Positions 1-64,000 of a DNA stretch of 64,000 nt are shown piece by piece (positions within the stretch are counted from its first letter, which is position 1; every line of letters starts with the position of its first letter). The stretch lies in NCBI GenBank assembly GCA_017473115.1, contig JAFUNC010000009.1:1-64000 (forward strand), written 5' to 3'. The DNA is from Lachnospiraceae bacterium (GTDB lineage: Bacteria > Bacillota > Clostridia > Lachnospirales > Lachnospiraceae). Position numbers and translations under genes: made by a program. The notes beneath the pieces are model-generated. The model was given only the letters and a program-made list of their open reading frames with translations, did no database searches and had not been told where the DNA came from.

Positions 1-52
1 AGAACTGTTAGAGATTTCACTTGGCACTACAACAGAATCTGAAGGAGGCTGA
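1..52 (+). CDS. C-terminal tail of an upstream gene (partial)
   Basis: An open frame enters the window in frame 2 and ends at a TGA at 50-52 (last residues ELLEISLGTTTESEGG). The ribosome binding site of the following recombinase gene lies inside its last codons, the tight packing expected of two genes in one operon. The tail is too short to name. It could belong to another recombinase or small protein of the same mobile element, but that is inference. Confidence 0.35.
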   Translation, partial: ELLEISLGTTTESEGG

Positions 53-59
53 TAACTAT

Positions 60-1733
60 ATGAAAAAACAACAGAGATGCTACATCTACACCCGTGTATC
101 TACCTCCATGCAGGTAGATGGTTACAGCTTAGATGCGCAAAAAGATAAATTGCATAAATACGCTGATTATCAGGATATGATTATCGCCGGTGAATACTCC
201 GACGAAGGTAAATCCGGTAAAAGTGTGGAAGGTCGCCCACAGTTCCAACAGATGCTTCAGGATATTGAAACAGGTAAAGATAACATCGATTTTGTACTTG
301 TCTTCAAATTATCCCGCTTTGGCCGTAATGCAGCAGATGTATTATCATCCCTTCAGAGAATGCAGGATTTTGGTGTTAATCTTATCTGTGTGGAAGATGG
401 TATCGATAGTTCCAAGGATGCAGGAAAGCTTATGATTTCTGTCTTATCTGCAGTGGCTGAAATTGAGCGAGAAAATATATTGGTTCAAACTATGGAAGGT
501 CGCAGGCAGAAAGCAAGAGAAGGCAAGTGGAACGGTGGTTTTGCTCCTTACGGCTATCAGCTTATCAACGGAGAACTGCACATTGCTGAGGATGAGGCTG
601 AGATTATTCGGATTATCTATGATAAGTTTGCCAATACCACGATGGGAATTGCGGCCATTGCTACATTCTTAAACAACAGCGGATACAAGAAAAAACTTCG
701 CCAGAACAATACCATTGAAGGCTTTTCAACATCCTTTGTAAAAGGTGTATTGGATAATCCTGTGTACTGTGGCAAGCTTGCTTTTGGTAGAAGAAAGAAT
801 GAAAAGATTCCGGGAACAAGGAATGAGTACCACATTGTAAAGCAGGACAAGTATATGCTTAACGATGGTATTCATGAGGCGATTGTGTCGGAAGAATTGT
901 GGAATCAGGTGCATAAAAAGAGACAGGAAACCGGAGTTGCCAACATCAAAACTCACAGTCTGGATCATGAACATATTTTATCAGGAATTATTAAATGCCC
1001 TATTTGCGGAAGTGGTATGTATGGCAATGTAAATCGTAAAAAGCATCCCGACGGTGGTCATTACAAAGATTATTTTTACTATGCCTGCAAGCACAGAACC
1101 TTTGTGAATGGTCATAAGTGTACTTATCGTAAGCAGTGGAGTGAAGATAAAATTAATGCAGCTGTGGAAGAGGTTATTCGTAAGCTGGTAAATAATCCGA
1201 AGTTTAAAACTGAGATTCAAAAGCATATCGGACAAAGCACTGATACACAGGAGCTGGACAGAGAGCATACAGGCTTACAGGAACGCTTAAAGCAGGTAAT
1301 CGGAGCCAAGAATAAGTTGGCGAACCAGATGGATAACTTATCCGTATCGGACAAGCATTATGACAAGAAGTATGAAGACATGCAGGTGCGTTTGGACAAG
1401 CTCTATGATGAGATAGAAGAAATTGAAACTCTGATTGAAGAAGTGGAGACCAGACTGTATAATATTAGACAGGAGAAAATATCCGGTGACAATGTGTACC
1501 AGTTCTTATTATTCTTTGATAAGCTGTACGACAGATTTACGGATATTGAGAAGAAAACATTTATGAAGAGCTTCCTTGCAGATGTAAATATTTATGAGGA
1601 AGAGCAGGCGGACGGAAGAATCCTTCGTAGTTTGAAGTTTCGATTCCCTGTATTTTTCAATGGGAAAGAGATATACGAATTGGATTGGGACAACGAAAGT
1701 ACCGTTGAGACCGTGGCGTTGTTGAAACGATGA
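60..1733 (+). CDS. Large serine recombinase (site-specific integrase)
   Basis: A 557-residue large serine recombinase that would cut and rejoin DNA at att sites to integrate or excise a mobile element. The N-terminal resolvase domain opens with YTRVS (Ser14 is the predicted nucleophile), followed by the recombinase domain (about 170-290), a zinc-ribbon with Cys313, Cys316, Cys343 and Cys354, and a Lys/Glu-rich coiled coil (about 390-470). The ATG at 60 was chosen because AAGGAGG lies 11 bases upstream; an in-frame TTG at 21 has no such site. It stands at the window edge, so its element, probably to the left, is not visible. No att core is recognisable from one side. It appears full length and intact. 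Confidence 0.93.
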   Translation: MKKQQRCYIYTRVSTSMQVDGYSLDAQKDKLHKYADYQDMIIAGEYSDEGKSGKSVEGRPQFQQMLQDIETGKDNIDFVLVFKLSRFGRNAADVLSSLQRMQDFGVNLICVEDGIDSSKDAGKLMISVLSAVAEIERENILVQTMEGRRQKAREGKWNGGFAPYGYQLINGELHIAEDEAEIIRIIYDKFANTTMGIAAIATFLNNSGYKKKLRQNNTIEGFSTSFVKGVLDNPVYCGKLAFGRRKNEKIPGTRNEYHIVKQDKYMLNDGIHEAIVSEELWNQVHKKRQETGVANIKTHSLDHEHILSGIIKCPICGSGMYGNVNRKKHPDGGHYKDYFYYACKHRTFVNGHKCTYRKQWSEDKINAAVEEVIRKLVNNPKFKTEIQKHIGQSTDTQELDREHTGLQERLKQVIGAKNKLANQMDNLSVSDKHYDKKYEDMQVRLDKLYDEIEEIETLIEEVETRLYNIRQEKISGDNVYQFLLFFDKLYDRFTDIEKKTFMKSFLADVNIYEEEQADGRILRSLKFRFPVFFNGKEIYELDWDNESTVETVALLKR

Positions 1734-1765
1734 TAATGTTAATTGGCGTATGTTGAGGTTATCGT

Positions 1766-3778
1766 ATGAGAAAATGGTCCGGTATTATATTAGCGATTGG
1801 AATTGCATTATGTATGACTGCTTGCGGTAGTTCTGCTACCGTTTCTTCTGCTGTGTCACCGATAGAAGTTTCTGTTGTCTGTCTGGGACAGGAAGGTCAG
1901 ACGGTCTTACAGCAAGCATTGGAATTTCAGTCCCTGTTACCGAAGGACCAATTGACAGTATCTGCAATCAGGCATATAGAAACTACTTTGCCGGAAGTAA
2001 TAATAGATGAAGGATTTTCGGATGATATTGAGATTGTGACATACTGCAATGGTGATATCGGTAATGACGGTTCGGATAATATTGCAGTGATATTTAGGAA
2101 TTCCTATTACCGCTATGGTGAAGACGCTTATATCGTGGCAGTATTTGAGGAAGCGGAGAGTGGTGTTTATCGTTGTCTGGAATATAGTGAAGCATTGTTT
2201 TTAAAGTGTGAAGAAGAGGATGCATCACCTGATTATTTATATGATGTAAGAATTGAAGATGGTATGTTTAAAGTGTCCAATGATATGTATACGAATGAAT
2301 TCATGCATTATGGAAGTGTATGGATATTAGAGGAGGATGCCCTGATTCTGGATGAAGTGACGGTGTCGCGGATGAGTCTTTTAACCGGTAATGGTGTGGA
2401 GACTACCTATAAAATGCAGGAAGGAACTGCGGTTTGTGCGGCTACTTCCCTGTGGAACCGTAATGTTGCCGGAAGAGTGATTTATGATGCTACCTTTGCA
2501 CCGGAACGAATCACAATGAAAACTGTGGATCAGGAATATATTCCTACTATGTTTGTGATGTACTGTACTTACGCGGAAGGCGGAAGAACTTATGATTACC
2601 GTAGTTTGGGAATTACGGATGAAATGTTAGAGGATTTTCCGAAGGAAGACAAGTGGAAAATCGCTTATATTCATCTGTTGGACGAACTGATTCTGACGGA
2701 TGAATATATCGATGAAAGTAGATTTTCGCTATTGTATATCGATGAGGATGATATACCGGAACTTGTATATGGTGTCGACGGTCATTGGATATCCACTTAT
2801 ACGTATGCGCCGGGGAAAGAGAGTCTTGGTGTGAAGGATGTGGCTACAGTTATGGATCGATGGCCATACGGCGCTTTTGGCAACATAGGATATCAGTATC
2901 TTCCCGGAGAGAATGTGTTATACAATCATGATAGCGATTACGCAGGTGCCGTACGTTATTCTTCTTTTTTTAAGATCGGAAGTAACAAAGAGATAGAGAA
3001 TATGTATTATTTGAAAACCGTAATATACGATGAAGACGGTAATGTAAGTGCCAATGGGGAGAGTGGACGAAGTGAATATTTTTACAACGGAGAGCGTGAG
3101 ATTTCCGAAGAAGCGTTTTTGAAATATAAAATTGACGGGGATTATGATTATATCGAAGGTAACTATTACGGGCATAAAATTATTACGGAACTTTGCGGGG
3201 ATTGTGCATGGACAGAGCCTGTATGGAAGGAAGCATACAGGGTAGTGATTGAGACAGTCACCAAAGAACATGCAGAGAGTGAAACTGCTGTTTACGAGTT
3301 GACCTACGATTTGATTTATTTGAATAGTGACAATATTCCGGAACTTGTAATCGGGCAGCCCAAAGGAGAATCATGGGTGTCTGTCTATTCCTGCACATTG
3401 GGCAGGTATGCGGAAGGTGTTGAAAATGTGGCGTTGCTCGTTGATGCGTGGAAATATAATTATGGTTGTAATTATGGTTATCATTACGCCCCCGGAACTG
3501 GAAGAATTCAAGAGTATGTGGAATTGCATGGAAACGGCTATTATTTTTTAGATCATTATATGAGGTCGTACGGAACACTTTACACCGGTCGGATGTTTCT
3601 GTGTGAAATGGAATTTATCAGTGAAGCAGAAGGCTATCAAATGACATATTACCGTGGGGACGAGTTATTTACTCAGGAGCGGTGGGATTACTTCATGGAT
3701 GAGCGTCTGGCACTTGACTGGGAATTCTTGGAAGGAACTCAAACGTATGATGAGATTATGACAGGTTTGGAATCATAA
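1766..3778 (+). CDS. Predicted surface lipoprotein with acidic D-x-IPEL repeats
   Basis: A 670-residue exported lipoprotein of unknown function. The signal peptide ends in MTAC, making Cys20 the predicted lipidated residue. Two copies of a short acidic motif are visible, YIDEDDIPELVYG near residue 325 and YLNSDNIPELVIG near residue 520, each followed by an aromatic-rich stretch ending in W-Y-G-x-x-G-Y-x-Y. This suggests a duplicated domain of about 200 residues. Similar D-x-D-x-x-PEL motifs are common in Lachnospiraceae surface proteins, where a calcium-loop-like role has been guessed. It lies 32 bases after the recombinase and just upstream of the ECF sigma module; whether it belongs to the mobile element is open. 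No catalytic motif was recognised. Confidence 0.75.
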   Translation: MRKWSGIILAIGIALCMTACGSSATVSSAVSPIEVSVVCLGQEGQTVLQQALEFQSLLPKDQLTVSAIRHIETTLPEVIIDEGFSDDIEIVTYCNGDIGNDGSDNIAVIFRNSYYRYGEDAYIVAVFEEAESGVYRCLEYSEALFLKCEEEDASPDYLYDVRIEDGMFKVSNDMYTNEFMHYGSVWILEEDALILDEVTVSRMSLLTGNGVETTYKMQEGTAVCAATSLWNRNVAGRVIYDATFAPERITMKTVDQEYIPTMFVMYCTYAEGGRTYDYRSLGITDEMLEDFPKEDKWKIAYIHLLDELILTDEYIDESRFSLLYIDEDDIPELVYGVDGHWISTYTYAPGKESLGVKDVATVMDRWPYGAFGNIGYQYLPGENVLYNHDSDYAGAVRYSSFFKIGSNKEIENMYYLKTVIYDEDGNVSANGESGRSEYFYNGEREISEEAFLKYKIDGDYDYIEGNYYGHKIITELCGDCAWTEPVWKEAYRVVIETVTKEHAESETAVYELTYDLIYLNSDNIPELVIGQPKGESWVSVYSCTLGRYAEGVENVALLVDAWKYNYGCNYGYHYAPGTGRIQEYVELHGNGYYFLDHYMRSYGTLYTGRMFLCEMEFISEAEGYQMTYYRGDELFTQERWDYFMDERLALDWEFLEGTQTYDEIMTGLES

Positions 3779-3833
3779 TCGCCAGAGGAGTTTTTATCAT
3801 TAAGAACTTGAATAAATTACTGAAATGATTTTT

Positions 3834-3865
3834 TGCAACCTTTTACATAGTAAAACAGTGTTAAT
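3834..3865 (+). promoter_or_regulatory. ECF-type promoter, copy 1 (sigma autoregulation)
   Basis: TGCAACCTTTT (3834-3844) and GTGTTAAT (3858-3865) lie directly upstream of the ECF sigma gene. The same two blocks, 24 bases apart start to start, recur at 5033-5064. An AAC-containing -35 box with a GT-rich -10 box about 18 bases away is the usual layout of ECF-dependent promoters, so this is probably the autoregulated promoter of the sigma gene. Confidence 0.7.
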
Positions 3866-3881
3866 GGTAAGGAGGTCAAAT

Positions 3882-4382
3882 TTGAACGCGAATAATAATC
3901 TTTCGGCGGAAGCGCTGATTGAAAAATATTCAGATATGATATACAGAGTGGCTTTTTCAAGAACGCAGAATGTCAGTGATGCCCAAGATATTACCCAGGA
4001 TGTTTTTTTGAAGTATATCAAATACACCAAAGCGGGAAATAAGTTTCGGGACGAAGAACATCGCAAGGCTTGGCTTCTTAAGGTTGCGGTAAACACGGGA
4101 AATACCTTTGTCACATCGGCGTGGAACAGACATCGCGCCAGTTTGGAAGAAGTAGGGGAAGTCGCAAGTGAGGAAAAAGAGGACCGGAGCGAAGTATATG
4201 ATGCGGTTATGTCCCTTCCTGAGAAATATAGGGTTGTAGTGCATCTGTTTTACTTTGAAGAATTATCGATTAAGCAAATCTGTAATATTTTGAATATGAG
4301 TGAAACCGCGGTCAAATCCAGACTTCACAGAGCCAGAGAACTGTTAAAGGAGAAGTTAAAGGGGGCACAGTATGAATTTTAA
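3882..4382 (+). CDS. ECF-family RNA polymerase sigma factor
   Basis: A 166-residue ECF sigma factor that would direct RNA polymerase to a small stress or envelope regulon. Region 2 is seen near the N-terminus (LIEKYSDMIYRVAF, then DAQDITQDVFLKYIKY), and region 4 near the C-terminus (LPEKYRVVVHLFYFEELSIKQIC, split by a helix-turn-helix reading SETAVKSRLHRARELLK). The start is a TTG at 3882 with AAGGAGG seven bases upstream; the longer frame from 3825 reads through the promoter and is rejected. The gene overlaps the next one by 11 bases, the classic sigma/anti-sigma coupling. Confidence 0.93.
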   Translation: MNANNNLSAEALIEKYSDMIYRVAFSRTQNVSDAQDITQDVFLKYIKYTKAGNKFRDEEHRKAWLLKVAVNTGNTFVTSAWNRHRASLEEVGEVASEEKEDRSEVYDAVMSLPEKYRVVVHLFYFEELSIKQICNILNMSETAVKSRLHRARELLKEKLKGAQYEF

Positions 4383-5028
4383 AGACGAATATCAAAAAGC
4401 CTTTCAGGATATCAAGGCAGATGAAAATTTTAAACAGAATCTTGCAGCCCAAATGTATCAGGAAAAGAGGCGGAAAACAAAACCTGCTTATGTAGGGATT
4501 TTAGCAGCGGCCGCGGTTATGGTACTGGTACTTGGTGTTGGTTTTATGACCGGAATTTTACGCGGTACGGCAAACCGGGAGAATCTTGCACAGGACGGAT
4601 ACGTTGCACAGAATTCTGAAGAGTCAAAGGCTGATAACGACATTAATTTGGGTGGTGAGACGTTGGCAGGACAGGATATGTCAGATTCTTATGTCGATAT
4701 GAGTTTCTCAAGTTTGAGTTGGTACGGAGAGGCTGAAACGGAAGAAGAATTATTGTCTGTATTTGTTACCTTGCTTTGCGGAGATACATTGGAAAAAATG
4801 TATTGCACCACGGAAGAAAGTTTTGATGAAAGTGCACAGATGTCGCAGGCGGAAACAGAGGCCGTGCTTAAAGAACTTCAAAATTTGTCTTGTACCGAAA
4901 AAGAGTTTGCCGGTGAAAGTAAATATTACAAGGCTGTATTTGAAGACGGTTTAACCGTTAAGTTTTGGATTTCAGATGACGGATGTTTGAAATTACAGGA
5001 TACCGGTGCGGTATTTGAGATTTTATAA
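4372..5028 (+). CDS. Probable anti-sigma factor, single-pass membrane protein
   Basis: A 218-residue protein with a cytoplasmic N-terminal segment (1-38), one membrane helix (about 39-61, YVGILAAAAVMVLVLGVGF) and an acidic extracytoplasmic domain. Such a layout, together with the 11-base overlap with the ECF sigma gene, is the basis for calling it the cognate anti-sigma factor. The N-terminal segment would hold the sigma factor at the membrane and the outer domain would sense the signal. No zinc-binding HxxxCxxC motif is present, so it is not a ZAS-type anti-sigma factor. Function is inferred from context rather than from a recognised domain. Confidence 0.75.
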   Translation: MNFKDEYQKAFQDIKADENFKQNLAAQMYQEKRRKTKPAYVGILAAAAVMVLVLGVGFMTGILRGTANRENLAQDGYVAQNSEESKADNDINLGGETLAGQDMSDSYVDMSFSSLSWYGEAETEEELLSVFVTLLCGDTLEKMYCTTEESFDESAQMSQAETEAVLKELQNLSCTEKEFAGESKYYKAVFEDGLTVKFWISDDGCLKLQDTGAVFEIL

Positions 5029-5032
5029 TGTT

Positions 5033-5064
5033 TGCAACCTTTTATCAGGCTGTCAGGTGTTAAT
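5033..5064 (+). promoter_or_regulatory. ECF-type promoter, copy 2 (target genes)
   Basis: TGCAACCTTTT (5033-5043) and GTGTTAAT (5057-5064) match the sigma gene's promoter in both boxes and in spacing, while the bases between differ. It lies between the anti-sigma gene and the membrane protein/lipoprotein pair, making those two genes the likely direct regulon of this sigma factor. Confidence 0.7.
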
Positions 5065-5118
5065 ACTAAAAGGAATATTTTTTCGTAATAAAGCAATAGC
5101 ACAACAGGAGGAAAAAGG

Positions 5119-5532
5119 ATGAAAAAGTTTTGGAACGGTGTGTTGGCATTCGGGCCACTGGTATGTTTTTTAATCAGTATAGGTTGTATGGTAATACCGG
5201 AAGTGATTGTTTTATTGTTTGCAATTTACAGTACTGCAGCGGGAAAGGAACCGAATGAAGCGGGGTTCGCCATAATGGCTGTAGTATTTACGGTTATGCT
5301 AGTGGTTGGCGTTATAACTATGTTTCTGTTCGTGATATGGACGATAGCGGATATTGTGGTATTTTGTATCTACGCTTTAAAAAATCCCAGATTGGATGAC
5401 GGCGGAAAAGCATTGTGGTGTTGTTTATTGATTGCTTTGCAATTTTTTGTATTTCCTGTATATTGGTGGATTTACATTCGTAGAGAGCAACCAAATAATA
5501 CATCCGTTACTTATAATGGTGTAAAAGGATAA
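5119..5532 (+). CDS. Small integral membrane protein, likely ECF-controlled
   Basis: A 137-residue protein made mostly of hydrophobic helices (about 8-38, 49-78, 70-88 and 96-116), so three or four membrane passes. The C-terminal third contains WWIYIRREQP near the last helix, a positively charged cytoplasmic edge. It resembles small phospholipase D-nuclease-like membrane anchors only loosely and is not assigned to a family. It has a good AGGAGG site and sits between a copy of the ECF-type promoter and the transglutaminase-like lipoprotein gene, only 14 bases upstream of the latter, so both are probably co-transcribed and act in the envelope. Confidence 0.75.
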   Translation: MKKFWNGVLAFGPLVCFLISIGCMVIPEVIVLLFAIYSTAAGKEPNEAGFAIMAVVFTVMLVVGVITMFLFVIWTIADIVVFCIYALKNPRLDDGGKALWCCLLIALQFFVFPVYWWIYIRREQPNNTSVTYNGVKG

Positions 5533-5546
5533 AAGGGAGAAAGTAA

Positions 5547-8066
5547 ATGAAGAAGAGAAGTATATGCAGGGTCGTGGCAACAATGCTCGCAATGTCACTT
5601 GTTTTTTCGACTTTGTGCGGATGCGGAAGGAACATAGATAATATTATGGATGCGCCTGCTCCGGAAGAAAGTACGGTACCTGATAACAGACCGGACGGAC
5701 AAGATACGGGCGGACAGGGAACATCCGGACAAGATATGTCCGGTTTGATGGAGAATTTTAAAACTGAGTTTGAAGAAATGCAGTTAACAGAGTCCTACCA
5801 GCAGCCGATGCTGAATCTACCGGAGGATTATGTGTTTGAATTTGACTGCAGCGAGGCAACGGGGATGTATTATGCACAGGATGCTTTTAAGGTGTATAAC
5901 AGTCCTGATTTGGTCAATGTCGGTGGTATGCAATTTAACTGGAATACCTATGAAAACGGTAAAATCACTGTTGCGCCGTACCATACGTTGTACTTAACCA
6001 AGGAAAAATCATCACACTGTAATGACGGAACATGGGGAACTTTAAATGAATTGTATCTGGTGCAGTATATTGATTTGAATACCGGTGAAACATTAGAAAA
6101 GCCCATTGTAACACCTTTTACGGTAGAGCATGATTTACAGGCTCCCGTGATTACACAAGGCGTGGATGAAAATAACTGTTATAGGTTGACTTGGGAAGCG
6201 GTTCCCGGAGCAGTAGAATATGTAGTATATGAGCATTTTTCTAATACCGGTTATACGGTGGAGTATACGACAACGGAAACAACAGCATCGGCGGATGCGT
6301 TCATCACACAGAAAGAATCCGATGAATTAATGGATCTGTTTTATCAGGATTTGGAAAATGCAGGTTATCCGGAGTATGTTACGGAACGGGACGGCGTTAG
6401 TACCATGAATCGTGCGGTGAAGTACGATGATGAGTTGGAAAGCGGATATTTTGTGGTGGTTGCATTTGGCGAAAACGGAGAACAATCTGGAACCAGTAAT
6501 ATCGTGGACGTGCGTGATATTGCTAATCAGTTGCCGTATCAAATTGCTGATACATTGGTAGAGGTTAACATTGAAACGGTAGAAGATGCCCCTGCCTATG
6601 TGGATGTTGAAATGGTGGACGGTTCCACGCAGCAGATGATTATTGATTATCATGGAGCACAGATGTATATTTATCCGGATGATCCTTATAAAACCGGACT
6701 TCAGGCGCATGTGGCGAATACATTATTTAACAATTTCTTTGTGGTTTTAAGCGGAATGACGCCGGACGATGTTTTGGCAGACAGTAATATTATCACGGAA
6801 CGTGAAGATGAATTATTAAGTAAAATCGGTGGTATCCAAAATCCGGAAATTAATGTAACTTATGCACCCTCCGAGGAATTGACACAGGCTATTGACCAAT
6901 TCCGTGAAGAAATGTCGGATGCATCTTCAGGCGGTGATGATAATGAGCCTTCAGAAGAACCGTCCGAGGAGCCTTCGGATGAACCTTCGGAAGAACCGGA
7001 TAGCGAACTTCCGGAAAATGTTTCAGAGCAGGTTCAGTTGATGAATGAAGTGAAAGTACACGTGGAAAACACACTGGCCGGTATCGGCGAAGACAGAATC
7101 AGTGATGTATTTTATGCCGGTAATGATTTGGAAGCATGGATGGCTATGTGTCTCATTGCGCAAAGTGAGGTTGTTCCGGTTCCCATAGAGGTATTTCCGG
7201 ATGCGGCAAACGCAAATTATGCTACTTTATTATTGGTGGAAGCATATCGGCAGAACCCGATTTGCGGTGCTTTATTGGATGCGAGATATGATCCTGAGTA
7301 CCAGGCATTCCTGGTAGAGTATGCAGAAACTCCGGAAGAGAGATTTGAGAAGATGGATGCGGAATTGGATGCCGCGTATGCATTGGTTGACAGTATTATT
7401 GATGACGGAATGTCTGATTATGAAAAAGTGTTGGCAATCAATGAGAATTTCCGGATGAATGCGTCTTATGATTATGATTCTACAGCAACCGGAAATGTTG
7501 CGGAAGAGGTATGGACGGAGCAGTTTATTGATTCTCATACTCCTTACGGAATACTTTGTGAAAATTATGGTGTGTGTGAAAGTTATTCCGAGGCTTTTGT
7601 ACTTGTGGCGCGAATTGCAGGCTTGGATGCTGTGTGTGAAGTCGGTACGTTATACGGCGGAGGACATGAATGGAACCGTGTCAAAGTAGACGGCAGTTGG
7701 TGTGTATTGGATATTACCAATAATGATGTTGACATTTTCTCCAATGCGTTATTTAATGTAACTGACGAACAGATAAAAGGTATTTTAGTTCCCAATGATT
7801 CAGCACTGATACATTCTGACTATTATGCCGCAACGGACCCTACCAAAGAATACTATTATGTAAATGGTTGGTCGGTGACGGATTTATCCCAGGCAGATGA
7901 TATTTTGGCTGAACAATTACAGACATCGGATTATGCGGCAATTCGTATCCCCGCAGATGTATCCAAGTCGGAATTGAAAGAAGTATTGAAGGATTTGATG
8001 TATGAGCATGAAATCAATTATGCCGATGCCGGAGCCAAACTAAATCTTTTATGTGTTGTGAAGTAA
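5547..8066 (+). CDS. Lipoprotein with C-terminal transglutaminase-like domain
   Basis: An 839-residue exported lipoprotein. The signal peptide ends LCGC, so Cys26 would be lipidated. Residues about 40-55 are Gly/Gln/Asp-rich spacer. Around residues 195-260 there is a fibronectin type III-like stretch (YRLTWEAVPGAVEYVVYE). A Pro/Ser/Glu linker of repeated EEPS units lies near residues 468-490. The C-terminal domain holds a transglutaminase/cysteine-protease-like triad: Cys677 in YGVCESYSEAF, His707 in GGGHEWNRV and Asp722 in VLDITNND. It is likely to modify or cross-link surface proteins or peptidoglycan-linked proteins. It follows an ECF-type promoter and is the largest candidate member of that regulon. 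Substrate is unknown. Confidence 0.85.
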   Translation: MKKRSICRVVATMLAMSLVFSTLCGCGRNIDNIMDAPAPEESTVPDNRPDGQDTGGQGTSGQDMSGLMENFKTEFEEMQLTESYQQPMLNLPEDYVFEFDCSEATGMYYAQDAFKVYNSPDLVNVGGMQFNWNTYENGKITVAPYHTLYLTKEKSSHCNDGTWGTLNELYLVQYIDLNTGETLEKPIVTPFTVEHDLQAPVITQGVDENNCYRLTWEAVPGAVEYVVYEHFSNTGYTVEYTTTETTASADAFITQKESDELMDLFYQDLENAGYPEYVTERDGVSTMNRAVKYDDELESGYFVVVAFGENGEQSGTSNIVDVRDIANQLPYQIADTLVEVNIETVEDAPAYVDVEMVDGSTQQMIIDYHGAQMYIYPDDPYKTGLQAHVANTLFNNFFVVLSGMTPDDVLADSNIITEREDELLSKIGGIQNPEINVTYAPSEELTQAIDQFREEMSDASSGGDDNEPSEEPSEEPSDEPSEEPDSELPENVSEQVQLMNEVKVHVENTLAGIGEDRISDVFYAGNDLEAWMAMCLIAQSEVVPVPIEVFPDAANANYATLLLVEAYRQNPICGALLDARYDPEYQAFLVEYAETPEERFEKMDAELDAAYALVDSIIDDGMSDYEKVLAINENFRMNASYDYDSTATGNVAEEVWTEQFIDSHTPYGILCENYGVCESYSEAFVLVARIAGLDAVCEVGTLYGGGHEWNRVKVDGSWCVLDITNNDVDIFSNALFNVTDEQIKGILVPNDSALIHSDYYAATDPTKEYYYVNGWSVTDLSQADDILAEQLQTSDYAAIRIPADVSKSELKEVLKDLMYEHEINYADAGAKLNLLCVVK

Positions 8067-8091
8067 TGTACGGAAAGAGAAAGGCATAAGA

Positions 8092-8130
8092 ATGCCGCAA
8101 CTACTGTAAATACAGTGGTTGCGGTATTTT
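8092..8130 (+). terminator. Intrinsic terminator after the ECF-controlled unit
   Basis: A 17-bp hairpin (8092-8108 with 8111-8127, two G-T wobbles, tiny loop) is followed by a T-rich stretch. It closes the lipoprotein unit before the SARP-type gene. Confidence 0.85.
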
Positions 8131-8169
8131 ATATTGTAAAAAAAATAGGTTAAAAGGCAGGAAGAGAGA

Positions 8170-8853
8170 ATGAGGATATTTGTCGTAAATGATGTCTGCG
8201 ACAAGGCCGAAATGTATGAAAAACTACTGCAGTCCGGTATGGCTGTTACAAAGGAATGTGATCATCTGCATCAGGCTTTGGAAGAGGCGCAAGCAAATAC
8301 CGAAGATAAAATATCCGTGATTATTTTAAATTCCGTAACGGAAGAAGGAGAGCGACAAAAGAGAGAATGTGTTTTTCCGGGTGAAAGAAATCAAAAGATT
8401 TTACAGGTACGGACTTTTGGCAATTTTGAGATTTTCTACAAAGGTATGCCGATATCGTTTCGTCGTGCCAAGGCAAAAGAATTGCTGGCATATTTGATTG
8501 ACCGCCGTGGAACTACGGTTACAACGGCAGAGGCCTGTGCGATTTTATGGGAAGATAAGGAGTATAATTTTTCATTGCAACGTCAGTTTCAAACCATTGT
8601 TTCAGAACTTATGAAAAGTCTGAAAAACTATCAGGCAGAACATTTGATTTTCAGAAGGAGGAATTGCCTTTCGGTGGATGTTTCCGGTTTGGATTGTGAT
8701 TATTACAAGTTGATGGATGGCGACCAAATCATAGCCGGACAATACAACGGGGAATATATGAGTAATTATAGTTGGGCAGAGGGGACAGCGGGATTTTTGA
8801 CGCAAAAATACGGAAATGAATTACGAAACATAAGTACAAATTACAAATCATAA
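8170..8853 (+). CDS. SARP-type transcriptional regulator (winged helix plus BTAD-like tail)
   Basis: A 227-residue DNA-binding protein. Residues 1-75 look like a shortened receiver-like region (MRIFVVNDVCDKAEMYEKLL) without a clear phospho-acceptor Asp. Residues about 78-165 form an OmpR/PhoB-like winged helix: VRTFGNFEIF, then RRAKAKELLAYLIDRRG and the recognition segment. The C-terminus (DCDYYKLMDGD) matches the opening of a bacterial transcriptional activation domain but ends early. Related proteins in Clostridia are annotated as SARP or BTAD regulators. It follows the ECF module after a terminator and precedes heptamer direct repeats that fit the SARP binding layout. Its targets are not known. 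Confidence 0.8.
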   Translation: MRIFVVNDVCDKAEMYEKLLQSGMAVTKECDHLHQALEEAQANTEDKISVIILNSVTEEGERQKRECVFPGERNQKILQVRTFGNFEIFYKGMPISFRRAKAKELLAYLIDRRGTTVTTAEACAILWEDKEYNFSLQRQFQTIVSELMKSLKNYQAEHLIFRRRNCLSVDVSGLDCDYYKLMDGDQIIAGQYNGEYMSNYSWAEGTAGFLTQKYGNELRNISTNYKS

Positions 8854-8888
8854 AATATTTTGTCGATTTAGCAAAAAAACAGAAATTT

Positions 8889-8921
8889 GGTGTAGAAATG
8901 GTGTAGTTTATGTAGTATAGT
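8889..8921 (+). promoter_or_regulatory. Heptamer direct repeats, SARP-box-like, with a -10 box
   Basis: GGTGTAG occurs at 8889-8895 and 8900-8906, separated by 4 bases (AAAT), and a third partial copy TGTAGTA begins at 8911 after another 4-base spacer (TTTA). A -10-like TATAGT follows at 8916-8921, and no -35 box is visible. Heptamer direct repeats with 4-bp spacers just upstream of -10 are the known binding layout of SARP activators, and a SARP-type gene ends 36 bases upstream. Assignment is inference. Confidence 0.45.
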
Positions 8922-8949
8922 GTAAATACATTATAACTAATGTATTTAC
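8922..8949. repeat. Perfect 12-bp inverted repeat, operator-like
   Basis: GTAAATACATTA (8922-8933) and its exact reverse complement (8938-8949) flank the loop TAAC. It overlaps the expected start of any transcript made from the -10 box at 8916. It is not followed by a T run, so it is more likely an operator or a 5-prime hairpin than a terminator. Confidence 0.6.
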
Positions 8950-9158
8950 TAAAGAAAAAGTAGAGTACAGAAGAATTTTAGCGGACTACATAAGAGAGAA
9001 TGTAAAGTACCAAAGATAAAATTTTCAACCTGACATACTTCGGAGGAACGGTAAAACGTAAGATACCAATATCCCCCGCCAAAACACAGAAGATAAAAGT
9101 GAAATCAATAAAGGAACTTTTGCATAACATTGTATGATTTGCGAAAGTTCCTTTTTTG
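8950..9158 (+). other. Intergenic region with a possible orphan transcript
   Basis: This stretch between the SARP-type gene and the small alarmone synthetase gene (opposite strand) has no convincing gene. It begins after an activator-type promoter candidate and ends at a good terminator (9111-9158), so a short RNA of about 200 bases is possible. A plus-strand frame open from 9006 to 9137 (43 codons, Lys/Ile-rich) lacks an acceptable start codon. It could equally be a decayed gene. Confidence 0.35.
9111..9158 (+). terminator. Intrinsic terminator
   Basis: A 14-bp stem (9111-9124 with 9140-9153, one G-T pair) is followed by six T residues on the plus strand. No plus-strand gene ends nearby, which is why a small transcript is suspected. 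It is also A-rich on its left flank and could stop the minus-strand direction weakly. Confidence 0.75.
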
Positions 9159-9200
9159 TTTGTCATATAAGAAAAGAGTGTTTGAATTAAAATTATGCAG

Positions 9201-9923
9201 TTATGAGGTTATATCTTCTTCCTGTTGTTGCAACATTTCGGGCGGAAATTTAGGATAAATCTGATTTTTAATATCCTGCATTTTGGAATCCATGTCTGCA
9301 ATGGTATTTGCACATTCCAACAACTGCGCACTAATGGAAACACTGTCAATTTGCGACAAGTCCTTTTTATATTTTAATTCGTGCTCCAGACTGGCCCAGA
9401 AGTCCATGGCAATGGTGCGAAGTTGCACTTCTACTTTGAGAAACTCTTTTCCTTCGGAGAAGAATACCGGAGTTTCTACAATCATATGGTAACTCCGGTA
9501 ACCATTGGTTTTGGGCTCACGGATATAATCTTTATAACTGATCAAACGGATATCATCCTGTTTTAAAAGCATATCCGCAATTTCGTAAATATCATCCACA
9601 AAATCACAAATAACACGAACGCCGGCTACGTCATTTAATTCGTTTTGCATATTTTCCAAGGTAAAAGCAAGTCCTTTGCGCTGAAGTTTATCAATAATAC
9701 TTTTGGGATTCTTGATTCGGGACTTAATTGCGTGAATCGGATTTCTTTTGCTTTTGATGGAAAGTTCTTCATTTAGAACTTCAAACTTGGTCCGGACTTC
9801 TTTGATGGCACAACCGTATTTGGTTACTAATTGTTGGAATTGCTCCATGGAATTGGCCATGGCTTCCTGTACCGCATACTGTTGAAACTGTTCATATAAA
9901 AAGATTTTATCATCCTGTTGCAT
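9201..9923 (-). CDS. relQ: Small alarmone synthetase, RelQ-like (GTP pyrophosphokinase)
   Basis: A 240-residue single-domain (p)ppGpp synthetase that transfers pyrophosphate from ATP to GTP or GDP. It carries the synthetase signature DVAGVRVICDFVDDIYEIA, the substrate loop EPKTNGYRSYHMIV and the VEVQLRTIAMDFWASLEHEL helix. It has no HD hydrolase, TGS or ACT domain, unlike the full-length Rel encoded later in the window. The ATG at 9923 is preceded by a G-rich binding site (GGGGGGG); an upstream in-frame start at 9968 has none. The HD-domain gene lies 75 bases upstream on the same strand, so they may be co-transcribed. Confidence 0.9.
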   Translation of the reverse strand: MQQDDKIFLYEQFQQYAVQEAMANSMEQFQQLVTKYGCAIKEVRTKFEVLNEELSIKSKRNPIHAIKSRIKNPKSIIDKLQRKGLAFTLENMQNELNDVAGVRVICDFVDDIYEIADMLLKQDDIRLISYKDYIREPKTNGYRSYHMIVETPVFFSEGKEFLKVEVQLRTIAMDFWASLEHELKYKKDLSQIDSVSISAQLLECANTIADMDSKMQDIKNQIYPKFPPEMLQQQEEDITS

Positions 9924-9998
9924 AATATATACCCCCCCAAATATACTGTTTACACAAAAATAAAACACGTTAAAATACAGGAAATAATGTCGTTCCCA

Positions 9999-10607
9999 TT
10001 AACAAACATTGTTGTGACTTTCATATAATTTGTATAATTCATATGCAAAATTCACATACTGACAACTACAGGGAAAACGCAAAAAAGAAGGATCCAAATC
10101 CATAACACGCACGCGGTCAAGGGCATCGGCATCTTTTAACATGCGAGCGATTTTTATGGCACGTGGCTTATCGTAAATACCATAGTTGCAAATAATCTCT
10201 TCCATACGGACATCATTGATGGAATGTGCATAGATGGCAGCCTGTACGATAGCCATATCGTCAGGCGGCAAACTAATTACTTCCGGCAATTTCTCGCTGG
10301 AACGTCTGCCATGGTCATCGTCCAAAGAATCATCCCATCTACCGATGTCATGATAGGAGCAGGCCGTTAGTAAAAGACGTGTATCAGCCTCATCGCATCC
10401 GTTTTCCATGGCAATGAGACCGCCGAAGAGAAGAACCCTTTCGATATGCCCTATGCCATGTATGTGACTTTGATATAAGCATTCTTTTTTCAGCACTTTT
10501 ACATAATATTCAAAAACCGGCCATAAATGCCAATTTTTGAGAGATTTAATCTCTGTATCTATGGTGCTGTTTTCCGATTGAAGTAAATGCAGTAATACAG
10601 AATCCAT
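9999..10607 (-). CDS. HD-domain phosphohydrolase
   Basis: A 202-residue HD-superfamily protein. The metal-binding histidines are seen in HIHGIGHIERV and the signature in SYHDIGRW, followed by DDDHGRRSSEKLPEV and the distal acidic pair KDADALDRVRV. These make a complete HD site, probably with a phosphomonoesterase or phosphodiesterase role on a nucleotide. It lies directly upstream of the RelQ-like gene on the same strand with an AGGAAGGGTG binding site before its ATG. The neighbour hints at nucleotide or alarmone metabolism, but the substrate cannot be read from sequence. Confidence 0.8.
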   Translation of the reverse strand: MDSVLLHLLQSENSTIDTEIKSLKNWHLWPVFEYYVKVLKKECLYQSHIHGIGHIERVLLFGGLIAMENGCDEADTRLLLTACSYHDIGRWDDSLDDDHGRRSSEKLPEVISLPPDDMAIVQAAIYAHSINDVRMEEIICNYGIYDKPRAIKIARMLKDADALDRVRVMDLDPSFLRFPCSCQYVNFAYELYKLYESHNNVC

Positions 10608-10778
10608 GCATTATCACCCTTCCTGAATTATGCCGGTAATCCTTAAAATACCGGATAAAAAACAATTCAATTTTATATTTAACAGTATAACATATTTGGG
10701 CAAGGAAATAAACCAACGAATCGTGAAATAATTGTTAATACATTGCGAACAAAACGAAATACAAAAGAGTTGGGGAGG

Positions 10779-10806
10779 TTGACTTTTTAACATAGATTGT
10801 TATACT
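10779..10806 (+). promoter_or_regulatory. Sigma-A promoter of the suf unit
   Basis: TTGACT (10779-10784) and TATACT (10801-10806) are separated by 16 bases, 39 bases upstream of sufC. This is the clear housekeeping promoter for sufC and the following genes. A short inverted repeat CCGGTA-N10-TACCGG at 10626-10647 or close by lies further upstream in the divergent gap; its role is unknown. Confidence 0.7.
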
Positions 10807-10844
10807 AAAAGGTGGTGTTTTAGGACAAAGAGAGGAGCAGAAAA

Positions 10845-11573
10845 ATGCTTGAATTAAGAAATGTATCCTACAGTGTGGAAGAGAACAGTACACAGAAGGA
10901 AATAATTAAAAATATAAATGTAACAATCAATGACGGTTTTGTGGCAATTACAGGGCCAAACGGCGGTGGTAAATCCACTATGGCTAAATTAATTGCCGGC
11001 ATTATTAAGCCTACATCGGGCAGGATTTTATTGGATGGCGTAGATATTACAGACGTATCCATTACGGACAGAGCCAATATGGGGATTAGTTTTGCATTCC
11101 AGCAACCGGTACGTTTTAAAGGAATTACCGTAAAAGATTTGATTACTTTGGCAGCAGGTAAGAAGATTACCGTTACAGAGGCTTGTAAATATTTATCGGA
11201 AGTCGGTTTGTGCGCAAAGGAATATATTAACCGTGAGGTAAATGCCAGCCTTTCCGGCGGTGAATTGAAGCGTATCGAGATTGCTATGATTATGGCTCGA
11301 GGAACGAAGGTTTCCGTATTTGATGAACCGGAAGCAGGTATTGACCTTTGGAGTTTTAAGAATTTAATACAGGTATTTGAGAATATGCATGCTAAAATGG
11401 GCGGTTCCATTATTATTATTTCACATCAGGAGCGTATTTTAAATATTGCGGATGAAATTATTGTTCTTGCAAACGGTGAAGTATCTGCGCAGGGCAAGAA
11501 AGATGATGTGTTGCCGAGTCTCTTATACGGAGACGTGGGTTGTAAAACATTGCTTGATAAAATGGAGCAGTAG
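10845..11573 (+). CDS. sufC: Fe-S cluster assembly ATPase SufC
   Basis: A 242-residue ABC-type ATPase of the SUF iron-sulfur cluster scaffold. Walker A GPNGGGKST (near residue 38), signature LSGGELKRIEIAMI and Walker B VSVFDEPEAGID are present, with the H-loop IIISHQERIL. The SufC-type features are the E-A-G-I-D after Walker B and the absence of membrane partner genes. The next gene, 20 bases downstream, is the SufB/SufD-like scaffold. No sufS, sufU or separate second scaffold is nearby, so this is the minimal two-gene SUF arrangement found in many anaerobes and archaea. Confidence 0.9.
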   Translation: MLELRNVSYSVEENSTQKEIIKNINVTINDGFVAITGPNGGGKSTMAKLIAGIIKPTSGRILLDGVDITDVSITDRANMGISFAFQQPVRFKGITVKDLITLAAGKKITVTEACKYLSEVGLCAKEYINREVNASLSGGELKRIEIAMIMARGTKVSVFDEPEAGIDLWSFKNLIQVFENMHAKMGGSIIIISHQERILNIADEIIVLANGEVSAQGKKDDVLPSLLYGDVGCKTLLDKMEQ

Positions 11574-11593
11574 GAAAGAAAGGCAGGATAAAA

Positions 11594-12511
11594 ATGGACG
11601 CAATTCAGAAGAATTTATTGGAACAGGTGGCAGACCTTCATGAAATTCCGACCGGGGCATATAACATTCGCTCTAACGGAGGGCTTGCAGGACGTAATAC
11701 AACTGCCAACATAGATATTATTACCAAAGAGGACAAGCCCGGAATTGATATTATCATTAAATCCGGAACCAAAAAAGAAAGTCTTCATATCCCGGTACTT
11801 TTAACACAGTCGGGCATTAAGGAGTCCGTATACAATGATTTTATCATTGGCGAAGATTGTGATGTTACCATTATCGCAGGATGCGGTATTCATAACGGTG
11901 GCAAAGAAGGTACGGAACATAGCGGTATTCATAGTTTTGTGGTAGGAAAAAATTCCAAAGTAAAATACGTGGAGAAGCATTACGGAAGCGGTGAAGGTAC
12001 CGGTGAACGTGTTATGAATCCCACCACAATTATTGAATTAAAAGAAGGTGCGTATCTGGAAATGGATACGGTACAGATTAAAGGTGTGGATTCTACCAAG
12101 AGGACCACGAAAGCGACTTTGGGCGACAATGCTACGCTTGTAATCAAAGAGAAAATTATGACTCACGGTAAGCAGACCGCGGAGACTGATTTTGAAGTGA
12201 ATTTGGATGGCGAGAATTCAGGTGCAAATGTAATTTCGCGTTCGGTTGCCAAGGATGACTCTTATCAGTTGTTTTTATCCAAAATCAACGGTAACAATAA
12301 GTGTCACGGTCATACGGAATGTGATGCTATTATTATGGATAAGGCATGCGTACGTGCAGTTCCTGAAATTACCGCGAATCATATTGACGCAAGTCTGATT
12401 CATGAAGCGGCTATCGGTAAAATTGCCGGAGAACAATTGATTAAGTTAATGACTTTAGGTCTTACGGAAGAAGAGGCGGAAGCACAGATTGTCAGTGGTT
12501 TCCTGAAATAG
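11594..12511 (+). CDS. SufB/SufD-like Fe-S scaffold protein
   Basis: A 305-residue protein homologous to the core beta-helix of SufB and SufD (about 420-480 residues in the full systems). Recognisable segments are the strand-rich middle (VKYVEKHYGSGEGTGERVM, then EMDTVQIKGVDST) and the conserved C-terminal tract HTECDAIIMDK...VPEITANH...LIHEAAIGKIAGEQL, where E and H residues line the SufC-facing and cluster site. The N-terminal extension of classical SufB is missing, consistent with the ancestral SufBC type. It partners with the adjacent SufC. Cys122-like GCGIHNGG motif could be a ligand; this is inference. Confidence 0.85.
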   Translation: MDAIQKNLLEQVADLHEIPTGAYNIRSNGGLAGRNTTANIDIITKEDKPGIDIIIKSGTKKESLHIPVLLTQSGIKESVYNDFIIGEDCDVTIIAGCGIHNGGKEGTEHSGIHSFVVGKNSKVKYVEKHYGSGEGTGERVMNPTTIIELKEGAYLEMDTVQIKGVDSTKRTTKATLGDNATLVIKEKIMTHGKQTAETDFEVNLDGENSGANVISRSVAKDDSYQLFLSKINGNNKCHGHTECDAIIMDKACVRAVPEITANHIDASLIHEAAIGKIAGEQLIKLMTLGLTEEEAEAQIVSGFLK

Positions 12512-12519
12512 GAGAGCAT

Positions 12520-13299
12520 ATGAAAAAAGGAATGCAGGGGTTGTTGCTTGTTTTGCTTTTGACCATTATTTTTACCGGTTGCAATAGCAATGAACGATCG
12601 GAAGAAAGTATCTCTGAAAGCGTAAAACCTTCGGAAGAAGCAACAACGTCGGAGGATAAGATGTTGACGGTTTTCGGTGAGATTGACCGGGAAGAATTGT
12701 TAGAAAAACTAAAATCTTCCGTTATACGTATTGAGGCGGATGCCAGGGATGAGTCAGGTGCTGTGATTACATTGGGCGGAAGCGGTGTGATAATCGATAT
12801 TACGGATTCCTACATTGATATTGTAACCGCAAGTCATGTGGTGGAGCAGACAGCCAAACCGTTGGTATACTTTTATGGTGGCGGTATCGCATATGGCAGT
12901 GTTTTGGCGTATGGAAAGTATAGTGATGTGGCTTTTATCCGCGTGGAAGTTGATGATGCGTCTGAAAGTGTTATGGAAGTAATCGGTGAAGCACATATTG
13001 CCGACAATGAGGCATATTCGGCGCTTGTAACAGGCGAAAGTGTATATATGCTGGGTTCTTCCGCTCGGGTTGCGGAAGATGTGGTGCAGGGCACTGTAAA
13101 AGAGATGTATGTGTTTGTTGCCTTGTTCCAAAACGAAATGCTTGTTTGCTGCGGAGCAGTTACAGACGGTATGTCAGGCGGCGGCACTTTTGATGCACAG
13201 GGCAATCTTATCGGTGTTCTTGTAGGAACCAATGATGTAGATGCCGTAAGTGTGGCAATTACAGATGTACTGTCAGAATATCGCAGTATTTCACAGTAA
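12520..13299 (+). CDS. Exported trypsin-like serine protease lipoprotein
   Basis: A 259-residue extracytoplasmic protease of the HtrA/trypsin fold without a PDZ domain. The signal peptide ends FTGC, so Cys21 is the predicted lipid anchor. The catalytic triad is visible: His106 in TASHVV, Asp136 in YSDVAFIRV and Ser219 in DGMSGGGTF. It is shorter than the usual HtrA because it stops after the protease domain. The ATG follows GGAGAG and comes only eight bases after the SufB/D-like gene, so it is transcribed with suf genes. Why a surface protease rides in this operon is not obvious. Confidence 0.85.
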   Translation: MKKGMQGLLLVLLLTIIFTGCNSNERSEESISESVKPSEEATTSEDKMLTVFGEIDREELLEKLKSSVIRIEADARDESGAVITLGGSGVIIDITDSYIDIVTASHVVEQTAKPLVYFYGGGIAYGSVLAYGKYSDVAFIRVEVDDASESVMEVIGEAHIADNEAYSALVTGESVYMLGSSARVAEDVVQGTVKEMYVFVALFQNEMLVCCGAVTDGMSGGGTFDAQGNLIGVLVGTNDVDAVSVAITDVLSEYRSISQ

Positions 13300-13364
13300 G
13301 AAAAATGTATTTTACGCAGAGTATGCGCACAAATAAATCAAAGTCAAAGAAAGGAAGAAGAAAG

Positions 13365-14609
13365 ATGACTAAGATTGATATTGTTTCCGGTTTTTTGGGC
13401 GCCGGAAAAACCACTTTTATACAGAAGATGTTAAAAGATGTTTTACATAAGGAGAAGGTTGTTTTAATTGAGAATGAATTCGGTGAAATCGGTATTGACG
13501 GCGGATTCTTAAAAGAGGCCGGTGTGGAAATCCGAGAAATGAATTCGGGCTGTATTTGCTGCTCGTTGGTAGGTGATTTTGGTACTGCCTTAAAAGAAGT
13601 AATTGCAACATATACTCCTGAGCGTGTTTTGATTGAGCCTTCGGGCGTTGGTAAATTATCGGATGTTATTAAGGCTGTGGCTGACTTGAATCAGGATGCG
13701 GAAATGGCAGATGTTAAGTTGAATTCGGCAGTTGCGGTAGTAGATGTTTCCAAATGTAAAATGTACATCAAGAACTTTGGCGAGTTTTTCATCAATCAGA
13801 TTGAAAATGCAGGCACGATTGTGTTGAGCCGTACGCAGAATGTCAGCGAGGATAAGGTGCAGACAGCAGTAGAACTTTTAAGACAGCATAATGAAAAGGC
13901 GACGATTATCACAACGCCTTGGGACAGCATTGACGGTGCAAAGATTCTTGAAACAATGGAAGCCGGTAAGTCTTTGGAAGAAGAATTGATGGAAGAGATG
14001 AAGAAGCATCATCATGAACATCACCATCATGACCATGATGAAGATTGCGACTGCGGATGCCATGACCATCATCATGAGCACCACCATCACGACCATGATG
14101 AAGACTGTGACTGCGGATGCCATGAACACGAGCATCATGAACACCACCATCACGACCATGATGAAGACTGTGACTGCGGATGCCATGACCATCATCATGA
14201 ACACCACCATCACGACCATGATGAAGATTGCGACTGCGGATGCCACGATCATGAGCATCATCACCACGACCATGGTGAAGAATGCACTTGCGGATGCCAT
14301 GACCATGACGGACATCATCATCACCATCATGCGGATGAAGTGTTTGCAAGCTGGGGATTTGAAACACCCAAGAGCTATACCAAGGATGAAATTGCAGATA
14401 TCTTAGATGCATTGGAAGATGCCGGAAAGTACGGATTTGTATTGCGTGCCAAGGGTATGGTTCCTGATAAAGACGGCGGATTCATTTATTTTGACTATGT
14501 GCCCGATGAGAAGAATATCCGTAACGGTTCGCCAGAAGTTACCGGTAAAATCTGCGTAATCGGCAGCAAAATTTCCGAAGACAATTTGAAAGCATTATTT
14601 GGAGTGTAA
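13365..14609 (+). CDS. G3E (COG0523/CobW-like) GTPase with His/Cys-rich insert
   Basis: A 414-residue metal-chaperone GTPase. Walker A GFLGAGKTT (residues 9-17) and the metal site GCICC (Cys63, Cys65, Cys66) are clear; the guanine-specificity NKxD motif is replaced by SRTQ. Residues 215-322 are a low-complexity metal-binding insert with 50 His and 15 Cys built from five units ending in a C-x-C-G-C-H type motif. The C-terminal CobW domain follows (KGMVPDKDGGFIYFDYVPD). Zinc, nickel or cobalt binding is likely; which one is unknown. The ATG at 13365 follows GGAAGAAG; the upstream in-frame start at 13305 is rejected. A second G3E gene begins one base after this stop codon. Confidence 0.9.
   Translation: MTKIDIVSGFLGAGKTTFIQKMLKDVLHKEKVVLIENEFGEIGIDGGFLKEAGVEIREMNSGCICCSLVGDFGTALKEVIATYTPERVLIEPSGVGKLSDVIKAVADLNQDAEMADVKLNSAVAVVDVSKCKMYIKNFGEFFINQIENAGTIVLSRTQNVSEDKVQTAVELLRQHNEKATIITTPWDSIDGAKILETMEAGKSLEEELMEEMKKHHHEHHHHDHDEDCDCGCHDHHHEHHHHDHDEDCDCGCHEHEHHEHHHHDHDEDCDCGCHDHHHEHHHHDHDEDCDCGCHDHEHHHHDHGEECTCGCHDHDGHHHHHHADEVFASWGFETPKSYTKDEIADILDALEDAGKYGFVLRAKGMVPDKDGGFIYFDYVPDEKNIRNGSPEVTGKICVIGSKISEDNLKALFGV
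14007..14330 (+). repeat. Tandem coding repeat in the GTPase His/Cys insert
   Basis: Near-identical units of about 60-63 bases, each encoding a His run followed by D-H-D-E-D-C-D-C-G-C, occur four times with a fifth diverged copy. Such DNA can change copy number by slippage, so the number of metal-binding units may vary between strains. It also explains the long spurious antisense reading frames here. Confidence 0.9.
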
Positions 14610-14610
14610 A

Positions 14611-15543
14611 ATGAAAGCAGTATATATTATTAACGGTTTTTTGGAAAGCGGTAAAACAGAGTTCATTCAGTTTACCATGCAACAGCCTTATTTTAAAAGC
14701 AAAGAAAAGACCTTACTTTTACTTTGTGAAGAAGGCGAATTGGAATATGAAGAAGCACTCTTAAAAGAAACCAATACCGTAATGGAAATCATTGAACGTA
14801 AAGAGGATTTTAATTCGTCCAAATTGATGGAACTTGAGAAGAAGCACAGACCGGGACGTATTATCATTGAGTACAACGGTATGTGGCCTTATAAGGATTT
14901 GAAGTTCCCCTGGCACTGGAAAATCGGTCAGCAGATTACCATTATCAACGCCCAGACCTTCCCGATGTATTACACCAATATGCGCGGAATGATTGGTGAT
15001 ATGGTGCGTAAGTCGGAGTTGATTATTTTTAACCGATGCGATGGCCTTACCAAGGAATTGCCTACATATAAAAGAAATATGATGGCGTTAAACCGCGAAG
15101 CAGAAATTGTATTTGAAGACAAAGACGGTGAAGTGACGGCAACCATGGAAGAAGAACTTCCCTATGATGTGAAAGCGGATCATATTGATTTGACCGATGA
15201 AACCTATGGTATTTGGTTCTTTGATATGCTGGATATGCCGGAACGTTATGAAGGCAAGAGTGTAAGTTTTCTTGCAACTACGGTTCGACCGAACGGCTTC
15301 CCGAAGGGGCATTTTGTGCCCGGCAGACAGGCTATGACCTGTTGTGCGGATGACATTGCCTTTCTTGGGTTTGTGGCGAAGTGGAAGGGCGCTGAAAACT
15401 TTGAAAACGGTACCTGGGTAAAGGTGACTGCGGTTGTGAAGTTTGAATACTGGGCAGATTACAACGGAGAAGGCCCTGTATTATACGCAACGGAAGTAGA
15501 GCCTGCGAAGGCACCGAAAGAAGAGATTATTAATTTGGTATAA
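14611..15543 (+). CDS. G3E-type GTPase fused to a YcgQ/DUF1980-like domain
   Basis: A 310-residue second G3E GTPase. Walker A is GFLESGKTE (residues 9-17). It lacks the CxCC metal motif, and the usual NKxD position reads NRCDG, still compatible with guanine binding. Residues about 205-305 do not look like the CobW C-terminal domain; they resemble the DUF1980 domain of YcgQ, with a R-x-A-M-T-C-C-A-D-D core at residues 238-247 (Cys244, Cys245) and a W-V-K-V-T-A-V strand. YcgQ proteins are known neighbours of COG0523 GTPases and permeases, so the fusion makes sense in metal handling. The ATG at 14611 follows GGAG at the end of the upstream gene. Confidence 0.8.
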   Translation: MKAVYIINGFLESGKTEFIQFTMQQPYFKSKEKTLLLLCEEGELEYEEALLKETNTVMEIIERKEDFNSSKLMELEKKHRPGRIIIEYNGMWPYKDLKFPWHWKIGQQITIINAQTFPMYYTNMRGMIGDMVRKSELIIFNRCDGLTKELPTYKRNMMALNREAEIVFEDKDGEVTATMEEELPYDVKADHIDLTDETYGIWFFDMLDMPERYEGKSVSFLATTVRPNGFPKGHFVPGRQAMTCCADDIAFLGFVAKWKGAENFENGTWVKVTAVVKFEYWADYNGEGPVLYATEVEPAKAPKEEIINLV

Positions 15544-15548
15544 TTTTT

Positions 15549-15581
15549 AAACCGGCAAGGATTATCCTTGTCGGTTTTTTG
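15549..15581. terminator. Bidirectional terminator between convergent genes
   Basis: An 11-bp stem (15550-15560 with 15566-15576) followed by a T run on the plus strand, with an A-rich left flank on the other. It ends the suf-protease-GTPase unit and overlaps the last codons of the small membrane protein gene on the minus strand. Confidence 0.8.
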
Positions 15582-15846
15582 CTTTTTTACGTATAATCGT
15601 CAGCGCAGTTATAGACACGATACAAATAAAAATGGCAATTCCATACACCATAAAATCCACATCCAGTCTATCCAACCAGGTAGGATACGGTGCAGTATAC
15701 ATAGCCGGATGTTTTTTATAATCCGTATACACGTGAAGAAATCTGCCGGTCAGACTTCCCAATAAACATAATGTCAAACAGAATAAGAATCTTTTGACTT
15801 TTATAAGAGTTTCTGTTTTGGCGGTATTTGGTTGTTTGTTTGTCAT
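15562..15846 (-). CDS. Small two-helix membrane protein, unknown function
   Basis: A 94-residue protein with two predicted membrane helices, about residues 20-40 (FLFCLTLCLLGSLTGRFLHV) and 66-86. The loop between them is Pro/Tyr-rich (HPAMYTAPYPTWLDRLD). An AAGGAG site precedes the ATG by nine bases, which supports a real gene. No family was recognised. It stands alone between the GTPase unit and the Rpn-type gene. Confidence 0.6.
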   Translation of the reverse strand: MTNKQPNTAKTETLIKVKRFLFCLTLCLLGSLTGRFLHVYTDYKKHPAMYTAPYPTWLDRLDVDFMVYGIAIFICIVSITALTIIRKKAKNRQG

Positions 15847-16245
15847 AGTAGTGCTCCTTTTGGATGTTTCTAAATATAAAACACATAAAAGGAGAAAAAG
15901 GTTTCAAAATTTTGTCGAAATTTGTCGCGCGATGAATTTATGCAGGTTGCACATAGACAAGAGCAAGTTACAGTGTTATGATAAGCGCAAAGCATGTAAT
16001 ATTTCTTTTATAGATTCTTTGTTTGTGAAGAGTTTGATTCTAATTCAATTCTATGAATTCTGCAGGAATGGTTATATATCGGCAAGTAATGAACAGGTTG
16101 TTTGGTCTGTTGCTGAGATGAAAATGCGTTCCGTGTAAAGAAAATCTGTGCTTTTAGTTCAACCAATCAATTGAATAAGCAGGAGATTTTCAAGAAGCAA
16201 TTTGTAAAAGATTCTCCTGCGCCGATGTATTCGGGAAGGAGGATT
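15847..16245. other. Intergenic region, nothing assigned
   Basis: About 400 bases between the small membrane protein gene and the Rpn-type nuclease gene. A plus-strand frame runs through it from 15794 but it overlaps the minus-strand gene, has no binding site and looks non-coding. No terminator, tRNA or clear promoter was seen. It may hold promoters for the two divergent genes or be decayed sequence. Confidence 0.5.
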
Positions 16246-17280
16246 ATGGGGAAGACAGACATTACCCACAAGTCGTTTTTTGAGAATGCAGAGTGGTTTG
16301 CAGACTTGATGAATGCGGCTTTCTTTGGTGGTGAAGAAATTTTGGATGCCAAAGAACTTTTACCGGATGATGGAGCAGTACAGAAGGCAGACGAAGGAGC
16401 GGTTATGGAGCGTTTGCGAGATGTAGTGAAGAAACATACGAAAGACGGAAGTACGTTTGCGTTATATGTGCTGGAGAATCAAGCCACTGTAGATTATGCA
16501 ATGTTGATACGCATTATGGTGGAAGAGAGTCTGACATATGACAGACAGGTAAAAGAAATTCGCAGACGTAACAAAGAGAAATATGGAAACATTTTAAAAG
16601 ATGATGAATTTGTGTGCGGATTTCGATGCAAAGACCGGTTGGCTCCCGTTTTTACCCTTGTTGTTTATTGGGGAGACAGGGAGTGGGATGCAGTAACTTC
16701 CCTTAGGGATATGGTAGCTATTCCCGCAGCAAATGCAAATATGGTGGAGCAGATGCGCGAACTGGTACCGAATTATCGTATTAGGGTGCTTGATTTGAAT
16801 AATGTGAAGGATTTTAGTGCGTTTAGAACCAGTTTGCGTACAATATTTGAATTCTATTCTTGTCGTAAAGATAAGGGGCGATTAAAAGAATATCTGGTAA
16901 CGCATAGGGAAGAAGTGAAGGTATTGGATGAAGAGAGCCGGTTTTTGTTGGGAACCATTACAAAGGAGAAGCGATTGTTGGAACGATTAAAGAGTGAAAA
17001 AGAATTAAAAAAGAAGGAGGAAGATATGTGTCAGGCAATTCAGGAAATGATTGATGAAGGAAGAGAAGAAGGGATTCTGATTGGAAAGGCAGAAGGCAAG
17101 ATAGAAGGCAAAGCAGAAGGAAAAGCAGAGTCCATAGTATATTTACTGAATCAAAAGGGACAACTATCAAAGAAGGCAAAAGAAAGAATTGAAAAAGAAA
17201 AAGATAGTGATATTTTAGCAAAATGGTTGTTGCTGGCAGCGAGTGCGGAAAGCATAACTGCATTTGAAAAAACTATGTAA
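16246..17280 (+). CDS. Rpn-family PD-(D/E)XK nuclease / transposase-like protein
   Basis: A 344-residue member of the Rpn (recombination-promoting nuclease, formerly transposase_31/PDDEXK) group, abundant in Lachnospiraceae. The opening MGKTDITHKSFFENAEWFADLMN and the segment VYWGDREWDAV are family hallmarks. The C-terminus is a charged coil with a G-K-A-E-G-K repeat that ends in an acidic/Lys tail. The start at 16246 has AAGGAGG five bases upstream and gives the family's usual N-terminus; an in-frame TTG at 16171 is rejected. These proteins are often present in many copies per genome and are linked to RecA-independent DNA exchange. No partner gene is adjacent. Confidence 0.85.
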   Translation: MGKTDITHKSFFENAEWFADLMNAAFFGGEEILDAKELLPDDGAVQKADEGAVMERLRDVVKKHTKDGSTFALYVLENQATVDYAMLIRIMVEESLTYDRQVKEIRRRNKEKYGNILKDDEFVCGFRCKDRLAPVFTLVVYWGDREWDAVTSLRDMVAIPAANANMVEQMRELVPNYRIRVLDLNNVKDFSAFRTSLRTIFEFYSCRKDKGRLKEYLVTHREEVKVLDEESRFLLGTITKEKRLLERLKSEKELKKKEEDMCQAIQEMIDEGREEGILIGKAEGKIEGKAEGKAESIVYLLNQKGQLSKKAKERIEKEKDSDILAKWLLLAASAESITAFEKTM

Positions 17281-17286
17281 AAAATA

Positions 17287-17313
17287 AAGAGTGGCTCAAA
17301 TGAGTCACTCTTT
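17287..17313. terminator. Bidirectional terminator
   Basis: A 13-bp stem with a two-base loop (17287-17299 with 17301-17313, one G-T pair) has T-rich ends in both directions. It serves the Rpn-type gene on the plus strand and pyrI on the minus strand. Confidence 0.8.
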
Positions 17314-17330
17314 AATATGCATTCTACAAA

Positions 17331-17783
17331 TTATCGAAACAAGAAATTATCCCCAATCACATCGGTGCATTTCTCTTCGCAATACTTGCATCTGTAATTA
17401 CCTTTTGCTTCATCGCCTAAAATAAAGATGTGAGGCAATTCCTGTTCAATGGAAGTAATACAACGGGGATTCTTGCAACGGAAGATGTTCTTTACTTCCT
17501 TGGGAAGGGTAAGTTCCTGTTTTGCAACGATTTCGCCGCCTTTGATTACATTTACGGTAATGTTATGGTCGATAACGGCAAGTACATCCATATCCATTTC
17601 TTCAATATCACATTCTACTTTGAGAATGTCTTTCTTGCCCATTTTATCACTTTTTGCATTTTTGATAATTGCTACGGTGCAATCTTTCTTGTCCAACTGT
17701 AAGTGGTGGTAGATAGAAAGACTTTTACCGGCCTTAATGTGGTCCAGTACGAATCCTTCTTCAATCTGTCCTATATTAAGCAT
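17331..17783 (-). CDS. pyrI: Aspartate carbamoyltransferase regulatory subunit
   Basis: A 150-residue PyrI. The N-terminal allosteric domain binds nucleotide effectors, and the C-terminal zinc domain holds four cysteines (CKNPRC and CKYC) that contact the catalytic subunit. It lies 41 bases downstream of pyrB on the same strand, the normal pyrBI order, so the enzyme here should be an allosteric c6r6-type complex feeding pyrimidine synthesis. Length agrees with the family (about 150). An intrinsic terminator follows. Confidence 0.96.
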   Translation of the reverse strand: MLNIGQIEEGFVLDHIKAGKSLSIYHHLQLDKKDCTVAIIKNAKSDKMGKKDILKVECDIEEMDMDVLAVIDHNITVNVIKGGEIVAKQELTLPKEVKNIFRCKNPRCITSIEQELPHIFILGDEAKGNYRCKYCEEKCTDVIGDNFLFR

Positions 17784-17824
17784 AGTCGTCTCCTTTATAA
17801 AATAACGGATTTGTCCGGTCTAAA

Positions 17825-18748
17825 CTATAAACTGTCAATATCAATCTCAAGCAGTGTAAGAATCAACGCCATTCTTGCATATACACCGTACTGTACCTGT
17901 CTGAAGTACGCTGCTCTGGGATCATCGTCAACTTCTACGGAAATTTCGTTTACGCGGGGAAGGGGATGGAGTACAAGCATATCTTCCTTGCCGAGAGCCA
18001 TTTTTTCCTTGTTTAAAATGTAAAAGTCTTTCAAACGTACATAATCTTCTTCGTTGAAGAAACGTTCTCTCTGAACACGTGTCATATAGAGAATGTCCAA
18101 TTCGGGCATAACTTCTTCCAAACGGATTACTTCCTTGTAGGGAATGTTCTTTTCTTTTAACATTTCAATAATATAATCGGGAATTTTTAATTCTTCCGGA
18201 GAAATAAATACAAAAGAAATATTGTCATAACGCTCAAGCGCATGAATCAGTGAGTGAACGGTACGACCGAATTTTAAGTCGCCGCACAGACCAATGGTAA
18301 AATTGTTAAGACGTCCTTTTAAGGAACGAATAGTAAGTAAATCGGTGAGTGTCTGAGTCGGATGCTGATGTCCGCCGTCACCTGCGTTTACAACAGGAAT
18401 ACGTGACTTGGAAGCAGCTACCATGGGAGCACCTTCCTTGGGATGACGCATTGCGCAGATGTCTGCATAGCAGGAAATCATACGAATGGTGTCGGATACG
18501 CTTTCGCCCTTAGATGCGGAAGAACAACTTGCATCAGAGAAACCGATTACGTGACCACCTAAATTAATCATTGCAGCCTCAAAACTCAAACGGGTTCTGG
18601 TACTGGGCTCATAAAAGCAGGTGGCAAGTTTTTTACCATCGCAGGAATGAGCATACTTTTTGGGGTTTGTCTCTATATCGTTTGCTAAATTGAACAACTT
18701 GTCCAATTCTTCAACGGTAAAATCGAGAGGACTCATTAAATGTCTCAT
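17825..18748 (-). CDS. pyrB: Aspartate carbamoyltransferase catalytic subunit
   Basis: A 307-residue PyrB that condenses carbamoyl phosphate and aspartate to N-carbamoylaspartate, the first committed step of UMP synthesis. The carbamoyl-phosphate site [10 protein letters not shown] is near residue 52, with [14 protein letters not shown] and the C-terminal HPLPRVNE also present. The ATG follows GGAAGGAG. pyrI is downstream. No PyrR-type attenuator was recognised in the 170-base upstream gap, so how it is regulated is unclear. Confidence 0.97.
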
Positions 18749-18843
18749 AATTGACTCCTTCCATATATGTTTTCAACTTGAATAATATTACCACAACAAA
18801 GGTTTGCGTTCAAGAAAAACTGACAAAAAAATCCTTTTTTAAA

Positions 18844-18872
18844 TTGAAGTTTTTCACGGAAAGGTCTATAAT
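18844..18872 (+). promoter_or_regulatory. Sigma-A promoter
   Basis: TTGAAG (18844-18849) and TATAAT (18867-18872) are separated by 17 bases, about 50 bases upstream of the PH-like gene. It probably drives only that short gene, which ends at its own terminator. Confidence 0.65.
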
Positions 18873-18922
18873 GAAAAAGATGATATAATACCTGTATTTT
18901 TTCCTAAAGGGAGGTAAATAAT

Positions 18923-19309
18923 ATGGAAACTGAAATGAATCAGATGATAGAAAAAAAACGTTGGGGATTTTTTGGATTACCATTTACTTTTACAACATAC
19001 ATTATTAAAGAAGACGTATTGACCATCGATAGCGGATTTTTTAAAAAAGTAGAGAATGATTGTTATATGTATAAAATCCAGGATGTTGTTTTGGAGAAGG
19101 GATTTTTTCAAAGATGGTTTAAACTGGGTAACGTATCCTGCTATACCGGTGACAATACACATCCTACCATAATACTTAAAAATATTAAGCATGCTCAGGA
19201 AGTCAAAGATTTTATATTGAAATATTCCGAAGAAGCACGTCTTAAGAGACGTACCGTAAATACCTTAAATATCGGTACCGGAGATATGGATGAGGTGGAT
19301 ACCATATAA
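18923..19309 (+). CDS. PH-like domain protein (YdbS/DUF304-type)
   Basis: A 128-residue protein matching the bacterial PH (bPH2) fold by eye: FTFTTYIIKEDVLTIDSGFF, then VENDCYMYKIQDVVLEKGFFQRW and GNVSCYTGDNTHPTIILKNIKHAQEVKDFI are the usual strand-strand-helix series. It has no membrane helix, unlike many YdbS/YdbT proteins, and ends in a short polar tail. A GGGAGG site precedes the ATG and it has its own promoter and terminator. Molecular role is not known. Confidence 0.75.
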   Translation: METEMNQMIEKKRWGFFGLPFTFTTYIIKEDVLTIDSGFFKKVENDCYMYKIQDVVLEKGFFQRWFKLGNVSCYTGDNTHPTIILKNIKHAQEVKDFILKYSEEARLKRRTVNTLNIGTGDMDEVDTI

Positions 19310-19315
19310 TATTTG

Positions 19316-19346
19316 CAGGCAGGCTTTTATGTCTGCCTGATTTTAT
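19316..19346 (+). terminator. Intrinsic terminator
   Basis: A 9-bp GC-rich stem (19316-19324 with 19331-19339, one G-T pair) followed by a short T-rich tail. It separates the PH-like gene from the folate operon. Confidence 0.75.
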
Positions 19347-19409
19347 GAGGGTAGCGGAAGCGTGTCAATAGTAAGATGTTTCCCACTCCCTATCGGAAAA
19401 GGAGCAATT

Positions 19410-20702
19410 ATGAAATACGAAGACGTAATGGAGTATATGGAATGTAAAGTAAATAAATTGGGTAGTGTACCCGGACTGGATTCCATCCGCGAGTTACTGA
19501 ATCGTATGGGAAATCCGCAGGATGCGTTAACGTTTATCCATGTGGCAGGGACCAATGGAAAGGGATCCGTATCTACATTGATTGCCAATGCATTGTCGGC
19601 AAACGGATATAAAGTGGGACGTTATATTTCGCCAATCATCAGTGAATATCGTGAGCGGATTCAGATTAATAACCGAATGATATCTAAGAATGCAGTAACA
19701 GAAGGTTTGTCCGATATTTATGACATCTGTACTGCTATGGAAGCCGATGGTCTTTCACATCCGACTGCCTTTGAAATTGAAACGGCTTTGGGATTTCAGT
19801 ATTTTAAAAATAAGAAATGTGATTATGTGGTGTTGGAAACCGGAATGGGAGGCACTTTAGATGCCACTAACATTGTTAAGAACACAAAACTATGCGTTTT
19901 TACTTCTGTCAGTATGGACCATATGGCGGTTCTGGGAGATACCCTGACAGAGATTGCAAGTAATAAGGCAGGCATATTAAAAAGTGGCTGTAAGGCCGTA
20001 TCCGGGCTTCAATGCGAAGAAGTATTAAAAATATTGAAAGAGGCAGCGGAGGCCCTAAATGTACCTTTTACGGCGGTTGAAAAAGGTGATATGAAATGCG
20101 GCAGGCAAAGTTTGAAAGGACAGAAGATATCCTATAAGGGTTATAAACAGGTGGATGTGCCGCTGCTTGGTAGTTTTCAGGCAGAAAATGCCGCACTTGC
20201 GTTGGAGGCGCTTATTGTGTTACAGAAGGATGGTTTGAAATTAAAGGAAGATAAAATCCGAAAAGGGTTTATGGATTCCGAGTGGCCGGCGCGCTTTGAA
20301 ATTCTGTCAAAAAAACCGTATGTGATTGCAGACGGAGCCCACAATGAGGATGCAGTGAAAAAACTCATGGAAACTGTACGTTTCTATTTTACAAATCAGA
20401 GGATTATCTATATAATGGGAGTATTGAAGGATAAAGATTATACTCCTATGATTCAGGAATCGGTTGCTTTGGCTGAATATATTTTTACGGTAACGTCACC
20501 GAATAAAGAAAGAGCATTGCCGGCATTTGAACTGGCAAAAATAATCAGAGAGTATAATCCGAATGTTACCGCTTCGGATTCTGTGGAAGAAGCCCTTGAA
20601 ATGGCAAGGCTAATGGCAGGAGATGACGGTGTGGTATTAGCGTTTGGTTCTTTGTCTTATATGGGAAAATTGAGAGCTTGTTTTGAGAGAGAACGAAAAT
20701 AA
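19410..20702 (+). CDS. folC: Folylpolyglutamate synthase / dihydrofolate synthase
   Basis: A 430-residue Mur-ligase-type enzyme that adds glutamate to dihydropteroate or folates. The ATP loop GTNGKGSVSTLIA, the metal segment GMGGTLDATNIV, and the C-terminal VIADGAHNEDAV and LAFGSLSYMGKLR are the family's landmarks. The ATG at 19410 has AAGGAG eight bases upstream; the GTG at 19362 would add 16 residues without a site. First gene of a folate operon with folE, an HD protein, folP and folBK. Confidence 0.95.
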   Translation: MKYEDVMEYMECKVNKLGSVPGLDSIRELLNRMGNPQDALTFIHVAGTNGKGSVSTLIANALSANGYKVGRYISPIISEYRERIQINNRMISKNAVTEGLSDIYDICTAMEADGLSHPTAFEIETALGFQYFKNKKCDYVVLETGMGGTLDATNIVKNTKLCVFTSVSMDHMAVLGDTLTEIASNKAGILKSGCKAVSGLQCEEVLKILKEAAEALNVPFTAVEKGDMKCGRQSLKGQKISYKGYKQVDVPLLGSFQAENAALALEALIVLQKDGLKLKEDKIRKGFMDSEWPARFEILSKKPYVIADGAHNEDAVKKLMETVRFYFTNQRIIYIMGVLKDKDYTPMIQESVALAEYIFTVTSPNKERALPAFELAKIIREYNPNVTASDSVEEALEMARLMAGDDGVVLAFGSLSYMGKLRACFERERK

Positions 20703-20775
20703 AAAATACTTTCGGTAAGTAGAATAAAGCGGGAGTATTTGAAAGATAAAATAAGTCGTAATGCGGAGGCTTACA

Positions 20776-21360
20776 ATGGTAGATGAGAAGAAAGTAAAAG
20801 AGGCGATTACCTTGTTGTTGGAAGGTATCGGTGAAGACGTAAACCGAGAAGGGTTAAAAGATACTCCGGACCGAATCGCCCGTATGTATAAAGAAATATT
20901 GGCAGGAAACGATGATGATGCAGCAGTACATTTGTCTAAATGCTTTCATGCCGATAATAATGAGATTGTACTGGAAAAGGACATTGTCTTTTATTCCATG
21001 TGTGAACATCATATGATGCCGTTTTTTGGCAAAGCGCATATTGCATACATTCCGGATGGTAAAGTAGTCGGGTTAAGTAAACTGGCGAGAACCGTGGAAG
21101 TGTTTGCAAGAAGATTACAGATTCAGGAACAAATGACTGCACAGATTGCGGATGCCATAATGGAAGAATTAAAACCGCAGGGAGTTATGGTGGTTTTGGA
21201 AGCGGAACACTTATGCATGACGATGCGCGGAGTAAAGAAACCGGGTAGCAAAACCGTTACCATGATTGCAAGAGGAGCATTTGAATCGGATTCCGGTTTG
21301 AAAAATATGTTTTTTCAGATGTTGAATTGCGGTAAGGAAACATCGGGAGACTGTGTTTAA
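20776..21360 (+). CDS. folE: GTP cyclohydrolase I
   Basis: A 194-residue FolE that converts GTP to 7,8-dihydroneopterin triphosphate, the first step of folate synthesis. Zinc ligands are in [19 protein letters not shown] and [14 protein letters not shown], and the substrate segment [22 protein letters not shown] is intact. The ATG at 20776 follows GGAGG; an in-frame ATG 15 bases earlier overlaps that site. The C-terminus is about ten residues longer than usual ([18 protein letters not shown]). Confidence 0.96.
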
Positions 21361-21413
21361 AATTATTGTTGCAAAATATACAAAATGATAATCTGAAGTA
21401 CGGACTGTAACAA

Positions 21414-21896
21414 ATGAAACATGTGAATAATATTATCGGCCATCCTGCTTATAAAGAAGCATTGGCAGAGATTGCAATCAGGGAAGAAAACAGAATATTT
21501 TGCAGGCATAATACGGAACATTTTATGAATGTAGCGCGGATTGCCATGATTTTAAATTTGGAAGAGGGAAAAGAGGTCAAAAAGGATTTGATTTATGCCA
21601 CGGCACTTTTACACGATATTGGCAGACATATTCAATATGATGATAAGACACCTCACGAAATCGCCAGTGCGGAGATTGCGGAACCGATTTTAAAAGACTG
21701 TGGTTTTCGTAAAAAAGAAATCCAGCAGATTTTGCAGGCTATATTATTGCACAGAAGTCAGAAAGAGTCTCAGAAATATGATTTGGCGGATGTTATATAT
21801 CGGGCAGATAAGTTAAGCCGTGAATGCTATTTCTGTGAAGCAAGTGAGATTTGTGATTGGAAAAAAGGTAAGAAAAATAAAGAACTGTCTTATTAA
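21414..21896 (+). CDS. HD-domain phosphohydrolase in the folate operon
   Basis: A 160-residue HD protein with a full metal site: the first His in RHNTEHFMNVARIA, the pair in LLHDIGRH, further His in PHEIAS and LLHRSQK, and the distal Asp in IYRADKLSRECYFC. It lies between folE (54 bases upstream) and folP (28 bases downstream), all on one strand. The operon otherwise lacks a phosphatase for dihydroneopterin triphosphate, so removal of pyrophosphate or phosphate in that step is a sensible guess. The C-terminal CYFCEASEICDWKKGKKNK carries three Cys and may bind a metal. Substrate unproven. Confidence 0.85.
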   Translation: MKHVNNIIGHPAYKEALAEIAIREENRIFCRHNTEHFMNVARIAMILNLEEGKEVKKDLIYATALLHDIGRHIQYDDKTPHEIASAEIAEPILKDCGFRKKEIQQILQAILLHRSQKESQKYDLADVIYRADKLSRECYFCEASEICDWKKGKKNKELSY

Positions 21897-21924
21897 AAGA
21901 TAAGTTGTGTTGGGAGTGAAGGTC

Positions 21925-22731
21925 ATGAGAATAGGTAACAGAGAATTTGATACTGCGCATAGAACCTATGTCATGGGAATTTTGAATATTACGCCGGATT
22001 CGTTTTCTGACGGCGGAAAATATACGGAAGTAGATTTTGCGCTAAAGAAGGCTGAGGAAATGATGCATGACGGCGCGGATATTATTGATGTGGGTGGAGA
22101 GTCCACGCGTCCGGGATATGTACCCGTCAGTGTGCAGGAAGAGATTGAGCGTGTTATACCGGTGATAGAAGGAATCAAAGCAAATTTCGATATTCCGATT
22201 TCCTTGGATACATATAAGGCGGAAGTTGCGAAGGCAGGTATTAGTGCCGGAGCCGATTTGATTAATGATATCAAAGGATTGCAGGGAAGTGCGGAGATGG
22301 CGCGTATTATCGCAGAGAGTAAAGTTGCCTGTTCCATTATGCATAATCGTGAATTTATGAATTATAGTCATTTTTTTACGGATATGCAAAATGATTTATC
22401 TGCGTATATTGAATCGGCAAGAAAAGCCGGCATTGCAGATGACAGAATTATGATTGATCCGGGAGTTGGCTTTGCTAAAACTCATGAACAGAATCTGGAG
22501 GTAATCAATCGTTTAGAACAGTTACACTGTTTTGGATATCCGATTCTTCTTGGGACTTCAAGAAAGTCTGTCATTGGATTGACATTGGATCTTCCTGTGT
22601 TTGAAAGAGTGGAAGGCACCCTTGTTACTACGGTAATGGCGGTAATGAAAGGATGTTCTTTTGTCAGAGTACATGACATCAAAGAAAATGTCAGGGCAAT
22701 CCGCATGACGGAAGCGATTCTTGGAAAATAG
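21925..22731 (+). CDS. folP: Dihydropteroate synthase
   Basis: A 268-residue FolP that joins hydroxymethyldihydropterin pyrophosphate and p-aminobenzoate; it is the sulfonamide target. Hallmarks are MGILNITPDSFSDGGKY, IDVGGESTRPGY, SLDTYKAEVAKAG and the C-terminal GTSRKSVIG. The ATG at 21925 was chosen because GAAGG precedes it and the N-terminus then matches the family; the longer GTG start at 21907 is less likely. Sits between the HD gene and folBK. Confidence 0.96.
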   Translation: MRIGNREFDTAHRTYVMGILNITPDSFSDGGKYTEVDFALKKAEEMMHDGADIIDVGGESTRPGYVPVSVQEEIERVIPVIEGIKANFDIPISLDTYKAEVAKAGISAGADLINDIKGLQGSAEMARIIAESKVACSIMHNREFMNYSHFFTDMQNDLSAYIESARKAGIADDRIMIDPGVGFAKTHEQNLEVINRLEQLHCFGYPILLGTSRKSVIGLTLDLPVFERVEGTLVTTVMAVMKGCSFVRVHDIKENVRAIRMTEAILGK

Positions 22732-22751
22732 TAAAAGGTAGGGAATTTGAT

Positions 22752-23585
22752 ATGGACCAGATTGTAATAAAAGGATTACAAATCTTTGCAAATCATGGCG
22801 TGTATAAGGAAGAGCAGGAAAAGGGACAGACATTTGTGGTAAATGCTACCCTCCATTTTGATACTTCAAAAGCCGGAAGGACGGACGAATTATCGGATTC
22901 TGTGGATTATGGTAAAATTTGTGAGTTGATTAAGGATTTTATGACACAATACCATATGAATCTGTTGGAAACCATTGCCAATCGTCTTGCCCGTAAGATT
23001 CTGATGGCTTATCCGGAGATTGAAGCAGTGACATTGGAGATTGAGAAGCCTGAAGCCCCCATTCCTATGAAATTTGAGAATGTGTCGGTTAAGATTCATC
23101 GTAGTTGGCACACTGCATTTATTGCATTCGGTTCTAATATGGGAGACCGTTTAAGTTACATCAATGATGCCATTGCAAACCTAAAAGCAGATATGCGATG
23201 TGAAGTAAAAAAAGTATCCAAATTTGTGGAGAGCAGACCTTATGGTGAGGTTGAGCAGGATAATTTTTATAATGGTGTACTTGAGTTGAGAACGCTGTTG
23301 GAACCTAAGGAATTATTGGAATTTCTTCAGGCAGAAGAGCGTCATGCCGGACGTGTGCGTAAGGAACATTGGGGACCCAGAACTTTGGACTTGGATATTT
23401 TATATTTTGATGATATGGTCATTGAAAATGATGATTTGACAATTCCCCACGTGGATATGCAACATCGCGATTTCGTGCTTGTACCGTTGAGTGAAATTGC
23501 GCCATATAAAAGACATCCCCTTATTGGATTAACCAGTAAGGAGATGCTTCGTAAATTAAAAGATTCTTATGTTACTCGGAAATAG
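22752..23585 (+). CDS. folBK: Bifunctional dihydroneopterin aldolase / HPPK
   Basis: A 277-residue fusion. Residues 1-117 are FolB (IKGLQIFANHGVYKEEQEKGQ, with the LLETIANRLA helix), and residues about 122-277 are FolK (IAFGSNMGDR, then YNGVLELRT and GPRTLDLDIL). Together they cleave dihydroneopterin and pyrophosphorylate the pterin for FolP. The fusion is common in Firmicutes. It is the last gene of the operon and overlaps the 3-prime end of the DUF5050 gene on the opposite strand by 14 bases, so both genes share a tail-to-tail junction with no terminator between. Confidence 0.95.
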   Translation: MDQIVIKGLQIFANHGVYKEEQEKGQTFVVNATLHFDTSKAGRTDELSDSVDYGKICELIKDFMTQYHMNLLETIANRLARKILMAYPEIEAVTLEIEKPEAPIPMKFENVSVKIHRSWHTAFIAFGSNMGDRLSYINDAIANLKADMRCEVKKVSKFVESRPYGEVEQDNFYNGVLELRTLLEPKELLEFLQAEERHAGRVRKEHWGPRTLDLDILYFDDMVIENDDLTIPHVDMQHRDFVLVPLSEIAPYKRHPLIGLTSKEMLRKLKDSYVTRK

Positions 23586-24603
23586 TCACGGCATCGGCTG
23601 CGGCAAGAAATTCCGATACTTCGGCAGTGCCGTGTGCGGCACGGAATGTAACAAGTTCATTGCCGAATTGATTAAAATATACATAGCGGGAAGTGGTATT
23701 AATATTATTATAAATACCTTTCGCAATTATAGTTTCCTCCGAACCATCCAGGCCGATACGCATAAGAGCCGGCTGTGTGTCGGAGGATTTTTGATAGTAG
23801 ATATATTCATCGGTCACATTAAAAGTATCTACTCTGTTTTCTGTAAGCACTTCGATTTTATCTTCATCTAAATGATAGCGGCAAAGTCTGTAATTCTCAT
23901 GAATATCCATAAAATAAATATATTGGCCCTGACGAATCGGATTCCACATATCGTATTTTACGACAAGGGAAGTGGCGTCCGTATAAGTGTCCCACTGATA
24001 TAAAAACAGGGACTCTGTGGTATCGTTATAATAAATGCGGCCGTTATATACACTGGCAGGATAAATTTTATCCGTAGATAAAATGGTTTCTTCTTCGCCG
24101 TCAATACTTAATTTCAAAAGTTGTACTCCGCCGCTGTCAGGAACGCTTTGCACGTATAGATGATTATCAACCAATAAAAGGGTACCGGCAGGGTCTCTGC
24201 TTAATGTTTTTAAGTTGTTACCGTCTTTCTCCGAACGATAAACACCGATGACACGGCGCACAAATCCAAGACCTGTGGAAGCCGAGGAATCACTCATATA
24301 ATAATAGAGATAATCGCCACCGACATTAATGGATTTTACTGTGTTGGCAGATACTTTTTTTACCTCGGTTTCATCGGCATTCATAACATACAGTGCACCG
24401 TTATCGTAGGAATTAGCGAAGTATACTTTGCCTTCTTGGTCTTCGCAAAAATAACCGCCGTTGTATAAATTGCCTGCGGTGTTACCTACCGTACCGGCAG
24501 GGTTTTCCGGAATACGTCCCAGAAAATAATTTAATATAAAGAATGCGACAAGTACCAATAAGATACCGGATATGATTAAAATTACTTTTATTTTATCTTT
24601 CAT
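23572..24603 (-). CDS. Membrane-anchored beta-propeller-like protein (DUF5050-type)
   Basis: A 343-residue protein with one N-terminal membrane helix (about residues 7-28, VILIISGILLVLVAFFIL) and an extracytoplasmic domain of repeated short strands. Repeats of the type Y-x-Y-Y-x-(S/D) and D-x-x-x-L-Y occur about every 45 residues (INVGGDYLYYYMSD, LLLVDNHLYVQSV, ASVYNGRIYYND, PIRQGQYIYFMDIH, NVTDEYIYYQK), which fits the DUF5050 beta-propeller. Probably a surface sensor or binding protein. It faces the folate operon convergently. No catalytic residues are recognised. Confidence 0.8.
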   Translation of the reverse strand: MKDKIKVILIISGILLVLVAFFILNYFLGRIPENPAGTVGNTAGNLYNGGYFCEDQEGKVYFANSYDNGALYVMNADETEVKKVSANTVKSINVGGDYLYYYMSDSSASTGLGFVRRVIGVYRSEKDGNNLKTLSRDPAGTLLLVDNHLYVQSVPDSGGVQLLKLSIDGEEETILSTDKIYPASVYNGRIYYNDTTESLFLYQWDTYTDATSLVVKYDMWNPIRQGQYIYFMDIHENYRLCRYHLDEDKIEVLTENRVDTFNVTDEYIYYQKSSDTQPALMRIGLDGSEETIIAKGIYNNINTTSRYVYFNQFGNELVTFRAAHGTAEVSEFLAAADAVTISE

Positions 24604-24828
24604 TGGAAGTTACCTCCGTTTATGATGATGCAACATCTTAAGCGTTATAATAAGTATACGATAAGGTGCTTAAAATAGCAATGAAAAAGCATTGGAGAAG
24701 CGGGAGAAAACACAGACGTTTTTTCATAAATACAATTGTTAAAGGATAGTGAAAACTGTCTAAATTAAGTTGTATAATCGGGTATTTTTTAGTACAATTA
24801 AAATAGTATTGGGTAAAGGAAAATTATT

Positions 24829-26373
24829 ATGAAAAAGAAAACATTTGCGGCAATTGATGTGGGTTCGCATGAACTTGCCATGAAAATAGTAGAAGTATCA
24901 CCCCAGAGCGGTCTGAAGGTAATAGATCATATCAGACACGGTCTGGATATTGGTACGGAGTCTTATAAAACGGGGAAACTTTCCTATGAGCATATGGAGG
25001 AACTATGTCATATGCTTCGTGAATTTGTTAAAATCATGCAGTCTTACAAGGTAGAAGATTACAAGGCTTACGGAACCAGTGCCATCCGTGAGTTGGATAA
25101 TACCATGATTGTTTTGGATCAGATTGAAAAAAAGACCGGTATCCGTGTAAATTGCCTGAGCAATTCCGAGCAGCGTTTCTTGGATTATAAGTCGATTGCT
25201 GCCCAGGGGGAAGAATTTCATAAAATCATCGAAAACGGTACCGCCATCCTGGATATCGGCGGCGGCAGCATCCAGTTGTCTTTGTTTGATAAAGAAGCAT
25301 TGGTGGCGACGCAGAATATTCGTCTGGGTGTTTTACGCCTTTATGAAAAGATGCGTTATATTGAGGTAAAACCCAGTCAGTATCAGAGTGTTCTTGCAGA
25401 ATTGATTGATACGCAACTTGCGGTTTTTAAGAAATTATATTTAAAAGACAGAGAAATTAAGAATCTGATTGTTGTAGATGATTACGTTTCAGCGGTGATT
25501 AAGCAGGTGTATCCGGAGATTGATAAAAAGGGCTTTGTGGAAAAGAAGAAATATCTGGATAAAATGAAAGAACTGCAGGGTAAAAACCGTGTGGAAGTGG
25601 CTAAATATCTTCGTATGAGTGAAGAAAATGTACCGCTTTTGCGTATTTCTTCTCAGTTGATTAAAAGTTCATTGGAATTTTTGGGGGCGGAATACTTATG
25701 GGTGCCCGGAGTTACATTGTGTGACGGTATTGCTTATGATTATGCTGAAAGCAATAAGTGGATGAAACCCGCCCATAATTTTGAAGATGATATTATTGCA
25801 TGTGCTAAGAATATCAGTAAGCGTTATCAGGGAAGTAAACGCCGCGGAGAAACTTTAGAGCAGATTTGTCTTACGATTTTTGACAGTATGAAGAAATTAC
25901 ACGGTCTTGGGAAAAGAGAACGATTGTTATTACAGATTGCGACACTTTTACATGACTGTGGCAAATATTTGAATATGGTGTCGGTAGGAGAATGTTCTTA
26001 TCATGTGGTTATGAATACGGAAATTATCGGTCTTTCACATTTGGAACGTGAAATAGTAGCCAATATTGTGAAATACAATCATGAAGATTTTGCATACTAT
26101 GATGAAATTACCAAGGCAGGCGGTATTGATAAAGATGCTTATCTTGTGGTGGCAAAACTTACAGCCATTCTACGTGTTGCCAACGGATTGGACAAAACTC
26201 ATAAGCAGAAGTTCAAAAATGTAAAAACCAGTATTCATGAGAATGAATTGTGGATTCAGGTGGATACTGCCGAGAACATTGCTCTGGAGAAGGGATTGTT
26301 CTGGAATGCTGCAAGATTTTTTGAAGAGGTATATAATATTAAACCTGTTATTAAACAGAAAAGAACAATTTAA
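24829..26373 (+). CDS. ppx: Exopolyphosphatase / Ppx-GppA phosphatase with HD domain
   Basis: A 514-residue Ppx/GppA-family enzyme. The actin-like ATPase fold is marked by AIDVGSHELAMKI at the start, YGTSAIRE and LDIGGGSIQLSLF; the C-terminal half is an HD-type domain with LLHDCGKYLN. It would split polyphosphate or hydrolyse pppGpp. The phosphate loop reads GSHE instead of the usual GSNS, a noticeable change. The polyphosphate kinase gene lies 72 bases downstream, giving a ppx-ppk pair that sets polyphosphate level. The 225-base gap upstream carries TATAAT at 24773 as a possible -10 box. Confidence 0.92.
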   Translation: MKKKTFAAIDVGSHELAMKIVEVSPQSGLKVIDHIRHGLDIGTESYKTGKLSYEHMEELCHMLREFVKIMQSYKVEDYKAYGTSAIRELDNTMIVLDQIEKKTGIRVNCLSNSEQRFLDYKSIAAQGEEFHKIIENGTAILDIGGGSIQLSLFDKEALVATQNIRLGVLRLYEKMRYIEVKPSQYQSVLAELIDTQLAVFKKLYLKDREIKNLIVVDDYVSAVIKQVYPEIDKKGFVEKKKYLDKMKELQGKNRVEVAKYLRMSEENVPLLRISSQLIKSSLEFLGAEYLWVPGVTLCDGIAYDYAESNKWMKPAHNFEDDIIACAKNISKRYQGSKRRGETLEQICLTIFDSMKKLHGLGKRERLLLQIATLLHDCGKYLNMVSVGECSYHVVMNTEIIGLSHLEREIVANIVKYNHEDFAYYDEITKAGGIDKDAYLVVAKLTAILRVANGLDKTHKQKFKNVKTSIHENELWIQVDTAENIALEKGLFWNAARFFEEVYNIKPVIKQKRTI

Positions 26374-26445
26374 CAAATAAATGTTTGCCGGGGAAATGAA
26401 TGGAAGGAGATTGCCTTAATAAAGGGCTTTCAGTGGGAGTATAAA

Positions 26446-28590
26446 ATGCAGGAAAAAAGAAACTATGGTGCACCGGAGAATTTTTCGAACAGGGAATTGT
26501 CCTGGATGGCATTTAATGAAAGAATTTTAGGAGAGGCGCGGGATAAAAGCCTCCCATTGTTTGAGCGTGTTAAGTTTTTAAGCATAACCGCATCCAATTT
26601 GGATGAGTTTTTTATGGTGCGTGTGGCATCCTTAAAAGATATGGTGGATGCCGGTTATTCCAAACCGGATATTGCGGGTATGACACCCAAAGAACAGTTA
26701 AAGAAACTGAATAAGGCGACACACAGTCTGGTGAGTCTTCAGTATTCAACGTATAATCGTTCGTTGGTGCCGCAGTTGGAACAGAACGGTTTGGTCATTG
26801 TGGAGAAACACGAGGACTTGACAGATGAGCAGGCTGAATATGTGGATCAGTATTTCGAGGAGAATGTGTATCCGGTATTAACGCCCATGGCGGTGGATTC
26901 TTCAAGACCGTTTCCTTTGATTCGTAATAAGTCCTTAAATATCGGTGCACTTTTGCGTAAAAAGGGTGAGAAAGGCGATGAGGAATTTGCAACGGTCCAG
27001 GTTCCCAGTGTATTAAGCCGTATTGTGTCCATTCCGTCCAAAGAGGAAGAAACGGTTATTATTCTTTTGGAAGAAGTGATTGAGCGTAACATCCGGAAAT
27101 TGTTTTTGAATTATGATGTGCTTTGTGCACATCCGTTCCGTATTATGCGTAATGCGGATCTTTCCATTGATGAAGATGAAGCAGAAGACCTTTTAAAAGA
27201 AATCGAGCGTCAGGTTAAGAAGCGTCAGTGGGGAAAAGCAATCCGTCTGGAAGTGGAAGATGGTGCCAACAAAAAACTTTTAAGCATTTTAAAAGAAGAG
27301 TTGGATGTGGAAGAAGAGGATATTTTCAAAATCAACGGACCTTTGGATTTGACCGTACTTATGAAAGTATATGGTTTGGAAGGATTTGCGCATTTAAAAA
27401 ATCTCTCACATCAGCCGGCGGAAGTGTTGGAATTTGATAAAGAAGAAGATGTATTTACATCTATTCGCAGACAGGATATTCTGATGCATCATCCTTATCA
27501 GAGTTTTGAACCGGTGGTGGAATTTATCCGTCAGGCAGCGAAAGATAAAGATGTATTGGCGATTAAACAGACATTATATCGTGTCAGCGGTAATTCGCCG
27601 ATTATTGCAGCTCTTGCCCAGGCGGCGGAGAATGGCAAGCAGGTATCCGTACTGGTTGAATTGAAAGCACGTTTTGATGAAGAGAACAATATTGTATGGG
27701 CAAAGAAACTGGAAAAAGCAGGTTGTCATGTTATTTATGGTCTTGTCGGTTTGAAAACGCACAGTAAAATCACGCTGGTTGTCAGGAGAGAAAGTGACGG
27801 CATCCGAAGATATGTACATTTGGCGACCGGAAACTACAACGATGCCACAGCAAAATTGTATACGGATTTGGGACTTTTTACCTGTAATGAAGCAATCGGA
27901 GAGGATGCAACCGCGGTATTTAATATGTTGTCAGGATATTCGGAACCTCTCAACTGGAATCAATTGTCTTTGGCTCCGTTGTGGATGAAAGACCGGTTCC
28001 TGTATTTGATTGAACGGGAAAGGAAACATGCCGAGTCCGGGGAAAGTGCCCGTATTATTGCCAAAATGAATTCATTGTGCGATAAGGACATTATTGTTGC
28101 TTTGTATGAGGCAAGTTGTGCCGGTGTCAAAATTGATTTGATTATCCGCGGAATTTGTTGCCTGAAGGTAGGAATTCCCGGAGTGAGCGAAAACATTACC
28201 GTTCGTTCTATTGTAGGCAATTTCCTGGAACATAGCCGTATCTATTATTTTGAGAACGGAGGTGCGCCGGAGTATTACTTGAGCTCCGCAGATTGGATGC
28301 CCAGAAATTTAGAGCGTCGTGTGGAAATATTATTCCCTATTTTAGAGAAGAGTCTGCAGGAAAAAGTAGGGCATATATTAGACTGTCAGTTAAGGGACAC
28401 CTTAAAAGCACAGATTTTGCAGCCGGATGGCACTTATGATAAAATTGATAAAAGAGGTAAGGTTTTATTCGGTTCGCAGGACTATTTTAAAGAAGAAGCG
28501 GCAAAACTGGTAAAAGAGGCCAAAAAGCAGGTTGCGGATACGAGAGTTTTTATACCGGAAACCAAACCCGAAACGACGGAGGAAGAGTAA
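26446..28590 (+). CDS. ppk: Polyphosphate kinase 1
   Basis: A 714-residue PPK1 that makes polyphosphate from ATP through a phospho-histidine. His439 in KTHSKITLVV matches the autophosphorylated residue, and FLEHSRIYYFENGG holds the second conserved His. The N-terminal head SNRELSWMAFNERIL and SITASNLDEFFMVRVA are typical. It follows ppx and its stop codon is directly joined to the maf start codon, so the three genes are one unit. Confidence 0.97.
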   Translation: MQEKRNYGAPENFSNRELSWMAFNERILGEARDKSLPLFERVKFLSITASNLDEFFMVRVASLKDMVDAGYSKPDIAGMTPKEQLKKLNKATHSLVSLQYSTYNRSLVPQLEQNGLVIVEKHEDLTDEQAEYVDQYFEENVYPVLTPMAVDSSRPFPLIRNKSLNIGALLRKKGEKGDEEFATVQVPSVLSRIVSIPSKEEETVIILLEEVIERNIRKLFLNYDVLCAHPFRIMRNADLSIDEDEAEDLLKEIERQVKKRQWGKAIRLEVEDGANKKLLSILKEELDVEEEDIFKINGPLDLTVLMKVYGLEGFAHLKNLSHQPAEVLEFDKEEDVFTSIRRQDILMHHPYQSFEPVVEFIRQAAKDKDVLAIKQTLYRVSGNSPIIAALAQAAENGKQVSVLVELKARFDEENNIVWAKKLEKAGCHVIYGLVGLKTHSKITLVVRRESDGIRRYVHLATGNYNDATAKLYTDLGLFTCNEAIGEDATAVFNMLSGYSEPLNWNQLSLAPLWMKDRFLYLIERERKHAESGESARIIAKMNSLCDKDIIVALYEASCAGVKIDLIIRGICCLKVGIPGVSENITVRSIVGNFLEHSRIYYFENGGAPEYYLSSADWMPRNLERRVEILFPILEKSLQEKVGHILDCQLRDTLKAQILQPDGTYDKIDKRGKVLFGSQDYFKEEAAKLVKEAKKQVADTRVFIPETKPETTEEE

Positions 28591-29199
28591 ATGAAATTTA
28601 TTCTGGCATCGGCATCTCCCAGACGTAAGGAGTTGCTTGAACAGATTGGAATGAAATTTGAAGTACGGGTCAGTGAAGCGGAGGAAATTACGGAGGCTAC
28701 AGAACCGGCGGAATATGTAATGGAATTGTCATTCTTGAAAGCAGAAGATGTGGCAGGGAAAATTCCTGTTATGTATGATGCAAGAGGTGTGAATCAGGAT
28801 TTTGTGGTAATCGGTTCGGATACGGTAGTGGCCGCAGAAGGTGAGATACTGGGAAAACCGAAGGATAAGGATGATGCTAGAAGGATGATTTCTATGTTGT
28901 CCGGCAAGACGCATCAGGTATATACCGGTGTCACTTTGATGATTTTTAAAAATGAAAGAATGACCCGGCAGACCTTTTATGAAAAGACGGATGTCACCTT
29001 TTATGAGATGACAGAGAAGCAGATTGAGGACTATATCAGTTCGTCGGAGCCTTATGATAAGGCCGGCGCTTATGCAATTCAGGGATTGTGCAGTGCTTAT
29101 ATTAAAGGAATCAACGGTGATTATGCCAGTGTGGTAGGTTTGCCGGTATCAAGAATGTGTCATGAACTTACGAAGCACGGAATTGAGTGGGCGGAGTAG
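28591..29199 (+). CDS. maf: Maf-type nucleoside triphosphate pyrophosphatase
   Basis: A 202-residue Maf protein that hydrolyses non-canonical or excess nucleoside triphosphates (dTTP/UTP type in many bacteria). The signature ASASPRRKELL is at residues 6-16, followed by the acidic SDTVVAAEGEILGKPKD and the C-terminal GAYAIQGLCSAYIKGINGDY. The start directly abuts the ppk stop; its binding site (GACGGAGGAAGAG) lies inside the end of ppk. Confidence 0.94.
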   Translation: MKFILASASPRRKELLEQIGMKFEVRVSEAEEITEATEPAEYVMELSFLKAEDVAGKIPVMYDARGVNQDFVVIGSDTVVAAEGEILGKPKDKDDARRMISMLSGKTHQVYTGVTLMIFKNERMTRQTFYEKTDVTFYEMTEKQIEDYISSSEPYDKAGAYAIQGLCSAYIKGINGDYASVVGLPVSRMCHELTKHGIEWAE

Positions 29200-29283
29200 A
29201 AAAACGAATCCTACAGAGCGTAGGAAAGTATTAGAACAACAAATCAATGAAGATAGTTAAATGAACATAAGGAGGTATGGAAT

Positions 29284-29544
29284 ATGGATTACGATAAGGT
29301 TGTGTTACAGGCATTTTTGGAGAAACAGTTGCAGTTGTTCCCGGAGAAAGTCGCAGAAACGGAAGAGGAGGCTGCAGACTTTTTGGATGAGTGTATGGCG
29401 GTTGTGGTGAATTCCGTAAAAGAAGTTTGGGAATACTTTGATGAAGCCGGCTTGGATGTGGAAGAATATGACGAGAAAACCATCTTGGAAGCAGAAGAAG
29501 TTTTTGAAATCGGTGACGGAAGATATTTGATTTTAGAAGCGTAA
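29284..29544 (+). CDS. Small acidic protein, unknown function
   Basis: An 86-residue acidic protein (many Glu and Asp, predicted helical) with an excellent AAGGAGG site. The sequence shows a D-x-C-M-A-V-V-V-N-S-V-K-E-V-W-E-Y helix and ends in FEIGDGRYLILEA. Proteins of this kind occur widely in Lachnospiraceae, but no named domain is recognised. It lies after maf and before the PilZ gene; a short hairpin (29209-29225) separates it from maf. Confidence 0.75.
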   Translation: MDYDKVVLQAFLEKQLQLFPEKVAETEEEAADFLDECMAVVVNSVKEVWEYFDEAGLDVEEYDEKTILEAEEVFEIGDGRYLILEA

Positions 29545-29661
29545 AAGTGTCGCTTTTATCTTTGTAGTATGATATAATTAAGATATGGTAAAAATTTTAC
29601 GCGTACTTGTTATAGTATGATATAGAGCACCTGATTTAGGACATCATAAAAGGAGTTATTT

Positions 29662-30312
29662 GTGGAAATCAGAGAACTTGACCCCTCTTTTAAAATGAGT
29701 ATAACCATATCCAATCAGCAGTCTCAAATGACATTAAATTCTGAGATTGCTTTTGTCAGCGGTGATAAACTGTATGTGACACCTTTTGAACATAATGGCG
29801 TTATTCTGAATTTTAATACCGGTGCCGTTGTAATATCCATGATTGCATATCAAGAGGAAAAGACACCGTTTCTTTGGAAAATCGTACATATTAACAGAGA
29901 GACGGTTGACGGAGTCAATTACCACGTAATTACCAGTGACGTGAGTGGTGTTAAAATTAACCGTCGTGAGAACTTCCGTGTTTTCATCGGTATAGATGGA
30001 AAGGCGACTATTTTAGGAAAAGATGTGCCGTTTGATGTAATGATAAAAGATGTCAGTGAAAGCGGATTTGCAATTTTGGTTGATATTACTTCGCAAGTCA
30101 AAATTAATAAAAATGAAGCGGTCATGATTGATTTTTATGATAAAACCATTGATGAGCGTTTTAATCTGACCGGACGCGTGGTGCGTGCGGAGATGACAGA
30201 GCGTTATGTTTTATACGGGTGCCGCTTGTTAAAAGACACCGGAATTATGCGAAAGTATATCGCAAATAAGCAGTTGGCAAATCGTGTCAACAGTAACAGA
30301 AAGAAAATATAA
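29662..30312 (+). CDS. PilZ-domain (YcgR-like) c-di-GMP-binding protein
   Basis: A 216-residue protein with an N-terminal YcgR/flagellar-brake-like beta domain (1-95) and a C-terminal PilZ domain. The c-di-GMP site is intact: the R-R-E-N-F-R stretch near residue 98 and D-V-S-E-S-G-F near residue 131. It would act as a receptor that couples c-di-GMP to motility or another output. A GTG start follows AAAGGAG. The window also carries a GGDEF diguanylate cyclase, a possible source of the signal. Confidence 0.88.
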   Translation: MEIRELDPSFKMSITISNQQSQMTLNSEIAFVSGDKLYVTPFEHNGVILNFNTGAVVISMIAYQEEKTPFLWKIVHINRETVDGVNYHVITSDVSGVKINRRENFRVFIGIDGKATILGKDVPFDVMIKDVSESGFAILVDITSQVKINKNEAVMIDFYDKTIDERFNLTGRVVRAEMTERYVLYGCRLLKDTGIMRKYIANKQLANRVNSNRKKI

Positions 30313-30315
30313 CAG

Positions 30316-30362
30316 AAAGCGTTGCAAAGTGGTTTTTTTATCCGAAAATGCAACGCTTTTCT
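30316..30362 (+). terminator. Intrinsic terminator
   Basis: An 11-bp stem AAAGCGTTGCA (30316-30326) and its complement (30349-30359) enclose a T-rich loop and are followed by TTTTC. It ends the PilZ transcript. Confidence 0.75.
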
Positions 30363-30498
30363 TAATAAATGCTTCAAAATAGCCTTAAAAATATGAAATG
30401 CAACCGAAAGTTTACATTTTGAAACTGCTATTTTATAGTAATGTCATAGTGTGATGTGATAAGATTTGGACAAATAAAACAAGTCAGAGGAGATATGT

Positions 30499-31308
30499 AT
30501 GACAACAGGAGATAAAATTGCACAAATGCGGAAGGAAAACAATCTTACGCAGGAACAGTTGGCAGATTTGCTTGGAGTATCCAGGCAGTCCGTGAGCAAG
30601 TATGAGTCTAATCTTGCGTACCCTGAGACGGAGAAAATCATTAAATTAAGTGAAATCTTACATTGTTCCACAGATTACTTATTAAGAAATGACGTAGAAG
30701 ACAGAAATGAGGATGTGGAGGCGAAAGCGGCGATGGATTCATCCGTATCATTGGGTATGTTATGGAAGGCTATCCTTGCTTTTGATAAAAGAAGCGAGCG
30801 TACTGTTGCAGGACAACCGTTGTGGCATATCGGAAAAGATGCAAAAGGTATTATAGCAATCGGATTAAAAGCCACAGGTGTTATTTCTCTGGGCTGCCTG
30901 TCCAGAGGTGTTTTATCATTTGGATTATTATCATTGGGAGTCTTTTCGTTTGGATTTTTTTCGCTGGGACTGTTTGCTTTCGGATTGTTAGCAATGGGTC
31001 TTGTAGCGGCAGGTTGTTTTTCGCTGGGCTGTCTGGCATTTGGATCCATAGCATGCGGTATTGTGGCATTTGGAGCGGTTGCGATTGGTGAATTTGCTGC
31101 CGGGGCATTGGCAATTGGCCATTATATGGCAATTGGTGACCATGCAGAGGCAATGTTCGCCTTTGGGCAGTCTGTGGCAGACGGAAGTGCATATCAGTAT
31201 TTACAGGGCGACGGAGCGTTAAATAAGGAGCAGTTATTGTCGCAGATGTGTGAAATAGTGCCCAAAGTGTATCATTGGATTGTAAAGTGGATGATAGAAT
31301 TGGTGTAG
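30499..31308 (+). CDS. HTH (XRE) protein with hydrophobic G-centred five-residue repeats
   Basis: A 269-residue protein. Residues 1-66 are a typical XRE helix-turn-helix (MRKENNLTQEQLADLLGVSR, then QSVSKYESN). Residues about 117-223 are about twenty tandem five-residue units with Gly at position 1, two large hydrophobics, then Ser or Ala (for example GVFSF, GLFAF, GLLAM). The period of five suggests a right-handed beta-helix related to pentapeptide repeats, but much more hydrophobic, so membrane association is also possible. The C-terminus is a short amphipathic tail (VYHWIVKWMIELV). Function unknown; the HTH domain suggests transcription control. Its own promoter and a GGAG site are present. 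Confidence 0.8.
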   Translation: MTTGDKIAQMRKENNLTQEQLADLLGVSRQSVSKYESNLAYPETEKIIKLSEILHCSTDYLLRNDVEDRNEDVEAKAAMDSSVSLGMLWKAILAFDKRSERTVAGQPLWHIGKDAKGIIAIGLKATGVISLGCLSRGVLSFGLLSLGVFSFGFFSLGLFAFGLLAMGLVAAGCFSLGCLAFGSIACGIVAFGAVAIGEFAAGALAIGHYMAIGDHAEAMFAFGQSVADGSAYQYLQGDGALNKEQLLSQMCEIVPKVYHWIVKWMIELV

Positions 31309-31395
31309 GGCAGAATGATAGCAACTGTTTTCTTGGTTGAAAGATAGAATCAACAAGAGGAAAATTGAATGTTGTAGAATTTTATGCAAAATAAT

Positions 31396-31425
31396 AAGCT
31401 GTGGTGCATTGATACACCACAGCTT
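31396..31425. terminator. Bidirectional terminator
   Basis: A perfect 11-bp stem (31396-31406 with 31415-31425), loop of 8, with T-rich sequence on both sides. It serves the repeat-protein gene and purC, which converge. Confidence 0.8.
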
Positions 31426-31457
31426 GTCTTATTTTACAAATAAAAATTAACGTTGTA

Positions 31458-32141
31458 TTATCTGTTGTTGATAATCTTGGTTAATTCAACGGGATCAACA
31501 ATCTTGCCATCCTTGTAAACTCTCATGTTACCGGAAGCGATTTCGTCGATTAAGATGACTTCGTCGTTGTTGTAACCGAATTCAAACTTAATATCCCAAA
31601 GATCAAGACCTAATGTCTTTAAGTCATCAGCAACAATCTTTGTAATCTTTAAGGTCTGTTCTTTCATGCTTTCAAACATTGCAGGAGTCATAATTCCTAA
31701 AGCAGCAAGACCTTCACTTGTTACAAGGGGATCGCCAAGAGCATCGTTCTTGAAGGTACATTCTACATATCCGCCTTCTAAAACGGTACCGTTTTCTATG
31801 TATTCTCCATATCTGCGGATGAAACTTCCTGTTGCTACCAAACGGCAGATTACTTCAAGTCCGTGACCGAATACGGTTGCAGGAAGAACTTCCATGGTTG
31901 CTTCATCAAGGTTAGCACCTACGTAGTGTGTCTTGATGCCTGCTTCTTTTAACAGTTCAAAATAGTGGATGGAAGTCTGTAAATTTGCCTTACCGATACC
32001 TTCGATGGTAAGTCCTACAGAGTTCTCACCGGGATCAAAAACGCCGTCTTTTCCAGTACAGTCGTCTTTGAATTTCAACATAACATTGCCATTTTCAAGG
32101 CTGTAAACGTCTTTGGTTTTACCTTCATAGATTTTTTTCAT
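31458..32141 (-). CDS. purC: SAICAR synthetase
   Basis: A 227-residue PurC that joins CAIR and aspartate using ATP in purine synthesis. Hallmarks are [11 protein letters not shown] at the start, [26 protein letters not shown] and the C-terminal [12 protein letters not shown] and [13 protein letters not shown]. The ATG at 32141 gives the family's usual length; a start 17 codons upstream is rejected. It stands alone, with no other pur genes nearby. Confidence 0.96.
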
Positions 32142-32466
32142 CTTTAATTCGTCCCTTCTATTAAAATTTAAAAAAATCTTCAACATAGACAATTTATCAC
32201 AAACTTTGCATATTTACAATTTGTTTTTGAAGAAAAATGAAAAAAATTTCGACAATAAAAATATTGACAGAGAAAAAAAGGTAGGCTATAATTTCAATGT
32301 GGTTAGCAAACGCTAACTCAAAAAGGAAGAATATAAGTGCTCTTCCTTTCTTTTTAGAAGAAGAGTTAGCAAAGGCTAACTAAAGGAAGATTTTTTGTAC
32401 ATAAATATTTAGTCAGGCAAAGAAAGATAATGGTACATTTTATAAAAGAAAAAACGGAGGCTTAAG
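32142..32466 (+). promoter_or_regulatory. Regulatory region: TTGACA-17-TATAAT promoter, twin GTTAGC palindromes, attenuator-like hairpin
   Basis: A consensus promoter TTGACA (32264-32269), 17 bases, TATAAT (32287-32292) faces the DUF2325 gene. GTTAGC-AAAC-GCTAAC (32302-32317) sits at the expected transcript start, and GTTAGC-AAAG-GCTAAC (32365-32380) 63 bases further on. Between them a 9-bp hairpin (32322-32330 with 32341-32349) with a T-rich tail looks like an intrinsic terminator or attenuator. The palindromes resemble DtxR/MntR-family sites (TTAG...CTAA), so metal-responsive repression is the best guess; the regulator is not in the window. Confidence 0.7.
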
Positions 32467-32748
32467 ATGAGTGTTGTCATAATAGGCGGAAATGATTGTA
32501 TGGTCCGCAAATATATGGATTTGTGTAAAGAATATAAGTGTAGTGCAAAAGTGTTTACACAGATGAAAGGTAATTTGCGTACACAAATCGGAAGCCCGGA
32601 TTTGCTGGTGCTATTTACGGGAACCATGTGTCATAAAATGGCCCGTGTGGCGTTGGGTGAAACCAAAGGGCTTGATACGGTGGTAGCGAGATCACATTCC
32701 AGTTCTTTGTCGGCATTGAAGAATATTTTAGATACGCATGTGGCATAG
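32467..32748 (+). CDS. DUF2325-family protein
   Basis: A 93-residue protein of the DUF2325 family, with VVIIGGNDCMVRKYMDLCK at the start and a core of D-L-L-V-L-F-T-G-T-M-C-H-K-M-A-R-V-A-L. The small Rossmann-like fold and Cys content suggest nucleotide or metal binding, but no function is established. It follows a strong promoter with twin palindromic operators and precedes a DUF3793 gene by 82 bases; both may be part of a metal-responsive unit. Confidence 0.85.
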   Translation: MSVVIIGGNDCMVRKYMDLCKEYKCSAKVFTQMKGNLRTQIGSPDLLVLFTGTMCHKMARVALGETKGLDTVVARSHSSSLSALKNILDTHVA

Positions 32749-32830
32749 TAAAATAGTATCTTCCGGAAAGATGTGTAAGAAATATGTGTGAGTTTTAAAT
32801 GATATTATTATAAAAGAAAGAAGTTTTGAT

Positions 32831-33382
32831 ATGTCGGAAGAATTAGTCATTAAACAGTGTTCGCCTACATTGGCGGGTTTGAAAACCGGAAATTTATTCT
32901 CCTGCTCGGTAGTATCCCAAAAAGAAATGATTTCGCGTGCGCGCAAATTAAATAAGATGTTATGTGTCAAGGGCTTGCGGATTTTACCATTGCGTTATGA
33001 CAATGGCAGAGCATTGATTTATGTATATCGCCCGTCAAAACTGAAGAATGATTTTAGTAATAAGCAGGTACGTGAACTGTTACATTCTTTGGGATATAAC
33101 ATTGAAAATCCGGATATTTGTGTGGTACAACTCATGAAACGGTTAAAAGAGTCCGATGACTTCCCGCATGAAATCGGCTTGTTTCTTGGGTATCCGGCGG
33201 AAGATGTTACGGGTTTTATTGAAAATCGTGCCGGTGGTGCCAAATTTACCGGCTATTGGAAGGTATACGGAGATTTGGAAGAAGCGAAAAAGACATTTGC
33301 CAAATATAAAAAGTGCACAGATGTATATTGTGCACAATATGCCAAGGGAAGTAACATCACTAAATTAACAATAACGGTATAA
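32831..33382 (+). CDS. DUF3793-family protein
   Basis: A 183-residue member of DUF3793, recognised by the opening CSPTLAGLKTGNLFSC, the middle RILPLRYDNGRALIYVYRP and the C-terminal H-E-I-G-L-F-L-G-Y-P motif followed by G-Y-W-K-V-Y-G. The function is not known. In related Clostridia, genes of this family are often next to ferrous iron transport genes and flavodoxin, which I recall but cannot check here. In this window it follows DUF2325 behind a putative metal-responsive operator. The binding site is weak (AAAGAAAG). Confidence 0.85.
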   Translation: MSEELVIKQCSPTLAGLKTGNLFSCSVVSQKEMISRARKLNKMLCVKGLRILPLRYDNGRALIYVYRPSKLKNDFSNKQVRELLHSLGYNIENPDICVVQLMKRLKESDDFPHEIGLFLGYPAEDVTGFIENRAGGAKFTGYWKVYGDLEEAKKTFAKYKKCTDVYCAQYAKGSNITKLTITV

Positions 33383-33402
33383 GTTCATGCTCCTCCATAA
33401 AT

Positions 33403-33455
33403 AAAAGAACCATTTTGCTCATTCATTCTAAAAGGTTGAACGAAATGGTTCTTTT
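33403..33455. terminator. Bidirectional terminator
   Basis: A 13-14 bp stem (33403-33416 with 33442-33455) with A/T-rich flanks on both sides stands between the convergent DUF3793 and PHP-HAD genes. Confidence 0.8.
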
Positions 33456-33460
33456 CATTT

Positions 33461-35134
33461 TTACTCTGCTAATTTTTCTAAAAATGGTGCAAGACCTTCG
33501 TGATTATTATCCGTAAACGTGATAAAACGTGCAGCAGCCTTGGCTTGCGATATTCCGTTTAGAAGAACGGTGGGATAGGCGGCGGCTTCCAACATGGGTA
33601 AATCGTTTTCGGCATCGGCAAAAGCATAGGAGTATTTAAGATCTATATTTGCGTAATCACACACAAATCGCAGCGCGGTGCCTTTGGTAGTGCCATAGGG
33701 CAAAATTTCCAAAAACCAGTCATTGGAAAAGAAGCATTGCACTTGTCCGGCACAAAGTTCTTCTACTTTAGAGCGGAAGTTTTCCAGCAATTCCCGATTG
33801 TCTAAATCGATAGCCAGAAGTTTGTAGGACTCAAGTCCTTCCTCTGCAATATCCGGAAGCAGTTCATAGTCATTTTTTACATATTCACAATAAAATGTAA
33901 CGTTTTTGTTTATGCTTTCGGTTAACACTTTGGTGTCGGAATAGGATTGCAAATGAAGCCCCATTGCTTTGGCCAGGTCGCGGATTTTAGCAATAATATC
34001 TAAGGATAATTTTGCACTATGCAACATCTCGCGATTTTTAAGTTGATAGATCTGACTTCCGTTAAAAGAAGAAATCAAAGGAGAACAGTTTTCCAGGCCC
34101 AGACGCTTTACAATCTGAATAATACTGCTGTATGCTCTTCCTGAGGAAATAACGAATACGTGTCCCTTGCGTACGCAGGCCTCCAATGCGGCTCTTGTAC
34201 GGGGAGAAATTGTTTTTTCGTCATTTAGAAGAGTACCGTCCAAGTCGAAGAATAATACGGATTTTCTATTCTTTTCGTAAGGCACATAACGGCTTAAATA
34301 GGCAGTTTTAATTTTGTCCAAAAGTTCTTCCGGAACAAACAGGTGTCCGCGACCGTTTCCTAAATCAATGTCTTTTTTGTTGGTGCCGTGAAAGTCTGAA
34401 CCACCGGTAACCAATAAATCATACTTGGCAGCCAGGCGCTTAACATAGCGTTCCTCGCTGGGAGCATAGGTACTGTAAACCGCTTCAATACCCATAAGGC
34501 CGGCTTCTTTTAATTCTGCCACTAACTTATCCAGATTGGCATCTGATAAGTGATAGAGGATGGGATGTGCAAGTACGGGAATGCCGCCTGCTTTCAATAT
34601 GAGGGAAACTGCCTGAGAAGGGGTGATTTTTTCGCGGGGAACAAAGGCTTTGCAATGGTCGCCCACATAACGTTCAAAGGCTTCTTTCATGCTTTTGACA
34701 TAACCTTTGTCCAAGAGATATCGCGCGTAATGGGCACGGGTTACTACAGCCCCTTTAAAAGTATTCATTAGGTCTTCGTAGGTGATGTCAATGCCTTGTG
34801 CGGCAAGATTTTCACACATTTTACGATTACGGTTTATGCGGGATTCCTGGAATACAATCAGGTGTTCTTGAAATTGGGGATTATAGGGATTAATATATAA
34901 GCCCAGAATATGGATGTCCCGACCGAAATATTCGGTGGACAATTCAATGCCCGGAATAATCTCAATATTTTTATCTTTGGCATATTCCATAATTTCTTCC
35001 AGACCGGCAGTGGTATCGTGGTCGGTAAGTGCAATTGCTTTTAATCCTTTGTAAATTGCCAAATCTACCAGTTCTTTCGTGGTACAGGTACCGTCGGAAT
35101 GTGTAGAATGTACATGTAAGTCAATCGCCTGCAT
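33461..35134 (-). CDS. PHP phosphoesterase fused to a HAD (Cof-type) phosphatase
   Basis: A 557-residue two-enzyme fusion. The N-terminal PHP domain (1-282) has metal ligands in DLHVHSTHSDG, LTDHDT, PGIELS and VLAHPIL and a closing GGSDFHG, the pattern of YciV/TrpH nucleoside 3',5'-bisphosphate or RNA exonuclease phosphoesterases. The C-terminal HAD domain (about 290-557) is Cof-like: FFDLDGTLLND, ISSGRA, and FADAENDLPML. Each half is a complete enzyme by motif. Joint action on a nucleotide or sugar-phosphate chain is possible. The fusion is unusual; the substrate is unknown. Confidence 0.88.
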   Translation of the reverse strand: MQAIDLHVHSTHSDGTCTTKELVDLAIYKGLKAIALTDHDTTAGLEEIMEYAKDKNIEIIPGIELSTEYFGRDIHILGLYINPYNPQFQEHLIVFQESRINRNRKMCENLAAQGIDITYEDLMNTFKGAVVTRAHYARYLLDKGYVKSMKEAFERYVGDHCKAFVPREKITPSQAVSLILKAGGIPVLAHPILYHLSDANLDKLVAELKEAGLMGIEAVYSTYAPSEERYVKRLAAKYDLLVTGGSDFHGTNKKDIDLGNGRGHLFVPEELLDKIKTAYLSRYVPYEKNRKSVLFFDLDGTLLNDEKTISPRTRAALEACVRKGHVFVISSGRAYSSIIQIVKRLGLENCSPLISSFNGSQIYQLKNREMLHSAKLSLDIIAKIRDLAKAMGLHLQSYSDTKVLTESINKNVTFYCEYVKNDYELLPDIAEEGLESYKLLAIDLDNRELLENFRSKVEELCAGQVQCFFSNDWFLEILPYGTTKGTALRFVCDYANIDLKYSYAFADAENDLPMLEAAAYPTVLLNGISQAKAAARFITFTDNNHEGLAPFLEKLAE

Positions 35135-35187
35135 AATTTCCTCCGTTTTTTGTTATCAACACAATTATAATAACACATTTTTATAAA

Positions 35188-35221
35188 AATTGCAGATGCC
35201 GTATCGATAGCATCTGCAATT
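35188..35221 (-). terminator. Intrinsic terminator of the ABC-F gene
   Basis: A perfect 12-bp stem (35188-35199 with 35210-35221), loop of 10, with a T-rich tract downstream on the minus strand. Confidence 0.75.
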
Positions 35222-35233
35222 ATTTTAACAATA

Positions 35234-36865
35234 TTAGTCTTCGCTCTTGTTTACGGAATAGATGGTACGTTTTCTTGCCATCGCATCGCTTTCCAGGTAT
35301 TCATCGTAAGTGGTAATCTTGTCAATTAAGGTACCGTTAGGAAGGATTTCCATAATGCGGTTTGCGGTAGTCTGCACAAACTGGTGGTCATGGCAGGAGA
35401 AGAGTTCCACACCGCTAAATTTAATTAAACCGTTGTTTAATGCAGTAATGGATTCCATGTCCAAGTGGTTGGTAGGTTCATCAAGGATTAAGCAGTTTGC
35501 GCCGCTAATCATCATTTTACTTAAAAGACAACGCACCTTTTCACCACCGGAAAGGACGCGGACTTTCTTAACACCGTCTTCGCCGGCAAAAAGCATTCTG
35601 CCAAGGAAACCACGAACATAGGTAATGTCCTTTACGGGGGAGTAGCCCATTAACCAGTCTGCAATGGTTAAGTCGCAGTCAAATTCTTTGGTGTTATCCT
35701 TGGGGAAATAAGCCTGTGATGTGGTTACACCCCATTTGTAAGTTCCTTCGTCCGGTTCCATTTCACCGGTAAGAATTTTAAATAATGTAGTCTTTGCAAT
35801 TTCATTGCTGCCTACGAAAGCAACCTTATCTTCACGACCTAAAATAAAGGAAATATTGTCCAGAATTTTTTCGCCGTTAATGGTCTTGCTGATGCCTTCC
35901 ACGGAAAGTACTTCGTTACCGATTTCACGCTCGGGACGGAAGTCAATGTAAGGGTACTTACGGCTGGAAGGTTTAATGGTATCCAATTCAATCTTTTCCA
36001 AAGCCTTTTTACGTGAAGTTGCCTGCTTTGATTTGGAAGCATTTGCGGAGAAACGGGAGATGAATTCCTGCAATTCCTTGATCTTTTCTTCCTTCTTCTT
36101 GTTGGCTTCTTTCATCTGCTTAATCAATAACTGGCTGGATTCGTACCAGAAATCGTAGTTTCCGGCGTATAACTGAATTTTACCGTAGTCAATGTCTGCG
36201 GTATGTGTACATACTTTATTTAAGAAATAACGGTCATGGGATACCACGATTACGGTATTCTCAAAGTTGATTAAGAATTCTTCCAACCATGCAATAGCAT
36301 CCAAATCCAAGTGGTTGGTAGGTTCGTCCAATAAAAGGATATCCGGATTACCGAACAGTGCCTTGGCAAGAAGGATTTTAACTTTTTCGTTACCACCCAA
36401 ATCGCTCATGAGAGAGTAGTGGATATCGGTTTCGATGCCAAGACCGTTTAAAAGGTTGGCTGCATTGGATTCTGCTTCCCAACCGTCCATTTCGGCAAAT
36501 TCGCCTTCCAGTTCACTGGCGCGGATACCGTCTTCATCGGTAAAGTCTTCCTTTGCATAGATTGCCTCTTTTTCTTTCATAACTTCGTAGAGGCGGGGAT
36601 TACCCATAATTACCGTATCCATTACGGTATAACTATCATATTTAAAGTGGTCCTGCTCTAAAACGGAAAGACGCTGACCGGGAGTGATGGTAATGTCACC
36701 TGTGGTGGTTTCCAATTCGCCGGAAAGCAGTTTCAGGAAAGTAGATTTTCCTGCGCCGTTTGCACCGATAAGGCCGTAGCAGTTTCCTTCGGTAAATTTA
36801 ATGTTTACTTCTTCGAATAACGCTTTTTTTCCAAAACGTAAAGATACATTGTTTGCACTAATCAT
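35234..36865 (-). CDS. ABC-F family ATPase (YkpA/YbiT-like)
   Basis: A 543-residue soluble protein with two tandem ATP-binding cassettes and no membrane helices, so an ABC-F translation factor rather than a transporter. The first cassette has Walker A GANGAGKST and ILLLDEPTNHLDLDAI; the second has LSGGEKVRCLLSKMM and CLILDEPTNHLDME. The second Walker A reads GSNEIAKTT, where the Gly before the Lys is Ala; this may be normal for the subfamily or may lower ATP use. A charged linker with AKSKQATSRKKALEKIE lies between the domains. Possible roles are ribosome protection or ribosome-state sensing. The ATG at 36865 follows GGAG. Confidence 0.92.
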   Translation of the reverse strand: MISANNVSLRFGKKALFEEVNIKFTEGNCYGLIGANGAGKSTFLKLLSGELETTTGDITITPGQRLSVLEQDHFKYDSYTVMDTVIMGNPRLYEVMKEKEAIYAKEDFTDEDGIRASELEGEFAEMDGWEAESNAANLLNGLGIETDIHYSLMSDLGGNEKVKILLAKALFGNPDILLLDEPTNHLDLDAIAWLEEFLINFENTVIVVSHDRYFLNKVCTHTADIDYGKIQLYAGNYDFWYESSQLLIKQMKEANKKKEEKIKELQEFISRFSANASKSKQATSRKKALEKIELDTIKPSSRKYPYIDFRPEREIGNEVLSVEGISKTINGEKILDNISFILGREDKVAFVGSNEIAKTTLFKILTGEMEPDEGTYKWGVTTSQAYFPKDNTKEFDCDLTIADWLMGYSPVKDITYVRGFLGRMLFAGEDGVKKVRVLSGGEKVRCLLSKMMISGANCLILDEPTNHLDMESITALNNGLIKFSGVELFSCHDHQFVQTTANRIMEILPNGTLIDKITTYDEYLESDAMARKRTIYSVNKSED

Positions 36866-37062
36866 TCTAAAAACTCCATTTCTTTCTATAAATGCTAAAT
36901 TTGCGCACCATTTCTTATTGTACATACTTTTATAAAAAAAGCAAGGAAGAATCCTTATTTTAGTTCTAATTCATTTGTTGATATTTAAAAGCGGTGCAAA
37001 GGATTAAAATCACGCCGGAGCAGACTGTTGTATAAATGAATTACTTACGAACTGTATTAAAA

Positions 37063-37090
37063 AAGGAATGCAGTATGCACTGCATTCCTT
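37063..37090 (-). terminator. Intrinsic terminator of the GGDEF gene
   Basis: A perfect 12-bp stem (37063-37074 with 37079-37090) with loop ATGC and a T run on the minus strand, 15 bases after the diguanylate cyclase stop codon. Confidence 0.85.
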
Positions 37091-37104
37091 CAATGATTTC
37101 GTAA

Positions 37105-38220
37105 TTATAAGTTCTGATCCACGACTTGATTCTTTCCGTGTCCCTTACCATAGTAGAGACGATTGTCAGCCTGCTGGATTAAGTGTTCAATTCGGTCACC
37201 GGCTTTGGCTTGTGCCACACCGAAGGTCATGGTAACACGCATTGACTGCCCACCATGTTCTACCTTGGAAGAAGAGATATTTAAGCGGATTCTTTCTGCA
37301 ATATTCTTGGCTGCTTCCAAGTCGCCTTTAATGATAATGAGAATTTCTTCGCCACCCCAACGACATACGGAATCGCAATCGCGTAACTGGGAAGTGATGG
37401 TATTTGCAACCATAACAAGAACTTTATCACCGGCGTCATGGCCGTAATTATCATTAATCTTTTTAAAGTCGTCAATGTCACCGAGAATAACGCTGAAAGG
37501 CGCATTGTCGCGTTGTAATTCGTGCATGGATACGTTTAAAACCTGCATCATGCTGCGACGGTTCGGCAACTTGGTTAAGGGATCGCGATTGGCAAACTGC
37601 TGCAATTGCTGATTTCTTTTTTCCAAAGCGGCGCTGTTGTTCTTCATTTCCCAAGTGAAAAGCAGGGAGAAGATAATCATCATAATAAAAGCGATAATCA
37701 CATTGAAAATTTCAACTAACTGTGTGGTTACGGAAGGTTCCACAATAAAAAGCGGCTTGTGGAAAAGTTCGAACAACAAAGAAGTTACGTAAGCCATCAT
37801 AGAACCAATGGAAACCAAAAAGGGAAACATTGTTTTGCCCTTAAAGTCTTTAATGGTAGAAGTAATGTAAAATATACCGGGAACCATCGCAAGGCAGTAC
37901 AGGTTAAAGCGCATAATGGTTCCGATGCAAAATGATGTAACCATTACGAATGTAATAATTTCCACGCTTGCAATAATTGTAGTAACGATATATTTTTTCT
38001 TTTTTACCAACTCCATCAACATCTGATAAATGCCGAAAGAAAGCAGGTTATATAAACACAACCAGATATTATTGTAAAAAGCAAAGAATATGGCAATCAA
38101 TACATGAATAAAAGAGATTGCTGTCATTGTATAACCCATTTTGGTGCGGTCTGAGATATATTCTTCGCCATTGATTAAGTTTTTAACATAGGTCACAAAA
38201 TTTTTAAAAAAGGCAGACAT
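37105..38220 (-). CDS. Membrane-bound diguanylate cyclase (GGDEF)
   Basis: A 371-residue protein with five or six membrane helices in the first 195 residues and a C-terminal GGDEF domain. The active site reads R-W-G-G-E-E-I, the usual variant, and RDCD five residues before it is an intact inhibitory I-site, so the enzyme should make c-di-GMP from GTP and be product-inhibited. A short coil (AALEKRNQQLQQFANRDPLTKLPNR) joins the two parts. The ATG at 38220 follows GAGGTG. It may supply c-di-GMP for the PilZ protein at 29.7 kb. Confidence 0.93.
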   Translation of the reverse strand: MSAFFKNFVTYVKNLINGEEYISDRTKMGYTMTAISFIHVLIAIFFAFYNNIWLCLYNLLSFGIYQMLMELVKKKKYIVTTIIASVEIITFVMVTSFCIGTIMRFNLYCLAMVPGIFYITSTIKDFKGKTMFPFLVSIGSMMAYVTSLLFELFHKPLFIVEPSVTTQLVEIFNVIIAFIMMIIFSLLFTWEMKNNSAALEKRNQQLQQFANRDPLTKLPNRRSMMQVLNVSMHELQRDNAPFSVILGDIDDFKKINDNYGHDAGDKVLVMVANTITSQLRDCDSVCRWGGEEILIIIKGDLEAAKNIAERIRLNISSSKVEHGGQSMRVTMTFGVAQAKAGDRIEHLIQQADNRLYYGKGHGKNQVVDQNL

Positions 38221-38543
38221 ATGTATCACCTCATTATTTTTAAATATAATTATATATAGAATATCACGTCTTTTTTAAATATAAAAGGAAGAAATTATAT
38301 ATGTGTGACAATTATATCATATTTTTGTAGTTAAAAAAATAGTATTTTTTATAAAATTGATAACAAATAAAGGAGAACCATTTAAAAATAGAGTTTACAA
38401 AAGAAAAAGGACGATATATAATTTTAATGTTGCCCTTTATGGCAATCGTAATGCTTGAGAAAAAGTGATTTTTACAAAGGATTGCAGATGTAAAAATCGG
38501 CGAAAAGAGAAAAACGGAAGTAATATAAAAGGAGGCAATTATA
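38221..38543. promoter_or_regulatory. groESL promoter region without a CIRCE element
   Basis: TTTACA (38394-38399), 17 bases, TATAAT (38417-38422) faces groES. In the leader there are two inverted repeats: TTGCC-N6-GGCAA near 38430-38445 and GATTTTTACA (38468-38477) with its exact complement at 38490-38499. The HrcA operator CIRCE (TTAGCACTC-N9-GAGTGCTAA) was looked for and is not present. AGGAGGCAATTATA before the groES ATG is the binding site. The left part of the gap holds the promoter of the minus-strand cyclase gene, not assigned. Confidence 0.6.
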
Positions 38544-40461
<1,918 letters not shown>

Positions 40462-40487
40462 TTTTTATAACAAAGGAGAAAAGTAAA

Positions 40488-41213
40488 ATGAAAAAGTTTT
40501 TAGTTGTTTTATGTGCGGCAACCATGATGTTATCACTTTGTGCATGTGGCTCAAGCAAAGAATTAATTATGGCAACCAACGCTGAATTCCCTCCTTATGA
40601 ATATCATGAGGGCGAAGAAATTGTTGGTATTGACGTAGAAATCGCTCAGGCAATTGCAAATGAAATGGGCAGAGAACTTGTAATCGAAGATATGAATTTT
40701 GACTCTATCATTATGGCTGTTACCACAGGTAAGGCTGATATTGGTGTTGCAGGTCTTACCATTACAGAAGACCGTTTGGAATCCGTTAATTTCTCAACAC
40801 CTTACACAACTGCAGCACAGGTTATCATCGTAAAAGAAGGCAGTGATATTGCTTCTCCCGACGATCTTGTAGGAAGAACAGTAGGTGTTCAGCTTGGTAC
40901 AACAGGCGACATCTATGCAGGTGATATTGAGGATGCAACCGTGGAACGTTACAACAAGGGTTATGAAGCAGTTCAGGCACTTCTTCAGGATAAGGTTGAT
41001 GCGGTTATGATCGATTCACAGCCTGCAAATGTATTCGTAGAGCAGAACGAAGGTATCTATGTAATCGATGAAGCCTTCACCTATGAAGAATATGCTATTG
41101 CAGTAGCAAAGGAAGATACAGAACTTTTGGCAGAGATCAACGCAGCAATTGCAAAACTTGAAGAGTCTGGTGAACTTCAGGCAATCATTGACAAGTACAT
41201 TGCGGCTGAATAA
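40488..41213 (+). CDS. Amino acid ABC transporter substrate-binding lipoprotein
   Basis: A 241-residue family-3 solute-binding protein. The signal ends LCAC, making Cys20 the lipid anchor. Binding-site segments include ATNAEFPPYEYH, GIDVEIAQAIANEMG, VTTGKADIGVAGLTIT and GVQLGTTGDIYAGD. Ligand is a polar amino acid; the specific one is not readable. It starts 26 bases after groEL and is followed by the permease and ATPase genes, making a complete importer. Confidence 0.93.
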   Translation: MKKFLVVLCAATMMLSLCACGSSKELIMATNAEFPPYEYHEGEEIVGIDVEIAQAIANEMGRELVIEDMNFDSIIMAVTTGKADIGVAGLTITEDRLESVNFSTPYTTAAQVIIVKEGSDIASPDDLVGRTVGVQLGTTGDIYAGDIEDATVERYNKGYEAVQALLQDKVDAVMIDSQPANVFVEQNEGIYVIDEAFTYEEYAIAVAKEDTELLAEINAAIAKLEESGELQAIIDKYIAAE

Positions 41214-41230
41214 TTACTACGGAGATTTTC

Positions 41231-41998
41231 ATGGATTTTATAATTAATTTATTAATAATTGTAAGAGATGCAATACGTTACTTTTTTACATCTTATATTC
41301 CGCAATTAATTCAGGAATTTTCAAATGATTTTTATTTGAATTTTATAAAAGAAGACCGTTGGAAATACATTGTTGACGGATTGGGAGTTACTTTACAGGT
41401 AACTCTCTTTGCCGTTTTAATCGGTATCGCTTTGGGCTTCATTGTGGCAATTATTCGTGCCACCCATGATAAAACCGGTAACTTGAAATTTTTTAACTGG
41501 ATTTGTCATATTTACCTTACCGTAATCAGAGGTACGCCGGTTCTGGTGCAACTTTTGATTATTTACTTCGTTATTTTTGGAAGTGTCCGTGTGGACAAAG
41601 TATTGGTGGCGGTAATTGCTTTCGGTATTAATTCCGGTGCGTACGTGGCAGAGATTGTCAGAGGTGGTATTATGTCCATCGATGCCGGTCAGTTTGAAGC
41701 AGGACGCAGTCTCGGTTTTAACTATACCCAGACTATGATTCATATTGTATTGCCTCAGGCTTTGAAAAACGTGCTTCCTGCTTTGGGTAATGAATTCATT
41801 GTATTGTTAAAAGAAACTTCTGTAGCGGGCTATATCGCGTTGGAAGATTTGACGAAAGGTGCGGATATTATCCGTAGCCAGACCTTTGCGCCTATGATGC
41901 CTTTGCTTGCGGTTGCGGCAATTTACCTTGCTTTTGTTATGCTGTTAAGTTGGTTGATTAAGTTGCTGGAAAGGAGGTTGCGTAACAGTGAGCGATAA
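41231..41998 (+). CDS. Amino acid ABC transporter permease
   Basis: A 255-residue inner-membrane permease of the HisMQ type with about five membrane helices. The EAA loop that docks the ATPase reads [23 protein letters not shown]. The gene has a GGAG site and overlaps the ATPase gene by 11 bases. The single permease probably works as a homodimer. Confidence 0.94.
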
Positions 41999-42776
41999 GA
42001 AAAGATTACAGATGGAAGAAATGAAAGCTGTTTGGGAAGCCTCCGGAGCACCTTTGATTCAGGTAAAGGACTTGGAAAAGCATTTCGACGATTTACATGC
42101 ATTAAACGGCGTATCAGTAGATATTAACAAGGGTGATGTTGTATTTGTAGTAGGACCCTCCGGTTCCGGTAAGAGTACTTTTTTACGCTGTTTAAACCGT
42201 TTGGAAGAGCCTACGGCAGGGGAGATTTTATTTGAAGGAATCAATATCACCAATAAAATGACTGACATTAATCTGCATCGTCAGAAGATGGGTATGGTAT
42301 TCCAGCAGTTTAATTTGTTCCCGCATATGACCATTATGAAGAATCTAACCTTAGGACCTATGAAACTTCAGAATATGTCCAAAGAAGCGGCAGAAGCACA
42401 GGCAATGCAACTTTTGGAACGTGTAGGTTTGGCGGACAGAGCGGATGCTTATCCCAATCAGTTGTCCGGTGGGCAGAAACAGCGTATTGCTATCGTGCGC
42501 GCACTTTGCATGAAACCTGATGTAATGTTGTTTGACGAGCCTACTTCAGCACTTGACCCTGAAATGGTTGGTGAAGTTCTTGCGGTTATGCGTGATTTGG
42601 CAGAAGAAAAGATGACCATGGTAGTTGTCACCCATGAAATGGCATTTGCGAAGGAAGTTGCCAGCCGGGTAATTTTTATGGCTGACGGTAAAATTGTGGA
42701 AGAAGCAGCGCCTGCGGAATTCTTTGAAAATCCCAAGACGGAGAGATTACAGAACTTCCTGGCGAAAGTGCTATAG
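41988..42776 (+). CDS. Amino acid ABC transporter ATP-binding protein
   Basis: A 262-residue GlnQ-type ATPase with Walker [11 protein letters not shown]-loop [10 protein letters not shown], signature [15 protein letters not shown] and Walker [13 protein letters not shown]. It uses a GTG start behind AGGAGG, inside the end of the permease gene. A N-terminal extension of about 25 residues precedes the ABC domain, a small departure from the usual length of about 240. Confidence 0.95.
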
Positions 42777-42848
42777 TAAAAATACGTAAAGTATGCAGAG
42801 CAGAGATAAAAGTATGCCTGCACCGAAAGAAGAATAAGTAAAACGATA

Positions 42849-42883
42849 AAACCTTGGAAATGAATGTTTCCAAGGTTTTTTAT
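42849..42883 (+). terminator. Intrinsic terminator of the amino acid transporter unit
   Basis: A perfect 12-bp stem (42849-42860 with 42867-42878) with a T run, about 70 bases after the ATPase stop codon. Confidence 0.9.
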
Positions 42884-42930
42884 ATCGAGAGTTCTTGTGA
42901 GAAGAGGCTTTTCTTTTTTATAAAAAGGTG

Positions 42931-42979
42931 TTGACTTCCGGAAAAGAGAGTTGTAACATACGAATAAGCAATATATTGC
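42931..42979 (+). promoter_or_regulatory. Promoter and palindromic operator of the marR-flavodoxin unit
   Basis: TTGACT (42931-42936) and TAACAT (42954-42959) are separated by 17 bases. A perfect 12-bp palindrome GCAATATATTGC lies at 42968-42979, at the expected transcript start and 19 bases before the MarR ATG. MarR proteins usually repress their own promoter through such palindromes, so autoregulation is likely. Confidence 0.6.
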
Positions 42980-42998
42980 ATAAATGGAGGGAAGAGAA

Positions 42999-43463
42999 AT
43001 GAATGCATCAGAAATTGTGCAAATGATGGATCACAGATATGCTTTGTTTGGTTTGTTTTTTGCATTCCATAACAGACTTCAGGCGGTAGGAGATTCCTTT
43101 TATGAAGAAATTACCTGCAAACAGTTTTTCTTGCTGGCGTGCATGAATCTTTATCCGGAAGAAGCGCCGACGGCGAATGAACTGGCTAAAACAATGGGAT
43201 GTTCCAGACAGAATGTGAAAGAAATCTTGAACAGTTTGGAAAAGAAACAGTTTGTCCGTTTGGAAACCGATGAAAGTGATAAAAGAAAGAAGAGAGTATA
43301 TTTGACCGAACAGGCAAAACTTATGGGAACTAAGTACCAGCAGAAGGAAATTGAGTTTTTAGAACATTTATATGAAGGTGTTTCAGACGAGGAAGTAGAC
43401 AGTGCTTACAGCATTATTTCAAAGATAGAAGATAATTTAAAAAGAATGGAGGAAATATTATAA
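42999..43463 (+). CDS. MarR-family transcriptional regulator
   Basis: A 154-residue MarR-type winged-helix protein. The HTH is TANELAKTMGCSRQNVKEILNSL (split) and the wing is VRLETDESDKRKKRVYLT, both standard. The ATG at 42999 follows GGAGGG; an in-frame ATG 15 bases earlier overlaps that site. The flavodoxin gene begins two bases after its stop codon, so it probably controls the flavodoxin and itself in response to a small molecule, redox or metal signal. Confidence 0.9.
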   Translation: MNASEIVQMMDHRYALFGLFFAFHNRLQAVGDSFYEEITCKQFFLLACMNLYPEEAPTANELAKTMGCSRQNVKEILNSLEKKQFVRLETDESDKRKKRVYLTEQAKLMGTKYQQKEIEFLEHLYEGVSDEEVDSAYSIISKIEDNLKRMEEIL

Positions 43464-43465
43464 TT

Positions 43466-43993
43466 ATGAAAACAATCGTAATTTACAATTCACAGACCGG
43501 TTTTACAAAGCGCTATGCGGAATGGATTGCAGAAAAAAGCGGTGCCGACTGCATGGAATTAAGTGCGGCAAGAAAGAAAAAATTAGATGAATACGATGCT
43601 ATTGTTTACGGTGGCTGGGCCTGTGCCGGAAGCATAAGTAAAATAGGCTGGTTTAAAGGAAATATAAACAAGTGGAAAGGTAAGAAACTGATTGCGTTTT
43701 GTGTCGGCGGAAGTCCTATAGATAATCCGGAAATAGAACCGACGCTTGTAAAGTTGTTTACGGAAGAAGAAAAGAAGAGAGTAAGTGTGTTTTATTGCCC
43801 GGGTGGATTTAATTACGAGAAAATGTCCGCTGCATCAAAGTTGATGATGAAGGTGTTTATTAAAACATTGAAGGCTAAAAAAGATAAAACAGAAGAGGAA
43901 GAATATATGATTAAAATGATTTCGTCATCTTATGATATTTCGGATGCGAAATATATTGAACCTATTTTGGAATGTCTGAATGGCAAATGTTAA
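43466..43993 (+). CDS. Flavodoxin-domain protein
   Basis: A 175-residue flavodoxin-like protein. The FMN phosphate loop reads YNSQTGFTKRYAEWIA and the second flavin contact Y-G-G-W-A-C-A-G-S-I near residue 50. The C-terminal half (residues 120-175, Lys-rich) is unlike short flavodoxins and closer to the flavodoxin domain (PF12724) of menaquinone-dependent protoporphyrinogen oxidase-type proteins. It is co-transcribed with marR. Electron-donor partner unknown. Confidence 0.85.
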   Translation: MKTIVIYNSQTGFTKRYAEWIAEKSGADCMELSAARKKKLDEYDAIVYGGWACAGSISKIGWFKGNINKWKGKKLIAFCVGGSPIDNPEIEPTLVKLFTEEEKKRVSVFYCPGGFNYEKMSAASKLMMKVFIKTLKAKKDKTEEEEYMIKMISSSYDISDAKYIEPILECLNGKC

Positions 43994-44087
43994 AAGCAAT
44001 TTGCGGTTGTTTTTTAAATAATTTATAGATAGTTGTTTTATTATTTTGTTTGTATTTAGCATTTTTTATTTTTTTATCAAAAAGTAA

Positions 44088-44116
44088 TTGACAACAGAAA
44101 AACAAAGTGCTATTTT
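44088..44116 (+). promoter_or_regulatory. Promoter of the T-box transcript
   Basis: TTGACA (44088-44093), 17 bases, then TATTTT (44111-44116). It lies immediately upstream of the T-box leader, about 470 bases before the coding start. Confidence 0.6.
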
Positions 44117-44119
44117 TAA

Positions 44120-44392
44120 TTTTGTAAAAGGCAATGACGAAGAAGACCCGGAAGTGCTGATTTTCAGAGAGTCATCGGTTGGTGTGAGGTGACAGTCAAG
44201 TATCCAAGTGGTTATCCCTTCTGAGCCGGAGTCCCGAACGCAGATAACTGCCAGTAGACGATTCCCGTGATGTCGCGTTAAGACAAAAGACTTGATGGAG
44301 TCTGCGAGAGGTGTTATGAACACAATTTGAGTGGTACCGCGGGTAGAATGTTACTCGTCTCAAAGAAATCTTTGAGACGGGTTTTTTTGTTT
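44120..44392 (+). ncRNA. T-box leader (tRNA-sensing riboswitch)
   Basis: A full T-box leader. Stem I shows the conserved A-G-A-G-A-G motif, GGTTGGTG and the CTTCTGAGC segment before its lower 3-prime side. The T-box sequence TGGTACCGCGG lies at 44332-44342; GAGT (44329-44332) pairs with ACTC (44353-44356) to form the antiterminator. A 13-bp terminator (44353-44365 with 44370-44382) and T run compete with it. Uncharged tRNA would stop termination. The specifier region reads GTGGTTATCCCTTCTGAGC, and TGG, GTT, TAT or ATC could be the codon; I cannot choose without folding. It precedes a HTH-cupin-acyl-CoA synthetase gene, not an aminoacyl-tRNA synthetase. Confidence 0.93.
44353..44389 (+). terminator. 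T-box intrinsic terminator
   Basis: A 13-bp stem (44353-44365 with 44370-44382, one G-T pair) with a seven-base T run. Its left arm overlaps the antiterminator pairing region, so it is the regulated terminator of the T-box leader. Confidence 0.9.
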
Positions 44393-44582
44393 CTCAAAGG
44401 TGTTCATCAATGTAACTATTAAAAGTTACATTCGCAAAATCGCCTTTTCAAGGCTTCCATTTTGCTCATGATGGCTTCGCGCCATATAGATGTATAATAA
44501 TATCCCTTGGCAAGTAAACTTGCGAGTTCTATTTTTATACATCTGCATAACTTTGAATAGTTTCAAAATGGAGGATTATGAA
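44393..44582 (+). ncRNA. Structured leader that could hide the Shine-Dalgarno site
   Basis: Between the T-box terminator and the ATG there is no gene but several complementary segments. An 11-bp closing helix pairs 44454-44464 with 44564-44574, covering the AGGAGG-like ribosome binding site. Inside lie three hairpins: ATGGC/GCCAT (44471-44475, 44481-44485), AGATGTATAA/TTATACATCT (44488-44497, 44535-44544) with a nested GCAAGT/ACTTGC, and AACT/AGTT (44549-44552, 44559-44562). A further hairpin TGTAACT/AGTTACA is at 44411-44417 and 44424-44430. This reads as a multi-branch fold that would block translation. No known riboswitch class is recognised; it is not proved to be functional. Confidence 0.5.
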
Positions 44583-46883
44583 ATGACACAGAACACAAAC
44601 ATGTTGGAAGACAAAATTCAGGAGGTCGGAAGACGTATCCAGGCATTGCGCGAGGATATGAATTTAAGCGCAGCAGAATTGGCAGAGAAGATTGGATTGA
44701 CAGAAGATGAGTATCTTCAGTATGAATCCGGACAGAAAGATTTTAGTTTTACTTTTATTTATAAGATTGCACATGTCTGCGGTGTAGAAATGACCGAAAT
44801 TATGGAAGGTGAAAGCCCCAGCCTTACAGAGTACACCATTACCCGTAAGGGCGAGGAAATGCCTATCGTAAGACGTGAAGGTTTTGTTTACAACCGGCTT
44901 GCTGCTAAGTTTAAAAATAAATTGGCGGAACCCTTTTATGTTAAGATTCCTTACTCTGAGGAGGCATTAAATCCCCCTTACAGTTTCTCGACACATACCG
45001 GTCAGGAAATGGATATCGTAATCAAGGGCAGTCTTAAAATGATGATCGGTGAACGTACCGAAATTCTTCACGAAGGTGACTGTATCTACTATGACAGTTC
45101 CACACCTCATAACGAAATCGCTCTTGGCGGTGAAGATTGTGAAATCTATGCAATCGTTATGAATCCCGAAGAAGGCGGCGTTGCCGAATATAAAGAAAAG
45201 GTTAAAACTTTTACAACCACCAACGTTGACCTTGCGAAATTAAAAGCACCTGTGTATGAAAAGTTTGTAGAAACTACAGTGGATGACAAGGGCGTTGTAA
45301 ATTCTGTTAAGTTTAAAAACGACGATACCTTTAATTTTGCATATGATGTTGTGGATGAATTGGCACGTAAGGCACCCAGCAAGACCGCTATGATTCACGT
45401 TACCAATGATAAAAAAACCAGAAGATTTACGTTTGCGGATTTAAGCCGTTACTCAGCACAGACTGCAAACTATTTTGCGGATATGGGAATCAAAAAAGGT
45501 GACCGCGTAATGCTTGTATTAAAGAGACATTACCAGTTCTGGTTCTCAATCCTTGCATTACATAAACTTGGTGCAATCGTAATTCCTGCGACCAACCAGT
45601 TAAAAGACCACGATTTTGAATATCGCTTCAATGCGGCAGGTGTCAGTGCAATCGTATGTACCGGTGACGGCGATGTGGCGGAAGAAGTAGATAAGTCCTT
45701 AGCGAAGTCCCCTACTGTAAAAACCAAGATTATTTGTGGCCGCTCCAAAGAAGGCTGGGACAATTTCGATGAAAGCCTTGTAAAATACGATACCGTATTC
45801 GAAAGACCTGCAGATGCAGCTTGCGGTACGGATACCATGTTGATGCTCTTTACATCAGGAACCACAGGCTATCCCAGAATTGCAGCGCACAATCACAAGT
45901 ATCCTTTGGGACACTTCCTTACAGCAAAGTATTGGCATAATGTAGATCCGAACGGTTTGCATTTTACCATCTCTGATACCGGCTGGGGTAAGGCATTGTG
46001 GGGTAAATTGTACGGACAATGGTTATGCGAAGCGGCAACATTTGTTTATGACTTTGACCGTTTTGATGCACACGATATTCTGCCTATGTTTGCAGAATAC
46101 AAGATTACTACTTTCTGTGCACCTACCACCATGTATCGTTTCTTCATCAAAGAAGATTTGAAGAATTATGACTTGAGTTCTATAAAATATGCAACCGTTG
46201 CGGGTGAAGCAATGAATCCTGAGGTTTATAACCAGTTCTTAAAAGCAACCGGTATCCGTATTATGGAAGGCTTTGGTCAAACCGAAACTACCCTTACCAT
46301 CGCAAACTTTGTTGGTGAGACCAATAAAATCGGTTCCATGGGTAAGCCCAGTCCTTTGTATGACGTGGATATCCAACTTGCAGACGGTAAGCCTGCCGGC
46401 GTAGGTGAAGTGGGTGAAATCGTAATCCGTACTGAAGAAGCAGTACCTAACGGATTATACGAAGGATATTATCTTGATGAGGAAAAGACCAAAGAAGCAT
46501 GGCATGACGGTTATTATCATACCGGTGATACCGCATGGAAGGATGAAGACGGATTCTTCTGGTATGTTGGCCGTGTGGATGACTTAATCAAGTCTTCCGG
46601 TTACCGTATCGGACCCTTCGAAATCGAAAGCGTTATCATGGAATTACCTTATGTTCTGGAGTGTGCCGTTGTTGCCGCACCCGATGAAATCAGAGGCCAG
46701 GTTGTAAAAGCAAACATCGTTCTTACCAAGGGAACACAGCCTTCCGACGAATTGAAGAAGGAAATTCAGGTATACGTTAAGAATCGTACCGCACCTTATA
46801 AGTACCCCAGAATCGTTGAGTTTATGGAAGAACTTCCTAAGACCATCAGCGGTAAGGTACGTCGTGTAGAATTGAGAAAGTAA
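44583..46883 (+). CDS. HTH-cupin-acyl-CoA synthetase fusion
   Basis: A 766-residue three-part protein. Residues about 10-75 are an XRE-type helix-turn-helix (LREDMNLSAAELAEKIGL). Residues about 120-190 are a cupin with H-x-G-x-E-M-D and E-G-D-C-I-Y-Y-D. Residues about 230-766 are an AMP-forming acyl-CoA synthetase: LFTSGTTGYPRIAAH (A3-like loop, with Arg where Lys is usual), GFGQTET, YYHTGDTAWKDEDGFFWYVGR and the catalytic ISGKVRR Lys near the end. It should activate a carboxylate as an acyl-CoA. The regulator-like N-terminus may sense the substrate or control output. A T-box and a second leader precede it. The ATG at 44583 follows GGAGGA; a start at 44490 lies in the leader hairpins and is rejected. 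Confidence 0.9.
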   Translation: MTQNTNMLEDKIQEVGRRIQALREDMNLSAAELAEKIGLTEDEYLQYESGQKDFSFTFIYKIAHVCGVEMTEIMEGESPSLTEYTITRKGEEMPIVRREGFVYNRLAAKFKNKLAEPFYVKIPYSEEALNPPYSFSTHTGQEMDIVIKGSLKMMIGERTEILHEGDCIYYDSSTPHNEIALGGEDCEIYAIVMNPEEGGVAEYKEKVKTFTTTNVDLAKLKAPVYEKFVETTVDDKGVVNSVKFKNDDTFNFAYDVVDELARKAPSKTAMIHVTNDKKTRRFTFADLSRYSAQTANYFADMGIKKGDRVMLVLKRHYQFWFSILALHKLGAIVIPATNQLKDHDFEYRFNAAGVSAIVCTGDGDVAEEVDKSLAKSPTVKTKIICGRSKEGWDNFDESLVKYDTVFERPADAACGTDTMLMLFTSGTTGYPRIAAHNHKYPLGHFLTAKYWHNVDPNGLHFTISDTGWGKALWGKLYGQWLCEAATFVYDFDRFDAHDILPMFAEYKITTFCAPTTMYRFFIKEDLKNYDLSSIKYATVAGEAMNPEVYNQFLKATGIRIMEGFGQTETTLTIANFVGETNKIGSMGKPSPLYDVDIQLADGKPAGVGEVGEIVIRTEEAVPNGLYEGYYLDEEKTKEAWHDGYYHTGDTAWKDEDGFFWYVGRVDDLIKSSGYRIGPFEIESVIMELPYVLECAVVAAPDEIRGQVVKANIVLTKGTQPSDELKKEIQVYVKNRTAPYKYPRIVEFMEELPKTISGKVRRVELRK

Positions 46884-46899
46884 TAGAAGAGTAATAAAA

Positions 46900-46940
46900 C
46901 AGCCCTTTTACCGGTTATGGCAGAAGGGCTGTCTTTTTTA
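46900..46940 (+). terminator. Intrinsic terminator
   Basis: A 9-bp stem ACAGCCCTT (46900-46908) with 46925-46933, then a T run. It ends the synthetase transcript and lies between two convergent genes. Confidence 0.85.
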
Positions 46941-46950
46941 TTTTTAAAAA

Positions 46951-47610
46951 TTATTTTATGTGTTGTCTGATAAAATAAACCACCAACCATTCGAGAAGAG
47001 CGTATACAATGGATAAGGCGCATATTGACAGATGAAGTCCTATGTGTTCGGGCGTGCTTAATTGTACCAGGACTGTTATAAAAGAAACGGTTGCCACCAA
47101 TATACCGTTAGGGATGGATATTTTTAATAAAACATCTAAAATTTCCGACAATTTCTTTTTGCCGGCAAGTAAAACGCCTGCAATATTAAGAAGCGTAAGC
47201 AGAAATAAGGTTGGAAAATCCAGATAAAAGATAATCAAATCCGTCCATGAGTAAGCTGTGCTTGCTAACATTAGGAATAATGCTATTATTGCAAGAGCAA
47301 TGCCGATTATGTTTTTTACAACAGAACTTTTTCGTATTTTATTATTTTCGTTCATTAAGGTCATAATATTTTCCTCCGCTTTAGTAGAATAATCTGCTTC
47401 CGTTAAGCGCTGTCCGGAAATCAGTTCGTTCATGTTAATGGAAAGGGATTTGCATAATGCCTCCAAATAAGAAATATCCGGCATGCTTTTGCCACACTCC
47501 CATTTTGAAACGGTTTTATCGCTCACTCCGATCTTATCAGCCAGTTCTTTCTGTGTCATACCTGCCTGGTTTCTTGTTTCGGCAATGAATTTTCCTATTT
47601 TATCGTTCAT
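46951..47610 (-). CDS. HTH (XRE) protein with C-terminal membrane domain
   Basis: A 219-residue protein with an XRE helix-turn-helix at residues 7-62 (RNQAGMTQKELADKIGVSDK, KTVSKWECGKSMPDISYLE) and four or so membrane helices in residues 95-215. Such HTH-membrane regulators occur widely in Firmicutes and are thought to sense envelope changes, but nothing further is known here. The upstream gap holds an almost perfect palindrome (47641-47663) that could be its operator. Confidence 0.85.
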   Translation of the reverse strand: MNDKIGKFIAETRNQAGMTQKELADKIGVSDKTVSKWECGKSMPDISYLEALCKSLSINMNELISGQRLTEADYSTKAEENIMTLMNENNKIRKSSVVKNIIGIALAIIALFLMLASTAYSWTDLIIFYLDFPTLFLLTLLNIAGVLLAGKKKLSEILDVLLKISIPNGILVATVSFITVLVQLSTPEHIGLHLSICALSIVYALLEWLVVYFIRQHIK

Positions 47611-47640
47611 TATGTATCTCCTTTGTATATATAGTTTGTA

Positions 47641-47663
47641 AACATAAGATGCATCTTTATGTT
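47641..47663. promoter_or_regulatory. Near-palindrome upstream of the HTH-membrane gene
   Basis: AACATAAGATGCATCTTTATGTT is symmetric about the central GATGCATC, with one position unmatched. It is 31 bases upstream of the HTH-membrane ATG and could be an autoregulatory operator. Confidence 0.4.
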
Positions 47664-47798
47664 AAAATTTTATATCCTTTATACAAGAGAATCAATCCAC
47701 AAATTGTAGAACGGACTCTCTAAAGTAGGGAATTGTCTGTAGAGCATATACAGATTTATCGGAAATTGTTAAAAGAATGATTATTTTCTTTCATACGG

Positions 47799-47817
47799 TC
47801 ACAAATTGTGATATACT
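47799..47817 (+). promoter_or_regulatory. Palindrome overlapping the -10 box of the DUF4236 gene
   Basis: TCACAA-A-TTGTGA (47799-47811) is a perfect odd palindrome directly followed by TATACT (47812-47817), so a repressor bound there would block the promoter. The -35 region is weak. Confidence 0.4.
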
Positions 47818-47864
47818 TTAGTGTGGTAGTGTTTTAACTTTGATGGAGTTAACAGGAGGTTACT

Positions 47865-48749
47865 ATGGGGTTAAATTTTAGAAAATCAATATCTTTGGGA
47901 AAACTGGTAAAACTGAATTTGAATAAAAAAAGTGCCGGCTTAAGTTTCGGCGTTAAAGGTGCAAGATATTCCGTTAATACAAGTGGTCAGAGAAGGGCGA
48001 CCATTGGTATTCCGGGAACCGGACTCTCTTATACCCATACCTTTGGCGATAAAAAGAAGAGTGCCAAAACGGACCGTGCTAAGAAGAAAGAGTTGGAAAA
48101 GAACCAGGAAGTTGTGCAGGATTATAATGAGCAGGTAGATGAGATTATCGGTATTCACAGAGTGGGCGCGGATACAATTGATTGGAATCGTGTAGAAACC
48201 ATTCCCCGTAAACTTGCAGGACTGCAGACGGCTGTTTTAGAAGGTAATATTGATGCATATTATGAAGTAATTGAAACCGTTGCACCTTTTGACGAACTGG
48301 TAGATTTCGGAAGCGAATTTGAAATTGGTACCGAAGACCCCAAATGCATCGTGGCAGAATTTAACATTAAGGAAAAAGATGTGATTCCCGATACAATGGT
48401 TACTTTGACTGAAAGCGGTAAGGTATCTGAGAAGAAAATGACCAAAACTGCTTATTATGAGATGCTTCAGGATTATGTATGTAGCGTTATGATTCGTATG
48501 GCAAGGGATTTGTTTGCACTTTTGCCCGTGGAGAGAGTGATTATTCATGCGGTAGATGATGCTTTAAATACAGCAACCGGTAATACGGAAGAGGTAACTT
48601 ATGTATCCGTTATTTTTGACAGGGCTACCTTTGGTAAAATCAATTTGGATGCGATTGACCCTTCTGATTCTTTGAGTAATTTTGAATACAATATGAAATT
48701 TGGTAAAACTACAGGGTTTAAACCTGTTGTGAAATTATCAGATTGGTAA
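47865..48749 (+). CDS. DUF4236-domain protein
   Basis: A 294-residue protein whose first 60 residues match DUF4236: GLNFRKSISLGKLVKLNLNK, then S-A-G-L-S-F-G-V-K-G-A-R-Y-S-V-N, followed by IGIPGTGLSYTHTF. A Lys/Glu coil (66-90) and an alpha/beta C-terminal domain follow. The family has no defined function, though it often occurs in accessory regions. A strong AGGAGG site precedes the ATG. It stands on its own, with rel 100 bases downstream. Confidence 0.85.
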   Translation: MGLNFRKSISLGKLVKLNLNKKSAGLSFGVKGARYSVNTSGQRRATIGIPGTGLSYTHTFGDKKKSAKTDRAKKKELEKNQEVVQDYNEQVDEIIGIHRVGADTIDWNRVETIPRKLAGLQTAVLEGNIDAYYEVIETVAPFDELVDFGSEFEIGTEDPKCIVAEFNIKEKDVIPDTMVTLTESGKVSEKKMTKTAYYEMLQDYVCSVMIRMARDLFALLPVERVIIHAVDDALNTATGNTEEVTYVSVIFDRATFGKINLDAIDPSDSLSNFEYNMKFGKTTGFKPVVKLSDW

Positions 48750-48849
48750 AAACTGCATAAAATACTTTTAGAAAGATACAATAAAAAACAGATGAGAAAG
48801 CGGTTTTTACGGGCAATCGAAAAACTGCTGACCGGAAGGAAATATTTGT

Positions 48850-51153
48850 ATGGAACCACAGGATAAAAATAAGACAATTAAACATGAGTTTGTCATTGAT
48901 GATGGCCGTATAGAGTCGTTACAGGAGTTTTTAACGCCGGAGCAACTTTACAATGACCTGATTCTTCGTGTGCGTAAATATCATCCTTCCGACGATATTA
49001 CGCTGATTGAAAAGGCATATAATGTGGCGAATGAGGCGCATAAGGATCAACTTCGTAAGTCGGGAGAGCCTTACATAATTCATCCACTCTATGTAGCAAT
49101 TATTCTGGCAGATTTGGAAATGGACAAGGAAACCATTGTGGCAGGTATTTTGCATGATGTTGTGGAAGATACCATTATGACCTATGACGAGATTGCGGAA
49201 ATGTTCGGTACGGATGTTGCCAATCTGGTAGACGGCGTAACTAAGTTGGGTCGCTTGGAATTTGCCGGTGGGGATAAGTTAGAGGAGCAGGCAGAGAATC
49301 TGCGTAAAATGTTTCTTGCCATGGCCAAGGATATCCGCGTTATTATGATTAAACTGGCTGACCGTCTGCATAACATGCGTACCTTAAAGCATATGCGTCC
49401 TGAGAAACAGCAGGAGAAGGCAAGAGAAACTCTGGATATCTATGCACCAATTGCACAGCGTCTCGGTATCTCCAAAATTAAGGTAGAGTTGGATGACTTA
49501 TCATTAAAGTATCTTGAGCCTGACGTGTATTATGATTTGGTAGATAAAATTGCCATTAAGAAAACGGAACGTGAAGCCTATGTGCAAAGCATTGTCGATG
49601 AAGTCAGCAAGCACATTCATAATGCAGGCATTAAAGCCGAGATTGACGGTCGAGTGAAGCACTTTTTTAGTATTTATAAAAAGATGAAGAATCAAGGCAA
49701 GTCTCTGGATCAGATTTATGACTTGTTTGCGGTTCGTATTATCGTAGATAATGTGAAAGACTGTTATGCGGCTTTGGGTGTAATTCATGAGATTTATAAG
49801 CCGATTCCCGGTCGTTTCAAGGATTATATTGCGATGCCTAAAGATAATATGTATCAGTCATTGCATACAACTTTGATTGGTTCTACGGGACAGCCTTTTG
49901 AAATACAGATTCGAACCTATGAAATGCATAAAACCGCGGAATACGGTATTGCTGCTCATTGGAAGTATAAAGAAGTTTCCGACGGTAAGAAGAGTGCCGG
50001 CGGTGAAGAAGAGAAGTTGGCTTGGCTTCGTCAGATTCTGGAGTGGCAGAAAGAGTCTGATAATAACAGGGAATTTATGCACCTGTTAAAGAGCGACTTG
50101 GATTTATTCTCTGACAGCGTATATTGTTTTACGCCGACAGGTGAAGTAAAGCATCTTCCGGCAGGTTCCAATACCATTGACTTTGCATACAGCATTCACA
50201 GTGCGGTAGGTAACCGTATGGTAGGCGCCAAAGTAAACGGTAAATTGGTAAGTTTGGATTATGTCATCAATAACGGTGATGTTGTGCAGATTATTACTTC
50301 AAATAATGCCACGGGACCCAGCAGAGACTGGCTTACAATGGCCAAGAGTACCCTCGCGAAGAATAAGATTAATCAATGGTTCAAAAACGAGTTTAAAGAA
50401 GAGAATATCGTAAAAGGTAAGGAACTTTTATTAGGATATTGTAAGGCAAAAGGAATACAGTTACCGGATTTGATGAAGCCGGCTTATACGGAATTTGTTA
50501 TGCGTAAGTACGGATTTCACAGTTGGGATGCCCTTCTTGCTGCGGTCGGACACGGCGGTTTAAAAGAAGGTCAGATTATCAATAAAATGTGGGAACTTTA
50601 CGAGAAAGACCATAAGAAGACGCCTACGGATGAAGAAGTTCTTGAAACGGTGGCAGAGACCGCAGAGAAGAAAGTTTTCCGCAAGCCGAAGGGCGGTATT
50701 GTGGTAGAAGGCGTGGATGATGTTGCGGTGCGTTTCGGTAAATGTTGCAGTCCGATTCCCGGTGACGATATTTTAGGCTTTGTAACCAGAGGACGTGGCG
50801 TATCCATTCACCGAGTGGACTGTGTGAATGTGATTAATCTTCCGGAAGAAGATAAGGCAAGACTGATTGATGCACAGTGGCAACAGGGTGGAGCCGGCAC
50901 AGATACGAATACCAAGTATCTGGCTGAAATTGTAATTTATGCCTACAACCGAAACGGATTACTGGCAGATGTGGCCAAGGCTTTAACAGAGAAAGATATT
51001 GATATTGTCAGTCTTTCTACCAAGACCAGTAAAAAAGGTATTTCTTCTATGCAGACTTCTTTTGAAATTGCCAGCAAGGACGAATTGGACCGTATCATTG
51101 CTAAGATTATGACTGTGGAAAGCGTAGTAGATGTAGAAAGGACGAGTAGCTAA
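48850..51153 (+). CDS. rel: Bifunctional (p)ppGpp synthetase/hydrolase Rel
   Basis: A 767-residue long Rel/SpoT homologue. In order: HD hydrolase (GILHDVVEDT, near residue 100), synthetase (GRFKDYIAMPK, YQSLHTTLIG, EIQIRTYEMHKTAEYGIA), TGS (VYCFTPTGEVKHLPAGS), the helical and zinc-finger region (KCCSPIPGDDILGFVT) and ACT at the end. It makes and degrades alarmones during starvation. MBL hydrolase and hemZ genes follow with almost no gap, the order known in many Clostridia. A RelQ-type synthetase is also in the window. Confidence 0.97.
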   Translation: MEPQDKNKTIKHEFVIDDGRIESLQEFLTPEQLYNDLILRVRKYHPSDDITLIEKAYNVANEAHKDQLRKSGEPYIIHPLYVAIILADLEMDKETIVAGILHDVVEDTIMTYDEIAEMFGTDVANLVDGVTKLGRLEFAGGDKLEEQAENLRKMFLAMAKDIRVIMIKLADRLHNMRTLKHMRPEKQQEKARETLDIYAPIAQRLGISKIKVELDDLSLKYLEPDVYYDLVDKIAIKKTEREAYVQSIVDEVSKHIHNAGIKAEIDGRVKHFFSIYKKMKNQGKSLDQIYDLFAVRIIVDNVKDCYAALGVIHEIYKPIPGRFKDYIAMPKDNMYQSLHTTLIGSTGQPFEIQIRTYEMHKTAEYGIAAHWKYKEVSDGKKSAGGEEEKLAWLRQILEWQKESDNNREFMHLLKSDLDLFSDSVYCFTPTGEVKHLPAGSNTIDFAYSIHSAVGNRMVGAKVNGKLVSLDYVINNGDVVQIITSNNATGPSRDWLTMAKSTLAKNKINQWFKNEFKEENIVKGKELLLGYCKAKGIQLPDLMKPAYTEFVMRKYGFHSWDALLAAVGHGGLKEGQIINKMWELYEKDHKKTPTDEEVLETVAETAEKKVFRKPKGGIVVEGVDDVAVRFGKCCSPIPGDDILGFVTRGRGVSIHRVDCVNVINLPEEDKARLIDAQWQQGGAGTDTNTKYLAEIVIYAYNRNGLLADVAKALTEKDIDIVSLSTKTSKKGISSMQTSFEIASKDELDRIIAKIMTVESVVDVERTSS

Positions 51154-51154
51154 A

Positions 51155-51796
51155 ATGAGTAAATTAATGGTTGGAAATATGGTTCTCGGAAGGTTGGAGA
51201 ACAACTGCTATTATCTTCATAAAGAGGGAGAGAAGGAAACCATTATGGTCGACCCTTCCACCAAAGCAGACCATATTTATGAAACTTTAAAAGAAAAGGG
51301 ATTGGAAGTAAAAGCCATTTTTATCACTCATGGTCATTTTGACCATATGATGGCTACCAACGAGTTAAAAGAACTCTTTGGCGATGTGACAATTTATGCA
51401 GGTCGTAAGGAAACGATTCTTTTGGAAGACCCCAAAATGAATCATTCCGCATTAATCGGTAAGCCTTATGTAATCAAGGCCGATGTCCTTGTAAAAGATG
51501 ATGATGAAATCAGCGTAGGTTCTATGAAGTGTAAGGTAATTGAAACGCCGGGACATTCTATTGGTGGCGTATGCTTTTATTTCGTGGAAGACGGTGTGTT
51601 AATCAGCGGTGATACGTTATTCTTTGAGTCAGTGGGCAGAACGGATTTTCCGACCGGCGATGCGGGCGCATTGAGAACGTCTATCGTAGAGAAGTTGTAT
51701 AAACTTCCTGACGAGACAGAAGTGTATCCCGGACACGGCGATGCCACCACCATCGGACATGAAAAAGCATACAATCCTTTTTGCTGTGTAGTATAA
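51155..51796 (+). CDS. MBL-fold metallo-hydrolase (glyoxalase II-like)
   Basis: A 213-residue metallo-beta-lactamase-fold hydrolase. The metal motif is THGHFDHMMA, with further ligands in ETPGHSIGGVC, LISGDTLF and YPGHGDATTIG. It begins one base after the rel stop and so shares its transcript. It could be a glyoxalase II or persulfide-type hydrolase; the motif set does not decide. Confidence 0.9.
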   Translation: MSKLMVGNMVLGRLENNCYYLHKEGEKETIMVDPSTKADHIYETLKEKGLEVKAIFITHGHFDHMMATNELKELFGDVTIYAGRKETILLEDPKMNHSALIGKPYVIKADVLVKDDDEISVGSMKCKVIETPGHSIGGVCFYFVEDGVLISGDTLFFESVGRTDFPTGDAGALRTSIVEKLYKLPDETEVYPGHGDATTIGHEKAYNPFCCVV

Positions 51797-51816
51797 CGGA
51801 TGTAAAGAAAGGAGAG

Positions 51817-51844
51817 GGGATTATGAGCGCATAATCCCTTTTTT
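51817..51844 (+). terminator. Terminator hairpin carrying a three-codon leader ORF
   Basis: GGGATTATG (51817-51825) and CATAATCCC (51830-51838) form a perfect 9-bp stem with loop AGCG, followed by six T. AAAGGAGAGGGG just before it is a strong ribosome binding site, placed correctly for ATG-AGC-GCA-TAA at 51823-51834. Both may control hemZ, whose ATG lies six bases after the T run without a binding site of its own. Confidence 0.75.
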
Positions 51845-51850
51845 GATAAA

Positions 51851-53380
51851 ATGATTAAAATTATTTGCAGAAAACCTGATTATGAATATGATGTACATTC
51901 TTTGGTGAAAGCCTTTTATCCGGCGGAAGAATTAGTGTTTGTGCGTGAGGAAGCAAAAGCGGAAGCGAGTATAAAGAAAGATACGGTTGCGATGGGAAGA
52001 GAGTGCAAAGAACAAGAAGTTGATACGACGAACCAAGCACAAACGAATGATGACTGGAACATTCTTCTTGAACCCGTGAAGAATGAACTTGTGCTAAAAT
52101 GCCGATTTGAAGAAATTGCAACAGAAGATATTGTTTCCCTTGTTGGCGAAAAGTCAGAAGTTAAAAACAGATTTAAGTTTTGTTTTTATCAGGCATTATC
52201 TAAGATTACAGGCAAAAAACTTCCTTGGGGCAATCTTACGGGCATTCGTCCGACCAAGCTTGCCATGATGATGCTGGAGCAGGAGAAGTCTGATGCGGAG
52301 ATGAAAGCCTTTTTACAGGGAACCCATCTTGTCAGCGATGAAAAGTGTGAATTGGGCATCGGAATTGCGAAACGTGAGAAGGCAATTTTAGACCGTTTAG
52401 ATTGTAAAAGAGGGTATAGCCTCTACATAGGCATTCCTTTTTGCCCTACCACCTGTTTATATTGCTCTTTTACATCAAATCCAATTTTTAAGTGGAAAAA
52501 TCGTATGCAGGAATACATCGATGCCATGAAAAAGGAAATCGATTTCTGGAGTGAGACCTATAAGGACAGACCCTTGAATACGATTTACATCGGCGGAGGT
52601 ACGCCTACATCCCTTTCTGCGGAGCAGTTGGAGGATTTGATTACTTATGTGAAGGGCAAGTTTGATTTGTCGCACTTGCTGGAATTTACCGTAGAAGCAG
52701 GACGTCCCGACAGTATTACAAGAGATAAACTGGAAGTTTTATATAAGCTGGGTATCACAAGAATTTCGGTAAATCCCCAGACAATGAACCAGGAGACCCT
52801 GGATTTAATCGGGAGATGTCATACCATAGAGCAGACGAGAGAGGCTTTTACACTGGCAAGAGAAGTCGGTTTTGACAATATCAATATGGACATTATTCTT
52901 GGACTTCCCGGCGAAGACGCGGATATGGTGGCTAAGACTTTGGAAGAAATTAAGGCGATGAATCCGGATAGCCTGACCGCCCATTCCCTTGCAATTAAGC
53001 GTGCGTCTAAATTGGGTGAATGGATTGAAAAGAACGGTCGCGAGGCATTAAATGATACAAGCGATATGATGGAGCTTACTTTGACCTGCGCGAAGGCTTT
53101 GGATATGGAAGCCTACTATCTCTATCGCCAGAAAAATATGGCAGGGAACCTGGAGAATGTTGGTTTTGCCAAAGAAGGGAAAGATGGCATCTACAATGTG
53201 CTGATTATGGAAGAGAAGCAGACTATCGTAGCAGTTGGCGCAGGCAGTATTACCAAACTTGTGTTGCCGGATAACCGTATTGAGCGTTCTGACAATGTCA
53301 AAGATGTGGAGCAGTATCTTGCACGAATTGATGAGATGGTGGAGAGAAGGAAGAAGTTGCTGGAGTTGGAGCGGGAGTAA
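51851..53380 (+). CDS. hemZ: Coproporphyrinogen dehydrogenase HemZ (radical SAM)
   Basis: A 509-residue radical-SAM enzyme of the HemN/HemZ family. The [4Fe-4S] motif is IPFCPTTCLYCSF (C-x3-C-x2-C), followed by IYIGGGTPTSLS and the VEAGRPDSITRDKL segment. The N-terminal 155 residues are the HemZ-type extension. It is presumed to act in anaerobic coproporphyrinogen oxidation, though the HemZ activity is less certain than HemN. It is the third gene of the rel / MBL / hemZ set. The ATG has no clear binding site because a terminator-like hairpin sits directly upstream. Confidence 0.92.
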   Translation: MIKIICRKPDYEYDVHSLVKAFYPAEELVFVREEAKAEASIKKDTVAMGRECKEQEVDTTNQAQTNDDWNILLEPVKNELVLKCRFEEIATEDIVSLVGEKSEVKNRFKFCFYQALSKITGKKLPWGNLTGIRPTKLAMMMLEQEKSDAEMKAFLQGTHLVSDEKCELGIGIAKREKAILDRLDCKRGYSLYIGIPFCPTTCLYCSFTSNPIFKWKNRMQEYIDAMKKEIDFWSETYKDRPLNTIYIGGGTPTSLSAEQLEDLITYVKGKFDLSHLLEFTVEAGRPDSITRDKLEVLYKLGITRISVNPQTMNQETLDLIGRCHTIEQTREAFTLAREVGFDNINMDIILGLPGEDADMVAKTLEEIKAMNPDSLTAHSLAIKRASKLGEWIEKNGREALNDTSDMMELTLTCAKALDMEAYYLYRQKNMAGNLENVGFAKEGKDGIYNVLIMEEKQTIVAVGAGSITKLVLPDNRIERSDNVKDVEQYLARIDEMVERRKKLLELERE

Positions 53381-53423
53381 GTTCGGCTGCGGTGTGAGTG
53401 ACAATTTTTATAATTGATTTTAC

Positions 53424-53470
53424 AAAATGCACTTTGTAATTGACAAAGTGCATTTTTTGCACTATCCTAA
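53424..53470 (+). promoter_or_regulatory. Terminator, promoter and TGCACT repeats overlapping upstream of the toxin-antitoxin pair
   Basis: A perfect 14-bp stem (53424-53437 with 53443-53456, loop of 5) and T run terminates hemZ. TTGACA (53440-53445) lies in it, 17 bases before TATCCT (53463-53468), giving a promoter for the following genes. TGCACT or its complement AGTGCA occurs three times (53428, 53447, 53458), so the same hairpin could be the operator for the HTH-containing antitoxin. Confidence 0.6.
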
Positions 53471-53485
53471 AAGAGAGGTGCAAAT

Positions 53486-53959
53486 ATGAGCGATTTAAAA
53501 GAATTGAGAATTGAAAAGAAGATGACCCAACAGCAGGTTGCCGACCTGGTGGGGATTTCTTTGCGTTCTTACAAATCTTACGAAAATGAAGAAACCAAAA
53601 AAAGAACGGCTAAATATAATTATATCGTAAGTGAATTAGAAAAGATTAACCCGATTGATGAAGAGCATGGAATTCTTGAGATAGAAGATATTGTAAAAAA
53701 GTGTTCGAAGGTCTTTAAGGATTATGATGTAAACTATTGTTACCTTTTTGGTTCTTATGCAAAATCAAGGGCAAAGCATACTAGCGATGTGGATTTGCTG
53801 ATCTCTGCGAATGTTAATGGGTTGGAATTTTATGCGTTGGTTGAGAATATAAGAACTGCATTGCATAAAAGAGTGGATGTGTTGGATAGTAAGCAACTAA
53901 ATCAGAACCCCGAATTAACGGAAGAAATTCTAAAGGATGGAATTAAGATATATGGATAA
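53486..53959 (+). CDS. mntA: HTH-MNT nucleotidyltransferase antitoxin (MntA-like)
   Basis: A 157-residue fusion of an XRE helix-turn-helix (residues 1-58, EKKMTQQQVADLVGISLRSY) with a minimal nucleotidyltransferase domain. The catalytic motif is intact: G89-S90, ten residues, D101-V-D103. MNT antitoxins of HEPN/MNT (type VII) systems inactivate the partner HEPN ribonuclease by adding AMP to it. The HTH fusion is a variant that would also bind the operator. The HEPN gene overlaps this gene by eight bases. Confidence 0.9.
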   Translation: MSDLKELRIEKKMTQQQVADLVGISLRSYKSYENEETKKRTAKYNYIVSELEKINPIDEEHGILEIEDIVKKCSKVFKDYDVNYCYLFGSYAKSRAKHTSDVDLLISANVNGLEFYALVENIRTALHKRVDVLDSKQLNQNPELTEEILKDGIKIYG

Positions 53960-54284
53960 TATCAAGAATGATAATTACTATATACAGAAGATAAAAAAGG
54001 ATTTAGAGTTTATTATATTGCATATGAAGGATGTGGATATTGAAGAATTAAATGCGAATGAGGTTTTATTAGATTCCATGTTATTTCGTATGATCCAAAT
54101 ATCGGAGAATGCAAGGAAATTGTCAGATGATTTTAAACAGGAAAGAAATGATATTCCGTGGATTGCTTTGTACGGTATGCGAAATAGACTTGTACATGAT
54201 TATGGACATGTGGATTTAACAATTGTATATGAGACATTAAAAAATGATATACCGAAGGTTTTGGATAGGTTGAATGTGATATAG
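53952..54284 (+). CDS. hepT: HEPN-domain toxin (HepT-like, DUF86)
   Basis: A 110-residue all-helical HEPN protein. The RNase motif R-x4-H-x-Y is complete (Arg77, His82, Tyr84 in MRNRLVHDYG). It is the predicted toxin that cuts RNA, opposed by the preceding MNT antitoxin. The ATG at 53952 lies in AAGGATGG context and overlaps the end of mntA, giving the family's usual length. Tyr84 is the expected AMP-accepting residue, from what is known of HepT/MntA. Confidence 0.92.
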   Translation: MDNIKNDNYYIQKIKKDLEFIILHMKDVDIEELNANEVLLDSMLFRMIQISENARKLSDDFKQERNDIPWIALYGMRNRLVHDYGHVDLTIVYETLKNDIPKVLDRLNVI

Positions 54285-54308
54285 ATATATATTTTAAAGG
54301 AGCTTTAT

Positions 54309-54851
54309 ATGATTTTACAAACTGAACGTTTAACATTACATAGATGGGAAGAATCTGACGCAGAAAGTTTATATGAATATGCTAAGGACCCTGCTGTTGG
54401 ACCGATTGCAGGTTGGCCACCGCATAAAAGCGTGGAAGAGAGTTTATCAGTGATAAAAGATGTATTGAACGGCGCTGAGTGCTATGCCATCTGTGAGAAG
54501 GGAAGCAATAAGGCAATTGGTGCAATCGAGTTAAAATTAAATGGTCACACTGACATGACGGAGCGTGATGATGAGTGCGAACTGGGTTACTGGCTTGGAA
54601 AGCCTTTCTGGGGCAGGGGATATATGCCGGAAGCAGCAAGGGAACTTCTTCGTCGCGGATTTGAAGAACTTGGAATGAATACGATTTGGTGCGGATATTA
54701 CGATGGAAATCATAAGTCAAAACGCGTACAGGAAAAGGTCGGATTTGTATATCATCATACTTGTAATGAAGTTCCGGTGCCTTTGATGAATGAGATAAGA
54801 GTCGGGCACACGAGTTTTATGACGAAGGAACAGTGGGAAAATATCAAATAA
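54309..54851 (+). CDS. GNAT-family N-acetyltransferase (RimJ/RimL-type)
   Basis: A 180-residue acetyltransferase. It starts LQTERLTLHRWEESDAESLYEYAKDP, the RimJ/RimL-type opening, and holds the acetyl-CoA loop W-G-R-G-Y-M-P-E-A-A-R-E-L-L and the IWCGYYDGNHKSKRVQEKVGF C-terminal motif (split). It would acetylate a protein N-terminus or small amine. An AAGGAG site precedes it. It is the first of several single-enzyme genes after the toxin-antitoxin pair. Confidence 0.88.
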   Translation: MILQTERLTLHRWEESDAESLYEYAKDPAVGPIAGWPPHKSVEESLSVIKDVLNGAECYAICEKGSNKAIGAIELKLNGHTDMTERDDECELGYWLGKPFWGRGYMPEAARELLRRGFEELGMNTIWCGYYDGNHKSKRVQEKVGFVYHHTCNEVPVPLMNEIRVGHTSFMTKEQWENIK

Positions 54852-54984
54852 AAGAGGCTAATGTAGATGTGAGAAATAGTTCATAGCGATAATTTTAAAG
54901 CCGTCGAATTCGAGGGGTTTAAAAAGAAGCAGTTATGAAAGAGAATTATATATTTATAGAAATATAATTTCGGGAGAAAAATCA

Positions 54985-55602
54985 ATGACGAATCCATGGG
55001 AAGAAATAGATTTAGATGATTATGAAAAGCATATGAGTATGGAGAGTGTATATCAGTTACAGGCAATGAATGAGATGATGCGCGAACAGTTTGACGCATA
55101 TGATGCGGAAATGGTTATGATTCTTGGAATTGCCGGCGGTAACGGACTTGAGCATATAGACAAAGACAAATTTAAGTCGGTATATGGTGTGGACATTAAT
55201 CAGAGTTATTTAAACGAATGTAAAAGAAGATATTCTGTATTAGGCGATGTTTTCAAACCAATTTGCGCAGATTTATTGGATGGTGCGATATCGTTGCCTT
55301 GTGCTGACTTGCTTATTGCAAATCTTTTAATTGAATATATAGGGTATGAGTGCTTTCAGAAAGTGGTAAGAAAGGTAAAACCTAAATATGTTTCCTGTAT
55401 TATTCAGATAAATACGGAGGCATCTTTTGTCTCTGATTCACCATATTTACATGTGTTTGACCGATTGGATGAGGTCCATCATCAAATGGAAGAAGAGAGT
55501 CTTATCGTTTGTATGAATGAAGTGGGATATAGTAAAGCATTGATGGCTGATAGAGAGTTACCGAATGGTAAAAAATTGGTGCGAATTGATTTTAGGGAAT
55601 AA
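54985..55602 (+). CDS. SAM-dependent methyltransferase, class I
   Basis: A 205-residue protein with a class I methyltransferase fold. Motif I reads ILGIAGGNGLEHI, motif II VYGVDINQSYL and motif IV DLLIANLLIEYIG. The N-terminal YEKHMSMESVYQLQAMNEMM and the lack of a target domain give no substrate. A 133-base gap separates it from the acetyltransferase gene. Confidence 0.85.
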   Translation: MTNPWEEIDLDDYEKHMSMESVYQLQAMNEMMREQFDAYDAEMVMILGIAGGNGLEHIDKDKFKSVYGVDINQSYLNECKRRYSVLGDVFKPICADLLDGAISLPCADLLIANLLIEYIGYECFQKVVRKVKPKYVSCIIQINTEASFVSDSPYLHVFDRLDEVHHQMEEESLIVCMNEVGYSKALMADRELPNGKKLVRIDFRE

Positions 55603-55633
55603 GAACTATATTTATAGTGGTTGGAGAATAATT

Positions 55634-56251
55634 ATGCTTATAAAATTGTTTACAGATAACATAGATGAATATTTAAAAGAAGATGATGTGATTGATTATA
55701 GTAACAAAATTATCACTCAACTTGCAGATGCAATATATCAAGAGTCGGATAGTGAAGTGGAGTACATAAAAAAGGCATACGAATTCGTGCGAGATAATGT
55801 TTCACATTCGGCAGATAAAAATGAGGATATTTTAACTTGTTCCGCATCGGAGGTGTTAAAAGCAGGACACGGAATTTGTTTCGCAAAGTCGCATTTGTTG
55901 GCTGCTTTGTTGCGTTACAAATCCATTCCGACCGGATTTTGTTACCAAAAGTTAATTTTAGATGATGAAACAGCCCCTGTTTTGATATATCACGGATTAA
56001 ATGGGGTATATATCAGTGAATATAAAAAGTGGATACGACTTGACGCGAGAGGAAATAAAGAAGGTGAAAATGCACAGTTTTCATTGGACGAAGAACATTT
56101 GGCTTTTCCTATCCGTGCGGAAAAAGGTGAGGAAGATGGATTTATAATTTATCCAAATCCGGACAAAAAGGTTTTGGAACGGTTAAAAAATTATAAGACA
56201 AGAACGGAACTTTGGGATGATTTGCCCACGGAATTGGATTATAGTTTGTAA
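55634..56251 (+). CDS. Transglutaminase-like cytoplasmic protein
   Basis: A 205-residue transglutaminase-like superfamily protein without a signal peptide. The predicted triad is Cys82 (AGHGICFAKSH), His120 (IYHGLNGV) and Asp137 (IRLDARGN), arranged as in transglutaminase-core domains. The ATG at 55634 follows GGAG; an earlier in-frame start lies inside the methyltransferase gene. Its role is unknown. It is unrelated in layout to the lipoprotein at 5.5 kb. Confidence 0.82.
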   Translation: MLIKLFTDNIDEYLKEDDVIDYSNKIITQLADAIYQESDSEVEYIKKAYEFVRDNVSHSADKNEDILTCSASEVLKAGHGICFAKSHLLAALLRYKSIPTGFCYQKLILDDETAPVLIYHGLNGVYISEYKKWIRLDARGNKEGENAQFSLDEEHLAFPIRAEKGEEDGFIIYPNPDKKVLERLKNYKTRTELWDDLPTELDYSL

Positions 56252-56280
56252 TGCAAATTTAATGTTCAAGGAGAAATTTT

Positions 56281-56535
56281 ATGAAGTTCCAAAGAAAAGG
56301 ATTTTGATAATTGTTTTCTTTGTAAAGAGGATTGTAAAAAAGGACTTCTTGCTAAAATAAAACCATATGGATTTACTATGTTTGCTAAGAGATATGGAGT
56401 TGAAACTTTGTTGAACTGTCTTGAAGAAAATGAAAAAATGGTGTTATATATCATCGTCGGGGAATTGTTGGAGACTACGATGATTTTGATGATGTTGAAG
56501 CACTGATTCATTTTATACAAACAGGTAAGCGTTAA
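56281..56535 (+). pseudogene. Frameshifted remnant of a small Cys-motif protein
   Basis: With AAGGAG and ATG at 56281 this looks like a gene, but the frame stops after eight codons. Continuing in another frame gives KDFDNCFLCKEDCKKGL and YGFTMFAKRYGVETLLNC, then a third frame gives YHRRGIVGDYDDFDDVEAL, ending at a TAA at 56533. At least two single-base indels break it. The C-x2-C-x4-C cluster suggests a small metal-binding protein. It is the only clear decayed gene seen here. Confidence 0.7.
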
Positions 56536-56558
56536 ATTTCGAATAAGGAGATATAGAT

Positions 56559-56876
56559 ATGGCATCAAGTAAAGAGTACTTAGACTATATATTAGAACAA
56601 TTGTCTGAGTTGGAAGAAATAGAATACAAAGCAATGATGGGTGAGTACATTTTATATTATTGCGGTAAAATTGCCGGTGGCATCTATGATGACCGACTGC
56701 TTGTAAAACCGGTGAAATCAGCAGTTTCACTTATGCCTGATGCGATTTATGAATTGCCTTATGAAGGTGCGAAAGAAATGTTATTGGTTTCAGAAGTTGA
56801 TGATAAGGATTATTTAAAGAGACTTTTTAAGGCTATGTATGATGAACTTCCGGCACCAAAGAAAAAGAAGGTTTAA
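56559..56876 (+). CDS. TfoX N-terminal-domain protein
   Basis: A 105-residue protein matching the TfoX/Sxy N-terminal domain: YKAMMGEYILYYCGKIAGGIYDDRLLVKPV is the family core (split here), followed by L-P-Y-E-G-A-K-E-M-L and the D-x-D-Y-L-K-R-L-F helix. Stand-alone TfoX-N proteins are common in Firmicutes and their function is not settled. GGAG site before the ATG; it lies after a pseudogene. Confidence 0.88.
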   Translation: MASSKEYLDYILEQLSELEEIEYKAMMGEYILYYCGKIAGGIYDDRLLVKPVKSAVSLMPDAIYELPYEGAKEMLLVSEVDDKDYLKRLFKAMYDELPAPKKKKV

Positions 56877-56894
56877 TGTTTAGGGAGTACCAGC

Positions 56895-57359
56895 ATGAGA
56901 AGAAAAGACCGGGAAATTACCGATAAAAAAGTAATCGAAGATTTTATTAAAAAAGAGCAAATTTTACGAGTTGCCTTTTATGATGAAGGTGATATTTATA
57001 TTGTGCCTGTAAATTATGGATATTCGTACGATGAGAACTATACATTTTATTTTCATGGTGCAAAGGCGGGACGTAAATACGAACTTGCGAAAAAGACGCC
57101 GAACGTGGGATTTGAGATTGACGGCAAATATTCGCTGATTGAAGGTCAAGAGGCATGTGATTATTCTGCAACTTTTCAAAGTGTTATAGGCACCGGAACT
57201 CTTTCTTTGGTAGAGGAGAATGCAGAAAAGATTATAGGGCTTAATGCAATCATGAAGCAAACAACATCTAAAAATGACTGGCATTACAGCGATGAAATGT
57301 TAGAGGCGGTTGCGGTTTTTCGGTTGGATGTTGATAAGTTATCGTGTAAGGCAAAGTAG
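56895..57359 (+). CDS. Pyridoxamine 5'-phosphate oxidase-like (NimA-like) flavoprotein
   Basis: A 154-residue split-barrel flavoprotein. Segments are LRVAFYDEGDIYIVPVNYGYSYD (split), FYFHGAKAGRKYELAKKTPNVGFEI and a final strand with VAVFRLDVDKLSCKAK. It resembles the 5-nitroimidazole-reducing NimA group; a conserved HGA-x-x-G-x-K supports that. Whether it confers drug resistance cannot be read. GGGAG site, 18 bases after the TfoX gene. Confidence 0.85.
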   Translation: MRRKDREITDKKVIEDFIKKEQILRVAFYDEGDIYIVPVNYGYSYDENYTFYFHGAKAGRKYELAKKTPNVGFEIDGKYSLIEGQEACDYSATFQSVIGTGTLSLVEENAEKIIGLNAIMKQTTSKNDWHYSDEMLEAVAVFRLDVDKLSCKAK

Positions 57360-57378
57360 TTTTAGATAGGGGCGGAAA

Positions 57379-58113
57379 ATGAAGGTACATATTTCGGTAA
57401 TAATACCGGCGCATAATGAAGAAAAGTACATAGCAAGATGTATAAAATCAATAAATAAATCGGCAAAACAGTTTCGCGGGAAGACAGAGATTATTGTTGT
57501 GTGTAACAGATGTACCGACAAAACGGCTGAAATTGCCCAAAATAATGGAGCAAAGGTTATTTTTAATGAGGACAGATGTATTGCAAAAGTTCGGAATGAC
57601 GGAATAGCGGCTGCTTCCGGCAAGATAATCGTTACCATAGATGCGGATAATCGAATGACGAAAGGCACGTTATCGGAAGTGTATAAACTCCTTAGAACCG
57701 GAAAATACATTGGCGGAGGAGCACCGATACGTTTTGAAAGATATTCATTTCCGTTATGGTGTAATGATATTTTGTGCAGGATATCATTTGGATTAACAGG
57801 ATTATATAGCGGCATTTTTTGGGCCAAAAAAGACAGTTTTGATGCAATCGGTGGTTTTGTAGATCAAAAAGCCATGGAAGATGTGGCCACTGCCAAACTG
57901 CTGAAGAAATATGGAAAAAAGCAGGGTAAAAAATATACTACGCTTCGAAGCAATTATTTGATTAATTCAACGAGAAAATATGATGATTTGGGGGACTGGT
58001 TATATTTTAAATTAGTGTTCCAAAATATTGGCACGTTACTAAAATCTGCAATGGGTGACAAAGCCGGGATGGATAAGTTGTTGGATGAGATGTTTTATGA
58101 ATACAATGACTGA
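57379..58113 (+). CDS. Glycosyltransferase family 2
   Basis: A 244-residue GT-A glycosyltransferase: VIIPAHNEEKYIARCIKSI at the start, DADNRM as the DxD-type metal motif near residue 93, and the acceptor segment IGGFVDQKAMEDVATAK. It has no membrane helix apart from a short hydrophobic stretch near residue 140 (ILCRISFGLTGLYSG). Acceptor and sugar are unknown; polyprenyl-phosphate or surface glycan work is usual for the family. Confidence 0.88.
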   Translation: MKVHISVIIPAHNEEKYIARCIKSINKSAKQFRGKTEIIVVCNRCTDKTAEIAQNNGAKVIFNEDRCIAKVRNDGIAAASGKIIVTIDADNRMTKGTLSEVYKLLRTGKYIGGGAPIRFERYSFPLWCNDILCRISFGLTGLYSGIFWAKKDSFDAIGGFVDQKAMEDVATAKLLKKYGKKQGKKYTTLRSNYLINSTRKYDDLGDWLYFKLVFQNIGTLLKSAMGDKAGMDKLLDEMFYEYND

Positions 58114-58158
58114 TTTTTGAGAAGGATGTTAAGTTGTTACGAGAACGGAGAAAATAAT

Positions 58159-58668
58159 ATGTCAGATAAAAAAGCATTACTTGTAATTGATATGCAGAAT
58201 GATTACCTGTGGGATAAAAGAAAGTCCATGTTTTCTTATGATACGGATAAACTTGTCAATAGTGTAAACAAAGCCATAGATTCGTATAAAGAAAAAGGAT
58301 ACGATATTATATATATTAAGCATATTTTATCTAAACTTTTATGGGGTGTCGGATTTTCAATTAAAGGGACGGAAGGAGCCGAGTTATATAGCGGATTGAA
58401 TATTGTTTCTGATTTATGTTTTGAAAAGAACCGCTCCGATACATATACAGCAAAAGCATTTCGCGAACATATGGAAATGCAGGGATATAAAGAGGTTGTT
58501 CTTTGCGGGCTTGATGAATGTGGTTGTGTGGGCGCTACTGCAAAGGGGGCCGTTGAGTCAGGTGTTAAAGTTAGTATGGCGGAAGACTGTATAGGAAGGA
58601 GATTTTCTGAGAAGAAAGTTCAAAAGATGAGAGAACAGTTGAAGGCGATAGAGGTGGAGTATATTTAG
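58159..58668 (+). CDS. Isochorismatase-like cysteine hydrolase
   Basis: A 169-residue hydrolase of the isochorismatase/nicotinamidase superfamily. The catalytic triad is Asp11 (VIDMQNDY), Lys90 (CFEKNRSDTY) and Cys123 (ECGCVGATA). The ATG at 58159 follows GGAG; the in-frame start at 58117 would lengthen the N-terminus unlike the family. Substrate (an amide or enol ether) is not determined. Confidence 0.87.
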   Translation: MSDKKALLVIDMQNDYLWDKRKSMFSYDTDKLVNSVNKAIDSYKEKGYDIIYIKHILSKLLWGVGFSIKGTEGAELYSGLNIVSDLCFEKNRSDTYTAKAFREHMEMQGYKEVVLCGLDECGCVGATAKGAVESGVKVSMAEDCIGRRFSEKKVQKMREQLKAIEVEYI

Positions 58669-58793
58669 ACTTCGATTGAGTATTGCGCAAATATTTTATA
58701 ATAATTTTTGCAACCAAAAGTAGCGAAAATGCTACCGCAAGTTGGGTGTAAATCAGCCTGATTTCTGATATTCTTTATTTGGAGGCGGATGTT

Positions 58794-59465
58794 ATGATAT
58801 TTTCAGAAAAATTATATTTGCTAAGAAAAAATAAGGGATACACGCAGGAAGAACTGGCAGAAAAACTCTGCGTATCGCGTCAGGCAATTGCAAAGTGGGA
58901 ATCGGGACAGTCTTATCCGGATATCGCTAATTTAATTCAAATCAGCGATTTAATGAATGTTACGGTTGACTATTTGGTAAGAGACCAGGAGTGTGGCAGA
59001 AAGCCGATAGAAACGGCTGTGGGAGATATAGATAAAATCATTCAATTCCGCCTAAAGGCCAATGTTAATACTTATGCTGCTTTTATGAATGAGACGGATT
59101 CTACAAGATACGATTCTCATGATTATGAGTATGAAGAAGGCGAATTTACTTATCACGATACCTATCTTGGCGGTGAGCAGTTCGCCGGAGAAGAAGGTAT
59201 ATGGAGAAATGGTACTGCCGTATATGCAATGAATTATTTGGGCAGGGTGTTAGGTGATAATTTTAGCGGGGATTTTTTGAAAGAGGCCCTTCGTATGGCT
59301 ACAACGGAATATCCCTATAGAGGGCCGGAGTTTTATAAGTCCGGCGAATACAGTTATAAGTGTAAAGTAACAGGGAATTTTACCTGGTTTCAGGGGTATG
59401 AAGAAATCTATTGCCAGGATGTGAAAGTGTATGAGTGTTATTTTCACGGCGGATTAATGAAATAG
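58794..59465 (+). CDS. HTH (XRE) regulator with DUF5680-type ligand domain
   Basis: A 223-residue protein: XRE helix-turn-helix at residues 1-62 (KNKGYTQEELAEKLCVSRQA, then IAKWESGQSYPD) and a C-terminal DUF5680-like domain (residues 80-223) rich in aromatic residues (YDSHDYEYEEGEFTYHDTY, GPEFYKSGEYSYKC). The combination is common in Firmicutes and may bind a small ligand. The ATG at 58794 follows GGAGG. A hairpin GTAGC/GCTAC is in the gap upstream. Confidence 0.87.
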   Translation: MIFSEKLYLLRKNKGYTQEELAEKLCVSRQAIAKWESGQSYPDIANLIQISDLMNVTVDYLVRDQECGRKPIETAVGDIDKIIQFRLKANVNTYAAFMNETDSTRYDSHDYEYEEGEFTYHDTYLGGEQFAGEEGIWRNGTAVYAMNYLGRVLGDNFSGDFLKEALRMATTEYPYRGPEFYKSGEYSYKCKVTGNFTWFQGYEEIYCQDVKVYECYFHGGLMK

Positions 59466-59482
59466 TAAAAGCAGGTATTTTT

Positions 59483-59812
59483 ATGCAGACGAGACAAGAA
59501 ATTTTATCATACGGACTATCTTTTCCAAATACATATCAGGACGCTCCTTTTCGAGACCCGAATTGGCAGTTGGTTCGCGTACGAGGCAGTAAAAAAGTTT
59601 TTCTCTGGACCTATGAGAGAAATGAACAGTTATGTATCAATATTAAAGCAGATCCTGAGTGGAGGGATGTGTGGCGTTCTTTGTACCCAGCAGTACAACC
59701 GGGATATCATCAGAACAAAGAGCACTGGAACACCGTGATTTTGGACGGGACAGTGCCCACGGAAGAATTGAAAAGAATGATAGCGGAGAGTTATGATTTG
59801 GTGCAGAAATAA
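59483..59812 (+). CDS. MmcQ/YjbR-family protein
   Basis: A 109-residue protein of the MmcQ/YjbR family (double-wing, DNA-binding-like fold). Core segments are SYGLSFPNTYQDAPFRDPNWQLVRV (split) and KADPEWRDVWRSLYPAVQPGYHQNKEHWNTV (split), the YHxNKxHWxxV motif being diagnostic. Molecular role is unknown. It overlaps no other gene but starts 18 bases after the HTH gene. Confidence 0.9.
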   Translation: MQTRQEILSYGLSFPNTYQDAPFRDPNWQLVRVRGSKKVFLWTYERNEQLCINIKADPEWRDVWRSLYPAVQPGYHQNKEHWNTVILDGTVPTEELKRMIAESYDLVQK

Positions 59813-59834
59813 TAATGACCGCAGAAATAAAAGA

Positions 59835-59875
59835 AACAGCTATGATGTATCAGATACGACATGGCTGTTTTTTAC
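59835..59875 (+). terminator. Intrinsic terminator
   Basis: A long imperfect stem of about 17 bp (59835-59851 with 59853-59869, one mismatch, wobbles allowed) followed by a T run. It ends the accessory plus-strand block and borders the convergent DUF3592-like gene. Confidence 0.8.
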
Positions 59876-60306
59876 ATTTTTGATAGCATAAGGTACAAGA
59901 ATGCTAAGATAAGAATAAATTCGATGAACATTGTAATGACACCAATCACAATAAGAATAATAACGGCGGCAATGTCCTTTCCTTGAAATTCTTTAATTGT
60001 ACTTTTCGAAGGAGTCTGGTGATTGAAGTATACATGCACAGTTTTGCCTACATGTTCTTTTTTCTTAGATTCTAAAATACCATTTATACCCCAAAAACAA
60101 TTTATGTAAGTCGAAGTGCTGGTAATGATTGGCTGATTATTGATCATTACGCGTACAATAATGGGGTGGCTCGTACTGGTCTTGGCACTTGAGAGAGGTC
60201 TTGCACTGATATCCACAATCTGTCCTACATAGCAGGGATTCTTTTTAGGGCGGTTAATGCGTACAATATAACATAAAATACCCAGAGCAATTAAAAGCAA
60301 GCCCAT
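59872..60306 (-). CDS. Membrane protein, DUF3592-like
   Basis: A 144-residue protein with an N-terminal helix (residues 2-19), a beta-rich outside domain (30-105) and a C-terminal helix (about 112-140). The V-x-V-Y-F-N-x-x-T-P-S-K-S-T segment before the last helix fits the DUF3592 pattern, as does the G-K-T-V-H motif. The ATG at 60306 has AAAGGAG nine bases upstream on the minus strand. No function is known. Confidence 0.75.
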   Translation of the reverse strand: MGLLLIALGILCYIVRINRPKKNPCYVGQIVDISARPLSSAKTSTSHPIIVRVMINNQPIITSTSTYINCFWGINGILESKKKEHVGKTVHVYFNHQTPSKSTIKEFQGKDIAAVIILIVIGVITMFIEFILILAFLYLMLSKM

Positions 60307-60442
60307 ATTACAAATACTCCTTTCGATTTTTGTTAATGATAACATGAAGCAGTTTTTCTATCAATCTTTTTATTGCTTGCAGTAAAAATAGCTTTTCGGC
60401 CGGGGATATACTAAATTAATCCAAAAAAACCACATAAAAACC

Positions 60443-60471
60443 TTGTTATTTCCGCATAAAATGTGTAAAAT
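60443..60471 (+). promoter_or_regulatory. Promoter of hisS, with a structured leader
   Basis: TTGTTA (60443-60448), 17 bases, TAAAAT (60466-60471). In the leader, ACTATGC (60485-60491) pairs with GCATAGT (60532-60538), with an inner CAACA/TGTTG hairpin. No T-box sequence is present, so hisS is not T-box-controlled by this leader; the fold's role is unknown. Confidence 0.5.
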
Positions 60472-60561
60472 TGATATTTGGTAGACTATGCGCGGATTAG
60501 GAGCAACATTGTTGTTGGCGAAGGTGCGTGAGCATAGTTAAGAAATTTAAGGAGAAATCAC

Positions 60562-61824
60562 ATGAGTTTAATCAAGAAGCCGGTTACCGGCATGAAGGAC
60601 ATGCTTCCTGAAGAAATGCAAATCAGGGACTATGTAATGGACGAAATCAAGAATACTTACGCAAAGTTTGGATTTTCACACATTGAAACCCCTTGCGTAG
60701 AGCATATAGAGAACCTGTGCAGTAAGCAGGGTGGCGAAAACGAAAAGTTGATTTTTAAGGTATTAAAAAGAGGCGAGAAGTTAAATCTTGAAACTGCCAA
60801 TGAAGAAAACGACTTGGTTGACAGCGGTTTGCGTTACGATTTGACCGTGCCTTTGGCAAGATTTTATGCAAATAATGCTGCAAACTTAAACCAGCCTTTC
60901 AAGGCGTTACAGATGGGTAATGTATGGCGCGCGGACAGACCGCAGAAGGGACGTTTCCGCCAGTTTGTACAGTGTGATATCGACATCTTAGGCGAACCTT
61001 CCAACTTGGCTGAAATTGAGTTGGTACTTGCAACCACAACCCTTCTCGGAAAACTTGGCTTTGAGAATTTTAAGGTACACATCAACGAACGTCGTATCTT
61101 GAAAGCAATGGCTGCTTACAGCGGTTTTGCTGAGGAAGATTACGATCAGGTATTTATTCAGCTTGATAAAATGGACAAAATCGGCATCGACGGCGTGAAG
61201 GAAGCACTTTTGGGATGTGAATTTGCACCGGAATGTGTTGAGAAGTATATGACTTTGTTTGATAAAATGAATGCAGCAGAAGACAAACTTGCATTTTTAA
61301 AAGATGAACTTGGCGATTGCCTGGAAGAAGGCGTGGCTGATAATCTGGCGGAGATTTTTGCAACTGTGGAAGCTGCTAAGAAAGCAGACTGTGAGATTAT
61401 GTTTGACCCCACACTTGTGCGTGGTATGAGTTATTATACAGGTACCATTTTCGAAATTGAAATGAAGGAATTAAATTGTAGCGTAGCGGGCGGCGGAAGA
61501 TACGACAAGATGATCGGTAAGTTTACCGGCAATGATACCCCTGCGTGCGGCTTTTCTATCGGTTTCGAAAGAATTATCACCATTCTTTTAGAAAGAGGAT
61601 TTAAGGTTCCCAACGCAGATAATAAGATTGCCTTCCTTTTAGAGAAGGGAATGGATGCAGCAAGAACCGGTGAAATCATCGCAGAGGCTCAGGCACTTCG
61701 TGAAGAAGGTAAAATTGTTTTGGTAGCCAAGATGAACAAGAATAAGAAGTTCCAGAAGGAACAACTTATGAAAGACGGTTATACCGAGTTTAAGGACTTC
61801 TACAGAGAAGCACTCAAGAACTAG
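60562..61824 (+). CDS. hisS: Histidyl-tRNA synthetase
   Basis: A 420-residue class II synthetase that charges tRNA-His. It opens KKPVTGMKDMLPEEMQIRDYV (split) and holds the motif 2 region VWRADRPQKGRFRQFVQCDIDILG, the histidine A loop YDKMIGKFTGNDTPACGFSIGFERI (split) and the C-terminal anticodon domain. AAGGAG precedes the ATG. aspS follows 88 bases downstream, the usual hisS-aspS order. Confidence 0.97.
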   Translation: MSLIKKPVTGMKDMLPEEMQIRDYVMDEIKNTYAKFGFSHIETPCVEHIENLCSKQGGENEKLIFKVLKRGEKLNLETANEENDLVDSGLRYDLTVPLARFYANNAANLNQPFKALQMGNVWRADRPQKGRFRQFVQCDIDILGEPSNLAEIELVLATTTLLGKLGFENFKVHINERRILKAMAAYSGFAEEDYDQVFIQLDKMDKIGIDGVKEALLGCEFAPECVEKYMTLFDKMNAAEDKLAFLKDELGDCLEEGVADNLAEIFATVEAAKKADCEIMFDPTLVRGMSYYTGTIFEIEMKELNCSVAGGGRYDKMIGKFTGNDTPACGFSIGFERIITILLERGFKVPNADNKIAFLLEKGMDAARTGEIIAEAQALREEGKIVLVAKMNKNKKFQKEQLMKDGYTEFKDFYREALKN

Positions 61825-61912
61825 TTTGAAAAATGCTGTGCAGGATATAAAACTGCATTTGAAGAAAGAATAAAATCAATGAACTGCTGTAAGTAGTTGA
61901 AGGAGAAGAAAA

Positions 61913-63721
61913 ATGGCTGAATCAATGAAAGGCTTAAAAAGAACCCATCGTTGTACTGAGGTAAGCGAAGCAAACCTCGGACAGGTAATTACCGTAATGG
62001 GATGGGTGCAGAAGAGCAGAAACAAAGGCGGAATTATTTTTACAGATTTAAGAGACAGAAGCGGTCTTTTACAGATTATTTTTGAGCAGGGCGAAAACGG
62101 TGATTTCGTAAATGCTGAAGATTTCGAGAAGGCAGAGAAACTTCGTAGTGAATTCGTAGTTGCGGTAACCGGTAAGGTTGTAAAACGTGGCGGTGCGGCA
62201 AACGAAAATTTAAAGACCGGTACGATTGAAGTGCGTGCAACAGGACTTCGTATTTTATCAGAGGCAGAAACACCGCCTTTCCCCATCGAAGCAAATTCTA
62301 AGACCAAGGAAGAATTGCGCTTAAAGCACAGATATCTTGATTTAAGAAGACCTGACTTACAGAGTAATATCATTATGCGTAGCGAAGTAGTAAATAAAAT
62401 CCGTAACTTCCTTGCAGATGAAGGATTTCTTGAGATTGAAACCCCGATTCTTATGAAGTCTACACCGGAAGGTGCAAGAGACTATCTTGTTCCCAGCCGT
62501 GTACATCCGGGAAACTTCTACGCATTGCCCCAGTCACCTCAGCTTTACAAGCAGCTGTTGATGTGTTCAGGTTATGACCGTTATTTCCAGATTGCAAAGT
62601 GTTTCCGTGACGAAGATTTACGTGCGGACAGACAGCCTGAATTTACTCAGGTGGATATGGAATTGTCTTTCGTGGATGTAGAAGATGTTTTAGATGTCAA
62701 TGAGAGACTTTTAAAGAAGGTCTTTGAAGATACCATTGGAGTGGAAGTAAGCCTTCCTTTGCCCAGAATCACATGGCAGGATGCTATGGATCGTTTCGGT
62801 TCTGATAAGCCTGACACACGTTTCGGCATGGAATTACAGAATGTATCTGACGTGGTTGCAGGTTGTGGTTTCAGCGTATTCACAGGTGCTCTTGAAAACG
62901 GCGGTTCGGTACGCGGATTGAATGCAAAAGGTCAAGCCGGTATGCCCCGTAAAAAAATCGATGCCCTTGTAGAATTTGCTAAGGGTTATGGTGCCAAAGG
63001 TCTTGCTTACCTTGCAATCAACGAAGACGGTACCTACAAGTCATCTTTTGCCAAATTTATGACAGAAGAGGAACTTGCTAAATTGGTAGAAGCAATGGAC
63101 GGACAGCCCGGAGACTTGCTTTTATTTGCAGCAGATAAAAACAAAGTAGTTTGGGATGTTTTAGGCGCTCTTCGTTTGGAACTTGCTAAGACTATGGAAT
63201 TGATTGATAACAATAAATATAACTTCCTTTGGGTAACCGAATTCCCTCTTCTTGAGTGGGATGAAGAAGAGAAGCGTTTCGTAGCGGTTCATCATCCGTT
63301 TACAATGCCTATGGATGAGGATATTCCTTACCTTGACAGCGATCCCGGACGTGTACGTGCCAAAGCATATGACATCGTATTAAACGGTACAGAACTTGGC
63401 GGCGGTAGCGTGCGTATCCATCAGGGAGATATCCAGAGCAAGATGTTTGAAATGCTTGGATTTACACCGGAGCAGGCACACAGCCAGTTCGGTTTCCTCT
63501 TGGATGCATTTAAGTACGGTGTACCTCCTCACGCAGGACTTGCTTACGGTCTTGACCGTATGATTATGCTTATGGTAAAAGCGGAGTCTATCCGTGATGT
63601 AATGGCATTCCCGAAGGTAAAAGATGCTTCCTGTCTTATGTCAGAAGCACCTAACGTGGTAGATCCCAAGCAGTTGGAAGAACTTTGCATTAAGATTGAC
63701 CTTCCTGCGGAAGAAGAATAA
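61913..63721 (+). CDS. aspS: Aspartyl-tRNA synthetase (bacterial type)
   Basis: A 602-residue class II enzyme with the N-terminal OB anticodon domain (TVMGWVQKSRNKGGIIFTDLRDRSG, split), the catalytic core (FLEIETPILMKSTPEGARDYLVPSR, split; RDEDLRADRQPEFTQVD), a bacterial GAD insertion domain (residues about 285-430) and the C-terminal motif 3 GLAYGLDRMIMLM. AAGGAG precedes the ATG. It may charge tRNA-Asp only or tRNA-Asn also; that cannot be judged without other genes. Confidence 0.97.
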   Translation: MAESMKGLKRTHRCTEVSEANLGQVITVMGWVQKSRNKGGIIFTDLRDRSGLLQIIFEQGENGDFVNAEDFEKAEKLRSEFVVAVTGKVVKRGGAANENLKTGTIEVRATGLRILSEAETPPFPIEANSKTKEELRLKHRYLDLRRPDLQSNIIMRSEVVNKIRNFLADEGFLEIETPILMKSTPEGARDYLVPSRVHPGNFYALPQSPQLYKQLLMCSGYDRYFQIAKCFRDEDLRADRQPEFTQVDMELSFVDVEDVLDVNERLLKKVFEDTIGVEVSLPLPRITWQDAMDRFGSDKPDTRFGMELQNVSDVVAGCGFSVFTGALENGGSVRGLNAKGQAGMPRKKIDALVEFAKGYGAKGLAYLAINEDGTYKSSFAKFMTEEELAKLVEAMDGQPGDLLLFAADKNKVVWDVLGALRLELAKTMELIDNNKYNFLWVTEFPLLEWDEEEKRFVAVHHPFTMPMDEDIPYLDSDPGRVRAKAYDIVLNGTELGGGSVRIHQGDIQSKMFEMLGFTPEQAHSQFGFLLDAFKYGVPPHAGLAYGLDRMIMLMVKAESIRDVMAFPKVKDASCLMSEAPNVVDPKQLEELCIKIDLPAEEE

Positions 63722-63740
63722 AAGAGTAGCAGTAAACAGT

Positions 63741-63775
63741 AATCCTCTCGTTTGATAACGGGAGGATTCTTTGCA
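63741..63775 (+). terminator. Intrinsic terminator
   Basis: A 10-bp stem (63741-63750 with 63759-63768, one G-T pair), loop of 8, with a short T tail. It ends the hisS-aspS unit. Confidence 0.75.
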
Positions 63776-63829
63776 AAGGAGCAAACCGTATTTGGACGAT
63801 GTCATAAAAACAGACAAGGAGACGCCGTG

Positions 63830-64000
63830 ATGATTCACATATACTGGGCAGAATTAGAGGATTTAAAACATTCCTATGATGAAAAAGTAAATATGTTACA
63901 CGCGTCCAGAGCGGATAAGTTAAGCAATTTTAAAATGCCCGCAGACCGTATTCGCAGTCTTGGCGCGGGTCTTCTTTTAGAAAAAGGGTTAGAGGACTAT
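63830..64000 (+). CDS. 4'-Phosphopantetheinyl transferase-like protein (partial, N-terminus)
   Basis: Fifty-seven codons run off the window. It starts MIHIYWAELEDLKHSYDEK and reads A-S-R-A-D-K-L-S-N-F-K-M, then R-I-R-S-L-G-A-G-L-L-L-E-K, which is the N-terminal pattern of Sfp-type phosphopantetheinyl transferases. AAGGAG lies ten bases before the ATG; a GTG just before it could also start. The catalytic core lies beyond the window, so the call rests on the N-terminus only. Confidence 0.7.
   Translation, partial: MIHIYWAELEDLKHSYDEKVNMLHASRADKLSNFKMPADRIRSLGAGLLLEKGLEDY

Follow-up and report, generated by a model that had tools for sequence, protein, structure and literature searches.

An isoleucine T-box leader upstream of an HTH-cupin-acyl-CoA synthetase gene that may couple tRNA-Ile charging to 2-methylbutyrate activation in Lachnospiraceae

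The window, that is, the whole stretch of 64,000 nucleotides analysed here, carries a promoter, an RNA leader and a fusion gene in succession, all on the + strand. The gene (44583-46883) encodes a protein of 766 aa in which an XRE/Cro-type HTH_3 domain (44637-44801; 41.6 bits, cut-off 23), a Cupin_2 domain (44991-45155; 39.8 bits, cut-off 27.2), an AMP-binding, adenylate-forming N-domain with a 3ETC-like acyl pocket (45357-46472; 195.4 bits) and an AMP-binding_C domain (46620-46856; 76.6 bits) were all found by Pfam in one frame. The initial description of one gene for an HTH-cupin fused to an AMP-forming acyl-CoA synthetase was therefore correct, with both regulator-type domains above their cut-offs. 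The AlphaFold2 model of the fusion protein has a pLDDT of 78.2. The start codon is most likely the ATG at 44583, to judge from the ribosome binding site GGAGG (44570-44574) 8 nt before it; the open reading frame itself extends from an earlier ATG at 44490. Further upstream, a consensus scan identified a sigma-70-like promoter (44088-44116; 10/12), made of TTGACA (44088-44093), a 17-nt spacer and TATTTT (44111-44116), with a TG before the -10 box. The sequence TTGACN-15..19-TANNNT lies upstream of 64 of 66 full-length leaders.

Between promoter and gene, a covariance search matched the T-box family RF00230 at 44125-44365, with 89.0 bits (E 5e-20) and the model covered in full (1-219), and a search of the whole genome returned the same position. 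Since this score falls just below the gathering score of 93, a default Rfam scan of the window was empty, and the leader was recovered by rerunning the scan on E-value. Six of the ten RF00230 matches in the same genome also lie below the gathering score, among them those before ilvA (84.4) and before two trpB-like genes (85.6 and 81.6). The window leader differs from known Ile-specific T-box leaders in scoring just under the threshold and in its Rfam alignment, which shows no clear AGUA strand for the specifier-loop motif. The T-box sequence itself, TGGTACCGCGG, was found at 44332-44342, exactly where the sequence-only reading had placed it, and is the predicted binder of the uncharged tRNA 3' end. 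It (UGGNACCGCG) lies within an antiterminator (44326-44364) that is mutually exclusive with an intrinsic terminator (44354-44388), positions 44354-44364 being common to both. The terminator consists of a 12-bp stem (44354-44365/44370-44381) and a T-run (44382-44388) and folds at -17.6 kcal/mol (z -5.58), in agreement with the terminator and T run first described; a terminator scan identified it as well. The antiterminator pairing proposed at the same time (44329-44332/44353-44356) was not recovered; the fold gives instead helices 44326-44331/44359-44364 and 44339-44346/44351-44358 around the T-box bulge, at -10.9 kcal/mol with a z of only -1.39, equally good folds being obtained in 22 of 200 shuffles. 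Stem I folded alone by energy gave no T-box-like structure (z +1.28), and for this reason it was read from the model alignment and from covariation. With its specifier, T-box sequence and antiterminator/terminator features, the leader is a complete, transcriptional T-box despite its sub-gathering score.

The specifier codon was read from the Rfam specifier columns and from comparison of leaders. Both point to ATC (isoleucine; anticodon GAU) at 44214-44216, a codon that lies in a Stem I internal loop and is kept across relatives. ATC stands at this place in 66/66 readable distinct leaders, the window's included, retrieved with an expression blind to the three letters, and in 65/65 leaders retrieved with a narrower expression. 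In these 65, the flanking bases vary, both 5' (T 57, C 6, G 2) and 3' (C 46, A 14, G 4, T 1) of the codon. Below the specifier loop, GAAG (44139-44142) and CTTC (44218-44221) form a Stem I helix that shows compensatory changes in relatives: among the 59 of 70 leaders from which it could be extracted, GAAG/CTTC occurred 47 times, GAGG/CCTC 4 times and GGAG/CTCC once, 7 being unpaired as extracted, probably through misplaced arms. The rule used in TBDB, which sets the specifier 2-4 nt from the loop end in the description given in PMC7778990, also yields ATC for the window leader.

We considered the possibility of a different specifier frame, namely TCN (Ser), TAT (Tyr), GTT (Val) or TGG (Trp), the last three having been listed beside ATC in the sequence-only reading. 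By letters, TCN fits all 65 leaders (TCC 46, TCA 14, TCG 4, TCT 1) and TAT fits 57 of them. Yet the letters of TAT, GTT and TGG are not conserved across leaders, so that of the original four candidates only ATC stood, and TCN was rejected by column position, by controls from the same genome and by the alternation of codons before ilvA-leuACD. In that operon, tandem leaders read CTC (Leu) and ATC, and both can be aligned to the window leader, the ATC leader sharing with it, along its length, Stem I, specifier, T-box sequence, antiterminator and terminator. The same Rfam columns gave the expected codon in six further leaders from this genome whose targets are clear, mostly named from translations: UUC before pheS, CUC before a LeuA-like gene, UGC before cysE-cysS, UGG before two trpB-like genes and AUC in the leader near ilvA. 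A reading in another frame accordingly has next to no probability in our estimate. One more T-box of this genome, L009, reads ATG before genes that could not be tied to Met, and for that reason counts neither for nor against as a control. No tRNA-Ile, the GAU type included, was found among the 28 Rfam tRNA matches in the 85%-complete assembly, and a tRNA-Ile pattern search in 8 genomes found CAT-anticodon genes alone, with none in G000.

The same T-box was then found in relatives, a check that the initial reading had proposed. Of the 80 best loci out of at least 596 relatives, 52 have the motif ahead of the gene, as do all 25 testable gene copies of the genus, a count that excludes a partial copy (343 aa, G007) and two genomes with no full copy (G002, G011). 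The 11-letter T-box sequence was identical in 70/70 distinct leaders retrieved with the looser expression TGG.ACC.CG. As judged by these sequence comparisons, the pairing of T-box and synthetase gene is more than chance. A close paralogue clade in Ruminococcus is largely without a T-box (25 of 27 rows) and has the same pocket residues as the T-boxed enzyme; before its genes, a two-mismatch scan and inspection of six upstream regions revealed promoter-like sites and no leader. Of 13 reference genes from VOR, IOR and ilvA-leu regions, none lies consistently next to the T-boxed gene.

This conservation bears on whether the leader could be a relic in the window's strain, the gene being driven by a promoter downstream of the terminator. 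A weak promoter-like site is indeed present there (TTGGCA-17-TATTTT, 44507-44535; 9/12) and could bypass the switch. Such sites occur between terminator and gene no more often than expected by chance (2 found versus 1.8 expected). Moreover, the distance from the T-box motif to the first matched codon is just 77-110 nt in 22 of the 70 leaders, which leaves little room for a second promoter, and specifier, helix and T-box are kept down to 62% protein identity. We therefore regard a relic leader as very improbable.

What the enzyme acts on was approached through its closest relatives. Both by sequence (671.6 bits, versus 353.8 for the next structure) and by fold, the closest solved structure is 3ETC, with which the synthetase part shares 52% identity in the Foldseek alignment. 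The two agree in six active-site residues (W237, W254, K256, W259, C298 and G351), and the enzyme is thus Macs-like in both respects. 3ETC is Macs of Methanosarcina acetivorans, for which PMC10455477 gives 2-methylbutyrate as the preferred acyl substrate and describes Trp259 as critical for substrate binding and a Gly where Acs has a Trp. Unlike the present protein, the archaeal Macs has no HTH-cupin part. The best NCBIfam model was MbcS (NF047394), with 439.3 bits for a curated cut-off of 850, and the T-boxed enzyme is therefore not filed as an MbcS equivalog. MbcS of Staphylococcus aureus salvages short branched acids and is reported in PMC10026030 to select 2-methylbutyrate and isobutyrate, with propionate, acetate and isovalerate used poorly; unlike the route considered here, it feeds fatty acid synthesis and not amino acid synthesis. 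The pocket residues do not by themselves single out a substrate, since they are shared by the paralogue clade and by the synthetases of the VOR operon described below. The isoleucine specifier is what leads to 2-methylbutyrate as the predicted acid, in place of isobutyrate, phenylacetate or indoleacetate, which had been proposed alongside it. Taken with the 3ETC resemblance, this suggests that the synthetase probably activates 2-methylbutyrate.

A search for 2-oxoacid:ferredoxin oxidoreductase genes, the partners called for by a reductive route, revealed an operon in the same genome in which three genes for subunits of 2-oxoisovalerate:ferredoxin oxidoreductase (VOR) are followed by an unfused HTH-cupin gene and a synthetase gene, with a ferredoxin-like frame directly upstream. 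The synthetases of such operons carry the same six pocket residues as the T-boxed enzyme. A PDB sequence search with the unfused HTH-cupin gave no match at 1e-3. In six genomes, the first genes of the VOR operon were not preceded by any T-box motif (for L139, the sequence covered only 293 nt ahead of vorA), and only the first step therefore seems to be tRNA-controlled. One TGGCACAGCG was seen inside the HTH-cupin frame of L138. VorA was found in 43 of the 46 genomes searched and in 28 of 31 within the genus, the exceptions in the genus being G015, G017 and G024, all three of which carry a T-boxed copy. Each of ten genomes searched has one class IV aminotransferase; the four tested with NCBIfam were branched-chain aminotransferases above cut-off, and an IlvE-type enzyme was present in 5/5 genus genomes searched. 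The window's own genome has both VOR and a branched-chain aminotransferase.

The textbook isoleucine genes are distributed differently. ilvD was found in only 5 of the 31 genus genomes; it is missing in 20 of the 25 with the T-boxed gene and in 9 of the 12 among these that are ≥90% complete and ≤5% contaminated. ilvC, searched in 21 genomes, is also missing in G004, G005 and G014 (99-100% complete) and in G018. Outside the genus, ilvD is kept in 6 of 14 genomes with a T-boxed copy. The window's own genome has ilvA (searched in 16 genomes), ilvC and ilvD, and there the reductive route is probably supplementary for that reason.

These distributions help to weigh other uses of the enzyme under the same isoleucine specifier. 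One is the activation of propionate, with propionyl-CoA carboxylated to 2-oxobutyrate and thence converted to isoleucine by the normal pathway via IlvBN, IlvC and IlvD. The presence of ilvC and ilvD in the window genome would allow this, and 3ETC is able to adenylate propionate. The T-boxed gene is retained, however, in genomes without ilvD (20/25 in the genus), some of which have no ilvC either (G004, G005, G014, G018); propionate is a poor substrate for MbcS according to PMC10026030, and for 3ETC it is less favourable, the adenylates of many such acids not being passed to CoA in the description of PMC10455477. We consider the propionate reading improbable.

Alternatively, 2-methylbutyryl-CoA could serve to start anteiso branched-chain fatty acids, a demand ordinarily met at the expense of isoleucine. 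2-Methylbutyryl-CoA serves as a FabH primer, and MbcS in Staphylococcus aureus provides a precedent (PMC10026030). Against this stand the location of unfused homologues in the VOR operon, the retention of VorA and an IlvE-type aminotransferase where ilvC or ilvD is missing, and control by tRNA-Ile charging, which points to protein synthesis. As the sole explanation we find fatty-acid priming unlikely; both isoleucine synthesis and priming use 2-methylbutyryl-CoA and the two could coexist.

It is also conceivable that the enzyme is a broad branched-acid synthetase, acting on 2-methylbutyrate, isobutyrate and isovalerate for Ile, Val and Leu alike. MbcS accepts both 2-methylbutyrate and isobutyrate (PMC10026030), the identity of the six pocket residues in the VOR-operon paralogue offers no substrate separation, and loss of ilvD abolishes the textbook valine route too. 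Yet all 66 readable leaders carry an Ile specifier and none a Val or Leu one, and the second synthetase, in the VOR operon, perhaps serves other acids. We see this reading as rather doubtful, with a small but real share of the probability.

We therefore favour, with reasonable though not full confidence, a model in which a tRNA-Ile T-box controls the conversion of 2-methylbutyrate to isoleucine through 2-methylbutyryl-CoA, VOR and IlvE. T-box, specifier, gene make-up, conservation and co-occurrence are directly established; substrate, switching, VOR direction and the role of the HTH-cupin are inferred. Under isoleucine shortage, the anticodon of uncharged tRNA-Ile(GAU) would pair with the ATC specifier at 44214-44216 and its free 3' end with the TGGT of the T-box bulge, stabilising the antiterminator, so that transcription would read through into the HTH-cupin-synthetase gene. 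The synthetase would then convert 2-methylbutyrate, by way of its adenylate, to 2-methylbutyryl-CoA. In rumen and hindgut, this acid arises in fermentation as what remains of isoleucine degraded by neighbouring cells. The VOR enzyme, whose genes lie at another locus, would reductively carboxylate 2-methylbutyryl-CoA with CO2 and reduced ferredoxin to 3-methyl-2-oxopentanoate, and IlvE, the branched-chain aminotransferase, would yield isoleucine, after which tRNA-Ile would be recharged and the switch would close. The earlier proposal, in which a T-box switches on the activation of an acid that is then reductively carboxylated to give an amino acid, is thus supported by the specifier, by the resemblance to 3ETC, by the VOR operon and by the loss of ilvC and ilvD in many T-boxed genomes.

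The T-boxed gene is a fusion of the HTH-cupin and synthetase genes that are neighbours in the VOR operon, and its HTH-cupin portion probably acts as an additional sensor at the protein level. More tentatively, control might operate at two levels, the RNA reading tRNA-Ile charging and the fused HTH-cupin reading the acid or its CoA or AMP product and regulating, as a transcription factor, both its own gene and the VOR operon, a proposal that we hold as speculative.

The formation of branched-chain amino acids by carboxylation of branched short-chain acids has long been reported for rumen and gut bacteria, and ruminants are given isoacids in feed. The rumen route of Robinson and Allison (1969) is reportedly a tracer result; the chemistry predicted here, 2-methylbutyrate to isoleucine, is the same, and what differs is the proposal of a dedicated enzyme and of tRNA-Ile control. 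PMC7356843 cites that work on how rumen bacteria turn branched acids into amino acids by reductive carboxylation. In Geobacter, Table 2 of PMC2700814 lists, under tryptophan, a conserved leader before iorAB-paaK; the passage on it gives the T-box label to the leuA leader only. The two cases are alike in having a conserved upstream sequence before a ligase and oxidoreductase set assigned to amino acid synthesis, and unlike in amino acid (tryptophan, not isoleucine), enzymes and phylum. Usual isoleucine T-boxes precede a tRNA ligase, a transporter or a step of the textbook pathway, in contrast to the acid-activating enzyme found here. Among the open-licence PMC papers searched, mainly by title and abstract, we found neither this synthetase under tRNA-Ile control, a link that supplements of T-box surveys or subscription journals may list, nor a dedicated, regulated activating enzyme for 2-methylbutyrate.

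By naming the end product within the genome, the T-box RNA points to a substrate for what would otherwise be a loosely annotated acyl-CoA synthetase. A cross-feeding dependence, in which 2-methylbutyrate replaces isoleucine, thereby becomes predictable from sequence and can be tested in culturable strains, for example of Ruminococcus flavefaciens. If the two-level reading is true, the fusion protein would be a trigger enzyme coupling substrate supply to amino acid demand, and one common to bacteria of rumen and hindgut that subsist on the isoleucine waste of other species.

The gene at 44583-46883 (+ strand, ATG to stop) stands alone, and its 766-residue product contains HTH_3, Cupin_2, AMP-binding and AMP-binding_C domains, so that the regulator-like HTH and cupin described by the sequence-only reading are indeed joined to an AMP-forming synthetase in a single gene. 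The same reading had placed a T-box before it. This was confirmed by a match to RF00230 at 44125-44365 (+ strand; 89.0 bits, E 5e-20) covering all 219 model positions, downstream of a promoter (44088-44116, + strand). The leader runs into a terminator with a 12-bp stem and seven T (44354-44388, + strand; -17.6 kcal/mol, z -5.58), the 5' arm of which is common to the antiterminator fold (-10.9 kcal/mol, z -1.39), and a GGAGG (44570-44574, + strand) follows about 180 nt beyond. A default Rfam scan of the window was empty because the leader scores four bits under the RF00230 gathering score of 93 bits, a value exceeded by four of the ten matches in this genome. A weak promoter-like site 3' of the terminator (44507-44535) counts against the proposal that the T-box switches on acid activation for amino acid synthesis by reductive carboxylation. 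Between the terminator and the ribosome binding site, the - strand carries a palindromic element (44424-44552; GATGTATAA...TTATACATC) with a weak match to Clostridiales-1 RNA (27.5 bits versus a gathering score of 48).

A query with the protein against 84,980 species genomes gave at least 596 relatives, from which the best 80 loci were retained. A second set came from the genus: 28 genomes, counting the window's own, in which a copy reached at least 63% identity; one of these copies is truncated. The leader set comprised 70 leaders distinct by gene start, the T-box motif lying 77-301 nt upstream of the first matched codon, a stretch that differs in length between relatives. The 11 T-box letters (TGGTACCGCGG) were identical in all 70. 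The specifier was readable in 66 (L028, L092 and L111 are cut by contig ends, and L041 has no specifier arm) and was ATC in each of them when the search expression left these three letters blank; a narrower expression gave ATC in 65 of 65. In these 65, both the preceding base (T 57, C 6, G 2) and the following base (C 46, A 14, G 4, T 1) varied. The helix directly under the specifier was GAAG/CTTC in 47 of 59 rows, GAGG/CCTC in 4, GGAG/CTCC in 1 and unpaired as extracted in 7; these variants fix the loop edge and put ATC where TBDB reads the specifier, 2-4 nt from the loop end (PMC7778990, excerpt). The missing arm in L041 (upstream of 4009) reflects a deletion or an assembly fault.

Other leaders of the genome were read in the same Rfam columns: that of pheS has UUC, that of a LeuA-like gene CUC, that of cysE-cysS UGC, those of two trpB-like genes UGG and that of ilvA AUC, the names being read from translations except for ilvA, which passes TIGR01127. 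One further T-box (L009) has AUG in these columns, and its downstream genes show no evident tie to methionine, so it could not serve as a control. Thus, among the codons proposed earlier (TGG, GTT, TAT or ATC), ATC is the one found, and the window T-box is almost certainly specific for isoleucine. Beside the AUG T-box, on the opposite strand, lies a TwoAYGGAY RNA (L009:1268-1752, + strand, 114.6 bits). Two contigs of the genome (L002 and L003) carry the LeuA-like gene behind a CUC T-box, with the same scores and the same protein, a duplication or an assembly overlap.

The ilvA leader belongs to an operon (L134, also L007/L010; contig C3) of ilvA, a ridA-like gene, leuA, leuC and leuD, of which ilvA and leuA were named by Pfam and the others by reading. 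Two leaders stand in tandem before it, CTC (Leu) then ATC (Ile); in the aligned specifier columns the window and the near ilvA leader have ATC and the far one CTC. Judged by these codons, the operon, which serves both amino acids, appears to be under two-amino-acid control by leucine and isoleucine.

The same T-box, sought in relatives as the sequence-only reading had advised, preceded all 25 genus copies with sufficient upstream sequence (L096, L097 and L117, with 131, 127 and 2 nt, were left out) and 52 of the best 80 loci among at least 596 relatives. These 80 come from Lachnospiraceae, Ruminococcus, Saccharofermentans, Avimonoglobus and other Clostridia, many being of rumen or hindgut origin according to record titles. 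A quick tree of 85 rows contained one Ruminococcus paralogue clade in which 25 of 27 rows had no T-box, the exceptions being L047 and L054; outside it, all rows were T-boxed except L064, L075 (131 nt upstream only) and L090 (one mismatch). The T-box-less members (including L045, L046, L049-L053, L055-L057, L060, L076, L083 and L086) encode the same fusion protein, with promoter-like sites upstream in the six regions inspected, and strain SAb67 carries both kinds (L029 with a T-box, L052 without).

The nearest named family is MbcS (methylbutyryl-CoA synthetase), the closest NCBIfam model, yet the window protein scored 439.3 bits against its curated cut-off of 850. The top match among solved structures was the Methanosarcina acetivorans acyl-CoA synthetase 3ETC (671.6 bits; runner-up 353.8), which was also the first structural match (E 7.8e-66, 52% identity) of an AlphaFold2 model (pLDDT 78.2, pTM 0.63). 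MbcS of Staphylococcus aureus selects 2-methylbutyrate and isobutyrate (PMC10026030, excerpt). The 3ETC enzyme prefers 2-methylbutyrate and does not transfer the adenylates of many other acids to CoA; its Trp259 is critical for substrate binding, and a Gly replaces the Trp of acetyl-CoA synthetase (PMC10455477, excerpt). With a numbering offset of 23, chosen so that the 3ETC residues fit, the window protein shares Trp259 and this Gly, as do all 52 other rows outside the T-box-less clade and all 27 rows within it. The same holds for W237, W254, K256 and C298, which we take to be located at the acyl pocket of 3ETC; Lys256 and a Cys are named in the title of that entry. By sequence comparison, the six residues argue against a pocket of the acetate type, but the three synthetases compared from 2-oxoisovalerate:ferredoxin oxidoreductase (VOR) operons share all of them, so that they do not single out 2-methylbutyrate. 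The substrate is very probably a branched short-chain acid.

A 2-oxoacid:ferredoxin oxidoreductase, which the proposal led us to look for, is encoded in the genome by a VOR operon (L132:2287-6956) in the order VorA, TPP subunit, POR gamma subunit, HTH-cupin, synthetase, with a ferredoxin-like frame read directly upstream of VorA. VorA matched NF005507 (called VorB there) with 546.8 bits (cut-off 399). The HTH-cupin (199 aa) and synthetase (554 aa) are unfused here and show 30% identity over 169 aa and 50% over 522 aa, respectively, to the window protein, and five further genus genomes (L135, L136, L138, L139 and L140) show this gene order. In the window gene, two VOR-neighbour genes are thus fused, which links its family to 2-oxoacid:ferredoxin oxidoreductase. 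No T-box motif precedes the VOR operon in the six regions examined, which counts against the proposal. A search of 46 genomes found VorA in 43, among them 28 of the 31 genus members (partial in G007); G015, G017 and G024 gave no match, and all three have a T-boxed copy. Each of ten genomes had a single class IV aminotransferase, of the branched-chain type above the NCBIfam cut-off in the four checked (G000, G005, G014 and G066). The VOR operon, with its second MbcS-like synthetase, may serve isobutyrate or isovalerate. Elsewhere (L131:684-4696), an adenylate-forming ligase adjoins iorA and iorB, a pair resembling indolepyruvate oxidoreductase; this set is a candidate for the corresponding aryl-acid system of aromatic amino acids.

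We considered that the synthetase could instead activate propionate, leading to isoleucine through IlvC and IlvD. Yet ilvD occurred in only 5 of 31 genus genomes (G000, G001, G016, G027 and G030), and was absent from 20 of the 25 T-boxed ones and from 9 of the 12 T-boxed ones with a completeness of 90% or more and a contamination of 5% or less. Among six genus genomes searched, ilvC was found in G000 and G027 but had no match above cut-off in G004, G005, G014 and G018. The search also covered 15 genomes outside the genus (completeness not given), all but G066 with a T-boxed copy; of these 14, eight had no ilvD and six had it (G064, G067, G068, G070, G072 and G073). G067, G070, G072 and G073 retain ilvA, ilvC and ilvD, and G068 ilvC and ilvD. 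Four of five Ruminococcus genomes (G061-G065; four named R. flavefaciens, one MAG) had no ilvA, ilvC or ilvD above cut-off; the fifth, the FD-1 record (4.6 Mb), had all three, with two equally scoring matches each for ilvA and ilvD, and is perhaps not clean. R. flavefaciens requires branched acids. The T-boxed enzyme is therefore retained both with and without the textbook isoleucine pathway. In genomes that lack this pathway, 2-methylbutyrate is a sensible substrate but propionate is not, as IlvC and IlvD are needed to take propionate to isoleucine. Isoleucine has 2-methylbutyrate as a precursor in rumen fermentation (PMC7356843, excerpt, citing Robinson and Allison 1969).

The analysis shows the leader with its specifier, how the gene is composed, how widely both are conserved and which pathway genes occur with them. 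The main role of the gene is probably activation of 2-methylbutyrate for isoleucine. In the mechanism that we infer, covering the switching, the substrate, the reaction direction and the role of the HTH-cupin part, uncharged tRNA-Ile would open the leader, the synthetase would form 2-methylbutyryl-CoA, and VOR and then the branched-chain aminotransferase IlvE would finish isoleucine. Two further points count against it: the textbook route is also present in the window's own genome, and a search of the assembly, which is incomplete, gave no tRNA-Ile. T-boxes of this class, enzymes of this fold and the carboxylation route are each already known. Their pairing did not appear in the literature searched, including parts of PMC2494555, PMC7778990, PMC3766115 and PMC2700814; two main T-box surveys (Vitreschak 2008, Gutierrez-Preciado 2009) were outside this scope and may mention it. 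The closest precedent comes from Geobacter, where iorAB-paaK has a conserved leader that is listed under tryptophan and is not termed a T-box in the portion of PMC2700814 seen. The T-box regulon would thereby be extended to the salvage of a fermentation acid through a regulator-enzyme fusion.
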